Made by a program: the position numbers and the translations under genes | Notes under the pieces: generated by a model | What the model was told of the DNA's origin: nothing | Databases searched by the model: none | The model's input: only the letters and a program-made list of their open reading frames with translations | Shown here: positions 1 to 49,769 of the stretch, piece by piece | How the letters are laid out: each line of letters starts with the position of its first letter | Numbering within the stretch: the first letter of the stretch is position 1 | Assembly: GCA_949297055.1 (NCBI GenBank) | Contig: CASFRI010000039.1 | Span: 1-49,769, forward strand | Source: an uncultured bacterium | GTDB taxonomy: Bacteria; Bacillota_I; Bacilli_A; RFN20; CAG-826 | Direction of reading: 5' to 3' | DNA: 49,769 nt

Positions 1-432
1 GAAAGATTCCGCTATACAATGCGCAGTTTGAAAAAATCTTACATCGACGTTACCAATACGATGTTTACTCGTCGGTTTAACGACTCTAAAATCGATATTA
101 GACACAAATTTATGATAAGCAGAAGCAAATAATTCGATAGCGGATTTCGTCGTTTCACTTAAATATACCGGAGCGGGAATTTCTGGATAAACGAAAAGTA
201 AAGCCCCAAATTGTTCATCGTGACCGTGCGTGATAATGTAGGCTTTGATTTTATCTTTTCTTTCTTTTAAATAATCGACATTAGGAATGACAAAATCCAC
301 CCCTGGAGTGGTTCTATCCGGATAAGAAAGGCCACATTCGATAATGTAAATATCGCCATTTATCATCACGATATATAAATTTTTGCCCGTCTCATCTAAG
401 CCACCTAAGGCTCCAATTGAAATATTAGCCAT
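1..432 (-). CDS. RNase J-family metallo-beta-lactamase ribonuclease, 3' end outside window
   Basis: The first 144 codons of a minus-strand gene are present; the rest lies beyond the left edge. The start (432) has a good ribosome site (AAAGGAG, 7 nt away). The N-terminus GGLDETGKN and the block GVDFVIPNVDYL followed by THGH match RNase J, the 5'-exo/endoribonuclease that matures rRNA and turns over mRNA in Firmicutes as a J1/J2 complex. The metal-binding motif HxHxDH reads H69-G-H71-D-E73-Q74, so the Asp and last His are replaced. The next metal-ligand His is kept (H138, in TAHCIAES, where J1 proteins have TNHSIPDS). This suggests a weakly active, J2-like paralog. It lies 26 nt after a secreted nuclease gene and probably shares its transcript. 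Confidence 0.85.
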   Translation of the reverse strand, partial: MANISIGALGGLDETGKNLYIVMINGDIYIIECGLSYPDRTTPGVDFVIPNVDYLKERKDKIKAYIITHGHDEQFGALLFVYPEIPAPVYLSETTKSAIELFASAYHKFVSNIDFRVVKPTSKHRIGNVDVRFFQTAHCIAESF

Positions 433-458
433 AATTTGCTCCTTTTAATAAATAAGTA

Positions 459-2348
459 TTAAGCAACGCGACAAAGCGAAGCAGTCGTGGAATTGTAATC
501 ACCCCAGATACGACAGACTAGATCAGGATGATCGATAAATGGATTACGGTTACCTTGTAAATCTTCCGCTCCATCGTTACGATTAATTTCTCTTTGTTGA
601 ACTGGATAAGATAAATGCCATTTAATTAAATCGCTTAATTTGCCCATCGTATTATTAAATTTTGAATCATTCGTCTTATCCACTAAAGAAAGACGAGAAT
701 CCGCCACGACGCAATAAAAGATAATTCTTGCCGCATCCCCGCGGTAACTTTCTAAACCAAAATTTGTTGCTGCTGGATCCCAACCACTACCATTAGTATT
801 CATGCCTTCGACGTAGAAAGAATTTCCTCTATTACTGTTTTCACTTTCAATTGTTGGCCTAGGCATATGAATGTCATTATCGACGAAATTTCCACCGCGT
901 GAATTAGGCCAGACGTGTTCACGGTTTAAACCACTATTAACTGATTTACCTGAATAGAAACTTAGAAGTTTATTTGGGTTATTAGGATCATAATCAGTCT
1001 TATAGAAATCACTAGAACGATTACTACCATGACCTATTAGCATCGAATCATATCCGACGGTGGAATGTCTTTTTTGTTTATTTAAATTTCTTAAATTGTT
1101 TAGTAACGTATTCCCAGTCGTATCTAAATTCGTGGAATTATAACACGTTCCTTCATAAGTACTTTCTCCACCGCCTCCGCCACTAAATTCTTTAACATTT
1201 ACTTCTATTATATTAGAAGTAACTCCACTTCCATCCGTCGCGAATGCTTGAATAGAAGTTGTTCCTTCACTTAAGGTAGTAAGTAAACCATTATCGTTTA
1301 TTGTAGCCACGTTCGTATTAGATGAGGACCAAGTTAAAACCTTATTACTTGCTCCCATCGGATAAATTGTTACGTTAAATTGAACTTGTTCACCAAGATA
1401 AGGATTTGAATCTCCACTAATTGTAATTTTACTAACTAGTAATTGACCACCATTAGCGAGGACATTTAATTCAAATGGACTAGAAGAAATATTACTTCCA
1501 TCCGTCGCTGTTGCAATAATATTAGTGCTACCAATGCTTAAAGCAGTGACAGTTCCATCTTTACTAATTGAAGCAACTTTGCTATTAGAAGATGACCAAC
1601 TAACTTCTTTATTACTCGCTTCCGCAGGTAAGATAGTAGCGTTCATCTTCGCACTACTTCCAACTTGTAAAGAAGTAGGTCCAGTCACGCTAATTTGTTC
1701 GACGAGAATATCATCGCTTCCTTTTCTTACGTAAATATCAAAACTTTCCGAACGAATTTTCGTCGCATCTTTTGCAATAGCGTAAACGTTCGTATTTCCA
1801 TGACCTACAGCAGTAAATAAACCATTTTCATCAATTGTTCCAACATTTTCATTCGTAGAAACCCACTCTACTTCTTTAATCGAAGCGTTAGATGGATAAA
1901 CTAAAGCATCGAAATGTAAATTTTCACCGATATCGACATCTTTCCATTCTTCTTGTTTAACGACATCGATACTTGTTATATCGACCATAGAATTAGAAGA
2001 AAGAACATTCACTAATGCTTCAGCATAAAAACTCGATTGTGTTTCATAATCGACGCTTGTAGCGTAGACGTGAACTGTTCCTGGTAAAATGGCAGTGATG
2101 GAGCCGTCTTCATTTAAAGTAGCAAAATTTTCTTCTCCACTTCCTAAGGCATAATAAATTTCGCCTATTTCTGCATTAGATGGCTTAGCTAAAACATCAA
2201 AGCTAAAAGTATCGCCCACTTCAATACTAATTTCACCTGGACTTAAAGCAAAGCCTTCTAAATCATGCTTATCATTAGGTGTGGCACAGCCAGTCACTAA
2301 CGCAGTAAGTAAGAAAGATAATAATGCGATACGGCGATTATTTTTCAT
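459..2348 (-). CDS. Secreted lipoprotein: four Big2 Ig-like repeats plus endonuclease I domain
   Basis: This 629-residue protein has a lipoprotein signal peptide (lipobox LVTGC, Cys21), so it should be anchored outside the membrane. Four bacterial Ig-like group 2 repeats of about 85 residues follow (roughly 30-115, 122-208, 214-297, 304-388), each with the W(S)SSN..VA(T/S)I..G pattern, then a Gly-rich linker near 391. Residues 400-629 are an endonuclease I family (EndA/Bsn-like) beta-beta-alpha-Me nuclease: REHVWPNSRGG at 476-486 with the catalytic His at 478, then DNDIHMP and a GNRNPFIDHP block. The family cuts DNA or RNA non-specifically, so the likely role is digestion of extracellular nucleic acid for nutrients. 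The Shine-Dalgarno GAGGAAAGGAG supports the start. The gene is 42 nt after pnp and probably cotranscribed with it. Confidence 0.88.
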   Translation of the reverse strand: MKNNRRIALLSFLLTALVTGCATPNDKHDLEGFALSPGEISIEVGDTFSFDVLAKPSNAEIGEIYYALGSGEENFATLNEDGSITAILPGTVHVYATSVDYETQSSFYAEALVNVLSSNSMVDITSIDVVKQEEWKDVDIGENLHFDALVYPSNASIKEVEWVSTNENVGTIDENGLFTAVGHGNTNVYAIAKDATKIRSESFDIYVRKGSDDILVEQISVTGPTSLQVGSSAKMNATILPAEASNKEVSWSSSNSKVASISKDGTVTALSIGSTNIIATATDGSNISSSPFELNVLANGGQLLVSKITISGDSNPYLGEQVQFNVTIYPMGASNKVLTWSSSNTNVATINDNGLLTTLSEGTTSIQAFATDGSGVTSNIIEVNVKEFSGGGGGESTYEGTCYNSTNLDTTGNTLLNNLRNLNKQKRHSTVGYDSMLIGHGSNRSSDFYKTDYDPNNPNKLLSFYSGKSVNSGLNREHVWPNSRGGNFVDNDIHMPRPTIESENSNRGNSFYVEGMNTNGSGWDPAATNFGLESYRGDAARIIFYCVVADSRLSLVDKTNDSKFNNTMGKLSDLIKWHLSYPVQQREINRNDGAEDLQGNRNPFIDHPDLVCRIWGDYNSTTASLCRVA

Positions 2349-2390
2349 AAATTTGCTCCTTTCCTCACTGCACTTTTAAGATGAATAAAT

Positions 2391-4571
2391 TTATTTACGA
2401 GCGTTACGCTTGAAAGGTTTACGTTCGCTCTTTTCTGGTCTTTCGACATAATTATCAGGTTTCGTTTCAAATTCGCGGTGCGAAACTTTCACTTTTCCTC
2501 TTTCATCAATTTCGGTCACACGGACGCGAAGATGATCGCCCACTTTGACGACATCGCTAGCGTTTTCAATATATCCCCAGCCAAGTCTTGAGACGTGACA
2601 TAAGCCTTCGGTATCGCCAAATAATCTAACGAAGCAACCATAATCTTCGACACGCGTCACTTCGCCATCATAAATTTCACCAACTTTAGCTTCGCGGACG
2701 ATATCTTCGATCATCTGTTTGGCTTTATTGATCGCGTCGCGATCGTAATGATAAATCACAACTTTTCCATCATCGTCGATATCGATTTTCACGTCATCGC
2801 ATTTAGCGATAATATCATTAATAACTTTTCCACCTGTACCGATAACTTCACGAATCTTATCGACTTCGATTTGCATCGTATCCATCTTAGGCGCCCACTT
2901 GGAGACGTCATCTCTTGGCTTATCGATGGCTTTAGCCATCACTTCTCTAATTTTTGCTCTTGCTTCGTGGGCTTGGGCTAGTGCTTCACGTAAGATTTCT
3001 TTAGTGACACCTTTAATTTTGATATCCATTTGTAAAGCTGTGATACCATTTTTTGTTCCAGCGACTTTAAAATCCATATCACCGAAATGGTCTTCTAAAC
3101 CTTGGATATCAGTTAAGATAGTGTAAGGATGATTTCCATCTAGTGGACCAGAAGTAATTAAGCCCATCGCAATACCGCTTACCATATCTTTAATAGGAAC
3201 GCCCGCTGCCATAAGAGCCATACAAGATGCACAGATAGAAGCTTGTGAACTAGAACCATTCGATTCGACAACTTCACTTACAACTCTTATCGTATAAGGG
3301 AAAACTTCTTCGCTTGGAATGACGTAAGATAAAGCTCTTTCACCTAAAGCACCATGACCAATTTCTCTTCTACCAGGTGAACCCATGCGACCAACTTCAC
3401 CGACGGAGAAAGGTGGGAAATTATAATGGTGCATAAATCTTTTCTTATCTTCTTCCGTTAAATTATCGATAATTTGTTCATCCGTTAATGGGCCAAGAGT
3501 ACAAGAAGAAATAACTTGCGTTTGACCACGTGTAAACATCGCTGAACCATGCACTCTTGGAAGTAAATCCACTTGTGCGTCCAAAGGACGAATTTCATCG
3601 ACTTTACGTCCATCTGGACGAACTTTATCTTCGGTAATAAGTCTTCTCACTTCGTTTGCGACGATCGTCTCTAACGTGTCTTTAACCATCGTCATCGTTA
3701 GTTTATGCGTCTTTTCATCTTCATATTTCTTATTTTCATAAGATTCAATGATTTCATTTTCAATATCGTCGATAGCGTTTTGTCTTTCGAGTTTATCAAA
3801 GATAGAAATGGCTTTAATTAAGCGATCGTAACTTCTATCGTAAATATCTTTTTTAATGTCTTCATCGACTTGATAGAGACTAACTTCTCTTTTAGCTTTA
3901 CCAACTTCTTTAATAATCTTTTCTTCGAATTCACATAATTCTTTAATTGCTTCGTGGCCGAACATTAAAGCATCGAGCATTTCTTCTTCACTAACTTCTG
4001 CCGCACCAGCTTCGACCATGTTGATTGCTTGTTTCGTTCCTGCAACAGCGACGAACATATCAGATTTTTCTTTTTCTTCGACGCTTGGATTAATAATAAA
4101 TTTACCATCCACTCTTCCGACGTAGACGCCGGCGATTGGACCATCGAAAGGAATATCAGAAATTCCTAACGCTAAAGAAGAACCGAACATCGCTGACATT
4201 TCAGGAGTAGCGTTTTGATCGACACTTAAAACAGTGTTAACAATTTGCACTTCATTTCTAAAACCATCCGCGAACATTGGTCGAATCGGACGATCGATAA
4301 GTCTAGCGGTCAAAGTCGCATGTTCACTAGCCCTTCCTTCCCTTCTTAAAAAGGAACCAGGAATTTTACCTACTGCATATTGTTTTTCTTCGTAAGCGAC
4401 AGTTAAAGGAAAGAAATCCCCATCTTTTGCTTCTTTAGAAGCACAAGCCGTCGAAAGGACGACCGTATCATCGAGGCGAATTAAGCAGGCCCCATCTGCT
4501 TGCTTGGCAATCTCGCCAACTTCCACTACTAATCTTTTCCCGTGGAAATTCATTTCAAATGTTTTTTTCAT
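2391..4571 (-). CDS. pnp: Polynucleotide phosphorylase
   Basis: This 726-residue protein has full family length: first RNase PH domain (1-210), helical linker, second catalytic RNase PH domain (about 315-540, with [18 protein letters not shown] and the acidic [10 protein letters not shown] segment), a KH domain (about 555-610, [15 protein letters not shown]) and an S1 RNA-binding domain (about 620-690, [17 protein letters not shown]). It degrades RNA 3' to 5' using phosphate and works in the cytosolic degradosome-like machinery with RNase J, whose gene is two genes downstream. In most Bacilli pnp directly follows rpsO; here a secreted nuclease gene (4669-7017) is inserted between them. No strong Shine-Dalgarno precedes the start, only an A/G-rich stretch. 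The basic Lys/Arg-rich tail after S1 is common. Confidence 0.98.
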
Positions 4572-4622
4572 AGTCTTTCTTTTTTCTTTTTACCTCAAAA
4601 ACTTTTCAATAACTAAAACTAT

Positions 4623-4638
4623 ATTAACATAAGTTAAT
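4623..4638. promoter_or_regulatory. Perfect 6-4-6 palindrome upstream of pnp
   Basis: ATTAAC-ATAA-GTTAAT forms a perfect inverted repeat about 52 nt before the pnp start, in the gap between pnp and the upstream nuclease gene. It could be an operator or a small hairpin in the pnp leader. No typical T-tract follows, so a terminator is unlikely. Function not known. Confidence 0.4.
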
Positions 4639-4668
4639 TTAAAATTAAACTTTTTTATTATATAAAAA

Positions 4669-7017
4669 TTAACGATTATTCTGACGTTTTTTCTTATAAA
4701 TGACAATAGATGTAACGCTTGTTAGAATTAAGAAGATACTTAAAGATGCGACGATAAGTAAATAGTAGTTTTTATTCCCATTAATATGCGGGTAAGCGTT
4801 ATTTAAATCTAAACCAATAAAATCATTAAGCCCAAATGAAGTGTATTTATCGATGACTAGTTGATATCTAGTCCTAGCCTCCAAGATAGTAGAATCACTG
4901 CTTTCTTTAAAAATGTTTTTAGCGTCACTTATCATGAAATCATATTCTTGACTTAAAACATTCCAGTTTTCATCTAAAACACCTTTAAATAAATCCCAAG
5001 AAGCATTAGATCCACCACAATATTCACTTGTCATATCTAAGAAAAATTGTGCGTAAGCTTTGGCTTGATTGAAAGGTGAAACATCGTGAAGTATAACTTC
5101 GCCGCTATAATAATGTAGTTCAACGCTAATTAAGCGATTACGTTGACCATTCTTATCACTATTAACACCAATTAATAGACCAAATCTTAAAGACGGATAA
5201 TTTTGTTTCAAGTTATAACTTACTTCCGTTGGAGATAGACTCGTATCCACATTTATTCCATAAGTTCCAATATTAACTAAAGAATAAGAACTGCCATTAT
5301 CGAGCGAATAAATAATGTAAGCATCCATCTCTTTTTCGTTATATAAATTAAAAGATATTCCACTTGCATCATTAACATCAAAATTCATTCCAAAATAATA
5401 TAGGTTAGAATAACTATTCACTTGGTTATACCAAGAAGCATTCGTCACTAATATAGGTAATTTATTTCTACCTCTTTGCTCTGAATCATTCGCACCAATG
5501 TTAAGTCCGGTAGTGAAAGGATCCCAATCACCTTTATTTGCAAGCGAAGCGGACCACTTACGATTATCAGAAGAACTTAAAGTGATGGAATCATAAGGTC
5601 CATAAGATTGCATACTTTTTCCACTATTGCTTACTTCATTTTGATTAACGTTAATCGTCTCTTTTACTTCCGCAGGTGAAATTTCATCTACACCGACGTC
5701 AGCATTTTCGTTCGTGACGAAGACATTAATAACTTTTTCTAGACCTTGATAAGTAACTTTAATGGCTTGATTTCCTAGTTTCATCGTATCGATTTCGCTG
5801 ATGGAAGCGATGTCGCTAACATCGATGCGATTAGAATATTCATCAATGTAAGTTACTTCAATTGACGAATAATCGTAAGCTTTTCCTAATGGCGAACGAG
5901 TCACGTATTGACCGCTTATTTCTAAACTTGCTTCTCCTGGTTCAGGTGGAGTGATGCTTCCTCCCACTAAAGCGATAGCGTCTTCGTTAACGTTTGCATA
6001 ACCACTACTAGTGCCAAAAGCAATATCTGCCCAACTTGGAAAATCAATGAATGGATTTCTATTATGCTGATAATTGTTATAAATCAAATTATTACGATGA
6101 ATTTCATAATCTGAGACAGGATCTAAATGATGCCACTCTAAAAGAGTGGATACTAGTCCATAATAACCAGGTTTATTTTGTGTATCCACTGAAGATAATG
6201 TCCCTTGATTTGTAATTAAATTTACGTCATCAGTAAGTTCTAACCAAGGATCGGCCAAAGCACTAGTGAAGCTTGAATATCTTGCGGCCATATAAAATAA
6301 GGCTCTAGCAATATCACCTTTATCTTGATCGGGTGGTTCAAAAACCATCACTTTACTTCCATTAATTGTAGCGTAGCCTCTTACACCATAATGATCAACT
6401 TTCGTACCATAACTACTATCGTAAATTTTATCAACTTCTTCTACTTCCGCATAAGGATAATTTGAATGGGCGTGTTGATTAACATAAGAATCGCCTAACA
6501 TCAAATGATGTAAATCTGCGTAAGCTGGACCATCGTTTTCATCTTTACTAAAACCATGCGATTTAGACCAAATATGTTCTCTATCGATGTAAGTCCCATG
6601 GGTATCATTAATATGCGCGGCTGAACTTTCACCATTATCTAAGCGATAAAGCAAATGGACGTAAGGATTATCATCATATTGATAATTGCTCAATTGTTCT
6701 GCTGTTAATGGAGATTGCAACCAATCTCTTTCCGTAATTCTAGCCGTGTCCCACACATCCGCATAATTGAACCAACGATGGTTATTGCTCAATACATTTT
6801 GTAAACCATTTAATAAATCTTTGCCTTTCAAATTAGGACTTAAAGACGAATAATATTCTCTTACTTCTCCTTCGCTTAAATCTGAAACATTAATGTTATT
6901 AACAAGTGTTCCAGTCTTCGCTTCACTTTCAAAAGAAGAAATTAAAAATGAAGTAGAAATAGAAGTCACCAATAGACTTAAACTTAGAAAAGTAATAGCA
7001 AATATTTTCTTTTTCAT
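4669..7017 (-). CDS. Secreted, C-terminally membrane-anchored endonuclease I family nuclease
   Basis: This 782-residue protein starts with a signal peptide (KKKIFAITFLSLSLLV) and ends with a hydrophobic segment (about 752-775) followed by a basic KKKRQNNR stop-transfer tail, so the domains face outside. The nuclease part (about 45-350) carries DREHIWSKSHG with the catalytic His at 148, then ADLHHLMLGD and a NRNPFIDFP block, as in endonuclease I. The middle has an Ig-like region of the bacterial group 3 type (about 360-445, ISGQYVTRSPLGKAYDYS) and a beta-rich region (about 460-645), then a helical stretch before the anchor. It shares family, but not anchoring mode, with the lipoprotein nuclease at 459-2348. 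A TATAAT box lies 12 nt from the start and there is no Shine-Dalgarno, so the mRNA may be nearly leaderless. Confidence 0.87.
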   Translation of the reverse strand: MKKKIFAITFLSLSLLVTSISTSFLISSFESEAKTGTLVNNINVSDLSEGEVREYYSSLSPNLKGKDLLNGLQNVLSNNHRWFNYADVWDTARITERDWLQSPLTAEQLSNYQYDDNPYVHLLYRLDNGESSAAHINDTHGTYIDREHIWSKSHGFSKDENDGPAYADLHHLMLGDSYVNQHAHSNYPYAEVEEVDKIYDSSYGTKVDHYGVRGYATINGSKVMVFEPPDQDKGDIARALFYMAARYSSFTSALADPWLELTDDVNLITNQGTLSSVDTQNKPGYYGLVSTLLEWHHLDPVSDYEIHRNNLIYNNYQHNRNPFIDFPSWADIAFGTSSGYANVNEDAIALVGGSITPPEPGEASLEISGQYVTRSPLGKAYDYSSIEVTYIDEYSNRIDVSDIASISEIDTMKLGNQAIKVTYQGLEKVINVFVTNENADVGVDEISPAEVKETINVNQNEVSNSGKSMQSYGPYDSITLSSSDNRKWSASLANKGDWDPFTTGLNIGANDSEQRGRNKLPILVTNASWYNQVNSYSNLYYFGMNFDVNDASGISFNLYNEKEMDAYIIYSLDNGSSYSLVNIGTYGINVDTSLSPTEVSYNLKQNYPSLRFGLLIGVNSDKNGQRNRLISVELHYYSGEVILHDVSPFNQAKAYAQFFLDMTSEYCGGSNASWDLFKGVLDENWNVLSQEYDFMISDAKNIFKESSDSTILEARTRYQLVIDKYTSFGLNDFIGLDLNNAYPHINGNKNYYLLIVASLSIFLILTSVTSIVIYKKKRQNNR

Positions 7018-7029
7018 AAATACGAGATG

Positions 7030-7035
7030 ATTATA
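7030..7035 (-). promoter_or_regulatory. Extended -10 box of the 7,017 nuclease gene
   Basis: On the minus strand TGATATAAT gives an extended -10 (TGn-TATAAT) 12 nt before the ATG at 7017. The predicted transcript start leaves about 5 nt of leader and no ribosome site. No convincing -35 is visible because the rpsO terminator lies there. Confidence 0.6.
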
Positions 7036-7051
7036 TCATATTCCAAACAAT

Positions 7052-7080
7052 AAAAAAATCTCTCAGTGGTAGAGAGATTT
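7052..7080 (-). terminator. Rho-independent terminator after rpsO
   Basis: The minus strand has a 9-bp stem (AAATCTCTC pairing with GAGAGATTT, 7-nt loop) directly followed by seven T. It ends the ribF/rpsO transcript and separates it from the inserted nuclease gene. Confidence 0.93.
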
Positions 7081-7095
7081 AGTGGCGTATCTTTA

Positions 7096-7118
7096 TTTAA
7101 GAATCCTATTTTCTTAAA
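7096..7118 (-). other. Hairpin spanning the rpsO stop codon
   Basis: TTTAAGAA and TTCTTAAA form a perfect 8-bp inverted repeat with a 7-nt loop that contains the rpsO stop codon (7106-7108). It lies just before the terminator, so the rpsO mRNA would end with two tandem hairpins. It may protect the 3' end; it could also be chance in AT-rich DNA. Confidence 0.45.
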
Positions 7119-7375
7119 TTAAGTTCCGCAAGAAGTCTTAAATAACTATCGCGGTCTTTACGGGCAAGATAATCGAGTAAGTCACGTCTTTTACCGACTA
7201 AGATAAGTAAGCCTCTACGTGAAGAATGGTCTTTCTTATGCACTTTAAGATGTTCGGTAAGTTCGCGAATTTGTTCGGTAAGAAGAGCAATTTGCACTTC
7301 TGTCGAACCACTATCTTTGGCGTCTTTGCCAAATTTAGCGACGATGTCTTGCTTCGTTTTTTTCGTTAAAGCCAT
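7106..7375 (-). CDS. rpsO: Ribosomal protein S15
   Basis: This is an 89-residue S15 with the usual length and motifs ([38 protein letters not shown]). S15 binds 16S rRNA at the central domain and bridges to the large subunit. I chose the ATG at 7375 because AAGGAGG lies 8 nt before it and MALTKKTKQ is the family N-terminus. An in-frame ATG at 7408 would read through the Shine-Dalgarno and is not used. The gene has its own promoter (7464-7492) and a hairpin in an ~82-nt leader, which fits the known autoregulation of S15, and its own terminator. Confidence 0.98.
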
Positions 7376-7406
7376 CTTTTTTTCCTCCTTTTTTATACTT
7401 AGCTTC

Positions 7407-7430
7407 ATCCTCGTCTAGCGTTAGAAGGAT
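7407..7430 (-). promoter_or_regulatory. Hairpin in the rpsO leader, candidate S15 autoregulatory element
   Basis: In the rpsO 5' leader the minus strand can pair ATCCT with AGGAT and, inside it, TCTA with TAGA around an ACGC loop, with two unpaired bases on one side. It sits about 10 nt upstream of the Shine-Dalgarno. S15 is known to repress its own mRNA in several bacteria through different leader folds, so this is a reasonable candidate; binding is inferred, not shown. Confidence 0.45.
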
Positions 7431-7463
7431 TACTCGCTAAACCAAGAAGAAGTCGCAAATAAA

Positions 7464-7492
7464 ATTATAACGATAAGTTAAAAATTTGTAAA
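7464..7492 (-). promoter_or_regulatory. rpsO promoter
   Basis: Minus strand: TTTACA (7487-7492), 17-nt spacer, TATAAT (7464-7469). The expected start is near 7457, giving an ~82-nt leader. The -35 lies between the ribF stop and rpsO. Confidence 0.8.
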
Positions 7493-7497
7493 CGATT

Positions 7498-8412
7498 TTA
7501 AAATATTTCTTTAGAGATAATATCTCTAATTTTTGCTTTATCTTCCTCTAATTGCTGACTTAATTCATCCGTCGTATTAAATTTATATTCTGGTCTTATT
7601 TTCCTTAAGAATTGGACGTAAAGTCTCCAATCATAAATTTGTAAAGTAAAATCTAAGATGTGTACTTCTAAAATAGGAATATCAAGTTCGTTTATAGTCG
7701 GATGCACCCCGACGTTAGCCATAGCAAAATGAGGTTCGCCGCGCACGAAAACGCGGACGAGATAAACACCATTTTCAGGTAATAAATAAGGTGCGTCAAA
7801 AGCAAGATTCGCCGTCGGGAAATTTAATTTCTTGCCTTCCCCTTTCCCATGTATTACAGTTCCACTTACTTCGTAAAAACGACCAAGAATTTTACTTACC
7901 TCATCAACTTTTCCTTCTTTTAACAAAGAATAGACGCGGCTAGAAGATAATTTACCTTCTTTATCTTCCACCATCTCGACTGGATGAACATTAAAATATT
8001 CTTCTAGAGTAGAAATATCACCTAAATTATCTTTTCCAAAGTGAAAATCTTCTCCGACGTATATTTCTTTCGTACCTAATGGCAATAAGATTTTTTCGAT
8101 GAAATCTAAAGCGCTCATAGTGGCAAGATTTTCATCAAATTTAATGTTGATTTGAAAACTTACACCTAACGAAGATAAAATTCTTCCTTTATCCCCTTCG
8201 CTTAAAACAAGTTTATCACCTTTATTATTAAAAAATTCATGTGGAGAAGGAACAAAAGAAATGACTCCAACTGGTCTAGATAAATTTTTGCAAGCTTCTT
8301 TAATGAGAGCTTGATGACCAAGATGTAAAGTTTTAAAAGCCCCAATGCAAAGGCAAAGATTATTATCTAATTTTCTTATTTTTGTATTTTCATCGATATT
8401 AATAATTCTCAT
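7498..8412 (-). CDS. ribF: Bifunctional riboflavin kinase / FAD synthetase
   Basis: The protein (304 aa) has the usual length. The N-terminal FMN adenylyltransferase domain (1-170) shows GAFKTLHLGHQALI, the nucleotidyltransferase HxGH site, and SSSRVYSLLKEG. The C-terminal flavokinase domain (about 180-300) shows GKGEGKKLNFPTANL. It converts riboflavin to FMN and FAD in the cytosol. The start codon overlaps the truB stop by 4 nt (ATGA), so the two are translationally coupled. The gene order truB-ribF-rpsO is typical of Firmicutes. Confidence 0.96.
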   Translation of the reverse strand: MRIINIDENTKIRKLDNNLCLCIGAFKTLHLGHQALIKEACKNLSRPVGVISFVPSPHEFFNNKGDKLVLSEGDKGRILSSLGVSFQINIKFDENLATMSALDFIEKILLPLGTKEIYVGEDFHFGKDNLGDISTLEEYFNVHPVEMVEDKEGKLSSSRVYSLLKEGKVDEVSKILGRFYEVSGTVIHGKGEGKKLNFPTANLAFDAPYLLPENGVYLVRVFVRGEPHFAMANVGVHPTINELDIPILEVHILDFTLQIYDWRLYVQFLRKIRPEYKFNTTDELSQQLEEDKAKIRDIISKEIF

Positions 8413-9260
8413 AATAGCCCTCTTTTAGAATAGTATAATCTATCGATCCCTCTTTCATAAATAGCTTTTATTTTCCCACTGCTCTTTAATTTTATTAAAA
8501 CGACGTCTTCTTTACTTTCTAGATGAATTTTTGCCCCATTAATAATTTTCTTTTCATCTATTCCCCCTACTTCGATAACTTTTAAAAAATACATAGCCTC
8601 TTCTAAAGGAATGACATCGCTTTCTTTTATATCTTCTGCAATCTTTGCTTTTTCTGAAGAAAATTTACCAATTTTTTGTCTTAAAAGACCATCTAAATGA
8701 CCGATGGTATTTAATTTTTTAGCGATTTCTTCTCCTAAAGTTCGGACGTAAGTACCTTTTGAACAAGTTAAAGAAAAAATGAGATGTTCTTTATCAAAAC
8801 TTATCAAATTAATATCATCGATAAATATTTTCCTTGGCTTCCTTTCAATTTCTTTACCACGCCTCGCTAATTTGTAGAGTGGGACACCATCTATTTTAAT
8901 AGCGCTAAACATAGGAGGAGTTTGTAAACTTTCCCCAAGAAATGATTTTAATGTTTCATTTATTTGTTCTTTATTTAAATTAGGAATCTTTTCTTCTTTA
9001 ATTACTTCCCCTTCTTTATCACCACTATTCGTAGCGGCGCCAAGCATTAATGAAGCAAAATAAGTCTTATGTAAATTTTCGAAAAATTGAATGCACTTCA
9101 ATCCCTCATTAACGCCAACGATTAAAAGTCCACTCGCGAAAGGATCTAAACTTCCAGCATGACCAAATTTATCGTTTGGAAAAGCTTTCGCTAAGACATT
9201 AACGATATCGCGTGAGGTTGGACCAATTGGTTTATTAACTAACAAAATTCCATCTTTCAT
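8409..9260 (-). CDS. truB: tRNA pseudouridine-55 synthase
   Basis: This 283-residue protein makes the conserved pseudouridine in the T-loop of tRNAs. VNKPIGPTSRDIV is the family N-terminus. The catalytic motif is GHAGSLDPFASG with Asp39; most family members have GHTGTLDP, so there are two conservative changes. Later blocks LQTPPMFSAIKIDG, LYKLARRG and CSKGTYVRTLGEEI are all present, and a short C-terminal PUA-like part follows. A TATAAT box lies only 7 nt from the ATG and there is no Shine-Dalgarno, so the transcript is probably leaderless. truB is normally in the rbfA operon; here an opposite-strand gene splits them and truB has gained its own promoter. Confidence 0.96.
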   Translation of the reverse strand: MKDGILLVNKPIGPTSRDIVNVLAKAFPNDKFGHAGSLDPFASGLLIVGVNEGLKCIQFFENLHKTYFASLMLGAATNSGDKEGEVIKEEKIPNLNKEQINETLKSFLGESLQTPPMFSAIKIDGVPLYKLARRGKEIERKPRKIFIDDINLISFDKEHLIFSLTCSKGTYVRTLGEEIAKKLNTIGHLDGLLRQKIGKFSSEKAKIAEDIKESDVIPLEEAMYFLKVIEVGGIDEKKIINGAKIHLESKEDVVLIKLKSSGKIKAIYERGIDRLYYSKRGLL

Positions 9261-9267
9261 GCTTAAA

Positions 9268-9273
9268 ATTATA
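9268..9273 (-). promoter_or_regulatory. -10 box of truB (leaderless)
   Basis: TATAAT on the minus strand ends 7 nt before the truB ATG, placing the transcript start at or next to the start codon. A weak TTTTCA-like -35 is about 18 nt upstream. It lies within 60 nt of the divergent ttcA-like gene. Confidence 0.65.
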
Positions 9274-9313
9274 CGTTTAATTTTTTCAAAGTGAAAACAC
9301 CTTCTTTATTCGT

Positions 9314-9319
9314 TATAAT
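9314..9319 (+). promoter_or_regulatory. -10 box of the ttcA-like gene (leaderless)
   Basis: TATAAT is followed by 9 nt and then the ATG at 9329, with no Shine-Dalgarno between. This mirrors the divergent truB -10 box, so both genes of the pair look leaderless. Confidence 0.6.
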
Positions 9320-9328
9320 AAAACCCGT

Positions 9329-10441
9329 ATGAAAATGATAAGAACTGTTTTAGCTAAAATTAGACGCGCGGACGAAAAATATAACCTAATTCAAGCAAAA
9401 GATAAAATTGTTATTGGAATCTCAGGTGGGAAAGATTCTATGGTTTTATTTTATGCGATGTCCTTATATTCAAAATTCAATCGTAAAAAATTTAAAATTT
9501 TTCCTGTTATTCTCGACTTAGGTTTTGATCATTTTGATCCCACTCCTATTAAAGAATATATCAAATCATTAGGCTATGATTTAATTATCGAAGATGCAAG
9601 AAGCGTCTATCAAATTTTAAAAGATAATCAAAAAGAAGATAAACATTTACCTTGTTCGATTTGTTCACGCATGAAAAAAGCTTGTATCGATAAAGTCGCT
9701 AAAAGATTAAAAGCTAACAAAGTGATGTTTGCCCATCACGCAGATGACGCTATCGAAACATTATTCATGAATATGATGCATGGCAAAAGAATTGCTACTT
9801 TTTCTCCTAAGATGCATCTTAGCGTAGATAATATTACTTTCATCCGCCCTTTAATCTACGTTCACGAAAATGAAATTAGAAGGACAATTAACGAGGAAAA
9901 TATCCCTGTTTTACCAATAATTTGTCCTTCCGACCATCAAACTGAACGTGAAAATATCAAAAATTTTTTAAATGAACACATCTATAAAAAATATCCCATT
10001 TGCAAAGATGGTTTTTTAGAAATGTTAGAAGATTATAAGCATCTTGACATCTACTTTGATAAAGAAGACATTACAATTAAAAATGATTTACATATGCTAC
10101 CTGTTTACGATGTCGATACATATTTAGATTACGACCATTTCTTTAAGAAAAAACATGCACGTTCCTACAAAGAAAAAAATTTGAGTAGATATTTGATTTA
10201 TAAAAATGATCGTCTCATAGGAGCGTTTTCTTCTTGCTTAGTAATAAAAACATTAGTGATTTATGACTTCTTATTAACGGATGATAAATTCTTTAAAGAT
10301 ATATTAGATTTCATCATTATTTTCTATAAGAAAAAGATTGTTCCATTAGACGTAGAAGTAACGACGAAGAAAAACCGCAAACAGTTCCTTGCTTACGGTT
10401 TTACATCTCTAGAAGATGGTACGTTATATTTAAAAGTTTAA
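9329..10441 (+). CDS. TtcA-type tRNA 2-thiocytidine synthetase with a GNAT-like C-terminal extension
   Basis: Residues 1-240 are a PP-loop ATPase of the TtcA group: SGGKDS (32-37) binds ATP, PCSIC (C109, C112) followed by SRMKK, and C199 in LPIIC match the three cysteines that hold the TtcA iron-sulfur cluster. HHADDAIETLFMNMM is the family motif. TtcA thiolates C32 in the tRNA anticodon loop. The protein is 370 residues while TtcA is usually about 250-310; residues about 265-370 look like a small acetyltransferase fold (YLIYKNDRLIGAF, strand-rich, then KQFLAYGF near the end, as in the GNAT motif yGF). It is the only plus-strand gene within the translation cluster and overlaps rbfA tail to tail by 4 nt. 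A second possible start, two codons later, cannot be excluded. Confidence 0.85.
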   Translation: MKMIRTVLAKIRRADEKYNLIQAKDKIVIGISGGKDSMVLFYAMSLYSKFNRKKFKIFPVILDLGFDHFDPTPIKEYIKSLGYDLIIEDARSVYQILKDNQKEDKHLPCSICSRMKKACIDKVAKRLKANKVMFAHHADDAIETLFMNMMHGKRIATFSPKMHLSVDNITFIRPLIYVHENEIRRTINEENIPVLPIICPSDHQTERENIKNFLNEHIYKKYPICKDGFLEMLEDYKHLDIYFDKEDITIKNDLHMLPVYDVDTYLDYDHFFKKKHARSYKEKNLSRYLIYKNDRLIGAFSSCLVIKTLVIYDFLLTDDKFFKDILDFIIIFYKKKIVPLDVEVTTKKNRKQFLAYGFTSLEDGTLYLKV

Positions 10442-10782
10442 TGTTTTAAAAGTTCACTAATGTGTTCGTAATTATCATAACTTTCATCTAAATAAAATCT
10501 AAGTTCTGGTGTCTTACGCATCGAAAGCATATGAGCGAGGCTACTTCTAATCATGCCTCCTTTATTTTTAAGATGCTCTAAGGCTTCGAATTTATCTTTG
10601 ACGCCAAGAAAAGAAACATAAATTTTTGCTAAGCCTAAATCGGATGTCACTTCGATCTCATTTACGCTTACAAGACCGAAACTTTTCCCTTTAATATCTT
10701 TAGATATAATTTCTCTAAGATGCTTAGCGATTAAAGCTTTCGCCCGATTATTCGTATTTTTATTACCTAATTTATGTGGCAT
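10438..10782 (-). CDS. rbfA: 30S ribosome-binding factor A
   Basis: This 114-residue KH-like protein helps mature the 3'/5' ends of 16S rRNA in the small subunit. The segment IEVTSDLGLAKIYVSFLG and the later LRFYLDESYDNYEHISELL match the family (usual DxSxDxxxAxVYVS and FxxDxSxxxxxxIxxLL). It follows infB by 6 nt and ends the rimP operon. It overlaps the convergent ttcA-like gene by 4 nt, so no separate terminator is present between them. Confidence 0.93.
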   Translation of the reverse strand: MPHKLGNKNTNNRAKALIAKHLREIISKDIKGKSFGLVSVNEIEVTSDLGLAKIYVSFLGVKDKFEALEHLKNKGGMIRSSLAHMLSMRKTPELRFYLDESYDNYEHISELLKH

Positions 10783-10788
10783 AAAAAA

Positions 10789-12633
10789 TTAATCTTCTTT
10801 CATCTCTTTAATGACGTAAGCTTCCACTTCGTCACCTTCCTTTAAATCGTTATAATTTTCGATTGTAAAGCCACATTCAAAACCAGATTTAACTTCTTTG
10901 GCGTCGTCTTTAAATCGTTTTAATGAACCAAATTTGCCATCGTAGATGACAATTCCATCACGAATTAAACGGACGCTTGCGTCTCTTCTAATACTTCCGT
11001 CAGTGACGTAAGCCCCCGCAATTGTTCCAACTTTTGAAGCTCTAAAAAGATGACGAATTTCCGCTCTTCCGATGACGACTTCTTCTAGCTTTGCCTTCTT
11101 CATACCTTTTAACGCTGCTTCCATCTCTTCGATTAAAGCATAGATGATGTTATGTAGACGAATATCTACTTTTTCTTCGTTAGCCTTCATTTTCACTAAA
11201 TTATCAGGTCTAACATTAAATCCATAGATGATAGCATTAGAGGCACTAGCGAGCAAGACATCGCTTTCCGTAATCGCCCCAGCGGTCGCACGAATAATTT
11301 TTACTTTCACTTCATCATTACTTAGTTTTTCTAAGCTCGATTTAATAGCTTCTGCTGAACCATTCGTATCAGCTTTGATGATGACGTTAACTTCTTTCAT
11401 TTCACCTTCATGAATTCGTTCGTATAAATCATCGAGACTAATAGCTTTAGAAGCTTGTCTTTCTTCATTCATCTTTAGATGACGTTTATAAGCGATATCG
11501 CGTGCTTGCTTTTCACTAGGGAAAGCCATAAATAAATCGCCCGCCTTGGGCACTTCAGATAGACCGATGATAGAAACAGGAGTCGAAGGTGAGGCTACTT
11601 TTAAAATCTTTTTAAATTCATTAGTCATTCTTCTCACTTTACCAAAACATGTTCCAACGACGACGTAATCGCTCGCGTTAAGCGTACCATTTTGCACAAG
11701 TAAAGTAGCTTTTGGACCTTCACCTTTGTCAAGCTTTGCTTCTAAGACTGTGCCCATCGCATAACGATTAGGATTAGCTTTTAATTCCTGCATTTCCGCC
11801 ATGACTAAAATATTTTCTAATAATTCATCGATACCTTGACCTTTTTTCGCAGCGATATTTAAAAATATCGTATCGCCACCATATTCTTCAGGAACGACAT
11901 TTAAAGCCATAAGTTCATTTTTAACTTTATCGATGTTCGCGCCCGGCTTATCAATTTTGTTAATAGCGACTAAGATTGGTACATTCGCCGCTCTTGCGTG
12001 ATCGATAGCTTCTTTAGTTTGAGGCATGACTCCATCATCCGCTGCGACAACTAAGATAATAATATCGGTCACTTTAGCCCCACGGCTTCGCATTTCAGCG
12101 AAGGCTTCGTGTCCAGGCGTATCTATGAAAGTAATTTTCTTCCCATGATATTCTTTTTGATAAGCCCCAATAGCTTGAGAAATACCGCCCACTTCGCTTT
12201 CGACAAGATGGGAATTTCTAATTGCGTCGATAAGAGTAGTTTTGCCATGGTCGACGTGACCCATAATCGTCACGACTGGGGGGCGTTCCACTAAATCTTT
12301 TGGATCATCGATGACGTTAAGTTTTTCAAAATCTTCTTCAGCGACGATTTCTTCTTTTCTAAAATCGTAACCAAATTCGAGGCACACTTCACCTAAAGTT
12401 TCTTCGTCTAATGTTTGGTTAATAGTCACCATCTTGCGTTTATTTAAAAAGAGATATTTGATAATTTGTGAAGTTTCAATATTTAAAGATTTCGCTAATT
12501 CGGCAATCGTAGGTATTTGCGAGTAGACGAAACAGCCATTATTAACTTTAGCTTTATTATCGTTACGTCTTTTTTCACTCGTGACATTAGAAATACGATT
12601 CTTGCTATTATTATTTTTATTTTTATCTTTCAT
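10789..12633 (-). CDS. infB: Translation initiation factor IF-2 (short form)
   Basis: This is a 614-residue GTPase that brings fMet-tRNA to the 30S subunit. After a short basic Asn/Lys-rich leader comes one IF2 N-terminal segment (about 35-85, [12 protein letters not shown]), then the G domain with [18 protein letters not shown] and NKID, followed by domains II, III and the C-terminal fMet-binding domain. The long variable N-terminus of Bacillus IF2 is missing, as in Mollicutes. I chose the ATG at 12633 because GAGG lies about 8 nt upstream; the in-frame ATG at 12654 overlaps ylxQ and has no ribosome site. The stop of ylxQ lies 10 nt before this start. Confidence 0.97.
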
Positions 12634-12643
12634 TTTTTTAACC

Positions 12644-12943
12644 TCACTTTCCATCGATTAAAGTAATTATTTTTCTTATGGCATGAATATCATTTAATCC
12701 AACCATCGTGACATCTTTTTTAAAAAACTTATCTAAATCAACTTTTAAAGCGTGCACTACTCTTACTTCAATCTTTTTATCTTTCAATAGATTTTCTACT
12801 TCTTTTTTTCTTCTTTCGGAGATGATATCGAAGATGATAATGAAGCTAATCTTATCTTTCTTCACTAGTTCTAAACAATGGGTATTAAAATAAATTTTTC
12901 GCCCACGATTTAACAAAGTAAGGAAATTTAATAACGCTTCCAT
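12644..12943 (-). CDS. YlxQ-like L7Ae-family RNA-binding protein
   Basis: This 99-residue protein sits between ylxR and infB, where Bacilli carry ylxQ (an L7Ae/L30e-fold protein that binds kink-turn RNA). The sequence is poorly conserved: it has a LNRGRKIYFNTHCLELVKK start and a terminal VGLNDIHAIRKIITLI helix in place of a clear L7Ae signature, so the call rests partly on position and size. The start overlaps the ylxR stop by 1 nt. Confidence 0.75.
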   Translation of the reverse strand: MEALLNFLTLLNRGRKIYFNTHCLELVKKDKISFIIIFDIISERRKKEVENLLKDKKIEVRVVHALKVDLDKFFKKDVTMVGLNDIHAIRKIITLIDGK

Positions 12944-13200
12944 TATTTAGTTAACACTTCCTCGAGTTGCTTGAACAAAGTAGAATAATCGCTTTTGATG
13001 AAGATTCTTTCTAAAATCTTAGGATTTTTCTTGAGCGTTTCTAGAACTTTTATATCTTTTAAAATGTAAGCCCCATGCCCATTTATTTTTCCGCTTGGAT
13101 CATAGATTAAATCTTCACCCACTAAAACGATGCGAAGCATCTCACTTTTTGGATGAACTTCACGCGTGACGATACAAGTTCTAAACGGAATCTTTTTCAT
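12943..13200 (-). CDS. ylxR: YlxR family RNA-binding protein (DUF448)
   Basis: This 85-residue protein has the family fingerprint: PFRTCIVTREVHPKSEMLRI near the start, then DPSGKINGHGAYI. YlxR is a nucleoid/RNA-associated regulator in Bacillus and is almost always encoded after nusA, as here. The start codon overlaps the last base of the nusA stop, and the stop overlaps the first base of the next gene, so translation is coupled on both sides. Confidence 0.94.
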   Translation of the reverse strand: MKKIPFRTCIVTREVHPKSEMLRIVLVGEDLIYDPSGKINGHGAYILKDIKVLETLKKNPKILERIFIKSDYSTLFKQLEEVLTK

Positions 13201-14879
13201 TAACGACCCTCATCATCATCGTAGTATTCATCGTATTCATCGTAATCGATGTCATCGTCATAATCATCGTAATCGTCGTAATTTTCTTCAGCTTCGAGAG
13301 CGGAAAGTTCTTCATCCGTGTAGATGGACATGTAATTTGCTTTCTTAGCTTCATCATCTTTTGTTTCGGCTTTTTCTTTAATCTTTTCGGTTTCGAATAA
13401 GTCTTTACGTGCGGTACGTTTTGGTTTTTGATTTTTCTTTTCCTCACGCTCTTTTTCAATTTCTAATTGTTTTTCAAGTTCTTCTAAAGTTTTAGTCGTT
13501 TGAACGTCTTGTTTAACGCTTGTATCGACCTTAGATTCAACTTTAGTTTCGACTTTTTCTTCGGTAGGAACTTCTTCTTTTACTTCCGAGGCTTGGGTAG
13601 ATTCTAAAGGTTCAACTTCTTCATTTACTTCATAAGAAGTAACTTCACTAGTCTTAACTTCTTCTTCATTTACTTCAGCAGTAGGCTTAACTTCTTGTTT
13701 GGAGGCAAGAGATTTAAGATAAAGTTCATATTCTTTCTTGCTACGTTCTTTTTGATCTTCTGCCACAACTTCTTCGTAGGGTTTATAAGTTAAGCCTTCT
13801 TCTAATGCTTCATTTTCGTCTTTAATTTTGACTTTCCAGCCCGTTAGTCTAGAAGCAAGAGAGACGTTTTGACCAGCTTTACCGATGGCAAGAGATTTAG
13901 ATTCAGGACGAACGACGATTAAAGCTTCTTTACTTTCTTCATTTAAATTCACCCCTAAAATAGGAGCGGGTTTAAGTGATTCAGCAATGTAGATAGCAGG
14001 GTTATCCGAATAATTGATAACGTCGATTCTTTCATTGTCGCGACCATTAAATAATTCGGACATAACTTTTTGAATTCTTGCCCCGTTTGGACCAATACAA
14101 GAACCGACTGGATCGACGTTAGGATCATTCGTATAAACACTAATCTTAGATCTTTCACCCGCTTTACGAGCGATATCTTTAATGATGACTGTACCATCGT
14201 AAACTTCAGAAATTTCTTCTTCTAATAATCTTCTTAAGAACCCATTATCGCTTCTACTAACAAGAATTTGAGCTCCATGCTTTGAAGAGACACTTACGTC
14301 TTTAACGTAAAGTTTAATTTGTTGACCGACTTCGAACTTCTCATTACCGATTTTGGCATGTTCATTTAAGGTGACGGAAGTACGGCCAATATTGACTAAA
14401 GTCGAATTTTCATCACTTTTTTCGACGATACCAGTAATCATTTCGCCAATCTTATCTTTATACATATCAAATAAGATAGCTTTTTCAATTTCAGCAATCC
14501 TTTGTTTCATGTTATCCATGACTTTTTTGGCATATTTATCCATGAAATCATCTAAATCGACTTTTTCTTTAAAATCTTCGCCTACTTTCACTTTGGATTT
14601 TGGACCGATTTCAAGAGCGGCTTCTTTAGAAATTTCAAGATAGTCATCTTGAATATCATCATCGCTTGCGACGACTTTTCTTACGTAATATAAATCGATG
14701 GATGGTTTTTCTTCATCGAGTTCGACTTCCACTTTCGCATCATCCCCGCCTTTTAAGACGTTTTTAATGTAAGTATTCGCGAAAGCATTTTTAATAATTT
14801 CGAGAATTTGTTCCTTCTTGATACCTTTTTCATTTTCTAAGGTTAATATTGAATCGAGGAATTCTTTACGTAATTTCAT
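13200..14879 (-). CDS. nusA: Transcription termination/antitermination factor NusA with long acidic tail
   Basis: Residues 1-130 bind RNA polymerase, about 135-200 form the S1 domain, and about 205-350 the two KH domains (VDPVGSCIGPNGARIQKV and RPESKSLAIGKAGQNVSLAS). The factor controls pausing and termination. The remaining 200 residues are a low-complexity Glu/Val/Lys-rich linker ending in a run of about 25 Asp/Tyr/Glu residues. Most Firmicute NusA proteins stop soon after KH2 (about 370 residues), so this 559-residue form has an unusual extension; proteobacterial acidic repeat domains are folded and different. The ribosome site AAAGGAG is 13 nt from the start, which is long. Confidence 0.96.
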   Translation of the reverse strand: MKLRKEFLDSILTLENEKGIKKEQILEIIKNAFANTYIKNVLKGGDDAKVEVELDEEKPSIDLYYVRKVVASDDDIQDDYLEISKEAALEIGPKSKVKVGEDFKEKVDLDDFMDKYAKKVMDNMKQRIAEIEKAILFDMYKDKIGEMITGIVEKSDENSTLVNIGRTSVTLNEHAKIGNEKFEVGQQIKLYVKDVSVSSKHGAQILVSRSDNGFLRRLLEEEISEVYDGTVIIKDIARKAGERSKISVYTNDPNVDPVGSCIGPNGARIQKVMSELFNGRDNERIDVINYSDNPAIYIAESLKPAPILGVNLNEESKEALIVVRPESKSLAIGKAGQNVSLASRLTGWKVKIKDENEALEEGLTYKPYEEVVAEDQKERSKKEYELYLKSLASKQEVKPTAEVNEEEVKTSEVTSYEVNEEVEPLESTQASEVKEEVPTEEKVETKVESKVDTSVKQDVQTTKTLEELEKQLEIEKEREEKKNQKPKRTARKDLFETEKIKEKAETKDDEAKKANYMSIYTDEELSALEAEENYDDYDDYDDDIDYDEYDEYYDDDEGR

Positions 14880-14925
14880 AAATTTATTTTTTCTCCTTTA
14901 ATTATTGATAACTTCATTAATGTTT

Positions 14926-15381
14926 CTAGACGGCAAGTCTAGCTTTATCGATGTGAAGACGATTTAATAGGATATCTATTTTCTTCGCCTTAACTTGGAT
15001 AGTAAGCACAACTTCACTATCGTTTATATCTTTTAATATTCCTTCAAGATAATTTTCTCCCTTGTAAGGATGAGATAAATGTAGATTAACTTTTTTCCCC
15101 TTATATTTGTCTAATTTATCTAATGCGACTGGCTTTTCCGCGCCTAAAGAAGAAACATCTAGGGTGTAAGCTTCTTCAATTGGATCAAGTTCGTCTAATT
15201 TCTTCGAAAGAATATCAGATACTTCACTAATGCGATTTAAATCAATTTCTTCTTCATGATCTACGACGAGAGAAAGAAGTTTTTCTTTTTCGATGACATG
15301 AAATTTAATTTCATAAATCGTATAACCTAGAGGAGCGATACTTTCCTCCAATTTATTTTTTAATATTTCTAAATCTAACAT
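14926..15381 (-). CDS. rimP: Ribosome maturation factor RimP
   Basis: This 151-residue protein has the RimP layout: an N-terminal alpha/beta domain with DLNRISEVSDILSKKLD and YTLDVSSLGAEKPV (family YxLEVSSPGxxRPL), and a C-terminal Sm-like barrel. It assists 30S assembly. It is the first gene of the rimP-nusA-ylxR-ylxQ-infB-rbfA operon, with ribosome site AGGAGG just before the ATG, a promoter at 15468-15499 and a structured leader. Confidence 0.93.
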   Translation of the reverse strand: MLDLEILKNKLEESIAPLGYTIYEIKFHVIEKEKLLSLVVDHEEEIDLNRISEVSDILSKKLDELDPIEEAYTLDVSSLGAEKPVALDKLDKYKGKKVNLHLSHPYKGENYLEGILKDINDSEVVLTIQVKAKKIDILLNRLHIDKARLAV

Positions 15382-15400
15382 CCATCCTCCTAAACAAGCA

Positions 15401-15464
15401 AAGAAGTGACCCGAAGGCCACTTCTTAATTTTCTAAGAAATGTTTTGAACTTATTTTTAAGTTC
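15401..15464 (-). promoter_or_regulatory. Structured leader of the rimP-nusA operon (two hairpins)
   Basis: Between the promoter and rimP the minus-strand RNA can form a 7-bp hairpin (GAACTTA/TAAGTTC, 15447-15464) and then a longer one (15401-15426): 8 bp AAGAAGTG/CACTTCTT, one mismatch, and two CC/GG pairs closed by a UUCG tetraloop. The second is followed by T-rich TTCTTTGCTTGTTT and then the ribosome site. It could end read-through from the upstream CBS gene or act as an attenuator for the nusA operon; the sequence does not decide. Confidence 0.6.
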
Positions 15465-15467
15465 TTA

Positions 15468-15499
15468 ATTATAATAACGACTTTTAATTAATTTTGCAA
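15468..15499 (-). promoter_or_regulatory. Promoter of the rimP-nusA-infB operon
   Basis: Minus strand: TTGCAA (15494-15499), 17-nt spacer, TATTAT (15471-15476), overlapping a TATAAT at 15468-15473. It lies between the CBS gene stop and rimP. Confidence 0.65.
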
Positions 15500-15515
15500 G
15501 GAAATTTATATTAGC

Positions 15516-16244
15516 TTACATCTCATCCGCTTTTAACATATCGCTAGGCGAAATAAGACCTAATATAAATTCATCTTCTTTACCGTTTTCCGTTACGAAC
15601 ACGAGAGCAAGTCTTTTACCAATTTTAGAATAGGAAGCAAATAAGTCATTAACGTCGCTAGAGATGGCTTTTCTCGAAGCGAATGCATAAAATTCAGAAA
15701 TATGTTCTTTAATTGGAATGTAGTCCATTAAATCATCCATCTTCAAATCGATGATGCGACCTTCCGTGTGCGAAGCTTCGGCTAGATAGCGAAATAAGAC
15801 GTTAGGAGAAAAGACCCCAACAAGATGACCATCATCTAAAACAGGAAGATGTAAAAATCCTTTTTCAACCATCACTTTGATAGCTTCAACAATTAAAGAA
15901 TGTAAATTTAATGAGACGACATCTTTCATTTTCGTCATAAAATCACTTGCACGAAGTGGCTTATCAAGCATTTCAACTTCTCTTCTTAAAGCTTCTAGAG
16001 CTTTTTCTGAAACTTCAAATAAGCCATCACGGTTCATATCAAATTCGTGAATTAAAGAATTTCTAAACACTCTTATTTCGTTTAATAATCTACCTCTTTC
16101 TTGTAAAACTTTATTATTTGATTTTTCTAGCTGACCAGCGTAACGAGCGATCAAAGAACGAGAACGGTCGTAATCGTTATAATATTTTCGTAATAAATCA
16201 TCTAAACGATTAAACAATTCGAGAAATTTTTGTGCGTTAGTCAT
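15516..16244 (-). CDS. CBS-pair protein with an N-terminal RX4H helical domain
   Basis: The protein is 242 residues long. Residues 1-95 are predicted helical and contain RNSLIH (R61 to H66), the RX4H pattern seen in HEPN ribonuclease domains. Residues about 100-236 form a CBS pair (DFMTKMKDVVSLN, then DDGHLVGVFSPNVLFRYL, then DLMDYIPIKEH and LGLISPSDML), which usually senses adenine nucleotides. So this may be an adenylate-regulated HEPN-like protein; the RNase activity is inferred only from the motif. It follows cls by 12 nt with a good ribosome site (AAAGGAG), so they form an operon. A simple helical-CBS regulator is the alternative. Confidence 0.75.
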   Translation of the reverse strand: MTNAQKFLELFNRLDDLLRKYYNDYDRSRSLIARYAGQLEKSNNKVLQERGRLLNEIRVFRNSLIHEFDMNRDGLFEVSEKALEALRREVEMLDKPLRASDFMTKMKDVVSLNLHSLIVEAIKVMVEKGFLHLPVLDDGHLVGVFSPNVLFRYLAEASHTEGRIIDLKMDDLMDYIPIKEHISEFYAFASRKAISSDVNDLFASYSKIGKRLALVFVTENGKEDEFILGLISPSDMLKADEM

Positions 16245-16256
16245 ATTATTTCTCCT

Positions 16257-17831
16257 TTAAAGTAAAGGTGCGAACATTCTTAATAATCCCCATTTTAATC
16301 TTTTTAATAATTTAGGTTTACGATATTCATCGTAACTAACAAATTTGGATACTTTTATAGAATCGATGAAATCTTGTTTCATATCCATGATGCAAGGAGT
16401 CTTAAATAAGAATGTTCCATTTTCTAAATGTAAGAAAAGTGATCTAAAATCTAAATTCACCGTTCCGCAGGTCGCATATATATCATCGACGACAAACATT
16501 TTCATATGGACGAAGCCTGGTGTATATTCATAAATCTTCACTCCCCCTTTCAGTAACGCTTGATAATAAGAATGAGCGAGGGAATACACTAATTTCTTAT
16601 CGGGGATTCCAGGCATTAAAATTCTTACGTCTACGCCTTGTTTAGCCGCACTTACAAGCGCTGACATCATCTGAGCGTCGATGATTAAATATGGCGTAGC
16701 GATATAAACATATTTCTTTGCCCTTTCGATTAAATGTAAATAAATATTTTCACCGACAGCTTCATAATTGAAAGGAATATCACCATAACATTGCACGTAA
16801 CCGCGTTTTAAAAAAGAAGCACATTCATCCATGTAAACGCTAGGAAGATAAGCATCGAACATCGTCGGACGATCAGGTTTTTCAATAGTGAGCCAACTAG
16901 CTAAAAATAATCTTGTTAAGCCGTAAACGGCTTCGCCTTTGATCATGATGGCATTATCTTTCCAAATGCCAAATCTTTTTTTCTTATTAATGTATTCATC
17001 CGCTAAATTGATACCACCGGTAAAACCAGTATGACCATCGATGACCATAATCTTTCTATGATCACGGTTATTTAGCCTAATAGACATTCTTAAATTAAGC
17101 GGATTAACAGCGTAAGATTTAATGCCATATTTCCTTAACTTCAAATAATATTTTTTTGGTAAAGTGGAGACGCTTCCCACATCATCATATAGCACTCTTA
17201 CGTCCACTCCTTCGCTTGCCTTTTGTTTTAAAATATCGAGTATCGAATTCCACATCAAACCTTCTTCGATGATGAAATATTCTAAGAAGATGTAATGTTT
17301 AGCCTTACTTAATTCTTCGAGCATGTAAGGGAAGGCTTTTTCCCCGAAGGGGAAATATTTGACGTAACTTTCATTAGTGAGAGGTGAACCAGTTTCTTTA
17401 TAAATGTAATTAGACATAAGTAAAGCATCGATATTTTGCTTTTTAACTTCTTCCATCACTTCCTTATTCGCCGGAACATTATCTAAAACTGCTTTGATGG
17501 CTCTTTCCATCCTTCTTTCTTTCTTCGTAAATTTCTTATTCGCAAAAAGTAAGAAAAAGATGGGACCAAAAACTGGTATAGCGCCGGTGACGACAAGCCA
17601 ACTTATTTTATAAGAATCGTGAATTTTAGAATTGACGATATAAAACATGATGCCAATCGCTAAAGCATAAGAGATGACGACGACGATAAGTAAAATTTCA
17701 CCAAGAAAATCAGGACTTACGGCGTAACGCATAATAAGATAGATGATAACTGCATATAAAGCGATATCAAAAAGGAACACTAAGCCGGTAAAAAATAGAC
17801 GTCCTGTAATAAACTTAATAAACTTTTTCAT
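16257..17831 (-). CDS. cls: Cardiolipin synthase (phospholipase D family)
   Basis: This 524-residue membrane enzyme joins two phosphatidylglycerols into cardiolipin and glycerol. Two N-terminal transmembrane segments (about 10-35 and 40-65) precede the PLD nuclease-like part with both HKD motifs: HRKIMVIDGHTGFTGGINLA and HMKMFVVDDIYATCGTVNLD. Both are intact, including the downstream GG(I)N and N.D residues. A TATAAT (17840-17845, extended TGn) lies 8 nt from the ATG with no Shine-Dalgarno, so the transcript may be leaderless. The CBS protein gene follows in the same operon. Confidence 0.94.
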   Translation of the reverse strand: MKKFIKFITGRLFFTGLVFLFDIALYAVIIYLIMRYAVSPDFLGEILLIVVVISYALAIGIMFYIVNSKIHDSYKISWLVVTGAIPVFGPIFFLLFANKKFTKKERRMERAIKAVLDNVPANKEVMEEVKKQNIDALLMSNYIYKETGSPLTNESYVKYFPFGEKAFPYMLEELSKAKHYIFLEYFIIEEGLMWNSILDILKQKASEGVDVRVLYDDVGSVSTLPKKYYLKLRKYGIKSYAVNPLNLRMSIRLNNRDHRKIMVIDGHTGFTGGINLADEYINKKKRFGIWKDNAIMIKGEAVYGLTRLFLASWLTIEKPDRPTMFDAYLPSVYMDECASFLKRGYVQCYGDIPFNYEAVGENIYLHLIERAKKYVYIATPYLIIDAQMMSALVSAAKQGVDVRILMPGIPDKKLVYSLAHSYYQALLKGGVKIYEYTPGFVHMKMFVVDDIYATCGTVNLDFRSLFLHLENGTFLFKTPCIMDMKQDFIDSIKVSKFVSYDEYRKPKLLKRLKWGLLRMFAPLL

Positions 17832-17839
17832 CGTTAAAA

Positions 17840-17845
17840 ATTATA
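17840..17845 (-). promoter_or_regulatory. Extended -10 box of cls (leaderless)
   Basis: TGATATAAT on the minus strand, then 8 nt to the cls ATG. There is no ribosome site in the remaining leader. Confidence 0.6.
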
Positions 17846-17873
17846 TCATATTTTTTTATCTTACAATATGAAG

Positions 17874-17899
17874 AAAAATGGCCATAATTGACCATTTTT
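17874..17899 (-). terminator. Terminator after the M6 protease gene
   Basis: AAAAATGG and CCATTTTT pair (8 bp, 10-nt loop), about 28 nt beyond the protease stop. The T-run is part of the stem, so it can act on either strand; the minus-strand role fits the gene layout. Confidence 0.6.
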
Positions 17900-17926
17900 T
17901 CAAAAAATTATATTTAAAATTTAACA

Positions 17927-20440
17927 CTAAATTCTAGTTATCGTAATGCTCGCCGAATCTTTGCTAACTTTATTAAATTCGATGCGATATGGGAAAGCTT
18001 CACCATTATTGAATGTCGTAACGTTTTCAAAGAAATCGCTATAAGAACTTAAAGTGAAGACGTCACCTGTTTGGAAAAGATCATCTTCATTCAAATAAGC
18101 TCGACCAGAATCATAATAACTAGAGCCAGTAGAATAAGTATCTTCTCCACCTGCTTGGATAAGATGTAATAAGTGATATGGTTCATATTCACTCATCGCG
18201 CTTGAAGCGTAAGAATATAAGGTTTGAGCGTAATCGCTATCATCGTAAGAATTCGTATTTAAGAATTCACCAGTCCCAGCAAGATGAGGAGAATTATTAG
18301 GATCATCGATAAGTTCGACATCGTATGAATCCCACCAGTTACTGCTAGAAGAGCCTTCCACAAGTCGAGCAAGTCTAGCATCGACGTGATAAAGTCTAAC
18401 GCCACCATCGCCTAAAGAATAATGCCAATCGTTCCAGAAATATGCATTATTGCCCACCGGAGCGAATAATTCAATTAAGATATATTCGTCATACATCGAG
18501 CCATTCCAACTTTCAGTTGGGATAAGTAAAATGTCCCCACTTGTAGATTGTGGATAAAGAGTAAATGTTTGGCTATCTAAAGAAGTATCAAAAACGTAAG
18601 GATCAACCCAACCAACACTTAGTTTAGAGAAAGCATTCCAATCCATGACGTTATTAGATTGCATATCCGCACTACCAACGTAATCTCTTCCACTATAAGT
18701 ATAATCGTAATAATCTTCTAGGCCGAAAATGTGACCTTGTTCATGAATTGTCGTAATAGCATCACCTAAGTGATCAAGATTAGATAATGAATAGGTATTA
18801 GTTAAAGGATTAGTAGTCGTTCCAGGATTATTACCAGTTTGAAACATGTGTGGCCACATATTTGAATTTCCATCTACATTAATAGCGTTAACGATGAAGT
18901 GAATAGAATCAATATAACCATCATCATTCGAGTCATAATCATCTAAATTGATGCCATTTTGACCAAGCCAAGTCGTAGCTTCGTTATACATCGTAATCAA
19001 GTTATTCATACTACTATCTAAATTACTACGCGTAAAACGAGTTTCATAAACTGGAGCAACTTCACCTGTAATATTAAGTTTTCCATAACTTGCATTATAG
19101 TAATATGAAACAAGTGACATACCAGTTTCTGGATTTTCAGCATAGATAGCTTCTTCTACTTGATTAAGTCTAGCCTCAGTCCATTCAGCCGTACCAGATG
19201 AACCAGAAAGTTTAATTGGTACCATAAGTAATTTTTGATTGCCATGACTTGGTGCATAATATGGATCACGGTAGAAATTATCTAATTCTAAGTGAGATTT
19301 TTGTGAAGAAATAGCTTCCACACTTACGCTAATGGAAGAAGAGACATTAGAGCCATCCGTACTTCTAGCTGTCAAAGTTGTTACACCTTCTTTTAAACCA
19401 GTGACATTTCCGTTTGTATCGACGCTTGCAATACTTGTATCACCAATTGACCAAGACAAAGTCTTGTTATAAGCTTTTTCTGGTAAGATAGTAACATTTG
19501 GGGCTAAAGTATCACCAACACCTATATGTAAAGTTGCGGGACTTAGCTTAATTTCGCTAACTTTAATATCTTTTGGATCAGAGATATAAACATTAGCCTT
19601 GGCTTCTACCCCGCTTCCATCTTTAGCTCTAGCGGTGACGATGACGTTCCCGCTCGCTTTAGCGGTGAATAAACCATCTTCATTAATTTCACCATAATTT
19701 TCATTAGAAACGAGCCAGTCTAAACTACGCACTGAAGCGTTCGTTGGGGTGATAGTAGCATTAAATTTAACAGTTTCGTCAGGAAGAATACCACTTACTT
19801 CAGTTGGAGAAAGACTTATATTAGTAATTGGATTTGAAACGCCTTTAACCGTGATAGTAGTGATAAAATAAACTTCACTTCCATCGATTGTATCTAACCT
19901 AATATTACTTGTTCCTACACTCACTGCGTTTATGACACCAGTTTCACTTACGGTTGCAACACTAGGATCAGAACTAGAATAAAGCAATGTTTTTTCACTT
20001 GCATCATCAGGTAGAACAGTTGGATGGAGCGATAAAGTATCGCCGATAGTCAATTCATAACTTGTACGAACATCGTTAATAGAAGTTACTTCGATAATTT
20101 CTTCGACGACGTGGATAGCAAGCGAATCGCTTAAACTAGTGTTAGCAACACTACCTCTTAAAGTAGTTTGACCAACACTTAAACCAGTCAAAGTCTTATT
20201 CAATTTATTCAAAGCGACAATATCTTTACCAGTCGAAGACAAAGTTAAAGTCACATTCTGGTTACTGGCGCTTTCAGGCAAAATAGTATATGAAAAATTT
20301 GAAGTTTGACCTACTTCTAAAGTAAGAGAAGGCTGATCAAAACTAAATGATTCAGGTTGTTCATTAGGAGTTGGTAAACCACAACTACTTAAACCACCTA
20401 ACGCTAATAAAGCACTTGCAAATACAAACAATTTTTTCAT
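17927..20440 (-). CDS. Secreted lipoprotein: Big2 repeats plus M6-type metalloprotease
   Basis: The 837-residue protein has a lipoprotein signal (lipobox LSSC, Cys20). Four Big2 Ig-like repeats follow (about 30-112, 115-200, 205-290, 293-378), each with the S..VAT/SV...G pattern. Residues about 380-837 are a zinc protease of the immune inhibitor A (M6) type: HEQGHIFGLEDYYDY (His566, Glu567, His570; M6 usually has HExGHxLGLPDxYD) and a methionine turn NNVMDW. It should degrade host or dietary proteins at the cell surface. The start has GGAAGGAGG and a clear promoter (20468-20496). It is built like the nuclease lipoprotein at 459-2348: same signal, same repeats, different enzyme. Confidence 0.9.
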   Translation of the reverse strand: MKKLFVFASALLALGGLSSCGLPTPNEQPESFSFDQPSLTLEVGQTSNFSYTILPESASNQNVTLTLSSTGKDIVALNKLNKTLTGLSVGQTTLRGSVANTSLSDSLAIHVVEEIIEVTSINDVRTSYELTIGDTLSLHPTVLPDDASEKTLLYSSSDPSVATVSETGVINAVSVGTSNIRLDTIDGSEVYFITTITVKGVSNPITNISLSPTEVSGILPDETVKFNATITPTNASVRSLDWLVSNENYGEINEDGLFTAKASGNVIVTARAKDGSGVEAKANVYISDPKDIKVSEIKLSPATLHIGVGDTLAPNVTILPEKAYNKTLSWSIGDTSIASVDTNGNVTGLKEGVTTLTARSTDGSNVSSSISVSVEAISSQKSHLELDNFYRDPYYAPSHGNQKLLMVPIKLSGSSGTAEWTEARLNQVEEAIYAENPETGMSLVSYYYNASYGKLNITGEVAPVYETRFTRSNLDSSMNNLITMYNEATTWLGQNGINLDDYDSNDDGYIDSIHFIVNAINVDGNSNMWPHMFQTGNNPGTTTNPLTNTYSLSNLDHLGDAITTIHEQGHIFGLEDYYDYTYSGRDYVGSADMQSNNVMDWNAFSKLSVGWVDPYVFDTSLDSQTFTLYPQSTSGDILLIPTESWNGSMYDEYILIELFAPVGNNAYFWNDWHYSLGDGGVRLYHVDARLARLVEGSSSSNWWDSYDVELIDDPNNSPHLAGTGEFLNTNSYDDSDYAQTLYSYASSAMSEYEPYHLLHLIQAGGEDTYSTGSSYYDSGRAYLNEDDLFQTGDVFTLSSYSDFFENVTTFNNGEAFPYRIEFNKVSKDSASITITRI

Positions 20441-20467
20441 AAGTCATCCTCCTTCCAAGGATTTAAT

Positions 20468-20496
20468 ATAGTATTATATTTATGAACGTGTATCAA
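20468..20496 (-). promoter_or_regulatory. Promoter of the M6 protease gene
   Basis: Minus strand: TTGATA (20491-20496), 17-nt spacer, TACTAT (20468-20473), followed by an ~20-nt leader with Shine-Dalgarno GGAAGGAGG. Confidence 0.7.
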
Positions 20497-20548
20497 GAAA
20501 AATAAGAAATAACATTAATTCAATCTAACGATTTTAAAGTTAAGTTGA

Positions 20549-20554
20549 TATGAT
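20549..20554 (+). promoter_or_regulatory. -10 box of the aldehyde dehydrogenase gene (leaderless)
   Basis: TATGAT is followed by 6 nt and then the ATG at 20561. No ribosome site is present, so the mRNA should begin at or next to the start codon. Confidence 0.5.
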
Positions 20555-20560
20555 ATAACT

Positions 20561-21937
20561 ATGGATGAAATAAGTATTCAAAACATAGTGAATGAACAAA
20601 GAAAATATTTTTTAAGCGGTAAAACTTTACCTTTAAAATTTAGACTTGAAACATTAGAAAAACTTGAAAATTTAATTAAACAAAACATCGATAAATTAAA
20701 TGAGGCTTTTATCTTAGATTTTAATAAGCATCCATTCGACGTCTTATCTACCGAAGTTTTCTTAGTCTTAGAAGAAATTAAATACTTTAAAAAGCATTTA
20801 AAAACACTAATGAAACCAAAAAGAGTAAGAACTTCGCTCATCAATTTTCCTTCCAAAGGTTACTTAATTAATGAACCTTACGGCGTCGTTCTTATCATGG
20901 CTCCGTGGAATTATCCTTTCCAACTAACTTTCGAACCTTTAGTGGGTGCGATCGCTAGTGGAAATACGATCATTTTAAAACCCGCTAGTTACACGAAAAA
21001 CGTTTCGAAAGTTATTGAAGAAATTATTGATAATTTTCCTTCTTCTTACATCGCTTGTGTGACAGGTGGAAGACAAGAAAATCAAGCTTTGTTAGAACAA
21101 AAATTTGATTACATCTTCTTCACCGGTGGTCAAACAGTCGGAAAACTCGTCTTGGAAAAAGCGAGTAAGTATCTTACCCCTGTTACTTTAGAATTAGGGG
21201 GAAAATCACCTTGTATCGTCGATAAAAATTGTGACATCGATATCGCCGCAAGGCGCATCACTTGGGGTAAATTTTTAAATGCTGGTCAAACATGTGTCGC
21301 TATAGATCATGTTTACGTACATGAAGATGTTCATGACTTATTATTAGAAAGAATTAATTACTATATTGATAAGTTTTATTTTAAAAATAATAAGTTAAGT
21401 GATGAATTCCCTTCTTTAATCAACGAAAAACATAAAGATAAAGTAAGTTCATTTTTAGATGATTCTAAGATTATAAGAGGCGGAAAGTTCGTTACTCCTT
21501 TAAGATTAGAACCCACCATCATGGACCACGTCACAAAAGATGATAAAATCATGCAAGAAGAAATATTTGGTCCAATTTTACCAATATTAACTTATTCCGA
21601 TTTAGATGCATTAATTAGCTATCAAAAAACTTTAGATAAACCCCTCGCATTATATTGTTTTTCTAAAGATAAGAAAGTCATTAAAAAAATTATCACTAAC
21701 TTATCTTTTGGAGGCGGATGCATTAATGATACGATCATGCACCTCACTAACACTAATCTTCCCTTCGGTGGCGTGGGAGCAAGCGGAATGGGAAGTTATC
21801 ATGGCCCTTCTTCATTTAAAACATTTTCACATCAAAAATCTATCTTAATAAAATCTAAGCATGAATTAAAAATGAAATATCCACCGCATAAAGAAAAAAC
21901 TTATAAGTTTTTAAAGAAGATGAGCAAGATTAAATAA
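20561..21937 (+). CDS. Aldehyde dehydrogenase (class 3-like, NAD(P)-dependent)
   Basis: This 458-residue enzyme oxidises aldehydes to carboxylic acids. It shows the N-terminal WNYPF block (116-120), the ELGGKSP motif (general base Glu211) and the catalytic Cys245 in NAGQTCVAIDHV, then EEIFGPILPIL and the terminal PFGGVGASGMGSYHG. The short length without an N-terminal extension, and the class 3 style WNYP/GQTC spacing, point to the ALDH3-like group that handles fatty and aromatic aldehydes. It has no operon partner on the plus strand until fba. Confidence 0.93.
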   Translation: MDEISIQNIVNEQRKYFLSGKTLPLKFRLETLEKLENLIKQNIDKLNEAFILDFNKHPFDVLSTEVFLVLEEIKYFKKHLKTLMKPKRVRTSLINFPSKGYLINEPYGVVLIMAPWNYPFQLTFEPLVGAIASGNTIILKPASYTKNVSKVIEEIIDNFPSSYIACVTGGRQENQALLEQKFDYIFFTGGQTVGKLVLEKASKYLTPVTLELGGKSPCIVDKNCDIDIAARRITWGKFLNAGQTCVAIDHVYVHEDVHDLLLERINYYIDKFYFKNNKLSDEFPSLINEKHKDKVSSFLDDSKIIRGGKFVTPLRLEPTIMDHVTKDDKIMQEEIFGPILPILTYSDLDALISYQKTLDKPLALYCFSKDKKVIKKIITNLSFGGGCINDTIMHLTNTNLPFGGVGASGMGSYHGPSSFKTFSHQKSILIKSKHELKMKYPPHKEKTYKFLKKMSKIK

Positions 21938-21989
21938 ACATTATCTTTTCCCTCCGCGCATCATTGTAAAAGAAACTAATTTAATATAG

Positions 21990-22006
21990 GTCAATCGTTA
22001 ATTGAC
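21990..22006. promoter_or_regulatory. GTCAAT-5-ATTGAC palindrome between the ALDH gene and fba
   Basis: A perfect 6-bp inverted repeat with a 5-nt centre, followed by TTCTTTTC on the plus strand. It is either a weak terminator for the aldehyde dehydrogenase or an operator upstream of the fba promoter. The T-tract is broken, so I cannot decide. Confidence 0.45.
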
Positions 22007-22036
22007 TTCTTTTCATCAATATTTTTATCGTTACTC

Positions 22037-22065
22037 TTTAAAAACGAGTAAAAAGTTACTAAAAT
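22037..22065 (+). promoter_or_regulatory. Putative fba promoter
   Basis: TTTAAA (22037-22042), 17-nt spacer, TAAAAT (22060-22065). The -35 is poor, but a strong downstream gene and an AAAGG ribosome site 14 nt before the start fit. Confidence 0.4.
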
Positions 22066-22093
22066 AATAAATCGAAAGGTTGGTACATAAAAT

Positions 22094-23047
22094 ATGCCAT
22101 TAGTAAATACTAAAGAAATGTTTAAGAAAGCCTACGAAGGCGGTTACGCTATCGGGGCATTCAATTGCAACAATATGGAAATTGTGCAAGCTATCACCGA
22201 AGCCGCAAAAGAATGCAATTCCCCTGTCATCCTTCAAGTCAGTGCAGGTGCAAGAAAATATGCCAAATCGGTCTATTTAACAAAACTTGTCGAAGCCGCG
22301 GTCGCAGATACCGGCTTACCTATCGTCTTACATCTTGATCACGGTGCAGATTTTGAAATTTGTAAAGACTGCATCGATAGTGGTTTTACTTCCGTCATGA
22401 TCGATGCATCTTCAAAACCATTCGAAGAAAATATCGCCATCACGAAAAAAGTCGTCGAATACGCTCACGCTCACGTCCCATACGTCACAGTCGAAGCTGA
22501 ACTTGGTACATTAAGCGGCGTCGAAGATGACGTTAAAGTCGATGCGGAAAACGCTTCCTATACGAATCCTAACCAAGTCGAAGAATTCGTCAAACGTACC
22601 GGCGTCGATTCCTTAGCAATTGCTATTGGAACAAGCCACGGTGCTTACAAATTTAAACCTGGCACGAAACCACAACTACGTTTCGATATCTTAGAAGAAG
22701 TCTCACGTCGTCTTCCTGGCTTCCCTATCGTCTTACATGGGGCAAGTTCTGTCAATCAAGAATACGTCAAAATCATCAACGAAAATGGCGGTAAGTTACA
22801 AGACGCAATTGGTGTTCCAGAAGACATGTTAAGACAAGCTGCGAAGATGGCTGTTTGTAAAATTAACATCGATAGCGACTTACGTCTTGCTATGACTGCT
22901 GGTATTAGAAAACATTTCAACGATCATCCAGACCACTTCGATCCAAGACAATATGTTGGTGATGGCCGCGCGAACGTCAAAGCCTTAGTGAAACATAAAA
23001 TTATGGACGTCTTAGGCTCTAACGATAAACTTGACGATCTTAAATAA
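22094..23047 (+). CDS. fba: Class II fructose-1,6-bisphosphate aldolase
   Basis: This 317-residue zinc enzyme cleaves fructose-1,6-bisphosphate into dihydroxyacetone phosphate and glyceraldehyde 3-phosphate in glycolysis. Class II landmarks are present: LHLDHGADFEICKDCID with the zinc-ligand His and the catalytic Asp, EAELGTLSGVEDD, GTSHGAYKF, PIVLHGASSV and KINIDSDLR. The gene uses many GTC, ATC and CTT codons compared with its neighbours, as expected for a highly expressed gene. It is monocistronic and ends at a strong terminator. Confidence 0.97.
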   Translation: MPLVNTKEMFKKAYEGGYAIGAFNCNNMEIVQAITEAAKECNSPVILQVSAGARKYAKSVYLTKLVEAAVADTGLPIVLHLDHGADFEICKDCIDSGFTSVMIDASSKPFEENIAITKKVVEYAHAHVPYVTVEAELGTLSGVEDDVKVDAENASYTNPNQVEEFVKRTGVDSLAIAIGTSHGAYKFKPGTKPQLRFDILEEVSRRLPGFPIVLHGASSVNQEYVKIINENGGKLQDAIGVPEDMLRQAAKMAVCKINIDSDLRLAMTAGIRKHFNDHPDHFDPRQYVGDGRANVKALVKHKIMDVLGSNDKLDDLK

Positions 23048-23072
23048 TTTCTAAACTGAACATCAAAAAAAT

Positions 23073-23096
23073 AAACCACCCTTTGGGTGGTTTTTT
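23073..23096. terminator. Bidirectional terminator between fba and the DUF3883 gene
   Basis: AAACCACCC and GGGTGGTTT form a perfect 9-bp stem with a TTT loop, with T-rich tails on both strands (TTTTTT on plus, TTTATTTTTTT on minus). It ends fba and the convergent gene at 23117. Confidence 0.95.
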
Positions 23097-23116
23097 AAAT
23101 GTCTTTTTTTACATTT

Positions 23117-24340
23117 TTAAGCTTGAATATTTGGCCCGCGATAAGTCGCCATAAAAGTGATCGGATCAAGATCGAAATTATCTTCGATCTCACCTCTAAC
23201 GCGATAAAAACTCACCTTGATGGAATTGATGTTATAAAGACGGTAGACGAAATAGATATCTTTATCTTTTTTAGAAGCATCCACTTCGCCTTTCGAAACT
23301 TGAAATTTCGTATCGACTTTACTTTTTGTCGATTTCACTTCGATATGAATTTCTTTTATTTCATCGTCGATGATGTCGTAAGATTTGATATCGTAACCAT
23401 AATAATCTGATTTAGAAGCGATCCATTCGATCTTATCGGCGTAATCTTCTAAACGTCTATCGTTTAATAAACGATTTCTTTCGTAATCTAACACTAATTT
23501 TTCACCGATGAGACCAGTTTTTGCATCATCTTTAGCTTTCTTTAAATAATCGATCTTTTTAGGAATTGGATTCGTAATTCTTTTAAATTTTTCCGATGTA
23601 TCAACTTTTGGTTCAACTTGATTTAATTGGCGGTTTAAATCGTAAGGCTCAGTTCCATCTTCGTTTAAATTTTCTTGGATGACTTTCAAAGCCTCATCGA
23701 CATCTAAATTCAAACTCTTCGCATTATGAATTCTTTCGTAATCTAAAATTTCTTCGACGATATCTTCGTATTTATTCGAATTGAAATGTTTGATGATGAA
23801 AGCATAAATTTCGATCATTTTATTTAAATCGTCCACTAAGACATTTTCTTCTAATTCCCCACTTCGATAATATTTTTGGATGATCGTCGTCTTTTCGTAG
23901 CCATAACCTAACGAACCCTTACTAGCGTGCAAATCGATTGGGTCTTTAGAAAAAGTTAAGTCGTCAATTTCATTTCTAATATAATTAGAAATTAATTCAG
24001 CGATTTTATATTTCTCTCTTCCATATTTATTTTCGAAGTAAGTTATACCTTGCTGTAACACTAAGTAGAAGCCTTTCATATCGCTACGGAAAAGATAACA
24101 AACGTAGATCCCGTGTTGAGTGGACGTCGTAATATTTTTATTGAGAATTGAAACCCAAGGATAAAGAGTTTTATTACCTTGCCCCATCGAGCCTTTGACT
24201 AAAAGATCAGGATCGTTTAATCTATCTCGAATTTCTCTGGGAAGTTTTTTCACTAAGGTGTCGTATAGATAAGAAGAATTATCAACCTTATGATCACCGC
24301 TGATATATTGATCTAAAATCGTCTGAAAAAATTGTTTCAT
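23117..24340 (-). CDS. McrB N-terminal (DUF3578) and DUF3883 protein
   Basis: This 407-residue protein has two recognisable parts. Residues about 5-185 match the McrB N-terminal DNA-recognition domain DUF3578: LVKGSMGQGNKTLYPWVSIL followed by TTSTQHGIYVCYLF and LVLQQGITYFE, the segment that in McrB-like proteins reads modified DNA. Residues about 270-375 match DUF3883: GEKLVLDYERNRL, GYDIKSYD and IHIEVKST, where the D and E-x-K of a PD-(D/E)XK nuclease are retained. So it could bind and cut modified DNA as a single-chain defence nuclease; this is inferred. It stands alone, with its own promoter (TATACT) and ribosome site (AAGAGGT). Its base composition is like the core genes, not the island at 26-38 kb. 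Confidence 0.82.
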   Translation of the reverse strand: MKQFFQTILDQYISGDHKVDNSSYLYDTLVKKLPREIRDRLNDPDLLVKGSMGQGNKTLYPWVSILNKNITTSTQHGIYVCYLFRSDMKGFYLVLQQGITYFENKYGREKYKIAELISNYIRNEIDDLTFSKDPIDLHASKGSLGYGYEKTTIIQKYYRSGELEENVLVDDLNKMIEIYAFIIKHFNSNKYEDIVEEILDYERIHNAKSLNLDVDEALKVIQENLNEDGTEPYDLNRQLNQVEPKVDTSEKFKRITNPIPKKIDYLKKAKDDAKTGLIGEKLVLDYERNRLLNDRRLEDYADKIEWIASKSDYYGYDIKSYDIIDDEIKEIHIEVKSTKSKVDTKFQVSKGEVDASKKDKDIYFVYRLYNINSIKVSFYRVRGEIEDNFDLDPITFMATYRGPNIQA

Positions 24341-24404
24341 AACTTTTACCTCTTGACGTTTCAGAGTATATCAGATTCATCAATAGAGAAAAAGCTTAGA
24401 AGTG

Positions 24405-25367
24405 TTATTTTTTCTTCCCTATATTTATATAAGTTAAATATCCTTCGTAGAACTTTTCATCTTTTTTAAACGATTCAAATTCTTCTTTTTTAATAAGCTT
24501 AATGGCCTTAGAGGCGCTTCTTACTGTCTTTATAAATTTACCTTTAAGAGTCTTACGCGATTGTAAGGCAATAGTGAATAAAAAGAATTTCTTTTCAAAA
24601 AACCAAATCTTAGTGGCTTTTTTAAATTGCTTTTCATAACAATATAATCTTAATAAAGCGAAAGTATATACGAATCGATTGATTCTTCTCGTACCATTCG
24701 CGCGTGAAATAGAATTTGGATGGTAGACGTAAACGTAAACAAAATCTTTGATAAAACTTACTTTTTTTGCATAGAGCAAAGTCAAAAAAGAAAAAGAAAA
24801 ATCTTCAAGGAAATAATGATTATTTAAAAACTTGAATTGATATTCATCTAAAAACGATTTTCTAAATAATTTATTCCAAGTATAGCCTCTTATTTTTATA
24901 TCGTGATAAAGCATTCTAGCAAGTTTTTCATTATCCTTAATTTTTTTATCTTTATGATAAACATTAAGGGGTCTTCTTTTTTTGCCTTTACTTTCGATGT
25001 AGTAATTTGCAATGACGATATCAGAATTTTCTTTCTCTGCTTTTTTATATAAAGAACTTAAACAATTTGGACGTAAATAATCATCCCCATCAATTATATA
25101 AATATATTTTCCTCGTGCAGTTTTTAAACCAAAATTTCTTACTTCCCCTGGATTATGAAAATCTAATGAATATTGTTTAAATCTTAAATCTTTTAAAAAT
25201 GGCTTAAGCGCAGAATAATCATCTTTTGTACCTGCGTCCACTAAAAGTAAAACTTCGATCGGTTTATTAAAATCTTGTTTTAAAATCGAATCGAGGCATT
25301 TTGAAAGATAACGACTCACGTCGTGAATTAAAACGACAATTGATATTTCATATGGGTAATTACTCAT
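24405..25367 (-). CDS. Family 2 glycosyltransferase
   Basis: This 320-residue protein has the GT2 fold in its first 220 residues: SIVVLIHDVSRYLSKCLDSI, then a nucleotide-sugar site LLVDAGTKD, the substrate loop NPGEVRNFGLKTARG and the metal-binding IDGDDYL. It transfers a sugar to a surface polymer or lipid; the acceptor cannot be seen. The last 100 residues are basic and aromatic and may sit on the membrane. It lies 27 nt after mntP but has its own TATACT box 9 nt from the ATG, so it may be transcribed on its own as a leaderless mRNA. Confidence 0.9.
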   Translation of the reverse strand: MSNYPYEISIVVLIHDVSRYLSKCLDSILKQDFNKPIEVLLLVDAGTKDDYSALKPFLKDLRFKQYSLDFHNPGEVRNFGLKTARGKYIYIIDGDDYLRPNCLSSLYKKAEKENSDIVIANYYIESKGKKRRPLNVYHKDKKIKDNEKLARMLYHDIKIRGYTWNKLFRKSFLDEYQFKFLNNHYFLEDFSFSFLTLLYAKKVSFIKDFVYVYVYHPNSISRANGTRRINRFVYTFALLRLYCYEKQFKKATKIWFFEKKFFLFTIALQSRKTLKGKFIKTVRSASKAIKLIKKEEFESFKKDEKFYEGYLTYINIGKKK

Positions 25368-25376
25368 GTTAATTAA

Positions 25377-25382
25377 AGTATA
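25377..25382 (-). promoter_or_regulatory. -10 box of the glycosyltransferase gene (leaderless)
   Basis: TATACT then 9 nt then the ATG at 25367 on the minus strand. No Shine-Dalgarno is present. A weak -35 (TTAATT) would lie in the end of mntP. Confidence 0.5.
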
Positions 25383-25393
25383 ACAAATTAATT

Positions 25394-25966
25394 TTATTCA
25401 ATTAACCCTTCAATTAATATCTTAAGTCCAACAGCGAGAAACACTAAGGAAGCAATTAAACCCGCCCACTTTTCTAACTTTTTAGCAATAAGATGCGCTA
25501 AAAAGGAAGTTAATAAAGAAAGAACAAAAGTTGTTAAACCAATAATCATAAAGACAATTAAAGCCCAATAAATATCTAAATATAAATAAACAAAGCCGAT
25601 GCATAAAGCATCGATAGAAGTAGAAATTGCTTGAATAATAATATTAATTATTAAAATATGTTTTTCTTCTATTTCTTCTTCTTTTTTCCTTCTTTCGATC
25701 ATCCATTCCACGAACGATTTAATCGCTAGTAAAGTTAATAAAGAAAAAGCAATCCAAGGAATGTAGGCTTCTAAATTATCTTTAAAAGAATAGCCGATAA
25801 AATAGCCAATAACCGGCATGATAAATTGAAATAATCCAAAAGTTAAAGCAATTAAGATAGCTTTAATCTTCTTCATGTTTTTCTCTTCGATGGCGTCCAC
25901 CGCTGAAACAGTCATCGCATCGACGGACATCGAAAGAGAGGTCAATATGACATTGATCCAATCCAC
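25394..25966 (-). CDS. mntP: MntP-type manganese exporter
   Basis: This 190-residue protein has six transmembrane segments in two repeats. Each repeat starts with the acidic motif of the MntP (DUF204) family: LSMSVDAMTVSA near residue 10 and ISTSIDALCIGF near 115. The family pumps Mn2+ out of the cell. A polar loop with KKEEEIEEKH separates the repeats. The first in-frame codon after an upstream stop is GTG (25966), with AGGAG 13 nt before it. A palindrome at the transcription start (25990-26006) suggests repressor control; no yybP-ykoY riboswitch fits in the ~45-nt leader. Confidence 0.92.
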   Translation of the reverse strand: MDWINVILTSLSMSVDAMTVSAVDAIEEKNMKKIKAILIALTFGLFQFIMPVIGYFIGYSFKDNLEAYIPWIAFSLLTLLAIKSFVEWMIERRKKEEEIEEKHILIINIIIQAISTSIDALCIGFVYLYLDIYWALIVFMIIGLTTFVLSLLTSFLAHLIAKKLEKWAGLIASLVFLAVGLKILIEGLIE

Positions 25967-25989
25967 AATTAAACTTTAACTCCTAGTTA

Positions 25990-26042
25990 TTGATAAAAAT
26001 TATCAATGTGGCTATTTTAAATGATAAGAAAGCGATGGACAA
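25990..26042 (-). promoter_or_regulatory. mntP promoter with palindromic operator
   Basis: Minus strand: TTGTCC (26037-26042), 17-nt spacer, TAAAAT (26014-26019), then at the transcription start a perfect palindrome TTGATAA-TTT-TTATCAA (25990-26006). Such a position fits a repressor site. MntR is the usual manganese regulator, but this sequence is not the Bacillus MntR box. Confidence 0.6.
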
Positions 26043-26233
26043 GATTTTTTAAAAATGACGCTTCGTTAATAAGTCACGTAATAATTTCCTCTAGAATTAA
26101 TTACATGGATATCGTTTTTACACTAGTGATCATCGAACATTTTTCAAAAATCGATAAAAGTGTTCAGTAGAATCATTAAAGTAATTAGAAAATTAAGCAT
26201 TTTGGATAACGCTCATCTATTTTCTTCACTTTT
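26043..26233. other. Intergenic DNA at the left edge of the defence island
   Basis: About 190 nt without an open frame. It contains one long imperfect inverted repeat (about 26132-26163, GAACA/TGTTC arms with an AT-rich inner stem), but no clear T-tailed terminator for the methyltransferase and no duplicated tRNA end. I see no other gene. Confidence 0.4.
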
Positions 26234-27538
26234 TTATTTTTCTAGCTTAGAATTTATGCGATGTTTTCTAATTATTTTCTCTAATTCATATAATTGATAG
26301 AAAAAACCTTCTAACATTTTGACAGGTATACTATTTCCTGATAGCCTCAATATTTTGTCTCTAGGAAATAAAGTTCTACTTTTTCTTTCTTTGAAATTGC
26401 ACTTTTGTAAACGTTCATAATCTTCGTCAGTAAACCCCATAAACAGCAAAGACTCTCGAGGTGTTAAATATCTAAAATGAGCCCTTCCCTTTATTCCTGT
26501 ATCTATGTAGATATTACCTGAATTAGGGTTTCTATCCTGCTTTGTTGTGATCGTTCTAATAAATTGATCTTTAGTTAAATTACCATCTTCATCAATTATT
26601 TTAGGATTTAAATCCCATATTTTTCTTCTAGATGGAGTGTCGTTTGGAACACATTCAACCTCTTCTTGCCATAATTGAGAATTTTTATTGTGAGATACTC
26701 TTAAAAGATCTTCAATTTGTAAACATTTGAAATATTTAGAATTTTTATATTCTTTTACTATGTAAGACTCGTCATCTCCCCAATTTGAAAAAAAACTTTT
26801 AATTTTTTCTCGCAGCAAATCATCGGTACCTACATAAACACTTAACATTAAAAGTCTTGGACGGTTTTGCGGTATACCGTAGTTTTTTGCATTAACAGGA
26901 ATATATTTGCTTTCATAACCAATCGAATTTAATTTGTTTATCCATAAGTTAAAATTATCAAAATGTCTTTTTGAAAGAAGAGTAGGTACATTTTCCATTA
27001 TTAAATATTTTGGCAGTGTTCTTTTGGATTGTTTCATTTCTTCTAAAATTCTACCAACTTGCCACAATAGACTTGATCTACTACCAGAATCGATATCTAT
27101 ACCTTTGTTATATCCGTGAAAAGCGCCTACATTAGACAAGTCTTGGCAAGGAAAGGAATAAGTAAGTAAATCTGTGAATTCAGGCATTTCTTTTCCTTTT
27201 ACTTCATTGATATCTACTAAATTTTTTGTTCTAGTTATTGCAGATAAAATACGTTTAAGCGTAATATCATCATACGTTTTTAAAGATCTTGCATTCATAG
27301 ATGTTTTACCATCATTGCTCAAACTATATTCACTTAATTTTTTAATAATTTCTTCTTTTGGCATTTGCAAAATACTATCTAATATATACTCATCATTATG
27401 AATGGCATCATACGCTACAAAAGCATGAATATCCCACTCACAAGTTGCTTGTACTTCAATATTAATGCCAATATTTTTAAGTGCTCTAGCTTGACTTCCT
27501 ATTCCGCTAAATAGTTCTACTATTTTAATTTTTTTCAT
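26234..27538 (-). CDS. C5-cytosine DNA methyltransferase
   Basis: This 434-residue enzyme has all the core motifs: motif I VELFSGIGSQARAL (SAM binding), motif IV SFPCQDLS with the catalytic Cys131, motif VI MENV (182-184), motif VIII QNRPRLLM, and the C-terminal LTPRESLLFMGF plus GNSIPVKML (motif X; usually GNSVxxP). The target-recognition region (about 225-340) is too variable to name the site. It should methylate host DNA so the linked restriction proteins spare it. It is the last gene of the defence operon, 73 nt after the AIPR gene, with its own strong ribosome site (AAAGGAGG). Confidence 0.96.
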   Translation of the reverse strand: MKKIKIVELFSGIGSQARALKNIGINIEVQATCEWDIHAFVAYDAIHNDEYILDSILQMPKEEIIKKLSEYSLSNDGKTSMNARSLKTYDDITLKRILSAITRTKNLVDINEVKGKEMPEFTDLLTYSFPCQDLSNVGAFHGYNKGIDIDSGSRSSLLWQVGRILEEMKQSKRTLPKYLIMENVPTLLSKRHFDNFNLWINKLNSIGYESKYIPVNAKNYGIPQNRPRLLMLSVYVGTDDLLREKIKSFFSNWGDDESYIVKEYKNSKYFKCLQIEDLLRVSHNKNSQLWQEEVECVPNDTPSRRKIWDLNPKIIDEDGNLTKDQFIRTITTKQDRNPNSGNIYIDTGIKGRAHFRYLTPRESLLFMGFTDEDYERLQKCNFKERKSRTLFPRDKILRLSGNSIPVKMLEGFFYQLYELEKIIRKHRINSKLEK

Positions 27539-27611
27539 ATTAACCTCCTTTCATCAATTTCGCATGCATAAATAAAGGAGTTTTCATTTACACCTTGATT
27601 TAACTATAGTC

Positions 27612-29711
27612 TCAGTCAACTAGAACTCCGGCTTTTTCGAGTTTTTCTCTAATTTTCCATATCCATTGCATTTGCTTAGGTGATGGGATTTTGCCAGTCA
27701 CTTGTATCCTAGATGCTAACTTAAGTAAATCTACCTCTTGATAACTTATAATCCTTCGATTCAAGCCTTCATTAATTAAGCGTTCCCAGTAATCTTTACC
27801 AGCCATAACAATTTCTCTTTCTATATCTAGCTTCTTAGCTAATTTATTTTCCTTAGCATCAGCTTTAGCTTGAGTATCGATTAAATCTTTGTTAATTAAA
27901 TCTTTTATAAACTCTTTTGAAAACTCATATTTTATTTCTCTAAATTTATTCCATGACTCTTCTTTCTTAAATTGTTCCATACCGTTACCGCCAAGTTCTT
28001 GAACAAAGTTGAAAGTCTCATGGGCGATTTTTTCAATTTCAAAATTCAAAGATGGATATAATTCTTGTTTTTTCCATATCATATTATAATCAAGGCAGTA
28101 TCCATCAGGAATCAAAGAAATTAGTTTTGAGATAGCATATGCTACAACACCAGACTTTGTATAGGATTCCGAAATATACCAACTAGCATTTTTTACTATC
28201 TTGTCGGTTGATTTAAATAAAATCGCATAACAAATACAATTTTTGAAAAATTGGTTATTAAAAGCATCAGGCGATTTTTGATATTTATCATCGATTCTTT
28301 CAGCAAAGAAAGACATACATTTTTCTGAACCTTTACTTACTTGGTCAGGCCTTAATAATTCAGCACAAGTATAATATTTCGCCAAATCTTCTTTCTTTAT
28401 AACTTGATTCTTAGGGAACTTTTTCACAAAGTAATCCCTTTCACTCTTTTTTGTGAACTTAAATTGTTCTTGCTCGTATTTACCTCTAGAACGCTCGTAA
28501 TACCACATTGTATTGTTTACAGAATCACCATGTGCTGGAGCTTGAATTGTTTTTGCAAGATTCTCAAATACTCTATGGAAAGGGTGATTTGAAAATAAAT
28601 CGGAATCTTTTACCTTATTTTGGCTATTTGCATACTTAGAAATATTTTGAATCATTGAATCATAATCATCATTTTTTACGACTGTAAGTTTCATGGGCAC
28701 AAAAATATTATCTAATGACATATGGTCTTTAAGAACTGCAGACGTCAATGAAGCTGTAGTTTGGCCTCCATTTATTATTTGTAAGTCCTCCATCGCCAAA
28801 ATGTTATGCCCATCATCGGAAAGATAAACTTTAGATGCAGTGCAAGCAATTCCATTATTATAAGTAAAAAATTTGGTTGGCTCGTTTTTAATTGTTAATC
28901 TAATTCCTTTGTTAATTTTCCCTCTATTGCTTAAGAAAGCACGAACATTACCTTCAAGCAATCTTGAACCATGTTCATAATAAATCTCGTGAAGAAATTT
29001 ACCCGGAACTATAGCTAAATACGCATCATAATCTAAGTTGCCACTCATTTCGGCTTTAATACACGGGATACCATCTAACCCGTATTTTTTTGTTTCAATT
29101 ATGATTGGTTCTCTTTCTTTACCAGATTGATATAACTCATACAAGCGAGAAATAGACCAAATATTTACTTCTACTTTTTTGCCTTGGAATTGTTCGGAAG
29201 GTAATGATTTGATTCTATCGCTTAGTCTTTTATTTGTTACTATAATCAATTTAATTTTATCGATAGATTTATCATCATCTAAATTTATGTAATCAATATG
29301 CATTCTTCTTCCTATGTCGTTACCAATTGAAAGAAGAGAATCAGTTACATCAAAATATTGATTCAATTTATTGTCATATGCTTCGTCTAAAAAATTTATC
29401 ATTCGTTGCTTTGATTGTTCAATTTGCGTTTTTGTGAGAACGGTATTTAAATCATCAACGAAATCGTTGCTAACCAAAACTATTGATTTATCAGATTCGT
29501 CAAATGCATAGGCATCAAACGACATTATTCGCCCATTTCGGCATCTTTTTTGTATTGGAGTAATTTGTGGATCACTAATCTCCCCCATAGAGCTTAAACG
29601 GCTTAGAATATCAGTCAAGAAATAATCGTCAGGAGTTGTACCGTCAATTTGAGCATTAATTCTTATATCATCTAAAAATTCAGTTTCGAATTCTTCAAAT
29701 GTTTGTTCCAT
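27612..29711 (-). CDS. AIPR (abortive infection phage resistance) protein
   Basis: This 699-residue protein matches the AIPR family. The N-terminus (about 60-90) has FDAYAFDESDKSIVLVSNDF, similar to the degenerate Mrr-like restriction fold at the start of AIPR proteins. The central signature lies around 250-320: RLLEGNVRAFLSNRGKINKG, FFTYNNGIACTASKV and LQIINGGQTTASL. AIPR proteins are found in abortive-infection and restriction-linked operons. The exact reaction is not known; a nuclease or NTP-dependent function is assumed. It begins 3 nt after the DUF4420 gene with a good ribosome site (GGAGG). Confidence 0.92.
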   Translation of the reverse strand: MEQTFEEFETEFLDDIRINAQIDGTTPDDYFLTDILSRLSSMGEISDPQITPIQKRCRNGRIMSFDAYAFDESDKSIVLVSNDFVDDLNTVLTKTQIEQSKQRMINFLDEAYDNKLNQYFDVTDSLLSIGNDIGRRMHIDYINLDDDKSIDKIKLIIVTNKRLSDRIKSLPSEQFQGKKVEVNIWSISRLYELYQSGKEREPIIIETKKYGLDGIPCIKAEMSGNLDYDAYLAIVPGKFLHEIYYEHGSRLLEGNVRAFLSNRGKINKGIRLTIKNEPTKFFTYNNGIACTASKVYLSDDGHNILAMEDLQIINGGQTTASLTSAVLKDHMSLDNIFVPMKLTVVKNDDYDSMIQNISKYANSQNKVKDSDLFSNHPFHRVFENLAKTIQAPAHGDSVNNTMWYYERSRGKYEQEQFKFTKKSERDYFVKKFPKNQVIKKEDLAKYYTCAELLRPDQVSKGSEKCMSFFAERIDDKYQKSPDAFNNQFFKNCICYAILFKSTDKIVKNASWYISESYTKSGVVAYAISKLISLIPDGYCLDYNMIWKKQELYPSLNFEIEKIAHETFNFVQELGGNGMEQFKKEESWNKFREIKYEFSKEFIKDLINKDLIDTQAKADAKENKLAKKLDIEREIVMAGKDYWERLINEGLNRRIISYQEVDLLKLASRIQVTGKIPSPKQMQWIWKIREKLEKAGVLVD

Positions 29712-29714
29712 AAC

Positions 29715-30629
29715 CTAATCCTCCATATATTTTTCGATAAGCGATATCAAAATATCGTATTGCACTTTGTTAATTTCCTTAGGCAAAGTGTTTGCTTTAA
29801 TTCGAGGAAAATCTTTGTTTACTAAATACTTTTCAACCTTTACAAAGTTATACACGTAATTATCATAAATTTCATTGAAAGAATATCCGGCTTGCTTTAG
29901 CTTATTAAAAAATAAATCTCTATCAATTTCATAAGTTAATGTACTTGAAATATTAGAAACTAGTTTATTTAATGATATTCCCGAAAAATTTGGACTCATC
30001 TTTTCAAAGAAATAAACTATTAAATGACCATCAAGTTCAGAATCTAATTGCTCTAGAGAAGAAATTGAAACTGAATTTTTGAATGAATTGATTGATTTTA
30101 TTTCATACCACTCATTTTTATATGAAAAGTCTTTATGTGTTGGTTCTGGTCCACTCCATGCGTTTAAGCTATTTGTTATACCATAAGTTTTAAATGCGTA
30201 TTTTTCTAAAAACAAAAGTTCGCCGATTAATCCTAAAACTTCATTTTCTGACAAAGTTTTATTACTAATTGAAAACATTTTTTTCCATTGATTAAACCTA
30301 TTTACAATCTCTTTATATGCATCATCACCACTATAATTTTGGGTTTCATTTATCATATCTACACAAAAATGATAAAACAAAGATAGATTCTCGTTAGAAT
30401 TAAACGAAAACAAAATCGAATTATATCTGCTTGTTTTAACCTGCTTTACCTCTATTAAATTGGTACCTAACACCTTTATTGGAGAAAAAACACCATTAAA
30501 CCTCAGTGTTGCAAAATTTTGATCGTTCTTCCCCAAATATAATTCTAAAGGGTGCGAATCATTAACTCTTAAGTATTGCGATGGCTCTTTTATAGATTCA
30601 ATTTTCTCTTTAACTTCATCGTGTTTCAT
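29715..30629 (-). CDS. PD-(D/E)XK motif protein (DUF4420)
   Basis: This 304-residue protein fits the DUF4420 family. It has the conserved helix LSENEVLGLIGELLFLEKYA with the motif Glu, then about 25 residues later WSGPEPTHKDF (motif Asp) and WYEIKS (E-x-K), which together give a PD-(D/E)XK endonuclease site. DUF4420 proteins occur next to Z1 ATPases and MORC/MutL-like ATPases in restriction-like operons. It is the best candidate for the DNA-cutting subunit. I chose the ATG at 30629 because GAGGA lies 6 nt before it; the ATG two codons earlier has no spacing. It begins 2 nt after the Z1 gene. Confidence 0.88.
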   Translation of the reverse strand: MKHDEVKEKIESIKEPSQYLRVNDSHPLELYLGKNDQNFATLRFNGVFSPIKVLGTNLIEVKQVKTSRYNSILFSFNSNENLSLFYHFCVDMINETQNYSGDDAYKEIVNRFNQWKKMFSISNKTLSENEVLGLIGELLFLEKYAFKTYGITNSLNAWSGPEPTHKDFSYKNEWYEIKSINSFKNSVSISSLEQLDSELDGHLIVYFFEKMSPNFSGISLNKLVSNISSTLTYEIDRDLFFNKLKQAGYSFNEIYDNYVYNFVKVEKYLVNKDFPRIKANTLPKEINKVQYDILISLIEKYMED

Positions 30630-30631
30630 AA

Positions 30632-33418
30632 TCATTCCTCATCACATTCATCGGTGTGCTCCATATCAAAGTAATTAACAGTTTTATTAACTGTGTACAT
30701 CGTAGTTTTTAAAGACACATTATCTTTTTGTGGAAAACCAATACTGTAACCAACTACATATGGATATTTCCTATTATCCAGTTCCATTCGAAGCTTAATC
30801 ATATCTCTAAAGTCTTCGCTCGCTTCTTTATCGGAGGTAAAGTATTCTTCATCCAATTCTTCGGGAAGCGAAGGTTTTATAAAATATATAATCAGTAAAG
30901 GGTTTCTACCTTTTATCAAATAATCTTGAGCTTTTGTGTTTGTTAGTGGGACCTGTTCTTCAGAAATACCATACTTTGTATCGGTTCTACCACCCAGTCT
31001 TAATCTACTTTTACTCATTCGTATATCGTTGTCACGAACATCAAACTGTCTACTAACTAATGGAATATCAATTTCAAGTTTAGGAAATGTAAATCTATAT
31101 TGGTTAATTACACCATTAATAGTAGGCTTACCACCAATAACTAAAACATCAAAACTATTTAAGTCTTCTTTATTTTTTCTCATGAAATCGATAATTTGCT
31201 TTTTATCGAAATATATCTCTCCAGTTTGAGAAATATTAAGTGATTCTAACAATTTGAAAATAGATGAAAAAGAAACGTTTCTAAAATATGGGTGCTGAGT
31301 AATATTAAAATCTCTTTGACTTAATTTTAAAGAATCAAAAAACTCCAATGTACTATTGATATTTTTCTCAACTAAATTTAAATCACGTAAAATATAAGGA
31401 GTTTCGAATAATCCGCCCCAAAAAGATTTTCTAATACATTTGTTGATAGTATTTCTCATTTTGTTTGGAGCTGTTATGCCCAATTCAATAGAATCATTTC
31501 TTACGCGAATACCAAAATCTTCTGGCTTTCTGTTTTCTAAGCCCATTGTTTTTATATCGCGTTTCAATGCTTCGATAGATTCGAAAATATATTTGTAATA
31601 ACTATATGAAGTATTAGTAAGCCAAATTCTACACAAATCTGCATACCCATCTCTATATCCAAACCATCTCCCCATTTGCATTAGCACATCAAAAGTAGAG
31701 GTGTTTCTATAAAAATAGCTAATCATTAATCCTTCTAAAGTGAGGCCTCTAGATAAAGCAAGACCGCCTACAGCAATAACTCTTAATCCTTCTTTGTTTT
31801 CATCATAATTAAGTTTAGTTGCGTTTTTTCCCGAATTAATAACTACTATTTTTATTTTTGAAATTGAATCATAAAGATGTGCAAAAACGTTGTCCCATGT
31901 AATTGAATTGCCCTCTTTGCTAAGAGAGCCGTATTGTTCTTCGAAAGTCGTTTTTAAAGACAAAATAATTTTATTTTTCAATGATTGTCTAGGTTGTAGT
32001 TTGTGCGTTTGTTTTACTGTACGCTTAACATTGTTAAAATAGGTTTCAACTAGATCTTTAATTTTTGATTGAACAAGCTTAAATCGAGACATATTCACAA
32101 GCATTGAACGATGTGTGTTTTTGTCAACATCTCTAATGTCTCTAATTGCATTAGCAATAAGAAATGTTCTTATCGAATAGTAGAGAGAATCGAAAAGAGT
32201 TTCACCGTCCCATTCTTTTTTATGCTTCATTGGAAAAATGTTTTCGTTAGCATCCGTAATAAATTGAATATTTTCATTAATGTCAACAAAATATTTTTTA
32301 GGACCGCAATAATTACTTGGTGACTTTAATGCATATATAAAATCCCTTGGAAATAAATCGTCTTTTAGCATCTCATCTTCTTTATCATAACTAATGAAAA
32401 CATTCGCAAATGGCGTTGCTGTAAATCCAACATAGCTGCTTCTGGTAAATAACGATAATAAATTCCTTATTAATCTATTAATCTTTGTAGGATCGTTTTC
32501 TGGTTTATTAGTATTTATAGAAGCGTTATCGGCCTCATCATCAATTATCAATGCAGGATAGTCTATCTTTTGATGATTAATAGTAGTATTAATATTTTTC
32601 AATGAAGAATAAACTTTTTGGAGTACACTTACATTTTTCTTTATAACAAAAATCATAGGTTCTGAGGAATAGTTACTTAACTTATAAGTGGTATTTTGAT
32701 TATCATTTCCAACAAAATCCTTATTCCTACTTGTAAAGGACTTGGGGGTTGGATCGCCACGACCAACGCCAACATCACAGCTATGTACGCTGTCATAACC
32801 AATAAATCCTTCTTCAACTCTCTGTTGAGTTTGTTTACGTAGACTTTCAATAGTGCCAGTTAAAATGAATATGACTTTATATCCGGCATCCGCAGCTTTT
32901 GTAATTAAACCAAGATAATTTGATGTCTTTCCTGATTGGACATCACCAACAACTAATCCTCGGATCGAAAAGGCATCTTCGCTATATGGTTCCCCTAAAT
33001 ACGACATTAAGTTATATAGGGTGTTATCTTCTAAAGTCTTAACAACTTCAACTGGAAAATGTTTATAAGTAAGTAAATAACTTTTGTATCTATCCCAAAA
33101 ATATGTTTTCGAATTATCTGATTGCAACCATTCTTTATACCAATCGTAATTATGATTATAATTTCCTAAGATCACATCGCCTTCTTCTTGATATACGGAA
33201 TAAATTGATTTAATTTTCTTTATAACTTCATTTTTTTCGTTAGGACCAAGTATAATTTGTTCACCAATCTCATTTTTAAATCTATTTTCAGTCTTTTCAA
33301 TGGAATCATTTATAAAATCGTCTGTAACAACAAAATTGGGATTATTGAAAACTTTTACTTTTTTGTATGCCCCAAAATCATCTATGTAAATGCCGAAAAT
33401 TTCATGCCTATCTTTCAT
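30632..33418 (-). CDS. Z1-domain SF2-like ATPase
   Basis: This 928-residue protein has a Walker A GDVQSGKTSNYLGL (about residue 160), a DExD-type IIDDEADNAS (about 290), a motif III-like GFTATPFANVF (about 335) and in the second half the Z1 signature GGLALSRGLTLEGL with QMGRWFGYR (about 550-590), the arginine-containing motif VI. Z1 proteins are found only in bacterial defence contexts with a MORC/MutL-like ATPase; they are thought to act as nucleic-acid translocases. The ATG at 33418 has GAGGAG 8 nt away; the ORF's first codon is TTG without spacing. It overlaps the upstream gene by 11 nt. Confidence 0.92.
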   Translation of the reverse strand: MKDRHEIFGIYIDDFGAYKKVKVFNNPNFVVTDDFINDSIEKTENRFKNEIGEQIILGPNEKNEVIKKIKSIYSVYQEEGDVILGNYNHNYDWYKEWLQSDNSKTYFWDRYKSYLLTYKHFPVEVVKTLEDNTLYNLMSYLGEPYSEDAFSIRGLVVGDVQSGKTSNYLGLITKAADAGYKVIFILTGTIESLRKQTQQRVEEGFIGYDSVHSCDVGVGRGDPTPKSFTSRNKDFVGNDNQNTTYKLSNYSSEPMIFVIKKNVSVLQKVYSSLKNINTTINHQKIDYPALIIDDEADNASINTNKPENDPTKINRLIRNLLSLFTRSSYVGFTATPFANVFISYDKEDEMLKDDLFPRDFIYALKSPSNYCGPKKYFVDINENIQFITDANENIFPMKHKKEWDGETLFDSLYYSIRTFLIANAIRDIRDVDKNTHRSMLVNMSRFKLVQSKIKDLVETYFNNVKRTVKQTHKLQPRQSLKNKIILSLKTTFEEQYGSLSKEGNSITWDNVFAHLYDSISKIKIVVINSGKNATKLNYDENKEGLRVIAVGGLALSRGLTLEGLMISYFYRNTSTFDVLMQMGRWFGYRDGYADLCRIWLTNTSYSYYKYIFESIEALKRDIKTMGLENRKPEDFGIRVRNDSIELGITAPNKMRNTINKCIRKSFWGGLFETPYILRDLNLVEKNINSTLEFFDSLKLSQRDFNITQHPYFRNVSFSSIFKLLESLNISQTGEIYFDKKQIIDFMRKNKEDLNSFDVLVIGGKPTINGVINQYRFTFPKLEIDIPLVSRQFDVRDNDIRMSKSRLRLGGRTDTKYGISEEQVPLTNTKAQDYLIKGRNPLLIIYFIKPSLPEELDEEYFTSDKEASEDFRDMIKLRMELDNRKYPYVVGYSIGFPQKDNVSLKTTMYTVNKTVNYFDMEHTDECDEE

Positions 33419-34889
33419 CGTCAATTCTCCTCTTTACTAAATTTAATATTGTTTCATCGTCAAAAGGCTCATAGGTTTTTAAAACGTTAAAAACATCTTC
33501 GTCAGACTTTCGTAAAAGATTTTTGAGTCGTTTAAATTGATTTATTCCTTCAATAACAATACTGTCCAGCCCTTCCTGTTCCACACTTTTTCCTACAGCG
33601 CGATTGCACATTGAATTAAAAATATCATCATATGGCAATGATGAAGAAACGATATCTAGTAAATGCAATATTTTACTTTTTTCACCATCACCAAAATCAT
33701 CTATAAAATTTTTAATAAACTCCGAATCATTGTTGATGAAAAAAATCTCTTTATTTTCCCTATTTAAACCTTTGTTCCAAATTTTGTTGTTGTCTTTTTC
33801 TAAAGTTAATTTAGCTCTTTTTTCACTTTTAGCTCTAGATTTACTTCTAACATTACTAACAACTTTCTTTAAACTAGCCAAAAGGGCTTTTGGAATATTT
33901 GCATTTTGCTTTTTAATATCAATATCCCATTCCTCATCTAACGTATTAGGAATGTCAACTTTTATACGACCATATTTATACAATTCTGAATTTATATTTG
34001 CAGAAGCTAATCTAAACCATGTCCCATAAATAATAAGTCTATTATTTCTATAAATATAAAACCCTTGACCATTTCGTAGTAAATCATCACCGCCCATTTT
34101 ATCAATATCTTCATTGGTTAAATCATTCATATGTGGCAAAATAAACGGTTGAATTTTGATATCAGATTCAAGGTAATTGATTATGCTAGGCTTTTGAGAG
34201 TCTGTTTTAGGATTATCTTCCAAAAAAGGATCACAACCTTTGACTTTGTCATCATTAATATATATTTTTAAGGGGTTAAATGAATTGTTAATGAATCTAT
34301 GAAATACCAAAGATAAGTGCTTTTCTGCGTCTTCTACTTCCTCCGAAATAGCTTCAAATACTTTCCCATTTGACTTTCGATAAAGAATATCAAAATCTTC
34401 CCAAATCACCAATGTTCCTTGCTTGCTGTTTTTTATGATATTTACCTGCGGAAGATCATCAATCTCTGTTTTCTCTAATTCTAAACAATCCCATGTTTTA
34501 TTTTTCAACACACAGTCTAAATCCCACGAAAAAGCTGATAAGCAATTATCTTTTTTGGAAACAACTGTTAACTTTCGACATTGTGATAATGAGGCTGATT
34601 TTAAGCCTAAACCAAATCTTCCTAAATCTAAAGTACCATACTCAATTCTATCTGAGCCATATTTCATAGCATTCAGCAATTCATCTCTACTCATACCTTC
34701 GCCATTATCAAAAAAGGTAATGAATAACTCTTCTGAATTGATAGGTGTATAAATACGAATCTCAGAAGCATTTGCCGAAATAGAATTATCAATAATATCA
34801 GCAAAAGCTGTTTTAAAGCTATAACCAATGGATCGCATTGAGTTCATCAGAACGTTAGGTGATGGATTATTCAATATGCGCTTAGCCAT
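33408..34889 (-). CDS. MORC/MutL-like GHKL ATPase
   Basis: This 493-residue protein begins with a GHKL ATPase domain: ADIIDNSISA (N box, Asp31, Asn35), FFDNGEGMSRDEL (G1) and GRFGLGLKSAS (G2). This is the layout of the prokaryotic MORC/MutL-like group linked to restriction systems. A GHKL-linked S5-like part (about 150-320) and a charged helical C-terminus follow. Such ATPases close like a clamp on DNA upon ATP binding; in this operon it could load or signal to the Z1 ATPase and the nuclease. Start chosen at ATG 34889, 6 nt after GAGGTG; the first in-frame codon of the longer frame is GTG inside the ribosome site. It is transcribed just after the XRE regulator. Confidence 0.92.
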   Translation of the reverse strand: MAKRILNNPSPNVLMNSMRSIGYSFKTAFADIIDNSISANASEIRIYTPINSEELFITFFDNGEGMSRDELLNAMKYGSDRIEYGTLDLGRFGLGLKSASLSQCRKLTVVSKKDNCLSAFSWDLDCVLKNKTWDCLELEKTEIDDLPQVNIIKNSKQGTLVIWEDFDILYRKSNGKVFEAISEEVEDAEKHLSLVFHRFINNSFNPLKIYINDDKVKGCDPFLEDNPKTDSQKPSIINYLESDIKIQPFILPHMNDLTNEDIDKMGGDDLLRNGQGFYIYRNNRLIIYGTWFRLASANINSELYKYGRIKVDIPNTLDEEWDIDIKKQNANIPKALLASLKKVVSNVRSKSRAKSEKRAKLTLEKDNNKIWNKGLNRENKEIFFINNDSEFIKNFIDDFGDGEKSKILHLLDIVSSSLPYDDIFNSMCNRAVGKSVEQEGLDSIVIEGINQFKRLKNLLRKSDEDVFNVLKTYEPFDDETILNLVKRRIDDER

Positions 34890-34906
34890 TATCTTCACCT
34901 CTTTTA

Positions 34907-35101
34907 TTAATCATCTAATTTCATGCCTATCTCATCAAAGAGAGCGACAAGTTTCTTTTTGGTATCCATAGTTGGTTCAAACCTACCCGTTTCCCATCTA
35001 CAAACGGAAACATAACTAACATTTAATATCTTAGCTAGTTCCTCTTGCGTTAAGCATTTTCTTTCGCGGCATTCTCTAATCTTTTTAGCATAATCAAACA
35101 T
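34907..35101 (-). CDS. XRE-family regulator of the defence operon
   Basis: This 64-residue protein is a single Cro/C1-type helix-turn-helix: RECRERKCLTQEELAKILNV, SYVSVCRWETGRFEPT. It is the first gene of the operon, 17 nt before the MORC-like ATPase, and likely controls it, as control (C) proteins do in restriction-modification systems. A direct-repeat cluster (35198-35242) 100-140 nt upstream is a candidate binding site. The ribosome site is weak. Confidence 0.93.
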   Translation of the reverse strand: MFDYAKKIRECRERKCLTQEELAKILNVSYVSVCRWETGRFEPTMDTKKKLVALFDEIGMKLDD

Positions 35102-35197
35102 ATGGTCATCTCAAATGGTTATCAGTAGTTTAACATAAACAAGGTTTAATTTCGATATTTTCATAGAACTTTTACAGCATTTTTTCTCAAAAAGAAT

Positions 35198-35242
35198 AAA
35201 AAGTTTTGTATTACAAAAAGTTTATTGTGGTATAAAAAGTTT
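35198..35242. repeat. Three AAAAAGTTT direct repeats upstream of the XRE gene
   Basis: AAAAAGTTT occurs at 35198, 35215 and 35234, spaced 17 and 19 nt apart, all in the same direction. The spacing near two helical turns suggests operator sites for the XRE regulator or a co-regulator. Low-complexity AT-rich DNA makes chance repeats possible. Confidence 0.5.
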
Positions 35243-35407
35243 TTATTGTAAAATCACGAGCTAAAACTTCATTGTTAGAGAATAGGATGGTAAGTCGCTT
35301 ATGCTCAATTTATGTTAAATATATGCTAATTTTCGCTAATTTAGGCGCAAAAAAAGTTTGAATAGCCATTTCTAGCGTATCAAACCATTGCTTTCAATAT
35401 GTGTGTG

Positions 35408-35467
35408 AATCACTTAATTGATACAAATAGGCTAAAAAGCCATAGGTGTAATCATTAAATTGATACA
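35408..35467. repeat. Two imperfect 18-nt repeats, 42 nt apart
   Basis: AATCACTTAATTGATACA (35408-35425) and AATCATTAAATTGATACA (35450-35467) differ at two positions. Each is itself an imperfect inverted repeat (ATCA ... TGAT, extended outward by GTGT / ACAC), and they flank a GGCT/AGCC hairpin. They could be binding sites or recombination remnants. Confidence 0.55.
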
Positions 35468-35495
35468 CTTGGTGGAAGATAAATTGTTTTTATGA

Positions 35496-37709
35496 TTATT
35501 TTCTGCCTAAAACTTCTTTTAACCATGGCAAAAACTTTTTTCTATTTTCTTCTCGCCATTCTTTACAAAGATAATAGTCACTACCATTAATAGTAATTTT
35601 TTCTGAGTAGTATCTATTTCTTCTATCTCCTAAATCGGATTCATCATAAACAAGAATAGGAAGCCAACAACCAAGTCTAGATGAAAATTTCTTGTCCCTT
35701 AAATTGAAAATATCATCATCAGTTAATAAGTTTTCGTTCACCAACTTTTTAATTGATTGAACAACCAATTTACCAATCTTAGTAACTCTTAAATACTTTT
35801 CATCCAACTCGTATTGTAGTTGATGTTCTTCAACTTCGTTAGTCTTTGTAGCATTAGTAGTTGTAAAGCCAAGAGCTGTTAAGAATTTTTCTTTAATAAT
35901 CTCGTTTCTAGATTTAATAAATTCAAGGTAATATTCTTTTAAAGCATCAAAATCGCTATCAGTGTATGGTAAGTCCATAAATTCCAAATCTTCGGCTTTT
36001 GTAAAACTATATTTTGACTCTATCGTTTCAAGTGTATTACCACTCTTTTTTAGATACTCGTTATCTTGATAAAAATTCTTAGACCCTTTTGATCTATTTT
36101 CATACTCTGGCAAATAACATAAATTAGCTATATGAGATATAGGTAATCCTTCACCATTAGTAAGTCTATTTAATGACTTCATTTGGTCTTTAGTTGCAAT
36201 ATGTTCAACATCAAATTTGTCAATTGATAATTGATCCATAGCAGAGAATGAATTCACATAAATTGTATTGAGAATAACATAATCAGTATCAGATGGATTT
36301 GTAACTTGTCTATTTTCTCTTCTTCCAATAAGAGACTCAGAATATGAATCATAAGCAGTACTAAATTGTCCTAAAGAAACAGGAGTAAAGTATCTATTTT
36401 CGGCATTAGCCGTATGAATTTTGCCTGTTCCACCTTCGCCCCAATATTTAGTTAAAATATCGTACACATAATATTTCCAAATATTGTCTTTCAATTTATT
36501 CTTAAATTCTTTCCAAGTGTCTAGAACTTTCAAATTATCATCATTTATGTCATATTTCTTTCTAAAAGTAAAAGCAATATAAGACATAATTTGGTATTGA
36601 GAGTGGAATATTTTTCCATCTTTTCTATTATTACCTTTAAATTTTAAAATAGGATCAATACATTTATTTACAAATTCAATTGAATCAAATAATGCTTTTT
36701 CTAATGTGTCAATCTTATCAATAAATCTTGTTATAATTTTATGAACATCTTTTATTTGACCATGAGCAGTATTAAAACATGCATTTAATAATTGGAAAGC
36801 AATTGGATTTGTTTCATCATCTTTTAAATTCTTATAAAAAGAAAGAGAAGTATATTTATTTTGAATGCATTTTGATAATCCAAAGACATATTCAAAAGCA
36901 TTTAAATTTTTGTTGATTCTCTTTGCATCTCTGTCATAATCTTTAATAGCATATTCACTATCATTTAAAGTATCATACTTTTTAAGAACATATTCGACAA
37001 TATTTTCATTGCTAATTGTAAATTCTCTTCGAGGCCAAGATGCTGCATAAATTTCATATTCTGTAAGAGCAACACCTTTTGAATTGATTCTCTCAAAAAT
37101 TTCAGGTAGTGTGTTTTCATCTCCAGTATAAACAATAGCTGGGATGGTCATAGAACTTAATGATGTGTAGTTCTCCTTTAAAGCTTTAAAATCATTCTTT
37201 AAAATCTTACCAAACTCTGATGACTTGCTCGCTAAAATAGGGAATTTAGAAACTAAAGCATCATATAACTCAAAAATTTCTAAATCATCAAACGTTTTAA
37301 GGCTATGAACATAATCTAGAATTGTCTCGTTAATAATAGCTATTTGTGCATTTTTATCTCCGCTTGAAACAATGAGATTATATATACTTTGAAGTGTTTC
37401 ATCAGATAAATCACATAATTTAAAAAACTTCGAAGGACTTGATAAATATTCTTTTATGCAAGAACCTCTTTGAAGACCATCAATTAATGTGTATATTTCT
37501 TGAGTACCTTCTACAGTTTTATAAAACAATAGTGTACCGATAGGATATCTTTTTCTTAGTGAATCAATAAAAGTTTCTTTTTTATCTTTATTCCATCTTT
37601 TTCCTCTTTGGAACATAGGAATAACAATTTTCTTTTTGCCATTCCACTCTTTTTCAAGAGAATCTTTAATATCCTTAAGAGTCCAAAATTCAGGTGTACA
37701 ATCTGCCAT
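35496..37709 (-). CDS. GmrSD-type restriction protein (DUF262 and HNH DUF1524)
   Basis: This 737-residue protein is a single-chain GmrSD-like factor. Residues about 10-110 are the ParB-like DUF262 NTPase domain: IPMFQRGKRW (30-39) and DGLQRG (Asp77 to Arg81; usual DGQQR). The C-terminal DUF1524 HNH part has FDVEHIATKDQM (His-Asp/Glu pair) and NLCYLPEYENRSKGSKNF. GmrSD restricts glucosyl-hydroxymethylated phage DNA. It is a stand-alone gene with its own promoter and ribosome site (GAGAGGTG), and its ATG at 37709 is chosen for that spacing. It has almost no CG dinucleotides (none in 36061-36240), unlike the core genes, so it looks transferred. Confidence 0.9.
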   Translation of the reverse strand: MADCTPEFWTLKDIKDSLEKEWNGKKKIVIPMFQRGKRWNKDKKETFIDSLRKRYPIGTLLFYKTVEGTQEIYTLIDGLQRGSCIKEYLSSPSKFFKLCDLSDETLQSIYNLIVSSGDKNAQIAIINETILDYVHSLKTFDDLEIFELYDALVSKFPILASKSSEFGKILKNDFKALKENYTSLSSMTIPAIVYTGDENTLPEIFERINSKGVALTEYEIYAASWPRREFTISNENIVEYVLKKYDTLNDSEYAIKDYDRDAKRINKNLNAFEYVFGLSKCIQNKYTSLSFYKNLKDDETNPIAFQLLNACFNTAHGQIKDVHKIITRFIDKIDTLEKALFDSIEFVNKCIDPILKFKGNNRKDGKIFHSQYQIMSYIAFTFRKKYDINDDNLKVLDTWKEFKNKLKDNIWKYYVYDILTKYWGEGGTGKIHTANAENRYFTPVSLGQFSTAYDSYSESLIGRRENRQVTNPSDTDYVILNTIYVNSFSAMDQLSIDKFDVEHIATKDQMKSLNRLTNGEGLPISHIANLCYLPEYENRSKGSKNFYQDNEYLKKSGNTLETIESKYSFTKAEDLEFMDLPYTDSDFDALKEYYLEFIKSRNEIIKEKFLTALGFTTTNATKTNEVEEHQLQYELDEKYLRVTKIGKLVVQSIKKLVNENLLTDDDIFNLRDKKFSSRLGCWLPILVYDESDLGDRRNRYYSEKITINGSDYYLCKEWREENRKKFLPWLKEVLGRK

Positions 37710-37766
37710 AATATCACCTCTCACATAATATTTTCGCTTGGCAAATAACTTCTTCTAATTATTTTT

Positions 37767-37795
37767 ATTATATTAAAATGAGACTTATAGGTCTA
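37767..37795 (-). promoter_or_regulatory. Promoter of the GmrSD-type gene with a palindrome at -35
   Basis: Minus strand: TAGACC (37790-37795), 17-nt spacer, TATAAT (37767-37772). GGTCTAGACC at 37790-37799 is a perfect 10-bp palindrome covering the -35. Confidence 0.6.
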
Positions 37796-37817
37796 GACCA
37801 CCTTTCGTTCTTTCGAC

Positions 37818-37851
37818 AAAAACACCTAGCAGAATTTTAATCCACTAGGTG
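37818..37851 (-). terminator. Terminator after the recombinase remnant
   Basis: CACCTAG and CTAGGTG pair (7 bp, 15-nt loop) and are followed on the minus strand by five T. It lies just beyond the stop codon of the serine recombinase remnant, so it is probably the original terminator of that gene. Confidence 0.75.
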
Positions 37852-37856
37852 CTATT

Positions 37857-37994
37857 TTACTTTATACTAGCTTCAATTGTTCTTTCAATACCAACATTGA
37901 ATTTAAAGGTTAATTTGGTACGTTCATTAACTACTATTTCCTCAACTAACCTTCTAAAGATTTCTTCATTAAATTCCTCGGTTGGATTTGTTAA
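37857..37994 (-). pseudogene. C-terminal remnant of a serine site-specific recombinase
   Basis: Reading the minus strand from 37994 to the TAA at 37857 gives 45 codons without a start: NPTEEFNEEIFRRLVEEIVV, then N..RTKLTFKFNVGIERTI. This resembles the last segment of large serine recombinases (F-D-E-x-L-x-x-x-L-V-E-x-I-x-V, then a V-x-F-x-x-G strand). An in-frame stop (37995-37997) precedes it and the catalytic part is gone. It marks the edge of an old mobile element next to the defence genes. Confidence 0.65.
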
Positions 37995-38060
37995 TCACGG
38001 ATATAAAATGTACATAAGGGGTTGCGGACAAAAACTTGGACTAAAATAGAAAGGACAAGT

Positions 38061-38288
38061 ATGCACAAAATAGAAGAAATTGAAAAAGCATTAAATTTAT
38101 TAGATACCTATGATGGACAATTATCTAAGACTGCAAGAGCATTAGGGATTAATCGCTATACATTAAGATCTAGGAGAGATAAAAGAAAAAAAGGTGAACC
38201 TTTAATTTCAAGAACGAGGAACAATATCCATGAATCAAATTTAAATGCCAAAATGGCTAATTTAATGTATTTTATCTCTAAAAAATAA
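38061..38288 (+). pseudogene. Truncated transposase, IS3-like helix-turn-helix fragment
   Basis: A 75-residue frame starts at ATG 38061 with a ribosome site AAAGGAC and encodes IEEIEKALNLLDTYDGQL followed by KTARALGINRYTLRSRR, the helix-turn-helix of an IS3/IS150-type OrfA. It ends at 38288 after only the DNA-binding part; the catalytic DDE frame is absent. The sequence before it (about 38016-38060, GCGGACAAAAACTTGGACT) resembles an IS3-type terminal end. It is therefore a broken insertion sequence. Confidence 0.65.
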
Positions 38289-38318
38289 AAAAAGTATCAA
38301 TACAAGCGTATCAATACT
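38281..38318 (-). terminator. Terminator of the tRNA-Thr gene
   Basis: The minus strand folds into an 11-bp stem (38293-38318) with two G-T wobbles and a GCTT loop, followed by seven T, A, and six more T-rich bases. It lies 12 nt beyond the CCA end. Both arms are near-copies of GTATCAATAC, which is why this also looks like a direct repeat. Confidence 0.85.
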
Positions 38319-38330
38319 CTAATTCTCACA

Positions 38331-38404
38331 TGGTGCCCCCTGCCAGAATCGAACTAGCAATTGATCCTTACCATGGACCTGTTATGCCATTTAACTAAGG
38401 GGGC
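38331..38404 (-). tRNA. tRNA-Thr (anticodon GGU)
   Basis: The minus strand folds into a full cloverleaf: acceptor GCCCCCT/AGGGGGC, D stem GTTA/TAAC, anticodon stem GGTCC/GGATC with loop ATGGTAA (anticodon GGT), T stem GCTAG/CTGGC with loop TTCGAAT, discriminator A and an encoded CCA. Anticodon GGU reads ACU and ACC threonine codons. Its 3' end faces the defence island at lower coordinates. It has its own promoter and terminator. Confidence 0.95.
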
Positions 38405-38437
38405 AATAAATCATCGTTATTATCGATGACTTTTAAA

Positions 38438-38466
38438 AGTATAAAGGATTAAAAGGTCACTATCAA
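38438..38466 (-). promoter_or_regulatory. tRNA-Thr promoter
   Basis: Minus strand: TTGATA (38461-38466), exactly 17 nt, TATACT (38438-38443). The start is near 38431, leaving a 27-nt leader with a TCATCG/CGATGA hairpin (38411-38429) before the mature tRNA. Confidence 0.8.
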
Positions 38467-38472
38467 CTATTT

Positions 38473-39759
38473 TTATTCTATAAGTTCCGCAAGAAGGTCA
38501 TAAGATTTATGACCAATGATTTTAATTTTATGGATCGAGCCTAATTTTAAATCGACATTTGTCTTCAAAATAATTTGTCCGTCCACATCATCCGGTGCGT
38601 TAAATTCATTCCTACAAAGATATACACCTTTCTTCACTTTCTTAGTAATTAAAGCATCGCCTTCTACACCTTTAAAAGATGCATTTATTTCTTCCACTAT
38701 TTCTTTTTGAGTTTTAAGTAATAGATTTAATCTTCTTTTCGCTACTTTTTGGCTAATTCTAGGCTTTAAATCGTATGCCTTAGTGTCTTCTTCACATGAA
38801 TACGTAAACGCGCCTAGATGCGTGAATTTATAAGTTTTAATAAAGTCTAATAATTCATCGAATTCTTCTTCGCTTTCGCTAGGGAAACCAACGATGAAAG
38901 TCGTGCGAATTATTGGATTATTAATCTTACTTCTAATTTTATTTAATAAAGAAATGATAGATTCTTTATCATCCCTTCTATTCATCAACGTTAATAATCT
39001 AGAATTCACATGTTGGAAAGGTAAATCAAAATAAGGAACGAGCCTATCTTCACTGGCAATTAAGTCGATCAATTCATCGCTAACGTCTTTTGGGTATAAA
39101 TATAAAGTACGGATGAATTTAAATTCACCGATAGTTAAGGTCTTCTTAAGTAAATCCACTAAAGTTAGCCCTAAGCCATCTTTTCCATAATCGGTCGTGT
39201 TTTGGGCCACTAAGACGAGCTCTTTAACGCCACTTTCGGCTAATTTTTTCGCTTCTAAATAAATATCTTCGATGCTTCTAGATTTCAATTTTCCTCTAAT
39301 AAGAGGAATCGCACAATATGCACAATGATTATTACATCCTTCCGCGATCTTTAAATACGCACTTCCACTTTCGCTTGCAAGGGCTCGGTCTAACATCGAT
39401 AGCTTACCCTTTAATACTTCGATTCCTAAAGTTTCATTAATTAAGGAAGAAAAATGTTCATAATCTCTAATTGGAATAAATCTTGCTACTTCTGGAATTT
39501 CTTCTTCTAAGTTTTTTAAGTAACGTTCAGCAAGACAGCCTACGACAAAAACTGGTTTATCGTAACTTAAAAGTTTAAAGATGGTATCTAAAGATTCTTG
39601 CTTCGCACTTTTGATGAAACCACAAGTATTAAGAATGAAGATATCCGATTCTTCTAGCGCATTAGTGAAACTATGACCGTTTTTAATAAATAGGCCATAC
39701 ATCATCTCGCTATCGCAAAGGTTTTTCGCGCAGCCTAAAGAGACGAGAGCAATTTTCAT
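38473..39759 (-). CDS. rimO: Ribosomal protein S12 methylthiotransferase
   Basis: This 428-residue radical SAM enzyme adds a methylthio group to an aspartate of ribosomal protein S12. It has an N-terminal UPF0004 domain (SLGCAKNLCDSE), the radical SAM cluster site EGCNNHCAYCAIPLIRGKL, an internal FPSESEEEF block and a C-terminal TRAM domain (about 360-428). RimO usually has SLGCxKNxVDSE, so the Cys in place of Val is a small change. It starts 3 nt after malQ and is the last gene of that operon. Confidence 0.95.
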   Translation of the reverse strand: MKIALVSLGCAKNLCDSEMMYGLFIKNGHSFTNALEESDIFILNTCGFIKSAKQESLDTIFKLLSYDKPVFVVGCLAERYLKNLEEEIPEVARFIPIRDYEHFSSLINETLGIEVLKGKLSMLDRALASESGSAYLKIAEGCNNHCAYCAIPLIRGKLKSRSIEDIYLEAKKLAESGVKELVLVAQNTTDYGKDGLGLTLVDLLKKTLTIGEFKFIRTLYLYPKDVSDELIDLIASEDRLVPYFDLPFQHVNSRLLTLMNRRDDKESIISLLNKIRSKINNPIIRTTFIVGFPSESEEEFDELLDFIKTYKFTHLGAFTYSCEEDTKAYDLKPRISQKVAKRRLNLLLKTQKEIVEEINASFKGVEGDALITKKVKKGVYLCRNEFNAPDDVDGQIILKTNVDLKLGSIHKIKIIGHKSYDLLAELIE

Positions 39760-39762
39760 CTT

Positions 39763-41202
39763 CTAGCGACTTCTTCCGTATCGGACGATCAAAGGATTAT
39801 ATACTTTTAAAGCTTTTCTTACATCTTTCATCGTCTTAATTCTAAAAGCCCAGTTAATATTATTTAAAGTGCTCGGTTCGTTCGTGCGGTAATAATCGTC
39901 TAGCCCTAACAAATCTTGGATAGGAATGATGACGATTCTTGCCTTTCTGGCTAAAGTAAAATGAAGCATTGCTTCATAGATCGGTAAGGAGGCTACTTCT
40001 TCACCAAATTTATTTCTTAATGTTTCCTTAACTTCATTTCTATGTTTTTCATCAATTCTTAAAAACCATGAAACGATCGTTTGATTATCGTGCGTACCAG
40101 TGTAAGCGACCATGTTTTCTTTATCTACATAATTTTTATCATCGATCGTGAATTGCGTCACGTCCATCCCTGGTAAATTATAATGGTCACGAAGCACTAA
40201 GACGGAAGGTCTTAAATCACCTAAGTCTTCAGCGATAATCTTACTTAAATCGACTTCTTTTTTAAGATATTCAAAGAAATCGTAAGCGGGACCATCCCAC
40301 CATTCCCCGATGACGGCGTCAGGTCTACCGAAAGGAATGACGTAATAAGAATCAAACGCTCTAAAGTGATCGATTCTTAAGACATCGCACATCTTAAACG
40401 CCGCTTTCATTCTTTCAATGTAGAAAGAATAGCCAGTTTCTCTCATCTTCATGAAATTGTAGATGGGGTTACCCCAAAGTTGACCAGTTTTAGAAAAATA
40501 ATCAGGCGGTACACCGGCGACGAGCTTAGGATTATTTTTATCATCTAATAAGAATTGTTCGCGGTTATAGTAGACATCATCGCTATCGAAACCGACGTAG
40601 AAAGGAATGTCACCGATGACTTTAATGCCCCTTCTTCTTACGCGATTTAAAACACGTTTCCATTGTTTGAAAGCGACGTATTGTAAAAATAATTCATACT
40701 GAATGGCGTCTTTAATTTCTTCATCTTGATAAAACTTGGTCCACTCCTGCCACGGTCTTAAATCGTTTAGTTTCTTATGAGCGATAAATCTTGCGTAAGG
40801 ATAGGCAAATGGTTCATCTTTTTGAAATTTGCTAAGTCTTTTTATCAAACCTTTTTTGACGAAAGCGTGGTAGGCCTTAATGCAATAAATTTCTTTATAT
40901 TTCCTCACTTGATCATAATCGACACGGTCGCTTAAAGTTTTATAAGGCTTAGGCGATTTAATTAAACCTTCTTTCGCTAGTAGGTCTAACGAAATATAAA
41001 TTTCGTCGATAGCGTGAGACGATAAGGGTTGATATGGCGAATTACCGTAACTTAACCTATTAAGTGGTAAAATTTGCCAATAAGTGAGAGGTGATTTCGC
41101 TAATTCGTCAATAAATTTGTAAGTTTCTGGACCAAAATCACCAATACCATATTTATTTGGCAAACTTGCGATAGGCATCAAGATGCCAGCTTCTTTTTTC
41201 AT
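39763..41202 (-). CDS. malQ: 4-alpha-glucanotransferase
   Basis: This 479-residue family GH77 enzyme (amylomaltase) rearranges maltodextrins. Family marks include ILMPIASLPNKYGIGDFG at the start, GDIPFYVGFDSDDVYYN, DVLRIDHFRAFDSYY with the nucleophile Asp, and IIAEDLGDL with the acid/base Glu. It overlaps the upstream membrane-protein gene by 4 nt (ATGA). The neighbouring galactokinase-like gene suggests a sugar-related operon. Confidence 0.96.
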   Translation of the reverse strand: MKKEAGILMPIASLPNKYGIGDFGPETYKFIDELAKSPLTYWQILPLNRLSYGNSPYQPLSSHAIDEIYISLDLLAKEGLIKSPKPYKTLSDRVDYDQVRKYKEIYCIKAYHAFVKKGLIKRLSKFQKDEPFAYPYARFIAHKKLNDLRPWQEWTKFYQDEEIKDAIQYELFLQYVAFKQWKRVLNRVRRRGIKVIGDIPFYVGFDSDDVYYNREQFLLDDKNNPKLVAGVPPDYFSKTGQLWGNPIYNFMKMRETGYSFYIERMKAAFKMCDVLRIDHFRAFDSYYVIPFGRPDAVIGEWWDGPAYDFFEYLKKEVDLSKIIAEDLGDLRPSVLVLRDHYNLPGMDVTQFTIDDKNYVDKENMVAYTGTHDNQTIVSWFLRIDEKHRNEVKETLRNKFGEEVASLPIYEAMLHFTLARKARIVIIPIQDLLGLDDYYRTNEPSTLNNINWAFRIKTMKDVRKALKVYNPLIVRYGRSR

Positions 41203-42119
41203 AGACTTTTTTCTCCTTCTTCTAGTTCTATTGCATTCATTTTCTTATTACGACGTAATATATTAGCCATCTTTATTTTAAATGCAAGACTTCTCATATC
41301 TTGTCTTACATGATGATGTTCGAAAGGTAAACTTAGTAAGAAACATAATGGAATGCCAGCGATATAAATTGGTATGACCGCCCAAAGAACAGGTAAATAA
41401 AAGATACGATTAGGATCATATGGATGCATTCTTAAAAACGGGAACACTAAGGCATCGATCATACCTCTAAGACCGGCATAAGCTTGAGGCACTCCAAAGA
41501 CGAAGGAAGCATTCCTAAAATCAGGCGATAAGAATTCATCTAATGTTTGAGGCACTAGGCCGGAGATAGCTAAAAATATTTCGTTGATAAAAACGCAAGT
41601 CATAACGCCTAAAAACGCTAAAGGCATCGCGATGATACGATGATAGTTTAATCGATGCTGATTTAGCATGACCATGAGGACACCGACGATGACTAAGATG
41701 TAATGACAAACGTAATATCGAATATTTTCTAAAACTTCATCGAAAGTCGAAAATTGGCCACCTAATGTTACCGTTGGAACGATCAAAGCAAAAGTTCCGC
41801 AGACGATACAAATGTAATAGACGAAATCTTTTAAATATTTTCCACCAAATAAATAGAAGAACGGTAAGACGATCGTGCAGACCGCACATAAATTTTCAAA
41901 AGTAGACGTTCTTAATGAATAGGGCCAATCGGCGATGTAGGCTGGGAAAAATTGTTTTAAAAAATGTAAAGCGAAGCCTGTCACACAAATAGCGAAGATA
42001 AAATAAAATTGAAATTTCGCTGACCTTCTTTTCAAGAAGAAATATAAAAAGATGACTAAAAAAACAGGAACCGCTAAGAGAAAGAAATATCTAAAATTTA
42101 ATTCGATTGCTAAGACCAT
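41199..42119 (-). CDS. YwaF/TIGR02206-type integral membrane protein
   Basis: This 306-residue protein has about eight hydrophobic segments, with a Lys-rich loop after the first and a charged C-terminus. The TIGR02206 (TP0381) signature-like stretch is the middle block with HLYCAVCTIVLPFFYLFGG-like content at about 90-110 (CAVCTIVLPFFYLFG) and YVCHYILVIVGVLM. The function is unknown. It is cotranscribed with the galactokinase-like gene and malQ. The call as TIGR02206 is moderate, based on topology and that middle block. Confidence 0.65.
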   Translation of the reverse strand: MVLAIELNFRYFFLLAVPVFLVIFLYFFLKRRSAKFQFYFIFAICVTGFALHFLKQFFPAYIADWPYSLRTSTFENLCAVCTIVLPFFYLFGGKYLKDFVYYICIVCGTFALIVPTVTLGGQFSTFDEVLENIRYYVCHYILVIVGVLMVMLNQHRLNYHRIIAMPLAFLGVMTCVFINEIFLAISGLVPQTLDEFLSPDFRNASFVFGVPQAYAGLRGMIDALVFPFLRMHPYDPNRIFYLPVLWAVIPIYIAGIPLCFLLSLPFEHHHVRQDMRSLAFKIKMANILRRNKKMNAIELEEGEKSL

Positions 42120-42132
42120 TTTTTATATTCCA

Positions 42133-43398
42133 CTAGGCGTATTCTTTGAAGTAGCCTTTCTCTTTCTTCGCTTTCGCTTTCTTTTCGACAGTCTTTTCTT
42201 CTTCGATAGGCTTAATTTCTTCTACCTTCACATCTTTTCTATCATCTTTCTTAGTAGGATTCATCACTTCGATAATTCCGGTATTATTGATGACGAGTTC
42301 AAGATGATTATTAGCTAGATAATAATTGACGTAATCCACTACTTCTTTATCTTTTTCTTTTAAAGCCATGAGGATGATGTAGCCATTTTGTTCATCGCCA
42401 ATTAAAGCCGCACCAGCGTTTTCAAAAGAATTAAGATTATTTAAAGTTTGTAAAACGTAAGTATCAGGATGGATGACGTTAAGATAAGAAAAAGAAGTCA
42501 TCGCACTATGCCTTAAAGAAGATAAGAATGGCGAGACATTATTTTTCGCTAATTCTTTTAAAATATCTTCGATACTTCTTTGTTCATCATAATAATGCTG
42601 AGCGTTTAAAATCAATCTAGAATCTAATTTTAAAAATGTTGGGGCGTTGACAAAATCCGTGTAATTTAATTCTCTTAAATTATTCTTTCCATAAGCTTTC
42701 GCTACTTCGAGCATCTTTTGATGTGGTTCCAATTTCGAATCTAAATAATGATGATTGATATTGATCATGTAAGTATCGAAACGTTCCAAATTATCGCTTA
42801 TTGGACATAAAGAATCTTTTCTTTCTAAATTGTAGTCAAGTAACACTAAAGACTTAGAATGGATGACATTTAACAAATAATCATCGCAGCCGACGTAAGC
42901 ATAATGTGAGCACGCATAATTTACGATAGAGAGTAATTCATCTTCTTTTAAATTATTTTTTAAGAAGAGACGATTTAACGTATCCACTAACATGTAAGCT
43001 AATAAATCGTCCACTAAACCATCGGCTTTTCTTACGTAAATATTAAATTTTGGTAAAGTGATATCTTTATCGATGTAAAGCTTAGCTAAAATGCCACGAA
43101 GTAAACCATGGATAGAAAATATTTCTTCTTTTCTACCATTTAAATCCGAAGCATCGAAATGCATCTTATGACCATTGTAAATAATGAAAGATTCATCATC
43201 TTCACATAAAGAAGCAATCGTAATATTACCTAACGAAAAAGGTGCAGCGATCACTTTCCCTTTATTGACGCTACAATAAGTGCCAAATAAGACACGTGGA
43301 GAAGGATAAACCACTACTTCTAAATCTTCTTTGTTCGCCTTAACGAGATTTAAATATTCGTCCATCGCATTTTCAAGCATTACTATAATATCAGCCAT
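42133..43398 (-). CDS. Galactokinase-like pseudoenzyme
   Basis: The protein has 421 residues and aligns with galactokinase along its whole length: LRELNYTDF, DSRLILNAQHYYDEQRSIED, then LSSLRHSAM, and a last GAALIGDEQNGYIILMALKE where galactokinase has GARMTGAGFGGC. But the catalytic motifs are missing. Motif 1 (RVNLIGEHTDY) reads P34-R-V-L-F-G-T-Y-C-S, motif 2 (GLSSSA) reads G127-L-V-D-D-L, the MDQ Asp becomes YLL in GCDDYLLNV, and the GGC loop is gone. So it cannot be a normal kinase. A Lys-rich tail (about 390-421) follows. It starts the rimO-malQ operon after a good ribosome site (TGAGGT) and its own -10/-35. Confidence 0.72.
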   Translation of the reverse strand: MADIIVMLENAMDEYLNLVKANKEDLEVVVYPSPRVLFGTYCSVNKGKVIAAPFSLGNITIASLCEDDESFIIYNGHKMHFDASDLNGRKEEIFSIHGLLRGILAKLYIDKDITLPKFNIYVRKADGLVDDLLAYMLVDTLNRLFLKNNLKEDELLSIVNYACSHYAYVGCDDYLLNVIHSKSLVLLDYNLERKDSLCPISDNLERFDTYMININHHYLDSKLEPHQKMLEVAKAYGKNNLRELNYTDFVNAPTFLKLDSRLILNAQHYYDEQRSIEDILKELAKNNVSPFLSSLRHSAMTSFSYLNVIHPDTYVLQTLNNLNSFENAGAALIGDEQNGYIILMALKEKDKEVVDYVNYYLANNHLELVINNTGIIEVMNPTKKDDRKDVKVEEIKPIEEEKTVEKKAKAKKEKGYFKEYA

Positions 43399-43416
43399 AT
43401 GAAAAACCTCATTAAC

Positions 43417-43445
43417 ATTATATCGTTTAAAAGTGCATTTTTAAA
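43417..43445 (-). promoter_or_regulatory. Promoter of the galactokinase-like operon
   Basis: Minus strand: TTTAAA (43440-43445), 17-nt spacer, TATAAT (43417-43422). Only the -10 is strong. Confidence 0.55.
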
Positions 43446-43563
43446 AGAAAAATAATTAATAATTATTCTAGATGACGATTTTATAAAATTTAAGTTTATT
43501 ATTGCATCCATAAATTGATAGTGATATCTTGCAGGCAAATTAGGTAAAAGGAGGATAAAAATT

Positions 43564-44667
43564 ATGCAAAAGAAAATATTAAACCTAATTAGTCTAGGTG
43601 CCATAGTTTTGTCTTTAGCTAGTTGTGGTACCCCACCCGATACGACCGCTCCCGTCTTCACTAGTGTGACAGCGGATAGCGATACGTATTACACCAATGA
43701 GCCTTTTAGGCTAAATGTCGAGGTGGAAGATGACGTCAGCGAAACCCTTAGCTTAAGCGTCATGATCACCGCTCCTAGCAGAGCTAAATCTTCTTCGACG
43801 ATCGATGCAGTCACATTGAAAGAAGATGGTGAGAATAAAATCGTCGTAACCGCCACGGATGAAGCAGGAAATATTGCTACGAGTGAAACACTTACTATCA
43901 ATGCTTTCGATCCTTACGCCCATTGGACTAGCGAAGAAATGGCGCTCATGGAAACTAGTCCTGGTTTCATCGTTCCTAAATCGCGCTTCTTCGCTGACAC
44001 TACTACAGTTAGCCAATCGCAAAATATGGGTGGAACGATTCTTGGTGTCATCATCGATAACACAGGATTAAATGAAGAACAAATTGCGGACTATGAAGCG
44101 TTGCTCATAAGAGAAGGCTTCATCTCTAACGATTATGAATTAGCCTATTATGGCTCCACTATTTTAAATTCCACCCACATAAATGTGTTTGATAAGCATG
44201 TCGAAAACACGAGCTATCATCGTTTACAAAATTATTATTACAATGGTGATTATAAGATTGAGGCTAGATTTGTAGATTACGTCATCTCTCACGATTGGGA
44301 TGAAGCTTACGTAACAAGTGTCATCACAGAAGCTTACGCACCTCTTGTTCCCGCTTTCACTTTCGAAGCCGCTAACGAAGAAGGCATCTTATATTTATCA
44401 AACTATAATGACATCATGGCTAGCATGGGCACAATTGGGGCAATCCAAGGCAAAATTTATCACGTCACCGTCGAAGAAATTTCTGCCTATCTTGACACTC
44501 TTGCCGCACTTGGTTACACCGATGGATCAATCGATGATTTAATCGCTAATGAAACGACGGTGCCGATGTATATGGATCCTACAACTTATGCGATGGTGAT
44601 GATTCAAATTTCTTCTTATCTTGATGCTTCATTACCATTTTATACGATCGATATCATGTGTATGTAA
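43564..44667 (+). CDS. Lipoprotein with an Ig-like N-terminal domain, unknown function
   Basis: This 367-residue protein has a lipoprotein signal peptide (lipobox LASC, Cys22) and should be anchored on the outer face. Residues about 30-118 form an Ig-like beta domain (TAPVFTSVTADSDTYYTNEP, then VVTATDEAGNIATSETLTIN, as in Big/HYR-type repeats). The rest (about 120-367) has no family I recognise; it is rich in Tyr and Asp and may be two related lobes. The ribosome site AAAAGGAGG is strong. It is divergent from the galactokinase-like gene. Confidence 0.78.
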   Translation: MQKKILNLISLGAIVLSLASCGTPPDTTAPVFTSVTADSDTYYTNEPFRLNVEVEDDVSETLSLSVMITAPSRAKSSSTIDAVTLKEDGENKIVVTATDEAGNIATSETLTINAFDPYAHWTSEEMALMETSPGFIVPKSRFFADTTTVSQSQNMGGTILGVIIDNTGLNEEQIADYEALLIREGFISNDYELAYYGSTILNSTHINVFDKHVENTSYHRLQNYYYNGDYKIEARFVDYVISHDWDEAYVTSVITEAYAPLVPAFTFEAANEEGILYLSNYNDIMASMGTIGAIQGKIYHVTVEEISAYLDTLAALGYTDGSIDDLIANETTVPMYMDPTTYAMVMIQISSYLDASLPFYTIDIMCM

Positions 44668-44682
44668 TGTTTAATTAAACAT
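44667..44682. repeat. Perfect 16-bp palindrome at the lipoprotein gene end
   Basis: ATGTTTAATTAAACAT starts at the last base of the stop codon. There is no T-tract, so it is not a standard terminator; it may be a hairpin at the mRNA end. Confidence 0.4.
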
Positions 44683-44733
44683 TATTCGCTTAATTTATCC
44701 TAGTTTTTATTCAATTAACATATATAAAAAATT

Positions 44734-44761
44734 TTTACTAACGCCAAGTTTATTGTAAAAT
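44734..44761 (+). promoter_or_regulatory. Promoter of the DUF308-like membrane protein gene
   Basis: TTTACT (44734-44739), 16-nt spacer, TAAAAT (44756-44761), about 20 nt before a weak ribosome site (ACAGGAT). Confidence 0.5.
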
Positions 44762-44786
44762 ATCGAAAGACAGGATTTAAAAACCA

Positions 44787-45407
44787 ATGAAAAATTTAGA
44801 GAAAAAAATCTTAGCGCGCAAAATTGTCGCTGTCGCCGCTGCTCTAGCTTTCATCGTCATCGGTATCTTACTTTGTATCCCTGGCGTCACTGGTATGGCG
44901 TTTGAAGCAGTATGTGCTATGTTACTTATCATCATGGGTTTTGGCTCAATTTACGCTATCGCCAAGTACATCACAAGTAAAGACAAAAATGGATGGCTCC
45001 TCGCTGAAGGTATCATGTTCGGCATCTTATTCGTCTTAGTTATCATCGCCATTTCCGTCAACGGACAAGCAGCGTTTGAAAACTACACATTTACAATGTT
45101 TACCATCATCACCACTTTCTTAGGCTTCATCGCCATCATGAGTGGTATCATGCGTATTTCCACCGCGAGCCAAAGCAATCATCCAACTTACTTTGTCCTT
45201 TACGGTATCATCCAACTCATCGTCGGAAGCGTCCTTGCTTTCGGTGTGTGGTTTTGCTTCAACCTAGAAGATTTATTCATCTTAGCCTGTTTCTTAGGCG
45301 CTTACGCTATCGTTTCAGGTTTGAACTTATTACTTCTCACGCTCGCAAATGGTGACCGCACAAAAGATGAAAACGTCATCGATATCGATGTCGATAAAAA
45401 AGATTAA
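44787..45407 (+). CDS. Six-transmembrane membrane protein, DUF308/HdeD-like
   Basis: This 206-residue protein has a short basic N-terminus, six hydrophobic segments (about 13-33, 37-58, 68-90, 98-118, 132-152, 158-182) and a charged tail ending in IDIDVDKKD. The pattern and length, with Gly-rich first segment (VIGILLCIPGV), are like DUF308/HdeD-family proteins. The function is unknown. It uses many ATC/GTC codons, suggesting good expression. A strong bidirectional terminator follows 26 nt on. Confidence 0.7.
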   Translation: MKNLEKKILARKIVAVAAALAFIVIGILLCIPGVTGMAFEAVCAMLLIIMGFGSIYAIAKYITSKDKNGWLLAEGIMFGILFVLVIIAISVNGQAAFENYTFTMFTIITTFLGFIAIMSGIMRISTASQSNHPTYFVLYGIIQLIVGSVLAFGVWFCFNLEDLFILACFLGAYAIVSGLNLLLLTLANGDRTKDENVIDIDVDKKD

Positions 45408-45433
45408 TTAAGTTAAAAAATTAACAAAAAAAT

Positions 45434-45458
45434 AAGAGAGCATTTGCTCTCTTTTTTT
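45434..45458. terminator. Bidirectional terminator
   Basis: AAGAGAGC and GCTCTCTT pair (8 bp, ATTT loop) with T-tails on both strands (TTTTTTT on plus; TATTTTTTT on minus). It ends both the DUF308-like gene and the convergent ABC-exporter operon. Confidence 0.93.
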
Positions 45459-45466
45459 AATTCCTT

Positions 45467-45919
45467 TTAAAACTTCGCTTTCCCGTGCGTTAAGATGTAA
45501 GCTTCTTCTACACTTTCTTTCGCTACTTGTTTTCTTTCTTTGATGAGGAAGAAAGATGATAAAGAAAAGAAGAAAGTCATGAAGGCAATAATGCCAAAAA
45601 TAATAAGAAAAATAACACCCCAAAGTTCTAAACGATAAAAAATTCCCACAATAAATAACGCTAGTGAGACAAAAAATAAGAAATAAGAAACGATAGAAAA
45701 AGTCGATATAGGTCTTTTGTTAGATTTATAACGACGATAAAGTCGATCGACATCTTTATTTTTTAAATATTTTTCTTCGATGACGCAAGTAAGTTTAAGA
45801 TGTCTTGCCCCTTCTTTAACTTCTTTTACTTTCCAACCGAAAGCCTCGATCGCGGCAATATTCGCTTTCGTCTTCTCTTTTTCTTCTTTTTTTACGGTGA
45901 ATTGTTTTTGTAATCGCAT
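45467..45919 (-). CDS. Small membrane protein, last gene of the ABC-exporter operon
   Basis: This 150-residue protein has a soluble basic N-terminal part (about 1-70, FTVKKEEKEKTKANIAAIEAF) and two close transmembrane segments (about 74-94, 99-119) followed by a KERKQ charged tail. I do not recognise a family. The layout is the same as the next gene upstream (45924-46373), so the two may be distant duplicates. It is 4 nt after that gene and probably cotranscribed. Confidence 0.75.
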   Translation of the reverse strand: MRLQKQFTVKKEEKEKTKANIAAIEAFGWKVKEVKEGARHLKLTCVIEEKYLKNKDVDRLYRRYKSNKRPISTFSIVSYFLFFVSLALFIVGIFYRLELWGVIFLIIFGIIAFMTFFFSLSSFFLIKERKQVAKESVEEAYILTHGKAKF

Positions 45920-45923
45920 ATAT

Positions 45924-46373
45924 TTATTTTAAATTATCTAACGCTTTTAAAATAGATTCTTTCTTCATTTGGCTCTCTTTTTCGATATTTTTTGCATTGT
46001 AAGCAAAATAAATTCCATAACCTAGACTAATAAGTAAGATGATTAAAGCTGGTAATCCAGCGCTCAATAATAAAATATCAAGGCTATAAACATCTTTTAA
46101 GATAAAAGATACGATGATAAAAACCGTAAGCGCAATGAACGTCAAGATAGTAAAAACGATGAGAGTAATAAGTTTATTTTTTAATGGATTAAAGTAGTCT
46201 CTTTCAAGTTTTTTAATTTGTTTATAATGGGGTATATCTTTAGATTTTTTTAGATGTAAGATAACGAAGTTATCTTTTTCTTCGATGAAATCTAACGAAT
46301 AAGAAAATTTTTCATAAAGGGACACTAAGCTAGATACATTACTTGAAAACGTCTTAATTGTTAAAGTATCCAT
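45924..46373 (-). CDS. Small membrane protein in the ABC-exporter operon
   Basis: This 149-residue protein has a soluble N-terminal domain (about 1-60), two transmembrane segments (about 66-90, 98-122) and a short charged end (KESQMKKES). No family is recognised. It starts 3 nt after the previous gene, so it is in the same operon. The equal layout and length of the downstream protein suggest that they work together, for example as a membrane pair. Confidence 0.75.
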   Translation of the reverse strand: MDTLTIKTFSSNVSSLVSLYEKFSYSLDFIEEKDNFVILHLKKSKDIPHYKQIKKLERDYFNPLKNKLITLIVFTILTFIALTVFIIVSFILKDVYSLDILLLSAGLPALIILLISLGYGIYFAYNAKNIEKESQMKKESILKALDNLK

Positions 46374-46376
46374 GAC

Positions 46377-46973
46377 CTATTCGCCTCGCATCGCATCAGT
46401 GTAAATCCAACGCACTTCTTCGATTAGTAAAGTCTTTTCGACATTTAATTCAAAACTGACGTAACTAGTGAAACGAGGAACGACCGAATAGACGTAAAAT
46501 CCATCTTTACTATAAGTCACTTGATAGATATTACATTGCAAAGAATTATCGACGCTATAACCTTTGATGAGTAAGACATCTTGCATCTCTTCTAAACTTA
46601 CATCTTTCACTTTAATTAAAAGTTTCGTCGAAGAAGATTCCGGTTCACTTTCGATTGGTGACCTTAAGCCTTCCCCCACATTAGTGAGTTTTAAATAATT
46701 GCCTTCAAAATTTAAAGGTGCACCATCGATAGAAGTCCAATTAGTGTCACTTAATTGCCCATTAACAAATGTTAGAGGAGAATAATTTCCCACCAGTTTT
46801 GGTTCTTCGACTGGCCAGCCACCCGCATCGAAATAACCACCAGCATTTGGTAAACTATCAGCGTAAGGCATAATGATTAACGCTCCAATAGCGATAAGTA
46901 AACTAAAACCACCGAGCGAAAACGCTAATTTGGTCTTATGATGCACGTCTTTAAATTTCGATTTATATTCCAT
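46377..46973 (-). CDS. Single-pass membrane protein with an extracytoplasmic beta domain
   Basis: This 198-residue protein has a basic cytoplasmic N-terminus (KSKFKDVHHKTK), one membrane span (about 16-37) and an outside domain that is rich in beta strands and Gly/Asn/Asp. No conserved domain is recognised. It starts 3 nt after the ABC gene and 3 nt before the next small protein, so it belongs to the operon; a role near the exporter is a guess. Confidence 0.72.
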   Translation of the reverse strand: MEYKSKFKDVHHKTKLAFSLGGFSLLIAIGALIIMPYADSLPNAGGYFDAGGWPVEEPKLVGNYSPLTFVNGQLSDTNWTSIDGAPLNFEGNYLKLTNVGEGLRSPIESEPESSSTKLLIKVKDVSLEEMQDVLLIKGYSVDNSLQCNIYQVTYSKDGFYVYSVVPRFTSYVSFELNVEKTLLIEEVRWIYTDAMRGE

Positions 46974-46976
46974 AGC

Positions 46977-48767
46977 TTAACTTTCTTCACCTTTCGAGGC
47001 AAATTGTGAATTGTATAGATCAGCGTAGAAGCCTTTCTTCTTCATAAGTTCATCGTGATTTCCAGTTTCGATGACATCGCCATCTTTCATCACGATAATT
47101 AAATCGCTATTTTTGATCGTCGATAATCTATGAGCGATGACAAAGGAAGTATGACCATGGGTCAAATTATCCATCGCTTCTTGAATTAATAATTCAGTTC
47201 TTGTATCGACACTAGAAGTAGCTTCATCAAGAATTAACATCGGAGCGGCTTGAATCATTGCTCTAGCGATAGTGAGAAGTTGTTTTTGACCAGCGGAAAG
47301 CGCACTATCTTCGCTTAGATGGAAATTGTATTGATTGGGAAGTTGTTCGATAAACGTATCGCAGTGCGTAAGTTTACACGCTTCTTTAATTTCATCTAAA
47401 GTTGCATCTTGTCGACCAAATTTGAGATTTTCTAAAATTGTTCCTTCAAATAGCCACGTATCTTGTAAGACCATCGCAAAGTTCTTTCTTACGTTTGCGC
47501 GTTTGACTTCTTTCGTCTTCTTACCTTCGATTGCAATGTAGCCATCATTAGTGTCGTAGAAACGCATGAGTAAGTTGACCATCGTCGTCTTTCCCGCCCC
47601 AGTTGGTCCAACGATAGCGACTTTTTGGCCAACTTTCGTCTCCAAGTTAAAATCGTGGATGATAATCTTATCTTGGTTATAACCAAACTTGACATGGGAG
47701 AAAGAGACATTACCGTCCACATCTTTAATTTCTTCAGTTAAATGCGATTCATCGCTTTGTTCTTGTTCACTTAAGAAAGTAAAAACACGAGATGAAGCCG
47801 CGCTCGCGGTTTGTAAGTTCGTCGAAATCGTCGCAATTTGTGAAAGCGGCATGGTAAATTGTTTAGAATAGGTGACGCAAGCGACGATAGTTCCAATCAT
47901 CGACACATCTTTCACCGCTAAAATGCCACCGACGATGCAGATGATAGCAAAGCTTAGGTTACCCATCATAGTCGTAATAGGAAAAGATAAGCCTGAATAG
48001 AATAAGGATTTATAACCATCGTTTTTCAAGTTGTTGTTAATACTATCAAATTTAGCTTTCGCATGGATATCACCTTTGTAGACGCGGATGACGTTAACGG
48101 CGCTATAAACTTCTTCAGCATGACCGTTCATGTCACCTAGATCAAGTTGTTGCTTGACGAAATGAGTTTGTGATTTTTTAACAATTCTTAAAAGTATAAA
48201 TAAAGAGATGGGGACAAAAACGATCGCAATTAATGCCAAGCGCCAATCTAAGATGAGCATCATGATAGCCACACCAAGCAATGTTAAGATGGATGACATC
48301 AAAGTCGTAAGCGATTGATTGAGCGTTTGACCGATAGTGTCAACATCGTTCGTGATAATAGATAATACATCTCCAATTTGACGTGCATCAAAATAAGATA
48401 AAGGAAGGCGATTCATCTTTTTCGACATATCACTTCTTAAAGATTTAGAAGCATCTGCAGTTACTCCAGACATGATGAAAGCACAGCCATAATTGCCAAG
48501 GAATGCTAATAAGTAAGTGATAACACCGACGATGCCTAAATAAGTCACGCGTCCAAAATCGATAGCGACTGGTAAACTAGAAACTTCTGCCTCTTCCACA
48601 GCGATAGTGATCGCTTCGATGAGCATCTTGACGATATAAGGACCAAAAATAGTGAATAATACACCAAATAATGCCAGCAAAACGCCGATAATTAAGCGAA
48701 TGCGATATTTTTTTAAGTAAGCGAGCAACGTAAAGAGAGCATTCGCATTTTTCTTCATCTTAGGCAT
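46977..48767 (-). CDS. ABC exporter half-transporter, second subunit
   Basis: This 596-residue protein has a six-span exporter membrane domain (about 20-320) and a nucleotide-binding domain (about 355-596): Walker A GPTGAGKTTMVN, Q-loop VLQDTWLFEG, signature LSAGQKQLLTIARAM, Walker B LILDEATSSVD and switch AHRLSTI. The catalytic Glu is present. The signature starts LSAGQ, not the usual LSGGQ. The true start is the ATG at 48767 after AAGGAGG, and its gene overlaps the first subunit gene by 8 nt. It looks like a lipid or drug exporter of the LmrA/BmrCD type. Confidence 0.93.
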   Translation of the reverse strand: MPKMKKNANALFTLLAYLKKYRIRLIIGVLLALFGVLFTIFGPYIVKMLIEAITIAVEEAEVSSLPVAIDFGRVTYLGIVGVITYLLAFLGNYGCAFIMSGVTADASKSLRSDMSKKMNRLPLSYFDARQIGDVLSIITNDVDTIGQTLNQSLTTLMSSILTLLGVAIMMLILDWRLALIAIVFVPISLFILLRIVKKSQTHFVKQQLDLGDMNGHAEEVYSAVNVIRVYKGDIHAKAKFDSINNNLKNDGYKSLFYSGLSFPITTMMGNLSFAIICIVGGILAVKDVSMIGTIVACVTYSKQFTMPLSQIATISTNLQTASAASSRVFTFLSEQEQSDESHLTEEIKDVDGNVSFSHVKFGYNQDKIIIHDFNLETKVGQKVAIVGPTGAGKTTMVNLLMRFYDTNDGYIAIEGKKTKEVKRANVRKNFAMVLQDTWLFEGTILENLKFGRQDATLDEIKEACKLTHCDTFIEQLPNQYNFHLSEDSALSAGQKQLLTIARAMIQAAPMLILDEATSSVDTRTELLIQEAMDNLTHGHTSFVIAHRLSTIKNSDLIIVMKDGDVIETGNHDELMKKKGFYADLYNSQFASKGEES

Positions 48768-49769
48768 TAGCGAGTTCCTCCTTACTAAGTTGCGAATAAG
48801 CAATATCTTGATAGACTGGGCAATTTTTCATCAGTTCTTTATGCGTACCATGACCCACGACTTTGCCTTCGTCTAAAACGATAATTTGATCAGCGTCTAA
48901 AATCGTTCCAATTCTTTGTGCGACTAAGATGGAAGTCGCTCCTTTAATTTTATTTTTTAGTTCCGCTCGTAAGACTTTATCGGTCTTATAATCAAGAGCG
49001 CTGAAGGAATCATCAAATATGTAAATCTCTGGTTTTTTAACAATTGCCCTAGCAATCTGTAGACGTTGTCTTTGTCCACCTGAAACGTTTTTCCCACCTT
49101 GTGAAATTTGATAATTTTCCTGGTTAGGTAACTTAGCGACAAATTCGCTTGCTTGAGCAATATCTAAGGCTTCCTTAAATTCTTCATCGCTCGCATCAGG
49201 CTTACCATAGCACACATTAAACCTAAGCGAACCAGAGAATAAAACACCTTTTTGTGGGACGTAACCTAATCTATCAAATAAATCGTAGAATTTATAATCT
49301 TTGACGTTTCTTCCATCCACTAAAACTTCGCCACTTGTGGCATCATAGAACCTTGGAATTAAATTGATCAAAGTCGTCTTACCTGAACCTGTCGCCCCGA
49401 TGAAAGCGACCGTTTCACCTTTCTTAGCCTTAAAGCTAACGTGATCTAAGACTGGTTTTTCTGCACCAGGATAAGTAAAACTTACATCTTTAAATTCGAC
49501 CGTTCCCACTTCTAAACCATCTAATTTATCGTTCTTACCTTCGATGATGGAGTTGTTCGTCTTTAAAATTTCATTGATACGTTTCGCACAGACGATGGCT
49601 CTTGGCATGATGACAAGTAAGATGGCTACGACTAAGAAGCCCACTAATACTTGTGTAGCATATTGCGTAAAGGCGGTCATCTCAGGAAGTTCTAACGTAT
49701 CACCTTGGATGAGATAAGAACCGACCCATACGATAGCGACGCTTAAAAAACCCATGATTAGATTCATAA
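48760..49769 (-). CDS. ABC exporter half-transporter, first subunit, 5' end outside window
   Basis: The last 336 codons are present; the N-terminal membrane spans lie beyond the right edge, since the frame is open to the end. It has the end of the membrane domain and the nucleotide-binding domain: GATGSGKTTLIN (Walker A), VSGGQRQRLQIARAI (signature) and IYIFDDSFSALD (Walker B region). The catalytic Glu is replaced by Asp, which marks the degenerate site of heterodimeric exporters. The second subunit has Glu. The two genes overlap by 8 nt, so the subunits are made together. Confidence 0.92.
   Translation of the reverse strand, partial: MNLIMGFLSVAIVWVGSYLIQGDTLELPEMTAFTQYATQVLVGFLVVAILLVIMPRAIVCAKRINEILKTNNSIIEGKNDKLDGLEVGTVEFKDVSFTYPGAEKPVLDHVSFKAKKGETVAFIGATGSGKTTLINLIPRFYDATSGEVLVDGRNVKDYKFYDLFDRLGYVPQKGVLFSGSLRFNVCYGKPDASDEEFKEALDIAQASEFVAKLPNQENYQISQGGKNVSGGQRQRLQIARAIVKKPEIYIFDDSFSALDYKTDKVLRAELKNKIKGATSILVAQRIGTILDADQIIVLDEGKVVGHGTHKELMKNCPVYQDIAYSQLSKEELANA

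Follow-up and report, generated by a model that had tools for sequence, protein, structure and literature searches.

A predicted TtcA-family tRNA thiolase fused to a GNAT-fold domain without acetyl-CoA motif in an order of Bacilli

What might an acetyltransferase-like domain do at the end of a tRNA thiolase? The question is raised by a gene on contig CASFRI010000039.1 (GenBank assembly GCA_949297055.1; all 49,769 nucleotides analysed, here called the window) of an uncultured bacterium assigned to CAG-826 (RFN20, Bacilli_A). An earlier, sequence-only reading described its product as an intact TtcA thiolase followed by approximately 105 additional, acetyltransferase-like residues, and proposed that tRNA acetylation and tRNA thiolation are combined in this single protein. 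We examined this proposal computationally. The relevant features are:

9329..10441, + strand: whole fusion gene, a TtcA-family core followed by a C-terminal pseudo-GNAT domain (ORF of 370 aa; orthologs)
9329..10057, + strand: TtcA-family PP-loop/Fe-S core, residues 1-243 (Pfam, NCBIfam, Foldseek)
9422..9439, + strand: PP-loop SGGKDS, residues 32-37 (sequence, alignment)
9653..9664, + strand: C109-S-I-C112, predicted Fe-S ligands (alignment)
9923..9925, + strand: C199, predicted third Fe-S ligand (alignment)
10058..10438, + strand: pseudo-GNAT domain, residues 244-370 (models, fold searches, profile comparison)
10277..10288, + strand: TDDK, residues 317-320, between beta4 and alpha3, at the place of the acetyl-CoA P-loop of intact orthologs (alignment)
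8409..9260, - strand: truB, conserved divergent neighbour (context; Pfam TruB_N, E 5.7e-50)
10438..10782, - strand: rbfA, conserved neighbour whose 3' end shares 4 nt with the fusion gene (context)

The gene, its surroundings and the TtcA-family core

The ORF runs from an ATG start to a TAA stop without internal stop codons. Full-length orthologs (370, 369, and 369 aa) occur in three genomes of this genus, with identities of 89%, 68% and 65% across the matched part. Because of these three congeneric full-length orthologs and the purifying selection seen in the window pair (see below), the protein is far from a chance product.

The gene is flanked by rbfA and truB, which are both encoded on the opposite strand; the former we take to be rbfA from its own sequence and its position beside infB. 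The coordinates bear out the earlier observation that the gene splits this pair. In relatives whose upstream flank spans 500 bases or more, truB is the divergently oriented upstream gene in 41 of 42 fusions with an intact GNAT tail, 42 of 56 with a degenerate ("pseudo") tail, and 12 of 20 unfused relatives; among those with at least 200 bases of downstream flank, rbfA follows in 31/40, 35/57, and 2/21, respectively, and missed neighbours may sit past short flanks. The "split operon" is thus an old, conserved arrangement and no recent insertion. In nine loci of genus g27 (L024, L078, L083, L085, L086, L111, L113, L114, and L117) ribF is located divergently upstream of the fused gene without a truB match, and truB seems to have gone from the fusion locus in these genomes. 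Scans of positions 8300-10900 for promoters (11 promoter-like sites vs 12.7 expected) and terminators (1 terminator-like site vs 1.3 expected) were uninformative. Elsewhere in the window, positions 4669-7017 (- strand) encode a 782-aa protein with an Endonuclease I domain (Pfam E 1.7e-32), an Ig-like match below threshold and, by eye, a signal peptide and a C-terminal membrane segment, possibly a surface nuclease.

The core of the fusion protein matches Pfam ATP_bind_3 (E 4.2e-17), and its best NCBIfam model is TtcA (163.4 bits, E 7.2e-48, residues 3-237). Because this score is below the curated equivalog cut-off of 272, the core is identified, from its sequence, as TtcA at the family level only; three unfused Bacilli relatives likewise score below this cut-off (186-202 bits). 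In a Foldseek search of the PDB the full-length model finds its best matches in TtuA/NcsA structures (best E 2.3e-14). TtuA and NcsA possess an N-terminal CxxC zinc finger, but the window protein has none, as there is no cysteine before residue 109. A radical SAM domain was not found by Pfam either, the core being of the PP-loop ATP_bind_3 type. The TtcA part is intact, as had been stated: SGGKDS, presumably the ATP site, as well as C109, C112, and C199 are all present and are invariant across 33 aligned fused proteins, including that of the window. TtcA is among the closest known counterparts: the SGGKDS motif, the CxxC, and the third cysteine align with those of E. coli TtcA (b1344), a correspondence seen by alignment only. 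However, the two proteins share only 26% identity, E. coli TtcA has CNLC where the window protein has the single C199, and no GNAT domain is present in the E. coli protein in the alignment. The second CxxC, described as C203-N-L-C206 for P. aeruginosa TtcA (PMC6082896), is thus incomplete here, with C199 standing alone in CPSD.

TtcA is reported to bind ATP and a [4Fe-4S] cluster (PMC5372739; PMC6082896), and by analogy the window core should do the same. The window protein would then be an ATP- and [4Fe-4S]-dependent tRNA sulfurtransferase of the TtcA family, whose core would activate its target base with ATP and subsequently pass on cluster-bound sulfur. By analogy with TtcA this base may be C32. 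C32 occurs in all four Arg tRNAs found and in 19 of 33 distinct tRNAs (read from 30 of 41 loci and from the window), too commonly to serve as a discriminating sign of a TtcA target, and was dropped as such. Since one paper (PMC4014445) names a single TtcA homolog for the Mollicutes, in M. penetrans, s2C32 is not established in this part of the tree.

Ancestry and fold of the C-terminal domain and loss of its acetyl-CoA site

The additional C-terminal part does exist but is slightly longer than the approximately 105 residues first noted, i.e., about 124-127 residues (244-370). Both segments that had drawn attention are located within it: KNDRLIGAF (292-300) is modelled as the transition from a strand (286-292) via a turn to a second strand (295-305), while FLAYGF (353-358) falls at the end of a helix (350-356). 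By itself, the window tail has no Pfam or NCBIfam match even at E<=10, and because direct family searches were empty it could be placed only through its orthologs. In several of these (L016, L006, L029, L034, and L038) the tail is a plain GNAT above the Pfam cut-offs, and the intact ortholog domain matches SACOL1063 (E 1.3e-31), YjcF (1q2y; E 3.5e-29), and ElaA (E 1.6e-19).

Scored against a profile of intact tails, 100 sampled fused proteins fall into two classes, 42 intact-type at 161-238 bits and 58 pseudo at 40.4 bits or less, with the window tail at 9.2 bits. The labels are these very scores, and the profile itself derives from 34 of the 42 intact tails; the contrasts between 42/42 and 0/58 given below are therefore partly built in by the labelling, whereas the score gap between the classes is not. 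The 100 proteins come from search loci and hand-picked matches across genera and are a non-random sample; L158 (cut by its stretch) was excluded from all sets and L043 (stop inside) from the tree. Pfam Acetyltransf_10, _7, and _1 match all 34 intact tails scanned, and in a single-sequence search at E<=0.1 Acetyltransf_1 and Acetyltransf_10 each match one of 44 pseudo tails. Comparison of these 44 pseudo tails with the 34 intact ones by hhalign nevertheless links the classes over 125 columns (probability 99.2, E 1.2e-19), and even the four tails of the window genus alone match the intact profile (probability 90.3, E 1.5e-6). In the alignment the window tail is the same domain as that of the intact orthologs, minus the acetyl-CoA loop.

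The structural models agree. AlphaFold modelled the whole protein with a pLDDT of 91.1, and the domain alone, from an alignment of pseudo tails only that contained no intact GNAT, with a pLDDT of 94.5 and a pTM of 0.86. The order of elements in the modelled domain (beta-alpha-beta-beta-beta-alpha-beta-alpha-beta) is that of the GNAT core. The GNAT part needed a separate model for fold searches, the best 50 PDB matches of the whole-protein model being PP-loop proteins; of the 923 PDB matches of the domain model, 12 have E<=0.001 (best E 2.6e-4), and nearly all of the best 50 carry an acetyltransferase annotation. VIA aligned the domain with RimL (1s7k; Z 12.4, rmsd 2.8, 118 aligned), YjcF (1q2y; Z 12.2, rmsd 2.6, 115 aligned), and SACOL1063 (5jph; Z 12.0, rmsd 2.8, 118 aligned), Z-scores that we regard as ties. 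The C-terminal domain is thus a GNAT by ancestry and by fold. The sequence-only reading had named two outcomes that would speak against it, a non-GNAT fold and a missing acetyl-CoA site: the fold is that of a GNAT, and by sequence the site is missing.

Where intact orthologs carry, for example, EYRNKGYG, the window protein has TDDK, a loop that is four aligned positions shorter and contains no glycine. The GNAT P-loop consensus Q/R-x-x-G-x-G/A (described in PMC4964394) is present in 33 of 42 intact tails, the remaining nine being one P-loop position off, and in none of the 58 pseudo tails, including that of the window. R70, R82, Y127, and H146, invariant in 42/42 intact tails, are kept in 0, 3, 6, and 0 of 58 pseudo tails, with gaps scored as not kept: Y127 is a gap in 29 pseudo tails, and since 33-55 of the 58 are unaligned ahead of approximately column 45 and beyond approximately column 135, the counts for H146 and other edge columns include gaps and are not all true losses. 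The window protein carries S, D, L, and a gap at these four positions. By contrast, 43 of the 58 pseudo tails retain G67 and 48 retain P112.

The resemblance to an acetyltransferase thus holds for descent and fold but not for the acetyl-CoA site, and because the P-loop and the residues invariant in orthologs are missing, acetylation by the window protein, and with it the proposed coupling of acetylation to thiolation in this protein, is not supported by its sequence. That the protein is an active acetyltransferase which acetylates tRNA beside thiolating it would be consistent with its homology to intact GNAT fusions, but the missing active-site motifs and the lack of a GNAT match in Pfam or NCBIfam make this extremely improbable. 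In a milder variant the domain would bind acetyl-CoA, or a different acyl-CoA, in a non-standard manner and act either as a sensor or, coupled to the thiolase, as an Elp3-like acetyl donor. Binding is formally possible, because true GNATs with atypical P-loops that bind are described (PMC4964394) and nine of the 42 intact tails deviate from the consensus as well; the GNAT fold is the same, and Elp3 is reported to couple KAT and [4Fe-4S] domains on tRNA via acetate transfer (PMC13315578). The shortened loop without glycine, the lost R, R, Y, and H, and the absence of the radical SAM domain that Elp3 possesses argue against it, and we consider it quite unlikely.

Distribution, evolutionary history and selection

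Of 58 genomes, including that of the window, 55 have a match, in some genomes no more than a weak one to a related PP-loop protein; 30 of the strongest were made into loci, in which most proteins are at least 340 aa long. In an order-level survey 270 of 279 genomes yielded some match, paralogs included; some genomes, e.g., G025, have only weaker matches of a second TtcA-like kind. The full intact fusion as a query gave at least 51 matches at 512 bits or more, the next one being 447 among the matches listed. The TtcA-GNAT fusion is a genuine and frequent feature of this order of Bacilli, and the search for orthologs that share it, which the sequence-only reading had suggested, yields many with a recognisable YjcF/ElaA-type GNAT in the same place.

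On the tree of the cores the intact and pseudo labels need seven changes, four of which are forced by starred branches. Constraining the pseudo forms to a single clade costs 138 log-likelihood units (p-AU 3.5e-7; a thinned set of 51 pseudo and 35 intact proteins, tested after the first tree had been seen), which rejects one origin; the pseudo forms arose more than once. Because of this, and because a functional GNAT is expected to have come first, repeated loss of the acetyl-CoA site is probable. A probable course of events is that a YjcF/ElaA-type GNAT was fused to a TtcA-family enzyme in an ancestor of this order, and that the window genus retained the GNAT fold and lost the acetyl-CoA site, and hence would no longer acetylate.

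In five of seven unfused outgroup genomes a standalone relative of the GNAT occurs (145-151 aa, E 1.6e-23 or better). At a threshold of E<=1e-8, neither the window genome nor its three genus mates show a YjcF-type GNAT, and therefore the acetyltransferase activity has not moved to a separate gene in the window genus. Five of the 16 pseudo-fusion genomes searched (G029, G020, G014, G021, and G035) do encode a separate related GNAT (strongest in G029, E 2.6e-28, and G020, E 2.2e-26); this separate protein may have assumed the activity in some of the pseudo lineages. The domain is not indispensable everywhere, since it is shortened in some relatives (L025, L011, and L108; 338-343 aa) and missing in L021 and L137 of genus g9 (242-246 aa), possibly through recent loss. 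Genus g9 also has a full-length intact-type match, in genome G210.

Compared with its closest relative (L001), the window shows an omega of 0.149 (95% CI 0.074-0.272) in the pseudo-domain, against 0.084 (0.048-0.138) in the core; the pseudo-domain is still under purifying selection. Values for the domain in nine disjoint pseudo pairs range from 0.059 to 0.481; the comparison was restricted to pairs whose cores are similar and whose synonymous sites are not saturated, several other pairs being saturated. Median domain/core omega ratios of 2.12 (nine pseudo pairs) and 2.47 (eight intact disjoint pairs) are alike (p 0.48), so that the domain is not visibly relaxed after loss of the site. These data bear on the explanation that the domain is a decaying passenger, a former acetyltransferase without a role that persists because deletion is slow or because the core tolerates it. 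The lack of the P-loop consensus in 58/58 pseudo tails, the shortened and lost versions in relatives and a domain omega roughly twice that of the core would all fit. However, omega is well below 1 in the window pair and in the other pseudo pairs, constraint relative to the core is no weaker than in intact copies, a confidently modelled fold persists after loss of the site, and the domain is full length in the window and its three genus mates. A passenger is, therefore, somewhat unlikely.

Possible roles of the pseudo-domain

Since the acetyl-CoA site is gone here yet present in related bacteria, the retained domain suggests a job other than acetylation. We favour, as the probable reading, a thiolase with a non-catalytic, formerly GNAT module that may help to hold or position the tRNA, or to dimerise. 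A role in tRNA binding would be analogous to that of other GNAT folds: for ATE1 the GNAT domain is described as the main tRNA-binding site (PMC10115844), and FemX, L-PGS, and LFTR also use a GNAT fold to bind tRNA (PMC10115844; PMC2922099), although these proteins bind aminoacyl-tRNA for transfer and have no thiolase core. An independent sign of tRNA contact was not found by comparison of charge: the mean net charge per residue is higher in pseudo than in intact domains (+0.044 vs -0.005, raw p 4e-9), but this difference vanishes when relatedness is considered (four independent pairs, median p 1), and basic charge was dropped as evidence for RNA binding. In the window protein the net charge is +3 for the domain and +8 for the core.

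Parallels for a GNAT fold that has lost its P-loop signature within a multidomain enzyme are described for the pseudo-HAT domain of human O-GlcNAcase, in which an altered P-loop accompanies loss of acetyl-CoA binding (PMC3919268), and for the inactive central GNAT of an aminoglycoside acetyltransferase (PMC4964394), but neither modifies tRNA and their partner domains are unrelated. Elp3, which acts in the formation of cm5U34, is described as likewise carrying its [4Fe-4S] tRNA-modifying domain together with a GNAT-fold domain on a single chain (PMC13315578); it combines radical SAM with KAT/GNAT and uses acetyl-CoA, whereas the window protein is a PP-loop sulfurtransferase without acetyl-CoA motif. 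The GNATs YjcF, ElaA, and SACOL1063, which the intact orthologs resemble by sequence and the window domain by fold, differ in that the domain is here fused to a thiolase and, in the window copy, has lost P-loop and invariant residues.

The fused ancestors raise a further idea, namely that intact fusions are bifunctional on one tRNA, where they might form an acetylated thiocytidine, for example, or gate thiolation by means of acetyl-CoA, and that many lineages, including that of the window, dropped the acetyl step and kept the fold to bind tRNA. We regard this as unlikely; if true, sulfur and acetyl chemistry would be coupled in tRNA in a new way, and the fusions would form a natural series that leads from enzyme to pseudo-enzyme. 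The occurrence of intact and dead GNATs on the same thiolase offers a natural series for studying what a GNAT can do without acetyl-CoA. No report of a TtcA-GNAT fusion was found among the titles and abstract openings retrieved from an open-licence library, and the locus joins, in an order of small-genome Bacilli, two enzyme families that we did not find reported together there.

A few relatives differ in the make of their tails. Short TtcA-like proteins of families f2 (L033 and L042) and f25 (L133) have GNAT tails of another make, with RKQGLG kept in L033 and replaced by YNKNIE in its sister L042. These look like separate fusions and, because the tails differ in make, this subfamily of thiolases may have acquired a GNAT on more than one occasion, which, if so, hints at a functional link and not one accident. 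Outside the order, 15 of 17 fetched sequences of the subfamily are unfused (242-262 aa), the others being L133 and L134, the latter (L134:595-1539) a short TtcA-like protein extended at its C terminus by about 80 residues for which Pfam gave no family. A second group of TtcA-like proteins in Bacilli (L154-L157, L159, and L160; 256-288 aa) is set apart from the fused group with an SH-aLRT of 100.
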